A stretch of DNA of 19,078 nt from Ruminococcus sp. Its GTDB lineage: Bacteria > Bacillota_A > Clostridia > Oscillospirales > Ruminococcaceae. The notes beneath the pieces were generated by a model, which worked only from the letters and a program-made list of their open reading frames with translations, did no database searches and was not told the DNA's origin. Positions 1-19,078 of the stretch are shown here, in pieces. The position numbers and the translations under genes are program-made. The DNA lies in contig JAFVAN010000029.1 in assembly GCA_017480485.1 (NCBI GenBank), positions 1-19,078 on the forward strand, written 5' to 3'. The stretch's first letter is position 1, and every line of letters starts with the position of its first letter.

Positions 1-302
1 TCCGAGTTTATGCGAGGACAAAATATACCCTGCCAAGGGGCTAAGGCCGCCCCTTGGATTCCGGCCAATGCGCTCCGCGGGACTATTTATTGGCCTGCAC
101 TATTTTGGACGCGAAATTCGGCCGTGCGCCGTTAGCACCCGCCCTTGGAACCGGCCAACGTTCCGCTGTCGTTCTGACTTTTTTACTTTGCTTGCTCGAC
201 AAGCCTTTTGGGTGCCATCGTATCGCGAGGGATACCCTTCACACTTCACCGTTGTGAACGAGCTTGCGAGTGCTCACGCGACTTGCGCAGTCGCCGCAGC
301 GA
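1..302. other. Non-coding stretch downstream of gyrA
   Basis: No credible gene is seen here. Contents: a perfect 8-bp hairpin CCAAGGGG/CCCCTTGG (33-40 with 50-57); two imperfect direct copies of a TTGG-CCGGCCAA-CCGC motif (about 50-80 and 141-167); a 5-bp hairpin GCTTG/CAAGC at 190-204; and the repeat shared with the gyrB tail at 212-286. A 6-bp hairpin AGTCGC/GCGACT (289-304) overlaps the gyrA stop codon. None of the hairpins is followed by a convincing T-run on the minus strand, so a classical terminator for gyrA is not evident. Short reading frames here lack ribosome binding sites and look accidental. Confidence 0.6.
212..286 (-). repeat. Gyrase-tail repeat, copy A (3' of gyrA)
   Basis: This segment matches 3695-3768 in the same orientation. 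Shared blocks are GTGCCAYCGTATCGCGAGGGA, a small hairpin (TTCAC/GTGAA here, TTTACA/TGTAAA in copy B), and a block beginning CGAGCTTGCGAGTGCTCACG. On the minus strand both copies lie directly after a gyrase stop codon. The hairpin shows a paired C-G to T-A change between copies, which suggests that the structure is kept. No reading frame is shared. Confidence 0.75.
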
Positions 303-2843
303 CTAGTCCTCCGGCTCCTCGTCGGGCTCTACGACTTCGTTGGCGGCCTCTCTTGCAGCCTCTGCTTCCTGCTCCGCAAGCTCTTCCTCGCTGGGCTGCT
401 CGATCTTCTCAAGCTCCGCCTCGTCATCGTGCTCCGCTCTGGTGAAGGCAACTACCTTGTTATCATCCTTCAGCTTCATCATCCTTACACCCGTGGCGTA
501 TCTGCCCATGATCCTTACGTCAGAGGCCCTCAGGCGGATAATGATGCCGTCAGTGGAGATCATGATGATGTCGTCGTCCTCGTCTACTACCTTTATGCCG
601 CAGACGTAGCCCTTATTCTCGCTTACCTTGTAGTTCAGCATTCCGTAGCCGCCGCGGTTCTGTATCCTGTAGGCGTCAAGCTCGGTGCGCCTGCCAAGGC
701 CCTTTTCGCTTACAGTCATTACCGTTGCGCCGTCCCTGACTCTCGCCATGGATACAACATAGTCGCCATTCCTGAGCTTGATGGCCTTTACGCCGTGGGC
801 CGAGCGGGACATGGAGCGTATCTTCTCCTCCTCTATCCTGATGGCCATGCCGTTGTGGGTAGCTATTACAAGCTGGCTGTCGCCGTCTGTCAGTCTTACG
901 CCCGCTATCTCGTCGCCCTCGTCAAGGCCGACGGCAATAAGTCCGTTCTTTCTCACGTTCCTGTAGCTGGAAAGGGGCGTCCTCTTTATCTTTCCGTTCT
1001 TCGTCACCATGACGATGAACCTGTCCTCGTCAAAGTTCTCGGTCTTCAGCATGGCGGCGATCTTCTCGTTCTCCTTCAGGGGCAGGAGATTTATGATATT
1101 GCTGCCGCGGGCGTTCTTTGCACCCTCGGGCAGCTCGTAGCATTTCAGCCTGTACATTATGCCCTTGTTGGAGATAAAGAGTATATGGTCGTGGGTGGAG
1201 CAGATGTTCATCTCGTTGACGAAGTCGTCCTCTCTCTGCTTAACGCCGGAGACGCCCTTGCCGCCGCGGTTCTGCGCCTTGTAGGCCGCAACGGGGGTGC
1301 GCTTGATGTAGCCTGCGTTGGTGTAGGTCACAACGCTCTCCTCAACGGGGATAAGGTCCTCTATATCCACCTCGCCGCTTACGTTCTCGATCATAGTCCT
1401 GCGCTCGTCGCCGAACTTCTTCTGTATCTCCTCGACCTCCTGGATGATTATATCCAGCACCCTCTGGTGGTTAGCAAGGATGTCCTCAAAATCTGCTATC
1501 CTTGCTTCGATCTCGTCCAGCTCGTCCAGTATCTTCTGGGTCTCGAGGCCTGTCAGGCGGCCAAGGATCATATTTGCGATATGATCTGCCTGTATCTCCG
1601 AGAGGCCAAAGCGCTCGATAAGCCTTTCCTTGCCCTCGGGAATGTTCTTTGAGGACTTCATTATCTCGATGACCTCGTCGATGTTGTCCAAGGCTATTTT
1701 CAGGCCACGGAGGATATGGTCTCTCTCTCTGGCCTTTTTAAGGTCAAAGCGGGTCCTTCTTTCGATGACCTCCACCTGGAAGTTGATATAATGCTCCAGG
1801 CACTCTTTAAGGGTGAGGACCTTTGGTACGCCGTTTACCAGCGCCAGCATTATAACGCCCACGGTGTCCTGTAACTGGGTGTAGGAGAAGAGCTTGTTGA
1901 GCACCACCTCGGGGATGGCGTCCTTTTTGAGCTCGATGACTATGCGCATACCGTCTCTGTCGCTCTCGTCCCGCAGGTCGTGGATGCCCTCTATCCTCTT
2001 GTCTTTAACAAGGGCCGCGATATTTTCCAGCAGCCTTGCCTTGATGACCATATAGGGTATCTCGTGGACTATTATGCAGTTTCTGCCCTTGATCTCTTCG
2101 ATAGAGGTCTTTGAGCGGAGGGTTATCTTGCCGCGGCCCGTGCCGTAGGCGGCGCGGATGCCTGCTCTTCCCATGATTATTCCGCCGGTGGGGAAGTCGG
2201 GTCCCTTGATGCACTCCATAAGCTGCTCAAGGCTGCAATCGGGGTCCTTGACGATGAGCTTCATACCCTCGATGATCTCGTGGAGGTTATGGGGCGGGAT
2301 ATTTGTAGCCATGCCGACGGCGATGCCCACAGAGCCGTTACAAAGCAGGCTTGGGAAGCGGGAGGGCAGGACAACAGGCTCCTTCAAGCGGTCGTCGTAG
2401 TTGGGCTGGAAGTCAACAGTATCCTTATTTATATCCGAGAGCATATGCAGGGCCATCTTGGCCATTCTGGACTCGGTATAACGGTAGGCGGCGGGGGGGT
2501 CGCCGTCGATAGAGCCGAAGTTTCCGTGGCCGTCCACCATGGGATAGCGCATAGAGAAGCTCTGGGCAAGTCTTACCATAGCGTCATATACCGAGGCGTC
2601 GCCGTGGGGGTGATATTTACCCAGCACGGAGCCGACGGTATCGGCGCACTTACGGTAGGGCTTATCGGGCATAAGACCGTTCTCGAACATAGTATAGAGT
2701 ATTCTTCTGTGGACGGGCTTCAAGCCGTCCCTGACGTCCGGCAGGGCGCGGGAGACTATTACCGCCATAGAATACTGCAGGAAGCTTTCCTGCATGATAT
2801 TATTGACATCTGAACGGATAACTGTTGAATTTTCGGAATACAA
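303..2843 (-). CDS. gyrA: DNA gyrase subunit A
   Basis: GyrA is the breakage-reunion subunit of the A2B2 gyrase that introduces negative supercoils using ATP hydrolysed by GyrB. The 846-residue product has the family's usual length. It shows [15 protein letters not shown] (residues 33-47), the quinolone-pocket stretch [13 protein letters not shown] (77-89), the catalytic tyrosine Y122 in AAYRYTES, a GyrA-box-like QNRGGKG opening the beta-pinwheel C-terminal domain, and an acidic tail. The start is TTG at 2843: an AAGGAG at 2853-2858 sits 9 nt upstream, and the first ATG (codon 17) would remove the conserved N-terminal arm. Residue 83 is Ala rather than the common Ser. Unlike the tight gyrB-gyrA pair of Bacillus, here a membrane-protein gene and repeats separate the two. 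Confidence 0.98.
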
Positions 2844-2862
2844 ACCTATACACTCCTTAGCT

Positions 2863-2914
2863 CAATGCACAATGCACAATTATGGTGTCGGCCTCGCCGA
2901 CGAAGAATATTATT
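2863..2914. repeat. Heptad array plus hairpin between gyrA and the YcxB-like gene
   Basis: Two CAATGCA heptads (2863-2876) and a decayed third are followed by GGTG and a perfect hairpin GTCGGC-CTC-GCCGAC (2887-2901), then an AATATTA stretch that abuts the stop codon of the YcxB-like gene. The same order, heptads then GGTG then hairpin, occurs at 5854-5921 and 11785-11830. Confidence 0.7.
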
Positions 2915-3481
2915 TTAACTCTGCTTCAGAAGCTTTTCTCTGACTGCCTCGATATTGCTTTCAGACATACATCTTTTCGGCAGAACATATATGGTTGCCT
3001 TCTGGACTATGAGCACGAACTTGTCCTCCTGCTCCTCTGCGTCCAGCATGGGGTCGTCGAGCTTCATTTCCTGTGGCTCGATGGGCTCAAAGTCCTCGGC
3101 GTTTCTTTCCTCCTCGGGGACAATGGTCTCGATGACGAATCTATCGTCATACAGTGAAAAGCGGTATCTGTCGTCCTCGAGAATTTTCAAGGCGTCCATA
3201 AGGGTCTTTCTGATATGCCTGTTATTGAACCAGATCAAGACCACCGCTGCTGCGCAGACCGCCAGCAAAAAGTAATTGATGGCCTTGCTTGGGTCTCTGT
3301 AGATGGACACCCCGAAGGCGACGCCCAGCAGCCCAAAGCCTATACTTTTGATGATATTTCTTTTATAGACATATTTTTTCTGGAAGAGGATAAAGGCCTC
3401 CTCCTCCTCTTTTATTGAGATATCGAACTCAAAGCTCGTCAAGGGAGCTTGTTCGGTCTCCTGTATCATATTCTCTTCCAA
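2915..3481 (-). CDS. YcxB-like membrane protein
   Basis: This is a 188-residue protein of uncertain function. It has an acidic N-terminus, two adjacent hydrophobic segments (about 43-60 and 69-86), and a soluble C-terminal part rich in Glu/Asp. It ends in a stretch with IYVLPKRCMSE that resembles the end of YcxB-like domains. That family assignment rests on layout (paired helices followed by a domain ending in an x-x-LPKR motif) and is moderate. The start is TTG at 3481, because AAGGAG at 3489-3494 lies 7 nt upstream; the next in-frame ATG (codon 5) would be 19 nt away. It lies between gyrB and gyrA on the same strand, separated from each by repeat-rich DNA, so it may have been inserted into an older gyrB-gyrA pair. 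Confidence 0.75.
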   Translation of the reverse strand: MEENMIQETEQAPLTSFEFDISIKEEEEAFILFQKKYVYKRNIIKSIGFGLLGVAFGVSIYRDPSKAINYFLLAVCAAAVVLIWFNNRHIRKTLMDALKILEDDRYRFSLYDDRFVIETIVPEEERNAEDFEPIEPQEMKLDDPMLDAEEQEDKFVLIVQKATIYVLPKRCMSESNIEAVREKLLKQS

Positions 3482-3527
3482 AGCAAGGCTCCTTTTTTTA
3501 AACTATCAGAGATCAATAGATCTGAGC

Positions 3528-3705
3528 TTCTAGATGCTAGATGTGAGAGGCAAGAGGCAAGAGATGCCTTGTGAGGGCTTTTCTTTTTACTGAACCTCTC
3601 TGCGTGCCACCGTAAGTTTCTAGATGCTAGATGTGAGAGGCAAGAGGCAAGAGGTGCCTTGTGAGGGCATTTTCTTTTTACTGAACCTCTCTGCGTGCCA
3701 CCGTA
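3528..3705. repeat. Tandem 87/88-bp duplication containing heptads
   Basis: The two units, 3528-3614 and 3618-3705, differ by one inserted base and one or two substitutions. Each begins with a 7-bp periodic array (CTAGATG, CTAGATG, TGAGAGG, CAAGAGG, CAAGAGR) and ends in GTGCCACCGTA, which is also the start of the gyrase-tail repeat. The 90-bp offset and near identity indicate a recent tandem duplication. Confidence 0.85.
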
Positions 3706-3814
3706 TCGCGAGGGAGCCCTCGCGGTTTACACCGTTGTAAACGAGCTTGCGAGTGCTCACGCGACCTGCCCCGGCGGGGCACCGCCCGAGCTTGCGAGTG
3801 CTCACGCGACTTGC
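3695..3814 (-). repeat. Gyrase-tail repeat, copy B (3' of gyrB)
   Basis: This is the counterpart of 212-286. It carries a perfect 8-bp hairpin CGCGAGGG-AG-CCCTCGCG (3707-3724), a 7-bp hairpin GTTTACA/TGTAAAC (3725-3742), and two copies of the CGAGCTTGCGAGTGCTCACG block (from 3742 and from 3787). A GCCCC/GGGGC hairpin region lies between those two copies. It directly follows the gyrB stop in the direction of transcription. Confidence 0.75.
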
Positions 3815-3832
3815 GTGGTGCACGCTGTGCAC

Positions 3833-5833
<2,001 letters not shown>

Positions 5834-5853
5834 TCAGCCGCTCATCCGTTTTT

Positions 5854-6054
5854 CAATGCACAATTCACAATGCACAATGCACAATGAAGGTGCCGCCTTT
5901 GGCGGATGATGGCCATTCGGCCAAATATTAACTGATATATTATTTAAGCCTTAATTATTTACTTTTTTCTTTGCACAGATCGTACAGTACTTATCTATCT
6001 GCCCCGCCCGAATGGGCATATCATTCGCGGAGCGAATACCATAATTGTGCATTG
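5854..6054. mobile_element. MITE-like element with inverted heptad ends
   Basis: This 201-bp AT-rich segment begins CAATGCA-CAATTCA-CAATGCA-CAATGCA and ends with the reverse complement of CAATGCACAATTATGG. It is therefore bounded by inverted heptad repeats. Just inside each end lie two hairpins: GCCGCC/GGCGG and GGCCATTCGGCC on the left, GCCCGAATGGGC and ATTCGC/GCGAAT on the right. It has no reading frame of note. It fills the whole space between gyrB and remB, ending one base before the remB stop codon. Non-autonomous element is an inference from its symmetry; no target-site duplication is clear. Confidence 0.6.
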
Positions 6055-6055
6055 G

Positions 6056-6304
6056 TTATCGCGACCGCTTTTTCAGCGTCGAGCAGGCCAGCTGGCTTAT
6101 GTAGACCCTCTCCGTCAGGTCCTCGTCCAAGGTGACGACGAAGCTTTTTGGCAGCTCCATAGTGCAGTTGATTACCCGCTTCTGCTTTGTGGCCTCGCTG
6201 AGGTAGTCCCTCGTGTACTTCGAGACCGAGCTTTTTTCAAGGTCAAAGATGCCTATTATATCCTTCTCGTTTACTATAAAGTCGTTTCCAAGATGAAGAT
6301 ACAT
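6056..6304 (-). CDS. remB: DUF370/RemB family regulatory protein
   Basis: This 82-residue protein begins MYLHLGNDF, the signature N-terminus of the DUF370 family (Bacillus RemA/RemB, small DNA-binding regulators; RemA acts on biofilm-matrix and osmoprotection genes). The match covers the full length, including FDLEKSSVSKYTRDYL and a C-terminal basic tail (KKRSR). Its place between recF and gyrB is exactly that of B. subtilis remB (yaaB), which is why I prefer RemB over RemA. It starts 4 nt after the recF stop with a GGAAGTGAG upstream and is surely cotranscribed with recF. Its target genes cannot be read from the sequence. Confidence 0.92.
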   Translation of the reverse strand: MYLHLGNDFIVNEKDIIGIFDLEKSSVSKYTRDYLSEATKQKRVINCTMELPKSFVVTLDEDLTERVYISQLACSTLKKRSR

Positions 6305-6308
6305 TTTC

Positions 6309-7433
6309 TCACTTCCTGTCCGAGATGACCCTGCCGCCCGCGATGTGGTAGAGCTTGCCTGTCTTATTCTTGGGTATGTTCTCGTCGCAGCAGGTTATGA
6401 ACACCTGCATATTATCTATCTTTGAGATAACGAAGCTCTGGCGCGAGGGGTCAAGCTCGCTCAAAACGTCGTCCAGCAGGAACACGGGAGCATCGTCGGT
6501 CTCCTCGGTGAGTATCTCGGCCTGTGCCAGCTTCATCACAAGGGCGATGGACCTGTGCTGTCCCTGAGAGGCAAAATCTCTGGCGGGCAGGCCGCCGATA
6601 AAGGCCATCAGGTCGTCCCTGTGCACGCCCTTCTGGGTAAAGCCCACTCTTATATCCTCGTCCCTGTTGCTCTCGAGACACCTGAGGTACTCGGGAGCCA
6701 GATCGTTTTTGTAATCGCTCCTGCCCTCAAGCTGCGAAAACACTGTGGAATTGTATCTAAGCTCCAGCTGCTCCCTTCCCCCCGAGATCTCGTTATAGAG
6801 TCTGGCGGTGAAGCTTGCCAGCTTCTTTGAGCAGCTGTATCTCAGCAGAGTTATATATGCCCCCATCTGGGCCAGCTGAACGTCCCAGACCTCCAGCTCC
6901 TCCTTTGCAGCTCTCCCGTAGGAGATGCTTTTGAGCAGCATATTTCTCTGCTCCAAGATCTGCTCGTACTTGTCGGTGACGCTCTTATAGGAGGTCTTTA
7001 TCTGGGCGGCGCAGAGGTCAACAAATTGCCGCCGCTTGTCAGGCGAGCCCTTTGAAAGCTCCAAGTCCTCGGGGGTGAACACCACGCAGTTGAAGCTGCC
7101 GAAGAGCTTTGAGGGAGCCTTCAGCTTAACGCCGTTGAGGGTGCAGTTTTTTTCCTTTATGTTCTGCCGCGCCATGCGGTAGGATATTTTCTGCTCCCGC
7201 TCCTTGTCCTTGAAGCCCAGCTCGATGCTCATGGTCTCGCAGTCAAGGCCGATCATATCCTTATCCTTTGTACTGCGAAAGCTCTTTACCCCGCTGCAAA
7301 GCCAGATGGCCTCGATAAGGTTCGTCTTTCCCTGAGCGTTGTCCCCGTAGAAGATATTCAGCTTAGGGTGGGGCTGCAGGGAGATGCTTTTTAAATTTTT
7401 ATAACCGTCGGTGTTGAAGGCTGTTATCAGCAT
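6309..7433 (-). CDS. recF: DNA replication and repair protein RecF
   Basis: RecF is an SMC/ABC-like ATPase that helps RecO and RecR load RecA onto gapped DNA. The 374-residue product has Walker A GDNAQGKT (residues 30-37), the signature-type stretch SKGSPDKRRQFVD, and Walker B FLLDDVLSELD in the C-terminal third, all typical of RecF. Length fits the family (about 360-375). The ATG at 7433 follows the S4-gene stop by one base (TGATATG on the message) and has no good Shine-Dalgarno of its own, so its translation is probably coupled to the gene before it. Confidence 0.97.
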   Translation of the reverse strand: MLITAFNTDGYKNLKSISLQPHPKLNIFYGDNAQGKTNLIEAIWLCSGVKSFRSTKDKDMIGLDCETMSIELGFKDKEREQKISYRMARQNIKEKNCTLNGVKLKAPSKLFGSFNCVVFTPEDLELSKGSPDKRRQFVDLCAAQIKTSYKSVTDKYEQILEQRNMLLKSISYGRAAKEELEVWDVQLAQMGAYITLLRYSCSKKLASFTARLYNEISGGREQLELRYNSTVFSQLEGRSDYKNDLAPEYLRCLESNRDEDIRVGFTQKGVHRDDLMAFIGGLPARDFASQGQHRSIALVMKLAQAEILTEETDDAPVFLLDDVLSELDPSRQSFVISKIDNMQVFITCCDENIPKNKTGKLYHIAGGRVISDRK

Positions 7434-7434
7434 A

Positions 7435-7659
7435 TCAAATTACAGCTATCTCGGAGCTGATCTCGTCAAGCCGGACCCTGTCGCCGACTCTTATCTTCTT
7501 GCCGCGCATAAGGCAGGTCTCGCCGTTCACCTTGACTCTGCCCTCGGCGATCATTTCCTTTGCGATGCCGCCCGTCTCGGCGACCCCCGCAAATTTGAGC
7601 AGCGAGTCAAGCTTGATGAACTCCGTATTTATTTTTATTTCCGTTGTTTCGTATTTCAT
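7435..7659 (-). CDS. yaaA: S4-domain RNA-binding protein, YaaA/RlbA type
   Basis: This 74-residue protein is almost entirely one S4 RNA-binding fold. It reads [31 protein letters not shown] followed by [10 protein letters not shown], the alpha-L loop motif. It corresponds to the B. subtilis gene between dnaN and recF (yaaA, renamed rlbA), thought to act on ribosomal RNA or ribosome assembly. I chose ATG 7657-7659 because AGGAA lies just upstream and the homologous part begins there. A longer frame opening at 7785 would add a basic, unrelated stretch. Confidence 0.9.
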
Positions 7660-7836
7660 AGTATTCGTTCCTGATGTTTTTTTACTATATCTTCTACCTG
7701 TCGCCCCTTTACGCGCGGGAGGCGGATTTTGGTGCCCGCGTTTTTCATTGCTCGCGGGGGGATCGAGCGGGCGTTTTTTTAGCACTCAGAGGGCTTGTCA
7801 ATAATTATCAACTATCAAGTATCAATTATCAATTCA
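7660..7836. repeat. dnaN-yaaA gap: heptad array and GC-rich inverted repeat
   Basis: Directly behind the dnaN stop lie four perfect tandem heptads TATCAAC, TATCAAG, TATCAAT, TATCAAT (7806-7833). Further left is a GC-rich inverted repeat: GCCCGC (about 7736) with GCGGGC, enclosing GCTCG/CGAGC and followed on the plus strand by GTTTTTTT (about 7775-7782). That would be a plus-strand terminator, yet no plus-strand gene precedes it, so its role is unclear. Confidence 0.6.
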
Positions 7837-8946
7837 TCATTTTTCTCTGGACAGTCTCACCGGCAATGTCAGATAAACATACTCGCTGCCCTTGACGGGT
7901 ACTATCTTCATTGGGTAGAGGCTGCCGCTCATTTCAAGCTTTATCTTCTCGTCGTTTATCCTGCCGAGGGGGTCCAGCATATACTTGCACTTGAAGCCCA
8001 TCTCGATAACGGGGCCAGTCATGTCCGCCCTGATCTCGTCCTGTATCTTGCCGATAGAGGTGGCGCACTTTATCCTTATCATCCCGTTCTCAAAATAGCA
8101 CCTTACGGGGCTGGGGGTCCTGTCGCTGATGAGCAGCATGGCCCTCTCGAGAGTGGAGATAAGCTCCTTCCTGTCAACTATCACCTCTGTGGTGATGTTC
8201 TTCGGGATGGCGCCCTTGTAGGGGTGGAAGTTGCCCTCGATGAGCCTTGAATATACAAGATATCCGTTTATCTCAAAAATTATGTGCTTGCTGGAAAGGA
8301 AAAGCTCGCACTTGTCCTCGTCGTTGTCGCTGAGAAGCCTTGCTACCTCGCCCATGGCGCGGGAGGGCACGATGAAGCTCTTGTCGGTCTCCACCTTAAC
8401 GTTCTCGGTCCTTACCGCAAGCCTGTAGTTGTCCATTGCCACAAGGTTGAACACGCCGTTCTCAAACTCAAAGAGCTCGCCCTTGAGGGTGGGGTTTATA
8501 TCCGAGGCCGAGGCCGCAAAAAGGGTCTGGTTTATCATGCTCTTGAACATTGGCTGGGGAAGGCTAATGTTCTCGCAGTTCTGCTTGTCGGGAAGAGTGG
8601 GATACTCGTCAGCTGCCTGAGCCGCGATGTTGTACACCGCCGAGCCTCCCGAGATCGTTACCTGCATATTCTCGTTCATCTCGATAACTATCTCGTCAGC
8701 GGGCATCTTTCTTATCATCTCGCTGAAAAGCTTGGCCTTGATTATGAACTCGCAGGCGTCGTCCGAGCGAACGGCGATGGTGGTACGGATACCTATCTCA
8801 AGGTCGTAGCCCGTCAGCTCCAGCAGAGAATCCCGGAGCTTGAATTTCATTCCCTCCAAACAGGCCAGAGAGCTCCTTTCAGAGATAGCCTTAGATACAT
8901 TCGTCATAGCCTCGTAGAGAGACAGCTTGTTGCAGATGAGCTTCAT
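7837..8946 (-). CDS. dnaN: DNA polymerase III beta subunit (sliding clamp)
   Basis: DnaN forms the ring-shaped dimer that clamps the replicative polymerase onto DNA. The 369-residue product has the family's length and three-domain pattern. It opens with MKLICNKLSLYEAMTNVSKAISERSS and carries LVAMDNYRLAVR in the middle domain (typically DGYRLA, here DNYRLA). It ends in a stretch containing YLTLPVRLSREK, where family members usually end in LP(V/M)R. ATG at 8946 is supported by the conserved N-terminus; upstream AAGGGAAG is a modest binding site. It follows dnaA on the same strand across the putative origin. Confidence 0.97.
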   Translation of the reverse strand: MKLICNKLSLYEAMTNVSKAISERSSLACLEGMKFKLRDSLLELTGYDLEIGIRTTIAVRSDDACEFIIKAKLFSEMIRKMPADEIVIEMNENMQVTISGGSAVYNIAAQAADEYPTLPDKQNCENISLPQPMFKSMINQTLFAASASDINPTLKGELFEFENGVFNLVAMDNYRLAVRTENVKVETDKSFIVPSRAMGEVARLLSDNDEDKCELFLSSKHIIFEINGYLVYSRLIEGNFHPYKGAIPKNITTEVIVDRKELISTLERAMLLISDRTPSPVRCYFENGMIRIKCATSIGKIQDEIRADMTGPVIEMGFKCKYMLDPLGRINDEKIKLEMSGSLYPMKIVPVKGSEYVYLTLPVRLSREK

Positions 8947-9008
8947 AAAGATCTACTTCCCTTCTCTTTTTCAACAGGCCCGCTCGTAAACGCCCGTCAT
9001 TTTTTCTG

Positions 9009-9054
9009 TGATATCATATCATATCAATAATTATTATAGTAATCTTAGTAGTAG
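9009..9054. other. AT-rich unwinding stretch with DnaA-trio-like TAG repeats
   Basis: Positions 9009-9045 are nearly all A/T with three ATATC units, and TAGTAGTAG follows at 9046-9054, directly touching the first box-like 9-mer (9055-9063). This matches the Bacillus order: unwinding element, then trinucleotides read 3'-GAT, then DnaA boxes. A TATAAT on the minus strand (9033-9038) with a weak TTCAAC 17 bp upstream could be a dnaN promoter overlapping the same stretch. Confidence 0.6.
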
Positions 9055-9281
9055 AGTTGAAAACAGGGATAAACTGTTTTTCAACGGCTGCCGCCGCGAT
9101 TTGAGGGCCGTTAAAAAGCAACACCGGATGTTGAAAAATGTTTGATAGTGTCAGCAAATTTTCGGCTGTTGAAAGTGTTTATTTTCTGTGAGTTTAATGT
9201 CACAAATTTCTTGAAAGAAATGTTGAAACAAAAATAACGCTGTTAAAAGTCTTGATAATTTTTTCAATAGCCTGTTGAAAG
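9055..9281. promoter_or_regulatory. Cluster of noncanonical DnaA-box-like 9-mers
   Basis: Members, read in the TTTTCAACA sense: 9055-9063 minus (TTTTCAACT), 9078-9086 plus (TTTTCAACG), 9129-9137 minus (exact), 9167-9175 minus (CTTTCAACA), 9221-9229 minus (GTTTCAACA), 9261-9269 plus (TTTTCAATA), 9273-9281 minus (CTTTCAACA). A looser one is TGTTAAAAG at 9241-9249. Outside the cluster, exact copies lie at 8968-8976 and upstream of dnaA at 10914-10922. The first two face each other as an inverted repeat (9056-9085). They differ from TTATCCACA mainly at the third and sixth bases. Confidence 0.6.
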
Positions 9282-9341
9282 CAGGCCTTTGCCGCGGCCC
9301 TGCGCGTTTTGCTTCTTTGAAAAAATGTTAGCTGAGACCTG

Positions 9342-10679
9342 TCAGTTGTTTTTAAGATTTTTGATGATGTCCTCAATGGTGTGGCGGAAGTCGGGGTTCT
9401 TGTTCATCCTGTCGATGACGTCCTGATAGTGCAGGGTCATGGTGGAGTGGTTCTTGCCCAGCTCGTCGCCGATCTGTATGTAGGTCATAGCCTTTACTTC
9501 CTTGAGGACGTAAATGGTCACCTTCCTTGCAAGGGAAACGTTCTTTCTCCTGTCCTTGGAGCGGATGTCCTCGGCGGAGACGTTGAAGGTGTTGGCCACC
9601 TCGTAGATCACCCGGTCAACGGTTATCTCCTGAGGGTGGTTCTGGATCATTATCTCCTTGACTACCTTCTGGGCCATTGCCATGGAGGGGGTCTCGTTGG
9701 TGAACTCCGTAAGGCCCTTCATCTTGTTTACGGTGCCCTCCAGCTGACGGATATTGGTCTTTATCTTTTCGGCAATGAGCCTTGCAATGTTGTCATTGAG
9801 CTGCAAGCCAACGATCTCGGCCTTGCGCTTTACTATTGCCATCCTTGTCTCAAAATCCGGGGGCTGGATGTCCGCCTGGATGCCCAGGGCAAAGCGGGAG
9901 CGCAGCCTGTTTTCCAAAAGGTGCATCTTCGAGGGGGCGATATCCGCCGTCAGCACCAGCTGCTTTCTGGCGTTGTAGAGGTCGTTGAAGGTGTGGAAAA
10001 ATTCCTCCTGTGCGGTGGCCTTGCCGCTTATGAACTGGATGTCGTCGATAAGCAGAAAGTCGGCGCTGCGGTACTTGCTGTGGAACTCGTCGGTGGTGTT
10101 GTTCTTTATGGCCTCCACCAGCTCGTTCAAGAAGTTCTCGCCCGTGGTGTAGATTATCTTTGTCTCGGGGCGCTTTTTCTTTACCTCGTTCTCGATGGCC
10201 TTCATAAGGTGGGTCTTGCCAAGGCCCGAGTCCCCGTAAATGAATAAGGGATTGTAGGTCTGGTTGGCGCTCTGCTGGCTGTTGATCTCGCTCCTGCCAG
10301 CAACTGCCATAGAAAAAGCATAAGCAAGGTCGTTGGACTTGCCCTTTACAAAGTTATCGAAGGTGAAGTTGTCGAACTGGGGCGCAGCCTCTGCCTTCGG
10401 AGCGTCCTCGGGGGCTTCGTCCTTCGAGCGTATCATAAGCTCCACCTCCACGGGGAAGCCCAGCACGTTCTTGAAGGCCTCGGCAATAATGTCCGAATAG
10501 TGGGCGCTGATTATCTTCTTTGTAAAGTCGCTCTCGGTGAGAAGGTAGACCTTGCTTTCGTCGAGCTTGTAGGGCTCGAGAGTCTTTATCCATTTTTCAT
10601 AGGCGATAGAGCTGATATTGTCGGTATCCGCTTCGCAGTATTTCAAAACGAGGTCAAAAACGTCGTTAAGAGAGTCCAT
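9342..10679 (-). CDS. dnaA: Chromosomal replication initiator DnaA
   Basis: DnaA is the AAA+ ATPase that binds origin boxes and opens DNA. The 445-residue product shows an N-terminal domain I, a short linker, Walker A GDSGLGKT (149-156), Walker B LLIDDIQF (209-216), the sensor-I region VLTADIAPSKM, the arginine-finger region ENRLRSRFALG, sensor II in IRQLEGTVNKM, and a C-terminal helix-turn-helix. The reading head, usually GGRDHSTV, is GKNHSTMT here (408-415). ATG 10679 has AAAGGAAAGG upstream. A strong promoter lies about 140 bp upstream and a hairpin sits in the leader. Confidence 0.98.
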   Translation of the reverse strand: MDSLNDVFDLVLKYCEADTDNISSIAYEKWIKTLEPYKLDESKVYLLTESDFTKKIISAHYSDIIAEAFKNVLGFPVEVELMIRSKDEAPEDAPKAEAAPQFDNFTFDNFVKGKSNDLAYAFSMAVAGRSEINSQQSANQTYNPLFIYGDSGLGKTHLMKAIENEVKKKRPETKIIYTTGENFLNELVEAIKNNTTDEFHSKYRSADFLLIDDIQFISGKATAQEEFFHTFNDLYNARKQLVLTADIAPSKMHLLENRLRSRFALGIQADIQPPDFETRMAIVKRKAEIVGLQLNDNIARLIAEKIKTNIRQLEGTVNKMKGLTEFTNETPSMAMAQKVVKEIMIQNHPQEITVDRVIYEVANTFNVSAEDIRSKDRRKNVSLARKVTIYVLKEVKAMTYIQIGDELGKNHSTMTLHYQDVIDRMNKNPDFRHTIEDIIKNLKNN

Positions 10680-10777
10680 GTGAATTTCTTTCCTTTCCTT
10701 TTAGAGATAAGCTTTAAGGTGTTAAAAAGGCAGCAGCTTTTTGGGCCTCTGCCCCCTTGTTTTTTTGTCAAGATCTG

Positions 10778-10797
10778 CCCTATTTCCAAAAATAGGG
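10778..10797 (-). promoter_or_regulatory. Hairpin in dnaA leader
   Basis: A perfect 8-bp stem CCCTATTT/AAATAGGG with a 4-nt loop lies just downstream of the dnaA minus 10 box. It would form near the 5' end of the dnaA message, or could serve as a symmetric protein-binding site. It is too AU-rich, and lacks a U-run, for a normal terminator. Confidence 0.5.
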
Positions 10798-10818
10798 TAT
10801 AATACTCAATTCTATAAC

Positions 10819-10847
10819 ATTATACCACGATTTGAAAAAAATTTCAA
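10819..10847 (-). promoter_or_regulatory. dnaA promoter (sigma-A type)
   Basis: On the minus strand TTGAAA (10842-10847) and a perfect TATAAT (10819-10824) are spaced by exactly 17 bp. Transcription would start near 10812, giving a leader of about 130 nt. An exact DnaA-box-like site lies about 70 bp upstream, which would allow autoregulation (inference). Confidence 0.75.
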
Positions 10848-10994
10848 GGGTAAATAGGCCAAATCCTCTATAATTTATAATAGTATATTTTACGAATTGA
10901 ACATACCACTGTATGTTGAAAAATCGGGCCGTATAAATAACTATATATTGCGGTCAAAAAGGGGTTAAAATAAATTTAAGAATTTTTTAACCAA

Positions 10995-11313
10995 CCCCCT
11001 CTCCTTCCTGCTCTTTCGGACATTGCTATTTCATTGTGCATGACTATTGGGGAAAACCTTTCTGAAGAAAGGATTTTCCCCAAACCCCTTTCCAAAGACT
11101 TTTAGCGAATTTTTGGCGAGGGCGTCTGCAACCCCGGTAAAAAGCAGAAATTTTAAAGTCTGATGCACCCATAGAAAACTCAGGCGCCCTCGCCAAAAAT
11201 CATTAAAAGTTTTAGTGAGGGGGTCTGGGGGATGACCCTTTTTCAAAAGGGTCTCCCCCAGCGGTCACGCACAATAGAATAATAAAGCCCGAAAGAGCAG
11301 GGAGGAGAGGGGG
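10995..11313. mobile_element. Long palindromic element, copy 1 (319 bp)
   Basis: Its ends are 25-bp inverted repeats (10995-11019 and 11289-11313) that match at 24 of 25 positions. Inside are two terminal hairpins (about 11048-11081 and 11225-11257) and a perfect central 15-bp stem TTTTTGGCGAGGGCG (11110-11124 with 11185-11199). The whole core is a reverse-complement match to the element at 14999-15337. No conserved reading frame exists. It lies between the divergent dnaA and rpmH promoters. Confidence 0.8.
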
Positions 11314-11391
11314 GATGTTATCTAAATTGCATAGCCAAATCATAGAATTTTGCTCAAAAAGTGCAAAAATATAAAAAAATCCCGAATTGAC

Positions 11392-11421
11392 TTGACAAAC
11401 CCCTTGCATTTGAGTTATAAT
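11392..11421 (+). promoter_or_regulatory. rpmH promoter (sigma-A type)
   Basis: A perfect TTGACA (11392-11397) and a perfect TATAAT (11416-11421) are separated by 18 bp, giving a leader of about 75 nt before rpmH. It is a strong consensus promoter, as expected for a ribosomal protein gene. Confidence 0.85.
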
Positions 11422-11503
11422 AGGATATTGCAAGGGCTTATTGTCTGTTTTCGCAGCTGTACGTATTGCCCGTTATCATGTACCTTGAAGGGAGGATCTT
11501 GAA

Positions 11504-11638
11504 ATGAAAAGAACATATCAGCCTAAAAAGCTCCAGAGAAAGAAAGTTCACGGTTTTATGAAGAGAATGTCTACAAGAAACGGCAGAAAGGTTCTCGCCC
11601 GCAGACGCGCCAAGGGCAGAGCAAGACTGACCTATTAA
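11504..11638 (+). CDS. rpmH: 50S ribosomal protein L34
   Basis: This 44-residue, very basic protein begins [19 protein letters not shown] and ends AKGRARLTY, the full L34 signature and length. L34 is a small protein of the large ribosomal subunit. AAGGGAGG at 11488-11495 lies 8 nt before the ATG. Its own consensus promoter precedes it and a terminator-like hairpin follows 24 nt after the stop, so rpmH may be mostly monocistronic here. In most bacteria rpmH and rnpA are adjacent; here about 280 bp with a repeat element separates them. Confidence 0.98.
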
Positions 11639-11661
11639 GAGCTTTTTTCTTTATGAGGATT

Positions 11662-11705
11662 GACCATATACCGGTCCCCGATCGGTATACGGTCTTTATC
11701 TTTTT
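11662..11705 (+). terminator. rpmH terminator
   Basis: The stem is GACC-A-TATACCG paired with CGGTATA-C-GGTC (11662-11673 with 11683-11694; one A-C mismatch), loop about 9 nt, followed by a T-rich run to 11705. Confidence 0.8.
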
Positions 11706-11719
11706 ATGATGTATTTTAA

Positions 11720-11748
11720 TTAACATATATTTTTAATTAATGTACAAT
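11720..11748 (+). promoter_or_regulatory. Candidate rnpA promoter
   Basis: TTAACA (11720-11725) and TACAAT (11743-11748) are spaced by 17 bp, one mismatch from consensus in each box. It lies just after the rpmH terminator and would drive rnpA-yidD-yidC-jag. AT-rich context makes a chance match possible. Confidence 0.5.
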
Positions 11749-11757
11749 TCATTTGTG

Positions 11758-11896
11758 CTGAAAATCATAAATGATTTTCAGAGGCTAGAAATTAGATGCT
11801 AGAGGTTAGAAAAGGTGTCCGCAAAGCGGACTATTAAAAAATAAGCGCCGAAGGCGCACCTCTTCTAACCTCTCACCTCTCACCTCTAACCTCTAG
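11758..11896. repeat. Palindrome plus two-armed heptad element before rnpA
   Basis: A perfect 11-bp stem with a 2-nt loop (11758-11781) is followed by left heptads (CTAGAAA, TTAGATG, CTAGAGG, TTAGAAA; 11785-11812), GGTG, hairpin GTCCGC/GCGGAC, a second hairpin GCGCC/GGCGC, and right heptads CTAACCT, CTCACCT, CTCACCT, CTAACCT (11865-11892) in the opposite sense. The layout mirrors the 5854-6054 element with a different unit sequence. It lies within the predicted rnpA leader. Confidence 0.7.
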
Positions 11897-11922
11897 CAGC
11901 GCAGCGCGGGCGGGAGAAAAAG

Positions 11923-12285
11923 ATGCTGTTCACCGAGATAATAAAGGACAACAAAAGCTTTTTGAGATGCTACCGCAGGGAAGGCTACTGCGCCTGCCCT
12001 TATCTGTGTGTGTATTATCTGAAGAACGACAGCCCCTATAACCGCCTTGGGATATCAGTCGGGAAGAAGCAGGGCAAGGCCGTTGTAAGAAACAGGATAA
12101 AGAGGGTCTTCCGCGCTGCCTACAGACTCAGCGAGACTGATTTTCCCATCGGCTATGACATTGTTTTTATGGCCAGAGGCGAGGGTGCTGCGGCCGACAC
12201 GAGAGAGGTCATGGGCTTTATTAAAAAGAGAGTCATCCCACGGATGAACGAGGACGCCGCAGGCGGCAGAAGGAAGAAAAAATGA
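11923..12285 (+). CDS. rnpA: Ribonuclease P protein component
   Basis: RnpA is the protein cofactor of RNase P, which removes 5' leaders from tRNA precursors. The 120-residue product contains [23 protein letters not shown] (residues 41-63), the RNR signature of the family, and a basic C-terminal tail (GGRRKKK). The start ATG has GGGAG 6 nt upstream. Its last codons overlap yidD by 4 nt (ATGA), so the two are translationally coupled. Confidence 0.97.
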
Positions 12286-12545
12286 AGCTTCTTTCAGCAA
12301 TATTCACCCTGCCGATAAGATTCTATCAGAGATTTATAAGCCCGCTGTTCCCCGCAAGGTGCAAGTATTATCCCACCTGCTCCTGCTACGCGGTGGACGC
12401 CTACAAGAAGCACGGAGTCATAAAGGGCACGGTGCTCACGGGCTGGCGGCTGCTGAGGTGCAACCCCTGGAGCCTGGGCGGCGTTGACAGGGTGCCCGAG
12501 AGATTCGAGCTCGACTATTTTAAAATAAAACGAAGAAGAGGCTGA
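12282..12545 (+). CDS. yidD: Membrane protein insertion efficiency factor YidD
   Basis: YidD is a small membrane-associated protein with an N-terminal amphipathic helix that aids YidC-dependent insertion. The 87-residue product has [28 protein letters not shown] and [14 protein letters not shown], the conserved family blocks with their cysteines. It overlaps rnpA (ATGA) and sits 36 bp before yidC, the standard order. Confidence 0.97.
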
Positions 12546-12581
12546 ATATTTCTGCCTCTTGCTTTTGAACGAGGAAACAAA

Positions 12582-13946
12582 ATGTTTATATTCAATCTGT
12601 TTGCTACACCGCTCGGCTGGATAATGAAGCTGTGCTACAAGCTGGTCAGCAACTACGCGCTGGCGCTGCTTATCTTCACGCTTATCACAAGGCTTATACT
12701 GCTGCCTTTGAATATAAAGCAGCAGAAGAGCACGGCCCGTATGTCCATGCTCCAGCCCGAGATGGATAAGCTTAAAAAGAAATATTCCAAAAATCAGGAA
12801 AAGCTCAACGAGGAGACAATGGCCCTCTACCAGAAGCATGGCGTGAACCCCATGGCAAGCTGCCTGCCGATGCTTCTGAGTATGCTCATCCTGTTCTCAA
12901 TGATCCCCGTTATCTACGGGCCGCTTACCTATGTTTCAGATCTGGACAAGGACAAGGTGACAGCCTCCAACACCATGATAACGAACCTTGCCACCGTCAG
13001 TCAGGGCATGAAGGCCTCGGACACCACCATGGCCAAGCTGCTGGAGGAGAACGGCGGCGACTACGACAAGGTGTTTGAGATCATCACCGACGACGACAAG
13101 GACGGCGACAACTACAAGAACTACAAGGATACCAGAAAGATCTTCGACGACAAGGACAGCAGCTGCGACGAGTGGCAGAAGCTGGTGGAGATCTTTGAAA
13201 AGCATCCCGATATTGACGAATTCATCACCAACGATGAATATGTTTCTCAGACCCTCTCGAAGACCAGACCCGAGCTCACCACCTTCGATTTTGTTGACAA
13301 GGACAAGGCGGACGCTCAGTATGCCGACATACTGGACAGCAAGGTAAGAGCTTTCGCAGAGGATTTCAACTACGAGATCTTCGGGCTCTCTCTGGGCGCC
13401 ATACCCAGCATGAAGTCCAAGCTTGCGCTGATACCTATTCTTTCCTTCCTGCTTCAGCTGCTGGCGACAGTGATCTCCATGCACTACACAAAGAAGAACA
13501 ACCCCAGCCAGGCAGGCATGAACGGCTCCATGAAGGTAATGCTCTTCCTGATGCCCCTGTTCTCGCTGTGGATAGCCTTCAGCTACCCTGCAGGCCTCGG
13601 TCTTTACTGGATATTCTCCTCCTTTATCGGTATCTTCCAGACTATATTCCTGAATAAGGTATACAGCCCCGCCAAGGTGAAGGCCATAGTCGAGAAGGAA
13701 ATGGAGGAGGCCAAGCAGAGGCGCAAGAGCGGCAAAAAGACCTTTATGGAGCGCGCTCTCGAGATCCAGCAGGAGCAGAACGGCAGAAAGCCCATAAAAG
13801 ACGACGACGATGACGAAGAGGAAGACGAAGACAAGCCCGAGAAAAAGCTTTCCAAGGCAGAGCTCAAGGAGCTGCAAAGAAAGAAGCTGAACGAGGCAAG
13901 AAAGAGAATGGCCGAAAAATACGGCGACGAGTACACGGAAGAATAA
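12582..13946 (+). CDS. yidC: Membrane protein insertase YidC/OxaA family
   Basis: YidC inserts and folds membrane proteins, alone or with Sec. Hydrophobic segments lie at about 24-43, 92-113, 280-300, 318-337 and 340-357, with the groove arginine at R37 (TRLILLPL) and a cytoplasmic coiled-coil hairpin (46-88). The 454-residue protein is long for a Gram-positive YidC: residues about 119-275, between the second and third membrane helices, form a large Asp/Lys-rich insertion where relatives have a short external loop. No lipoprotein signal peptide or lipobox is seen. The C-terminus (about 370-454) is highly charged, with an Asp/Glu run and basic ends typical of ribosome-contacting tails. GAGGAAACAAA precedes the ATG. 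Confidence 0.95.
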
Positions 13947-13992
13947 TTGTCGGATGAGTCAGGACCCGACGTAAACGAAAGGAATGATACAG

Positions 13993-14796
13993 GTGAAAAA
14001 AGAATTCACAGCAGCAACTGTAGAGGAAGCAAAGCAGCAGGCCGCCGCAGAGTTCGGCGTATCGGAGGAGGAGATAACCTTCAACGTGCTTGAGGAGCCC
14101 AAGAAGGGCCTCTTCGGAAAGGTAAAGGGAGAAGCAAGGGTAGAGGCCGAGTACGAGCCTCCCGTAGTCCTCACAAAGGCTGACACCGCAAAGAATTATA
14201 TGCTCAGCGTGATAAGCGCCATGGGCATCGAGGGCGCCGAGATCGACGCCGAGGAGATCGAGAACGGAGCAATGTTCGAGATCAGGAGCGAGGAGTTTGA
14301 GGAGCTCATCGGAAGAAAGGGTGAGCTGCTGGATGCGCTGCAGTACCTGTCCTCGCTGGTCTGCAATAAGGTAGACAGAGATTATTACAGAGTTTCCACC
14401 GACTGCAACGGCTTTAGAGAGCGCCGCAAGGGCCAGCTCGAGGGCCTTGCAAGAAAGATAGCAAACAACGTTAAGAGAAGCGGCAGGACCTCGGCTCTGG
14501 AGCCTATGAACCCCTACGAGAGAAGGATAATCCACGCCGCAGTTTCGGAGATCGAGGGCGTTACCTCCCACTCCACCGGCGAGGAGCCCTACAGAAAGGT
14601 CATCATCTCCTCTACGGAGAAGAAGCCCAGGAGCGACAGAGGTGACTTCCGCGGAAAGGGCGGCAGACGCGGCGGAAGGCGCGACAGGCGCCCCAGAGAG
14701 CACTTCGACATCACCACAAGCTTTGAAAAGGACTACAAGAGACCCAAGCCCGAGGATACCCTCAACGCGGGCCTCTACGGAAAAATAGAATTCTGA
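13993..14796 (+). CDS. jag: Jag/KhpB RNA-binding protein
   Basis: Jag (KhpB) is a cytoplasmic RNA-binding protein linked to cell elongation and division in Gram-positives, encoded beside yidC. Domains in order: Jag_N (KKEFTAATVEEAKQQAAAEFG to about residue 55), a KH domain with GRKG in LIGRKGELLDAL, and an R3H domain with R-x-x-x-H in ERRIIHAAVSE. An Arg/Gly-rich stretch (GKGGRRGGRRDRR) and a tail ending in GLYGKIEF follow. I chose GTG 13993 because AAAGGA (13978-13983) lies 9 nt upstream; the in-frame ATG at 13984 touches that site directly and is less likely. Confidence 0.93.
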   Translation: MKKEFTAATVEEAKQQAAAEFGVSEEEITFNVLEEPKKGLFGKVKGEARVEAEYEPPVVLTKADTAKNYMLSVISAMGIEGAEIDAEEIENGAMFEIRSEEFEELIGRKGELLDALQYLSSLVCNKVDRDYYRVSTDCNGFRERRKGQLEGLARKIANNVKRSGRTSALEPMNPYERRIIHAAVSEIEGVTSHSTGEEPYRKVIISSTEKKPRSDRGDFRGKGGRRGGRRDRRPREHFDITTSFEKDYKRPKPEDTLNAGLYGKIEF

Positions 14797-14802
14797 ACAA
14801 GT

Positions 14803-14834
14803 ACAGCCTCATTCCCGCAATGAGGCTGTTTTTT
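14803..14834 (+). terminator. jag operon terminator
   Basis: A perfect 11-bp stem (14803-14813 with 14819-14829, core AGCCTCATT/AATGAGGCT) with a 5-nt loop is followed directly by six T. A textbook intrinsic terminator 7 nt after the jag stop. Confidence 0.95.
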
Positions 14835-14998
14835 CGCTGTAGGCGCACGGTGCCTCTTTTTTACTCCTTAATAGAACATTTTTATAAAGTTCATAAAATG
14901 TTTCAAAAATAAATAAACCAAAATGCCCTTCTAAATGCTCATAAACACAGGACGACCAACTCAAGGGGGTGTATGCCCTCAAGTCCGTAAAAACAGAA

Positions 14999-15337
14999 CT
15001 CCCGCTCCTGCCGTGCTCTGCCGTAAATAATAATTTACCCTGCCCTCTGCGGAGTCTATTGGGGGAGACCCTTTTGAAAAAGGGTCATCCCCCAAACCCC
15101 CTCACTAAAACTTTTAATGATTTTTGGCGAGGGTGCCTGAGTTTTCCCTAAGTGCATCAGACTTTAAAGCTTTCTGTTATTTCCCGAAGTCGCAGACACC
15201 CTCGCCAAAAATTCGCTAAAAGTCTTTGGAAGGGGGGTCTGGGGGGATAACCTTTCTTCAGAAAGGTTTCCCCCCAGCAAGCTCCGCAGAAAGTAGGATA
15301 AACTATCGTTTGTGGCAGAGCACGGCAGGAGCGGGAG
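14999..15337. mobile_element. Long palindromic element, copy 2 (339 bp)
   Basis: Ends are perfect 24-bp inverted repeats (14999-15022 and 15314-15337). The core (about 15060-15275) matches the reverse complement of the element at 10995-11313 with, by eye, about 22 differences in 214 positions. It has the same two end hairpins and a perfect central 15-bp stem TTTTTGGCGAGGGTG (15121-15135 with 15197-15211). Its outer arms differ from those of copy 1. It ends 5 nt before the AAGGAG of the next small gene. Confidence 0.8.
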
Positions 15338-15356
15338 AAAAAAAGGAGCTGTGTGT

Positions 15357-15506
15357 ATGACATTAGAGGAGCTGATCCGAAAAGTGGTCAGGTATATGAA
15401 TGAACGGGGTATGTTCGAGGATGTAAAAAAGAATTTCAAAGGGAGGAGTGACAGAAATGTCAAAACGAACAGAAGAGCTCGTGAGGATGGCCAAAAGCGG
15501 GGATAA
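15357..15506 (+). CDS. Small hypothetical protein overlapping sigma gene
   Basis: This is a 49-residue basic product (begins MTLEELIRKVVRYMNERGMF) that I do not recognise. Support is its position and an excellent AAGGAG at 15343-15348, 8 nt before the ATG. Its last 50 nt overlap the start of the sigma-LRR gene in another frame, so it could be a leader peptide whose translation feeds the sigma start site, or a real small partner. The C-terminal half (KTNRRAREDGQKRG) is read out of frame through sigma codons and is less likely to be functional. No homology evidence is available. Confidence 0.45.
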   Translation: MTLEELIRKVVRYMNERGMFEDVKKNFKGRSDRNVKTNRRAREDGQKRG

Positions 15507-17778
15507 CGGGGCCTTCGGGGAGCTTTACAGCGAAAACAGCGACAAGCTCCTGAAATACATAATCGGCATGAACGTTAAGCAGGCGGACGCCGAGGACATC
15601 ATGTCCGAGACCTTTATGGACGCCATGACCCACATCGGGGACCTGAAAAATGAAGAGGCCTTTTCAAGCTGGCTTTTCACCATCGCAAAGCGGAAGGTCT
15701 ACGCCCACACCAAGGACACGGGCCGCCGGGTGGAGGCTGTGATAAAGGACGACAGCGCCTACAATGACGGCGTGTCGGAGCTTGCGGACCGGTACGCCTA
15801 CGAGGGCGAGGATATCTACGGGAACACCGTTATGCTCCCCAGCGACTACGCCGAGAACGAGGAGGTGCGGGAGCTGGTGGTGGCCACCATAAGCTCCCTG
15901 AGCGAGGAGCAGCGGACCGTCATATACGGCTATTACTACGACGGCAAGACCTCGGCAGAGCTGGCGGAGGAGCTGGGCGTTAACGAGAACACCGTGCGCT
16001 CGCGGATAAAGTACGCAAAGCAGCACATCGAGAAGAAGCTGAAGGAGCTGCAAAAGAGCGGCGTTGTGCTCTCGGCGGTGCCTATCAGCAGGATACTTGC
16101 GCTGGCGTTAGAGAACTCGAAGCGCAAGGCGATCGTCGCGGCAGGGGGCGCAACAGCCGCCGCCGCAGGCGCAGGCTCGGGGACGAAGATCGCTGCGGCT
16201 ATCATCACGGTCGCGGCCACCATCGGCATCGGCATCGGCGTTGTGACCTTCGGGAAGATAAACGGCGACAAGGGCCTAAAGGACAGCCTGCCCGACAGCG
16301 GCAGCGAGACCGTTACCACCACCGTCACCACCACCCGCCCCGCCCCCGAGGAGGAGAGCGAGGCGGAGCCCGACAGCCTGTCTGAGCAGAACGAGAGCGG
16401 GGCAGAAACCGAGCGTGAAAGGCAGGAGCCTACCGGGACCGCAAGCAGCAATGAGCCCGACTCTCCGCAGACGGGGGGCAGCTCGGGAAGCCGCAGCCCC
16501 GCAGGCACTCAGCCCGGCGAGGCCTCCCCCGCTGAGCAGACCCCCGCAGGAACAGGGTCCTCGGCCTCGGGCGGGCGCACCACCACTCCCGGTGAAGGCA
16601 CCACCGCCAAGACCGGCTCTCAGGGCAGCTCTCGCGGCGGCTCAACGGGCGGCAACGGCACTCAGGCGCCCTCGACCCCCGCAGCAGGCACAACAGCCCC
16701 CCAGGGTACCACATCCCCTCAGGAGACTGCGGCCGAGACCAAGCCCGCCCGCGAAAACGACACCACCCCCGTGCTCTACTCCGGCAACTGCGGCGCAAAC
16801 GGAGATAATATAAAGTGGGAGCTCCACGAGAGCGGCACGCTTTATTTGTACGGCGAGGGGGAGATGCCCAACTCTACTAATTATTGGACTCTTTATGGTA
16901 GTTCTGCTACTTATTTTTACGGTGAGAAATTTAGTATGGATCTGATCAAAAATGTAGTAGTTGGAGAAGGGATAACAAGTATATACAGGATAACAGGAGG
17001 TTATACGGAATCAATAGATCTACCAAGATCCTTAAAAACAATTTATAAAGATACCATTATCCTAAATAACATGAAAACTATTTTTATTCCTGCTAACGTA
17101 GAAATAATTGAGGATAATTTAGGTGTAACAATGATAGATGGAGGAGTTTCCCCAACAGGAAATGGAGTCAATGAGGAGATAATTGTAGATCCAAATAACA
17201 AATATTATAGTTCATATGACGGTGTATTATATAACAAAGATCAAACGGAATTACTACGATTTCCAATAAAAAAGAATAGTGTTGTATTTCCCGGCACACT
17301 TAAAACAATGGCAAGCGGGGCCTTCAATCAAGCTGAAATAAAAACTGTTGTTGTTCCAAATGGCGTTACAGATATTAGTACAGCATTTAGAAACAGCAGA
17401 GTAAACAGTATTACATTACCTAATACGATCACCAGATTAGAAAGCCATGCTTTTGATGATTCACGTATTGAGACCTTCAATTTGCCTGATAGTTTGAGGT
17501 ATATAGGAGATTGGACTTTTTATGGTTGTTATTTAGAAAACATAGTTATTCCAAATGGTGTTACTTATATTGGAAGCTGTGCATTTAGAAATTGCTTTGA
17601 GCTGAAAAGTGTAACAATTCCTGACAGTGTAACAACTATCAATGGAGCATACGTTTTTTATTTTGATAACAATACCGGCAAAAACAGGCTGGATGAATTC
17701 AGGATCATATGTAACAAAGGCTCTTATGCCGAGACCTATGCAAATAAAAACGACCTCCCCGTCGAATATCTCACATAA
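15457..17778 (+). CDS. Membrane-anchored ECF-like sigma factor with BspA-type LRR ectodomain
   Basis: This is a 773-residue fusion. Residues about 8-90 are sigma-70 region 2 (AFGELYSENSDKLLKYI, DAEDIMSETFMDA, FSSWLFTIAKRKVYAH). About 140-200 are region 4 (LSEEQRTVIYGYYYDGKTSA, then the helix-turn-helix LAEELGVNENTVRSRIKYAK). One membrane segment follows (about 244-265, AAIITVAATIGIGIGVV), then a roughly 170-residue Ser/Thr/Pro/Gly/Glu linker. The last 300 residues are BspA-like leucine-rich repeats (IPDSVTTI, IGDWTFYGCYLENIVIPNG) ending in a typical GSYAETYA block. The layout predicts a cytoplasmic sigma domain and an extracellular repeat domain. I chose ATG 15457 (GGGAGG 10 nt upstream) over GTG 15448. 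From about 16870 the base composition drops sharply from GC-rich to AT-rich. The target promoters and ligand are unknown. Confidence 0.88.
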   Translation: MSKRTEELVRMAKSGDNGAFGELYSENSDKLLKYIIGMNVKQADAEDIMSETFMDAMTHIGDLKNEEAFSSWLFTIAKRKVYAHTKDTGRRVEAVIKDDSAYNDGVSELADRYAYEGEDIYGNTVMLPSDYAENEEVRELVVATISSLSEEQRTVIYGYYYDGKTSAELAEELGVNENTVRSRIKYAKQHIEKKLKELQKSGVVLSAVPISRILALALENSKRKAIVAAGGATAAAAGAGSGTKIAAAIITVAATIGIGIGVVTFGKINGDKGLKDSLPDSGSETVTTTVTTTRPAPEEESEAEPDSLSEQNESGAETERERQEPTGTASSNEPDSPQTGGSSGSRSPAGTQPGEASPAEQTPAGTGSSASGGRTTTPGEGTTAKTGSQGSSRGGSTGGNGTQAPSTPAAGTTAPQGTTSPQETAAETKPARENDTTPVLYSGNCGANGDNIKWELHESGTLYLYGEGEMPNSTNYWTLYGSSATYFYGEKFSMDLIKNVVVGEGITSIYRITGGYTESIDLPRSLKTIYKDTIILNNMKTIFIPANVEIIEDNLGVTMIDGGVSPTGNGVNEEIIVDPNNKYYSSYDGVLYNKDQTELLRFPIKKNSVVFPGTLKTMASGAFNQAEIKTVVVPNGVTDISTAFRNSRVNSITLPNTITRLESHAFDDSRIETFNLPDSLRYIGDWTFYGCYLENIVIPNGVTYIGSCAFRNCFELKSVTIPDSVTTINGAYVFYFDNNTGKNRLDEFRIICNKGSYAETYANKNDLPVEYLT

Positions 17779-17783
17779 AAACC

Positions 17784-17816
17784 AGCCGAGGGCCCGCGCC
17801 CTCGGCTGTTGCTTTT
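17784..17816. terminator. Bidirectional terminator between sigma-LRR and endolysin genes
   Basis: A perfect 10-bp GC-rich stem AGCCGAGGGC/GCCCTCGGCT (17784-17793 with 17798-17807), loop CCGC. A T-rich tract follows on the plus strand, and an A-rich tract precedes it (U-rich on the minus strand), so it can stop both convergent genes. Confidence 0.88.
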
Positions 17817-18522
17817 ATTTCAGCTTACTATAAATCCTCTTCACAAACTCCGCGCCCGCCAGGCCTGTCTCCTTGTAGCCCCAGGCCTTTTGCAGGGCCT
17901 TGACGGCCTTAACTGCCGTGTCGTCGTAGGTCTTGGTCTCGGTAACGGCGACGGTGTGGAGCTTCTTTGCCGCTGCCAGCCGCAGCAGCTCCTTGACTGC
18001 CAGAGCGCCCACGGTGGTATCACCTTTCTTGTAGCAACTGCCGCTGTCGAGCAAGGGCGGCGCGCCGTTGACCTTCGTCTGGTCCTTGGGGCGCAGGACC
18101 CCCGCCACGGGCCAGCAGGCGTCGCTGCCCGTCTTGTTGTTGTACCAATGCTTGATCAGCTGGGCCTTTTCGTGGTTGCCCAGGGTGTTTTGTTCGAGGC
18201 TCGTGAACCAGTCAATGTTCCCCTCGCCGTTGGCTATTGCGACGTGCCCCCAGCTGCCGCCGGACCAGATGACGACGTCGCCCTTCTGCGCCACCAGTGC
18301 CTTGGTGTTCGGTATCCTGTCGAAGTTCTTGACGAGGGCCGGGAGCTTTGCATAGTTTGTGTAAAACTCCCTTGCCCCCGATACCCATGGCATCTCGCTT
18401 GTTTTGATGCCGATGACGTCTCGGAAGTACAGGTCCGCCAGGTCAACGCACTGGACCCCCGCCTTGCCGTCGAAGTCTACTGGCTTTCCAAGGTACTTTT
18501 TCTGGAATTCATCGTAGGTCAT
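17815..18522 (-). CDS. Phage CHAP-domain endolysin
   Basis: This is a 235-residue cell-wall hydrolase (amidase or endopeptidase of the CHAP family). The CHAP fold shows catalytic Cys25 (GVQCVDLADLYF), His93 (SWGHVAIANG) and the EQN stretch at 110-112 (SLEQNTLGN). After a linker with Pro/Asp, residues about 160-235 form a separate domain (YDDTAVKAVKALQKAWGYKETG) resembling a peptidoglycan-binding helical repeat. No signal peptide is present, so release would depend on a holin. GGAGG lies 4 nt before the ATG, and the start overlaps the preceding gene's stop (ATGA). It is last in the lysis module, read leftward. Confidence 0.92.
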   Translation of the reverse strand: MTYDEFQKKYLGKPVDFDGKAGVQCVDLADLYFRDVIGIKTSEMPWVSGAREFYTNYAKLPALVKNFDRIPNTKALVAQKGDVVIWSGGSWGHVAIANGEGNIDWFTSLEQNTLGNHEKAQLIKHWYNNKTGSDACWPVAGVLRPKDQTKVNGAPPLLDSGSCYKKGDTTVGALAVKELLRLAAAKKLHTVAVTETKTYDDTAVKAVKALQKAWGYKETGLAGAEFVKRIYSKLK

Positions 18523-18743
18523 AAAACCTCCACCTTCCTTTCAAGATCATCTATCCTGTGATTTGCTACACGGATATCCTTTTCAACAAGTGCCATTCTT
18601 TCAACGACATTGTTGTGCTTCTCGACCTTCTTTTCAAGCTGTTCTATCCGATATGACATAAGCCGTATGCCCGAATAAGACCCGATAAACGTGCCTACAA
18701 GAGACAGGATAGCCACTATTATCTCACTCGTCCCCACTGTCAT
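18519..18743 (-). CDS. XhlA/holin-like small membrane protein with coiled coil
   Basis: This is a roughly 74-residue protein with one N-terminal hydrophobic segment (IIVAILSLVGTFIGSYSGI) followed by a heptad-rich helix (RIEQLEKKVEKHNNVVERM, then RIDDLERKVEVL). This is the build of XhlA-type lysis accessory proteins. Its position, overlapping the endolysin by ATGA, fits that role. The start is uncertain: GTG 18746, ATG 18743 or GTG 18737 (best spaced from AAGGTG) are all possible. Whatever the choice, it overlaps the upstream holin-like gene. Confidence 0.75.
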   Translation of the reverse strand: MTVGTSEIIVAILSLVGTFIGSYSGIRLMSYRIEQLEKKVEKHNNVVERMALVEKDIRVANHRIDDLERKVEVL

Positions 18744-18930
18744 CACCTTCTCTTTCTGCTTTGTATTTCTGATACTGTGTGCCGAAGTAGAAGCTGATGA
18801 TGACCGTGAAGATCGTGAGAAACTGCTCTGCCGTTACATCCCCACGCAGGCTGAGGGCGCAGAATACCGCCGTCAGCGCGAGGGTCACAAGGCTTTTAAC
18901 GTCTATCAGCTTTGAGATTTTCTTGAACAT
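18724..18930 (-). CDS. Putative phage holin
   Basis: This is a 68-residue protein with two hydrophobic segments (about VTLALTAVFCALSL at 15-28 and FLTIFTVIISFYFG at 37-50) joined by a short turn, and a charged C-terminus (KAEREGDDSGDE). That is the usual two-helix holin design, which would open the membrane for the endolysin. The specific holin family is not identified. Its ATG follows the upstream gene's TGA with no gap (TGAATG), and its end overlaps the next gene. Confidence 0.75.
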   Translation of the reverse strand: MFKKISKLIDVKSLVTLALTAVFCALSLRGDVTAEQFLTIFTVIISFYFGTQYQKYKAEREGDDSGDE

Positions 18931-19078
18931 TCAGCCACCGTCCTTTAGTGCCAGTCTGTTCCCGTAGTACATCTTGCTGTTGCCGACTGCATAAAGATCA
19001 TGCTTATACAGATCAACGCAGCCCATGGTGATGTACAGATCCTCCCAGACCGCGACCACAGACGCGGTGTCAATGTAA
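18931..19078 (-). CDS. C-terminus of a phage protein (partial)
   Basis: This open frame enters from the right edge and stops at 18931-18933. The visible 48 residues include VWEDLYITMGCVDLYKHDLY and end in LALKDGG. I do not recognise a domain. Its place directly before the holin suggests a late structural (tail or baseplate) gene. It extends beyond the window. Confidence 0.6.
   Translation of the reverse strand, partial: YIDTASVVAVWEDLYITMGCVDLYKHDLYAVGNSKMYYGNRLALKDGG

Follow-up and report, generated by a model that had tools for sequence, protein, structure and literature searches.

That ECF sigma factors with C-terminal membrane extensions are known, as an initial annotation of the DNA studied here had stated, is borne out by IutY and SCO4117 (PMC8999054). 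IutY of Pseudomonas putida (ECF243) is described as a sigma factor that is joined to a membrane part and released by Prc and RseP, and the outside domain of SCO4117 as carbohydrate-binding (PMC8999054). Two helices of CnrY suffice to clamp an ECF sigma factor, according to PMC4598750 and PMC7406223. In this study, we report the computational analysis of a gene of Ruminococcus sp. in which sigma-70 regions 2 and 4, a single predicted membrane segment and BspA-type leucine-rich repeats (LRRs) lie in one frame, and of a conserved microprotein gene that overlaps its start. The reading that we favour, with somewhat better than even confidence, is that of a membrane-tethered one-component ECF sigma factor, which would be restrained by its tether and by the microprotein and would stay latent until released by a ligand.

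The window, a stretch of 19,078 nt, is an origin region, with what we take to be gyrA, gyrB, recF, dnaN and dnaA on one strand and rnpA, yidD, yidC and jag on the opposite strand, followed by the sigma gene (Table 1). The identity of jag was confirmed, and this is the only name there that does not rest on translation by eye. L001, a contig from the MAG of an uncultured member of the Clostridia, matches this gene order between rnpA and a CHAP-type hydrolase and encodes a 702-aa sigma-LRR protein; most gene names in this comparison were assigned by eye. The sigma gene starts with ATG, and GGGAGGAG ends 8 bases upstream. Terminator-like hairpins follow jag and the sigma gene; six such hairpins were found in the region, where 4.1 were expected by chance. 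A promoter scan of positions 14780-17900 yielded two candidate promoters, neither of them on the strand of the sigma gene, against 2.9 expected by chance, and a search of the window against Rfam at the gathering threshold gave zero matches.

Table 1. Features of the sigma-LRR locus (positions are those of the window)
Feature	Position	Strand	Basis
Microprotein ORF, 49 aa plus stop	15357..15506	+	overlaps first 50 nt of sigma gene, other frame
Sigma-TM-LRR gene, 773 aa plus stop	15457..17778	+	open frame; Pfam and NCBIfam matches
Sigma-70 region 2, residues 23-90	15523..15726	+	Pfam PF04542 (Sigma70_r2), 39.1 bits, cut-off 24
LPSDY motif, sigma2-sigma4 linker, residues 127-131	15835..15849	+	alignment of 33 sequences
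Sigma-70 region 4, residues 139-191	15871..16029	+	Pfam PF08281 (Sigma70_r4_2), 48 bits, cut-off 25.7
VVLSAVP post-sigma4 motif and next helix, residues 203-225	16063..16131	+	alignment, model
Single predicted transmembrane segment, residues 245-263	16189..16245	+	Kyte-Doolittle mean 2.42
T/S/G/E/P/A-rich linker, residues 276-435	16282..16761	+	composition; pLDDT <40 nearly throughout
Predicted extracellular part with BspA-type LRRs, residues 436-773	16762..17775	+	Pfam, Foldseek, model
Low-GC3 stretch, codons 481-720	16897..17616	+	GC3 0.17-0.30
Terminator-like hairpin after jag	14803..14829	+	pattern match only
Terminator-like hairpin after sigma gene	17783..17808	both strands	pattern match

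The uninterrupted 773-codon frame that the initial annotation had read as sigma-70 regions 2 and 4, one membrane segment, a low-complexity linker and BspA-like repeats was confirmed in all these parts, with Sigma70_r2, Sigma70_r4_2 and LRR_5 each exceeding the curated Pfam cut-off and with one membrane segment, at about residues 245-263, predicted by hydropathy. PF04545 also scored above its cut-off, and the NCBIfam model sigma70-ECF TIGR02937 gave 93.3 bits against a cut-off of 42.9; with both regions present and the curated score exceeded, the protein was assigned to the ECF sigma factors. Among the 33 aligned sequences, P128 of the LPSDY motif and P209 of the VVLSAVP motif are invariant, and L127, D130 and Y131 are nearly so. 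Residues 245-263 form the single outstanding hydrophobic segment of the protein by the Kyte-Doolittle scale, and relatives have one at a comparable place, so that sigma factor and membrane segment are, by hydropathy and domain search, predicted to share one chain. The linker consists of 18% T, 15% S, 14% G, 12% E and 11% P. The assignment of the repeats to the BspA type rests on LRR_5 (PF13306; residues 642-735, 110.1 bits, cut-off 27.7) and on the fold, for which Foldseek gave 4h09, an Eubacterium ventriosum LRR protein, as the best match (E 7.4e-9). No recognisable anti-sigma domain was found after sigma4 among the seven Pfam families matched to E 0.01. The distance from sigma4 to the membrane segment is only about 53 residues, and the translation of residues 192-244 contains zero Cys or His, so no zinc-finger anti-sigma domain lies there.

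AlphaFold2 modelled both sigma regions confidently in the first 276 residues (region 2 at pLDDT 80-97 and region 4 at 84-95 in ten-residue blocks; mean pLDDT 68.7 and pTM 0.38 overall), with low confidence for the helix at 210-235 after VVLSAVP. The full-length model, built from 12 sequences (mean pLDDT 55.8, pTM 0.35), shows the last ~120 residues (651-773) as an LRR solenoid at pLDDT 72-95, a disordered linker and a mostly poorly modelled stretch from 436 to 640; the membrane segment was resolved in neither model. With the sigma part as query, Foldseek returned sigma-E, AlgU, SigW, CnrH and similar proteins; superpositions of the whole N-terminal model were poor (query TM about 0.3), and region 2 alone fitted well (4lup, 0.88).

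The most likely topology places the sigma part in the cytoplasm and the LRR domain outside, because relatives bear an FtsX-type permease or a transglutaminase-like domain at the same point and because the sigma part needs the cytoplasm to work. The near-flank charges (one K/R in the 20 residues before the segment and three in the 20 after it) give this orientation no help and, if anything, would point in the wrong direction, and the hydrophobicity of the segment is only moderate. Of the initial proposal that one polypeptide would both sense the outside and carry its own promoter-recognition module, the single chain is supported, and the extracellular position of the repeats is the most likely one, judged from relatives and from function; the architecture itself recurs at other loci. 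The overlapping microprotein ORF, the break in composition and the many paralogues with other outer parts had not been mentioned in that annotation.

The gene belongs to a Ruminococcus family whose sigma part is conserved and whose C-terminal parts vary; at E 1e-30 or better, 11 genomes contain 35 loci of it (36 rows, two being pieces of one broken copy). The genomes were chosen from 17 (G001-G016 and G128), with G003, G009, G010, G012, G015 and G016 omitted as having no strong family match. No membrane segment was visible in C157 and C71 of G001, which meet contig ends, in one broken copy of G128 and in C47 of G006, whose frame is only 238 aa. Besides the L001 gene, the genome of L001 (G001) contains five paralogues (37-44% identity), two of which are truncated where their contigs end; these paralogues and the family loci in other genomes rule out that the window gene is unique. 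Among 78 sigma-like proteins from the loci compared, all scanned only beyond residue 185, 41 have a hydrophobic segment past that residue, 34 lack one and three are cut or broken. A survey for the same architecture showed that the sigma-LRR arrangement of the window recurs in P0002/L001, L027 and P0068, as identified by Pfam. Other outer parts are transglutaminase-like (P0067, 27.1 bits against a Pfam cut-off of 23) or an FtsX permease, above the Pfam cut-off in both of the proteins scanned (L070 and L073). The FtsX fusions have 7-9 predicted hydrophobic segments, and each of the seven FtsX-type loci examined (L070, L072, L073, L076, L078, L079 and L082) has, next to it downstream, an ORF that bears Walker A and LSGGQ motifs. 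In many members, Pfam names nothing past the sigma regions.

The microprotein ORF is preceded by a ribosome-site-like AAGGAG at 15343-15348. Between the window and L001, 28 of its codons show 10 synonymous and 3 nonsynonymous changes, and 12 of the 14 base differences fall at third positions; random change of the same size gave about 10 nonsynonymous changes and never fewer than 4 in 20,000 trials. The microprotein is under purifying selection. A profile of 22 such proteins, of which the window's own (E 6.7e-10) is one training row, was matched against 7,905 frames from 357 kb of sequence, in which several loci overlap; matches below 1e-7 lay solely beside sigma genes of the family, including L007, which is cut before the membrane segment, and none lay beside the 34 sigma-like proteins lacking such a segment. 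Across the 11 genomes, all 28 matches at E 0.01 adjoin a family sigma locus, and 28 of the 35 loci have the microprotein (tables compared by eye), the remaining seven being three in G004 and one each in G001, G008, G011 and G128. These tests are partly circular, most matches being rows of the alignment; the non-circular result is that none was found elsewhere in the 11 genomes at E 0.01. Among weaker matches (E 0.005 to 0.74), two precede a sigma-membrane gene, by about 240 nt in L048 and by about 220 nt in L046 (the latter repeated in L088), and two more, in L024 and L039, do not adjoin such a gene.

Two forms of the microprotein correspond to two lengths of the sigma2-sigma4 linker, the short form pairing with the longer linker: 53-59 residues in six of six loci and 37-45 residues in 21 of 21, with no overlap, although several of these 21 are near-duplicates. 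This match, together with a correlation of microprotein and sigma distances of r 0.64 in 24 loci, would fit contact between the two proteins and could also come from common descent. Pfam gave no match to the window microprotein to E 1 and, for ten of the 24 aligned microproteins, only the sub-threshold DUF596 (E 0.019, L020) and Bindin (E 0.21, L028). Searched with the profile to E 10, the PDB chains yielded four unrelated matches and neither CnrY nor any solved anti-sigma factor. Of the 42 relatives in the database, four carry a source name, each being annotated as 'hypothetical protein' of Ruminococcus (Ruminococcus sp. NK3A76 in one case), which places the locus in Ruminococcus or close to it. 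From a helix pattern read by eye in the alignment, we propose that the microprotein may be a minimal two-helix, anti-sigma-like partner. The earlier suggestion that the fusion simply replaces the usual sigma/anti-sigma pair is not supported, since the conserved microprotein beside 28 of 35 loci could itself be an inhibitor.

The microprotein might instead serve translational coupling, aid the folding or insertion of the sigma protein, or act as a positive co-factor, an explanation that we hold to be a serious possibility, if a rather doubtful one. An overlap of 1-65 nt with the sigma start, found in 26 of the 27 tabulated loci, is typical of translational coupling, and the lack of similarity to known anti-sigma factors or of a Pfam match above cut-off agrees with such a role. 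Mere overlap, however, would not account for a conserved amino-acid sequence, and in L027/L086 the microprotein gene lies downstream of the sigma gene and is followed by another, non-sigma ORF. The microprotein is thus not only a leader of the sigma gene, though coupling to that following ORF would be possible.

In the mechanism that we favour, that of a latent, tethered sigma factor freed by a signal, the LRR domain outside the cell would bind a ligand, perhaps a glycan, a protein or the surface of a neighbouring cell. As long as no signal arrives, the tether would keep the sigma part latent at the membrane, where a possible internal contact between the LPxDY linker motif and the post-sigma4 VP motif might also hold it; the low-confidence strands behind this contact appear in the full-length model and are missing from the N-terminal one. 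The co-translated microprotein, with a predicted two-helix anatomy comparable to CnrY, would clamp the sigma part. On ligand binding, the chain would be cut within the Gly/Ala-rich membrane segment or close to it, and the freed sigma part would join RNA polymerase, as shown for IutY. Exchange of outer parts with the sigma part kept would then provide one output module with many sensors.

Alternatively, the sigma part might never be released, and a signal to the LRR domain would alter its conformation or clustering so that RNA polymerase is recruited at the membrane, much as activators of the ToxR/CadC type work on DNA from the membrane. We regard such tethered transcription as unlikely, although the sequence analysis identified no cleavage site, protease or ligand, and the FtsX fusions are awkward for simple release and would suit a transporter-coupled switch. 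Against it, the experimentally studied fusion IutY acts by proteolytic release (PMC8999054). The Gly/Ala-rich character of the segment, with Pro within it in many relatives but not in the window's own, would also suit an intramembrane protease.

It is very improbable that the LRR part is simply a cell-surface adhesin, the sigma part reporting attachment or being a decaying passenger. BspA-type LRR proteins are often surface adhesins, and the NCBIfam model of the adhesin HupY gave 57.8 bits, a score far under its cut-off of 1250. The sigma part, however, is the most conserved, at 83% identity between the window and L001 against 30-40% for the outer part. Among the codon changes between the two genes, synonymous ones outnumber nonsynonymous ones by 68 to 34 in the sigma part, against 57 synonymous and 193 nonsynonymous changes in the outer part. 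The sigma part is under purifying selection.

The composition of the window gene breaks strongly at about codon 480, its GC3 being 0.75 in codons 401-440 and 0.23 in codons 481-520; from gyrA to jag, seven further genes of the window lie at 0.72-0.77. An artefact of assembly or frame joining two genes, which such a break might suggest, is extremely improbable and was rejected: the 702-aa relative in L001 has the same architecture and neighbours, four contigs carry a record of the window's protein, L001 and L027 share the same kind of GC3 break, and the architecture also occurs in L027 and P0068. Three sigma-LRR genes were read as DNA; all have a GC3 of 0.70-0.83 over the sigma part, fall to 0.2-0.3 over most of the LRR part and recover in the short final bin of 21-33 codons. 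A similar fall occurs in L004, which has a different outer part, and is absent from most other members compared. Low GC3 is not clearly shared by the LRR proteins of these genomes as a rule, and the picture is mixed: in G001, L090, L100 and L109 are mostly at 0.63-0.88 and L095 drops to 0.40-0.52 in its later half, and in G013 and G128, L093, L101 and L108 are low or mosaic and others even. The LRR-type outer part was therefore likely imported as a cassette, as far as composition can indicate.

Two pairs share the sigma part and differ wholly in the outer part. P0002 and P0003 are identical (100%) through residue 226, both continue into an Ala-rich membrane region, and they are unrelated from about residue 270; P0003 is known only as a protein record on two contigs and might be a chimera. 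P0067 and P0068 are 70-93% identical per 30-residue block to residue 270 (mean about 83%) and unrelated thereafter. The outer parts thus look interchangeable, and the family would appear to diversify by their exchange while keeping the sigma part. Distances in the same 24 loci correlate at r 0.54 between microprotein and outer part and at 0.40 between sigma and outer part, which argues against free exchange across the whole set.

More tentatively, and at somewhat less than even confidence, these findings may define a modular class in Ruminococcus, in which a membrane-anchored ECF sigma factor would be the interchangeable output for LRR, transglutaminase-like, permease and other parts and would mostly be silenced by the microprotein of its own overlapping gene, a minimal new kind of anti-sigma factor. 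If so, Ruminococcus-type bacteria would sense their surroundings with single proteins that link an external sensor to RNA polymerase, and would gain new senses by swapping outer domains, and the sigma-FtsX fusions would be a direct link from transporter to transcription. The overlapping microprotein would offer a very small handle for switching membrane-fused sigma factors on and off, and it turns the question of how such a factor is silenced when it has no anti-sigma domain into one that can be tested with two genes.

In the SigI/RsgI systems, sigma factor and membrane sensor are two proteins, unlike the window protein, which unites sigma and sensor. These systems of cellulolytic clostridia resemble the window family in that several sigma paralogues occur per anaerobe, and serve in carbohydrate sensing, according to PMC10575876. 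CnrY of the class II pair CnrY/CnrH (Cupriavidus metallidurans) is our proposed comparison for the microprotein, the likeness being a proposed one of anatomy, with no sequence similarity found; CnrY differs in being a cytoplasmic domain of a larger membrane-linked system. IutY shares with the window protein an ECF sigma factor and a C-terminal membrane-spanning regulatory part in one polypeptide, and differs in its fused anti-sigma domain of the iron-starvation cell-surface signalling type (PMC8999054); the window protein has an LRR outer part, no recognised anti-sigma domain and a separate microprotein. SCO4117 and the groups ECF48, ECF52 and ECF53 of Actinobacteria likewise join a sigma factor, a membrane helix, a proline-rich region and an outside ligand-type domain, but are described, in PMC8999054, with a zinc-finger anti-sigma domain, which the window protein lacks; they also differ from it in outer part and phylum. 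In an open-access literature search, which stopped short of full texts and of the 2021 ECF classification, we came across no account of a sigma factor fused to LRRs, of swapped outer parts in such proteins or of the microprotein. The view that a BspA-type LRR is an unusual partner for an ECF sigma factor holds to that extent, but the LRR has proved to be one of several outer parts. Relative to the described membrane-fused ECF sigma factors, three features are apparently new, namely an LRR domain as outer part, the swapping of outer parts and the microprotein.

In seven related loci (L070, L072, L073, L076, L078, L079 and L082), the sigma factor was apparently joined to an entire FtsX/MacB-type permease, giving proteins of about 1115-1154 aa with 7-9 predicted hydrophobic segments. 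The FtsX assignment was made by Pfam at L070 and L073, the two loci scanned among the seven. At all seven, the gene for the microprotein, the small ORF that accompanies most sigma genes of this family, was followed by the sigma-permease gene and, directly downstream, by an ATPase-like ORF. Judged from sequence, the sigma-FtsX proteins apparently represent a transporter bringing its own sigma factor. At locus L006, a short sigma-membrane protein of 313 aa (1285-2223, minus strand) was observed, and the ORF immediately after its gene (2-1282, minus strand) encodes a separate large membrane protein, FtsX-type permease-like by eye; the pair is a possible split form of the sigma-FtsX fusion.

The same sigma-membrane module carries a transglutaminase-like domain in protein P0067 (PF01841, 27.1 bits, cut-off 23). 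The outer part encoded at L015 (202-2262, minus strand) resembled an extracellular solute-binding protein by eye, and the Pfam search called no domain in it.

At locus L077 (genome G128, contig C2, 181-958, minus strand), one sigma gene of the family is present in broken form, and the microprotein encoded with it matches that of L042 and L071 identically over the aligned stretch. The copy would have been duplicated recently and then decayed. Among genomes of the wider family search, the microprotein profile gave weak matches approximately 240 nt 5' of the sigma-membrane gene in L048 (E 0.005) and approximately 220 nt 5' of that in L046 (E 0.69), which hint that the microprotein partner may be more broadly distributed.

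Upstream of the microprotein, many loci of the B type, one of the two groups of microprotein-sigma loci, showed by eye a common block, approximately TGCACAA-N15-TTTGTGCA, followed by CGTAACC, CGATAAG or CGCTAAC (examples are L028, L080, L030, L075 and L014). This block is perhaps a shared promoter or operator. None was seen by eye in the window. The A-type loci L003, L004 and L013 had, by eye, housekeeping-like TATAAT boxes in place of it.

The neighbouring genes and repeats of the window are listed in the table. The CHAP-domain protein also gave a sub-threshold peptidoglycan-binding match, and an ORF resembling its gene by eye lies in the equivalent position at L001, the locus of a 702-aa sigma-LRR relative. 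The short ORFs past the CHAP gene of the window looked, by eye, like a phage lysis module.

Neighbouring genes and repeated sequences in the window
Feature	Position (nt)	Strand	Location	Support
CHAP-domain protein	17815-18522	-		29.4 bits, cut-off 26
YcxB-like protein	2915-3481	-	between gyrA and gyrB	PF14317, 26.6 bits, cut-off 23.3
MITE-like element	14999-15337		between jag and microprotein	imperfect inverted ends, 76 nt, 79% complementary
Related copy of MITE-like element	11044-11260		dnaA-rnpA gap	89% over 215 bp
Second short repeat	209-286 and 3692-3769		just past downstream ends of gyrA and gyrB	84% over 80 bp
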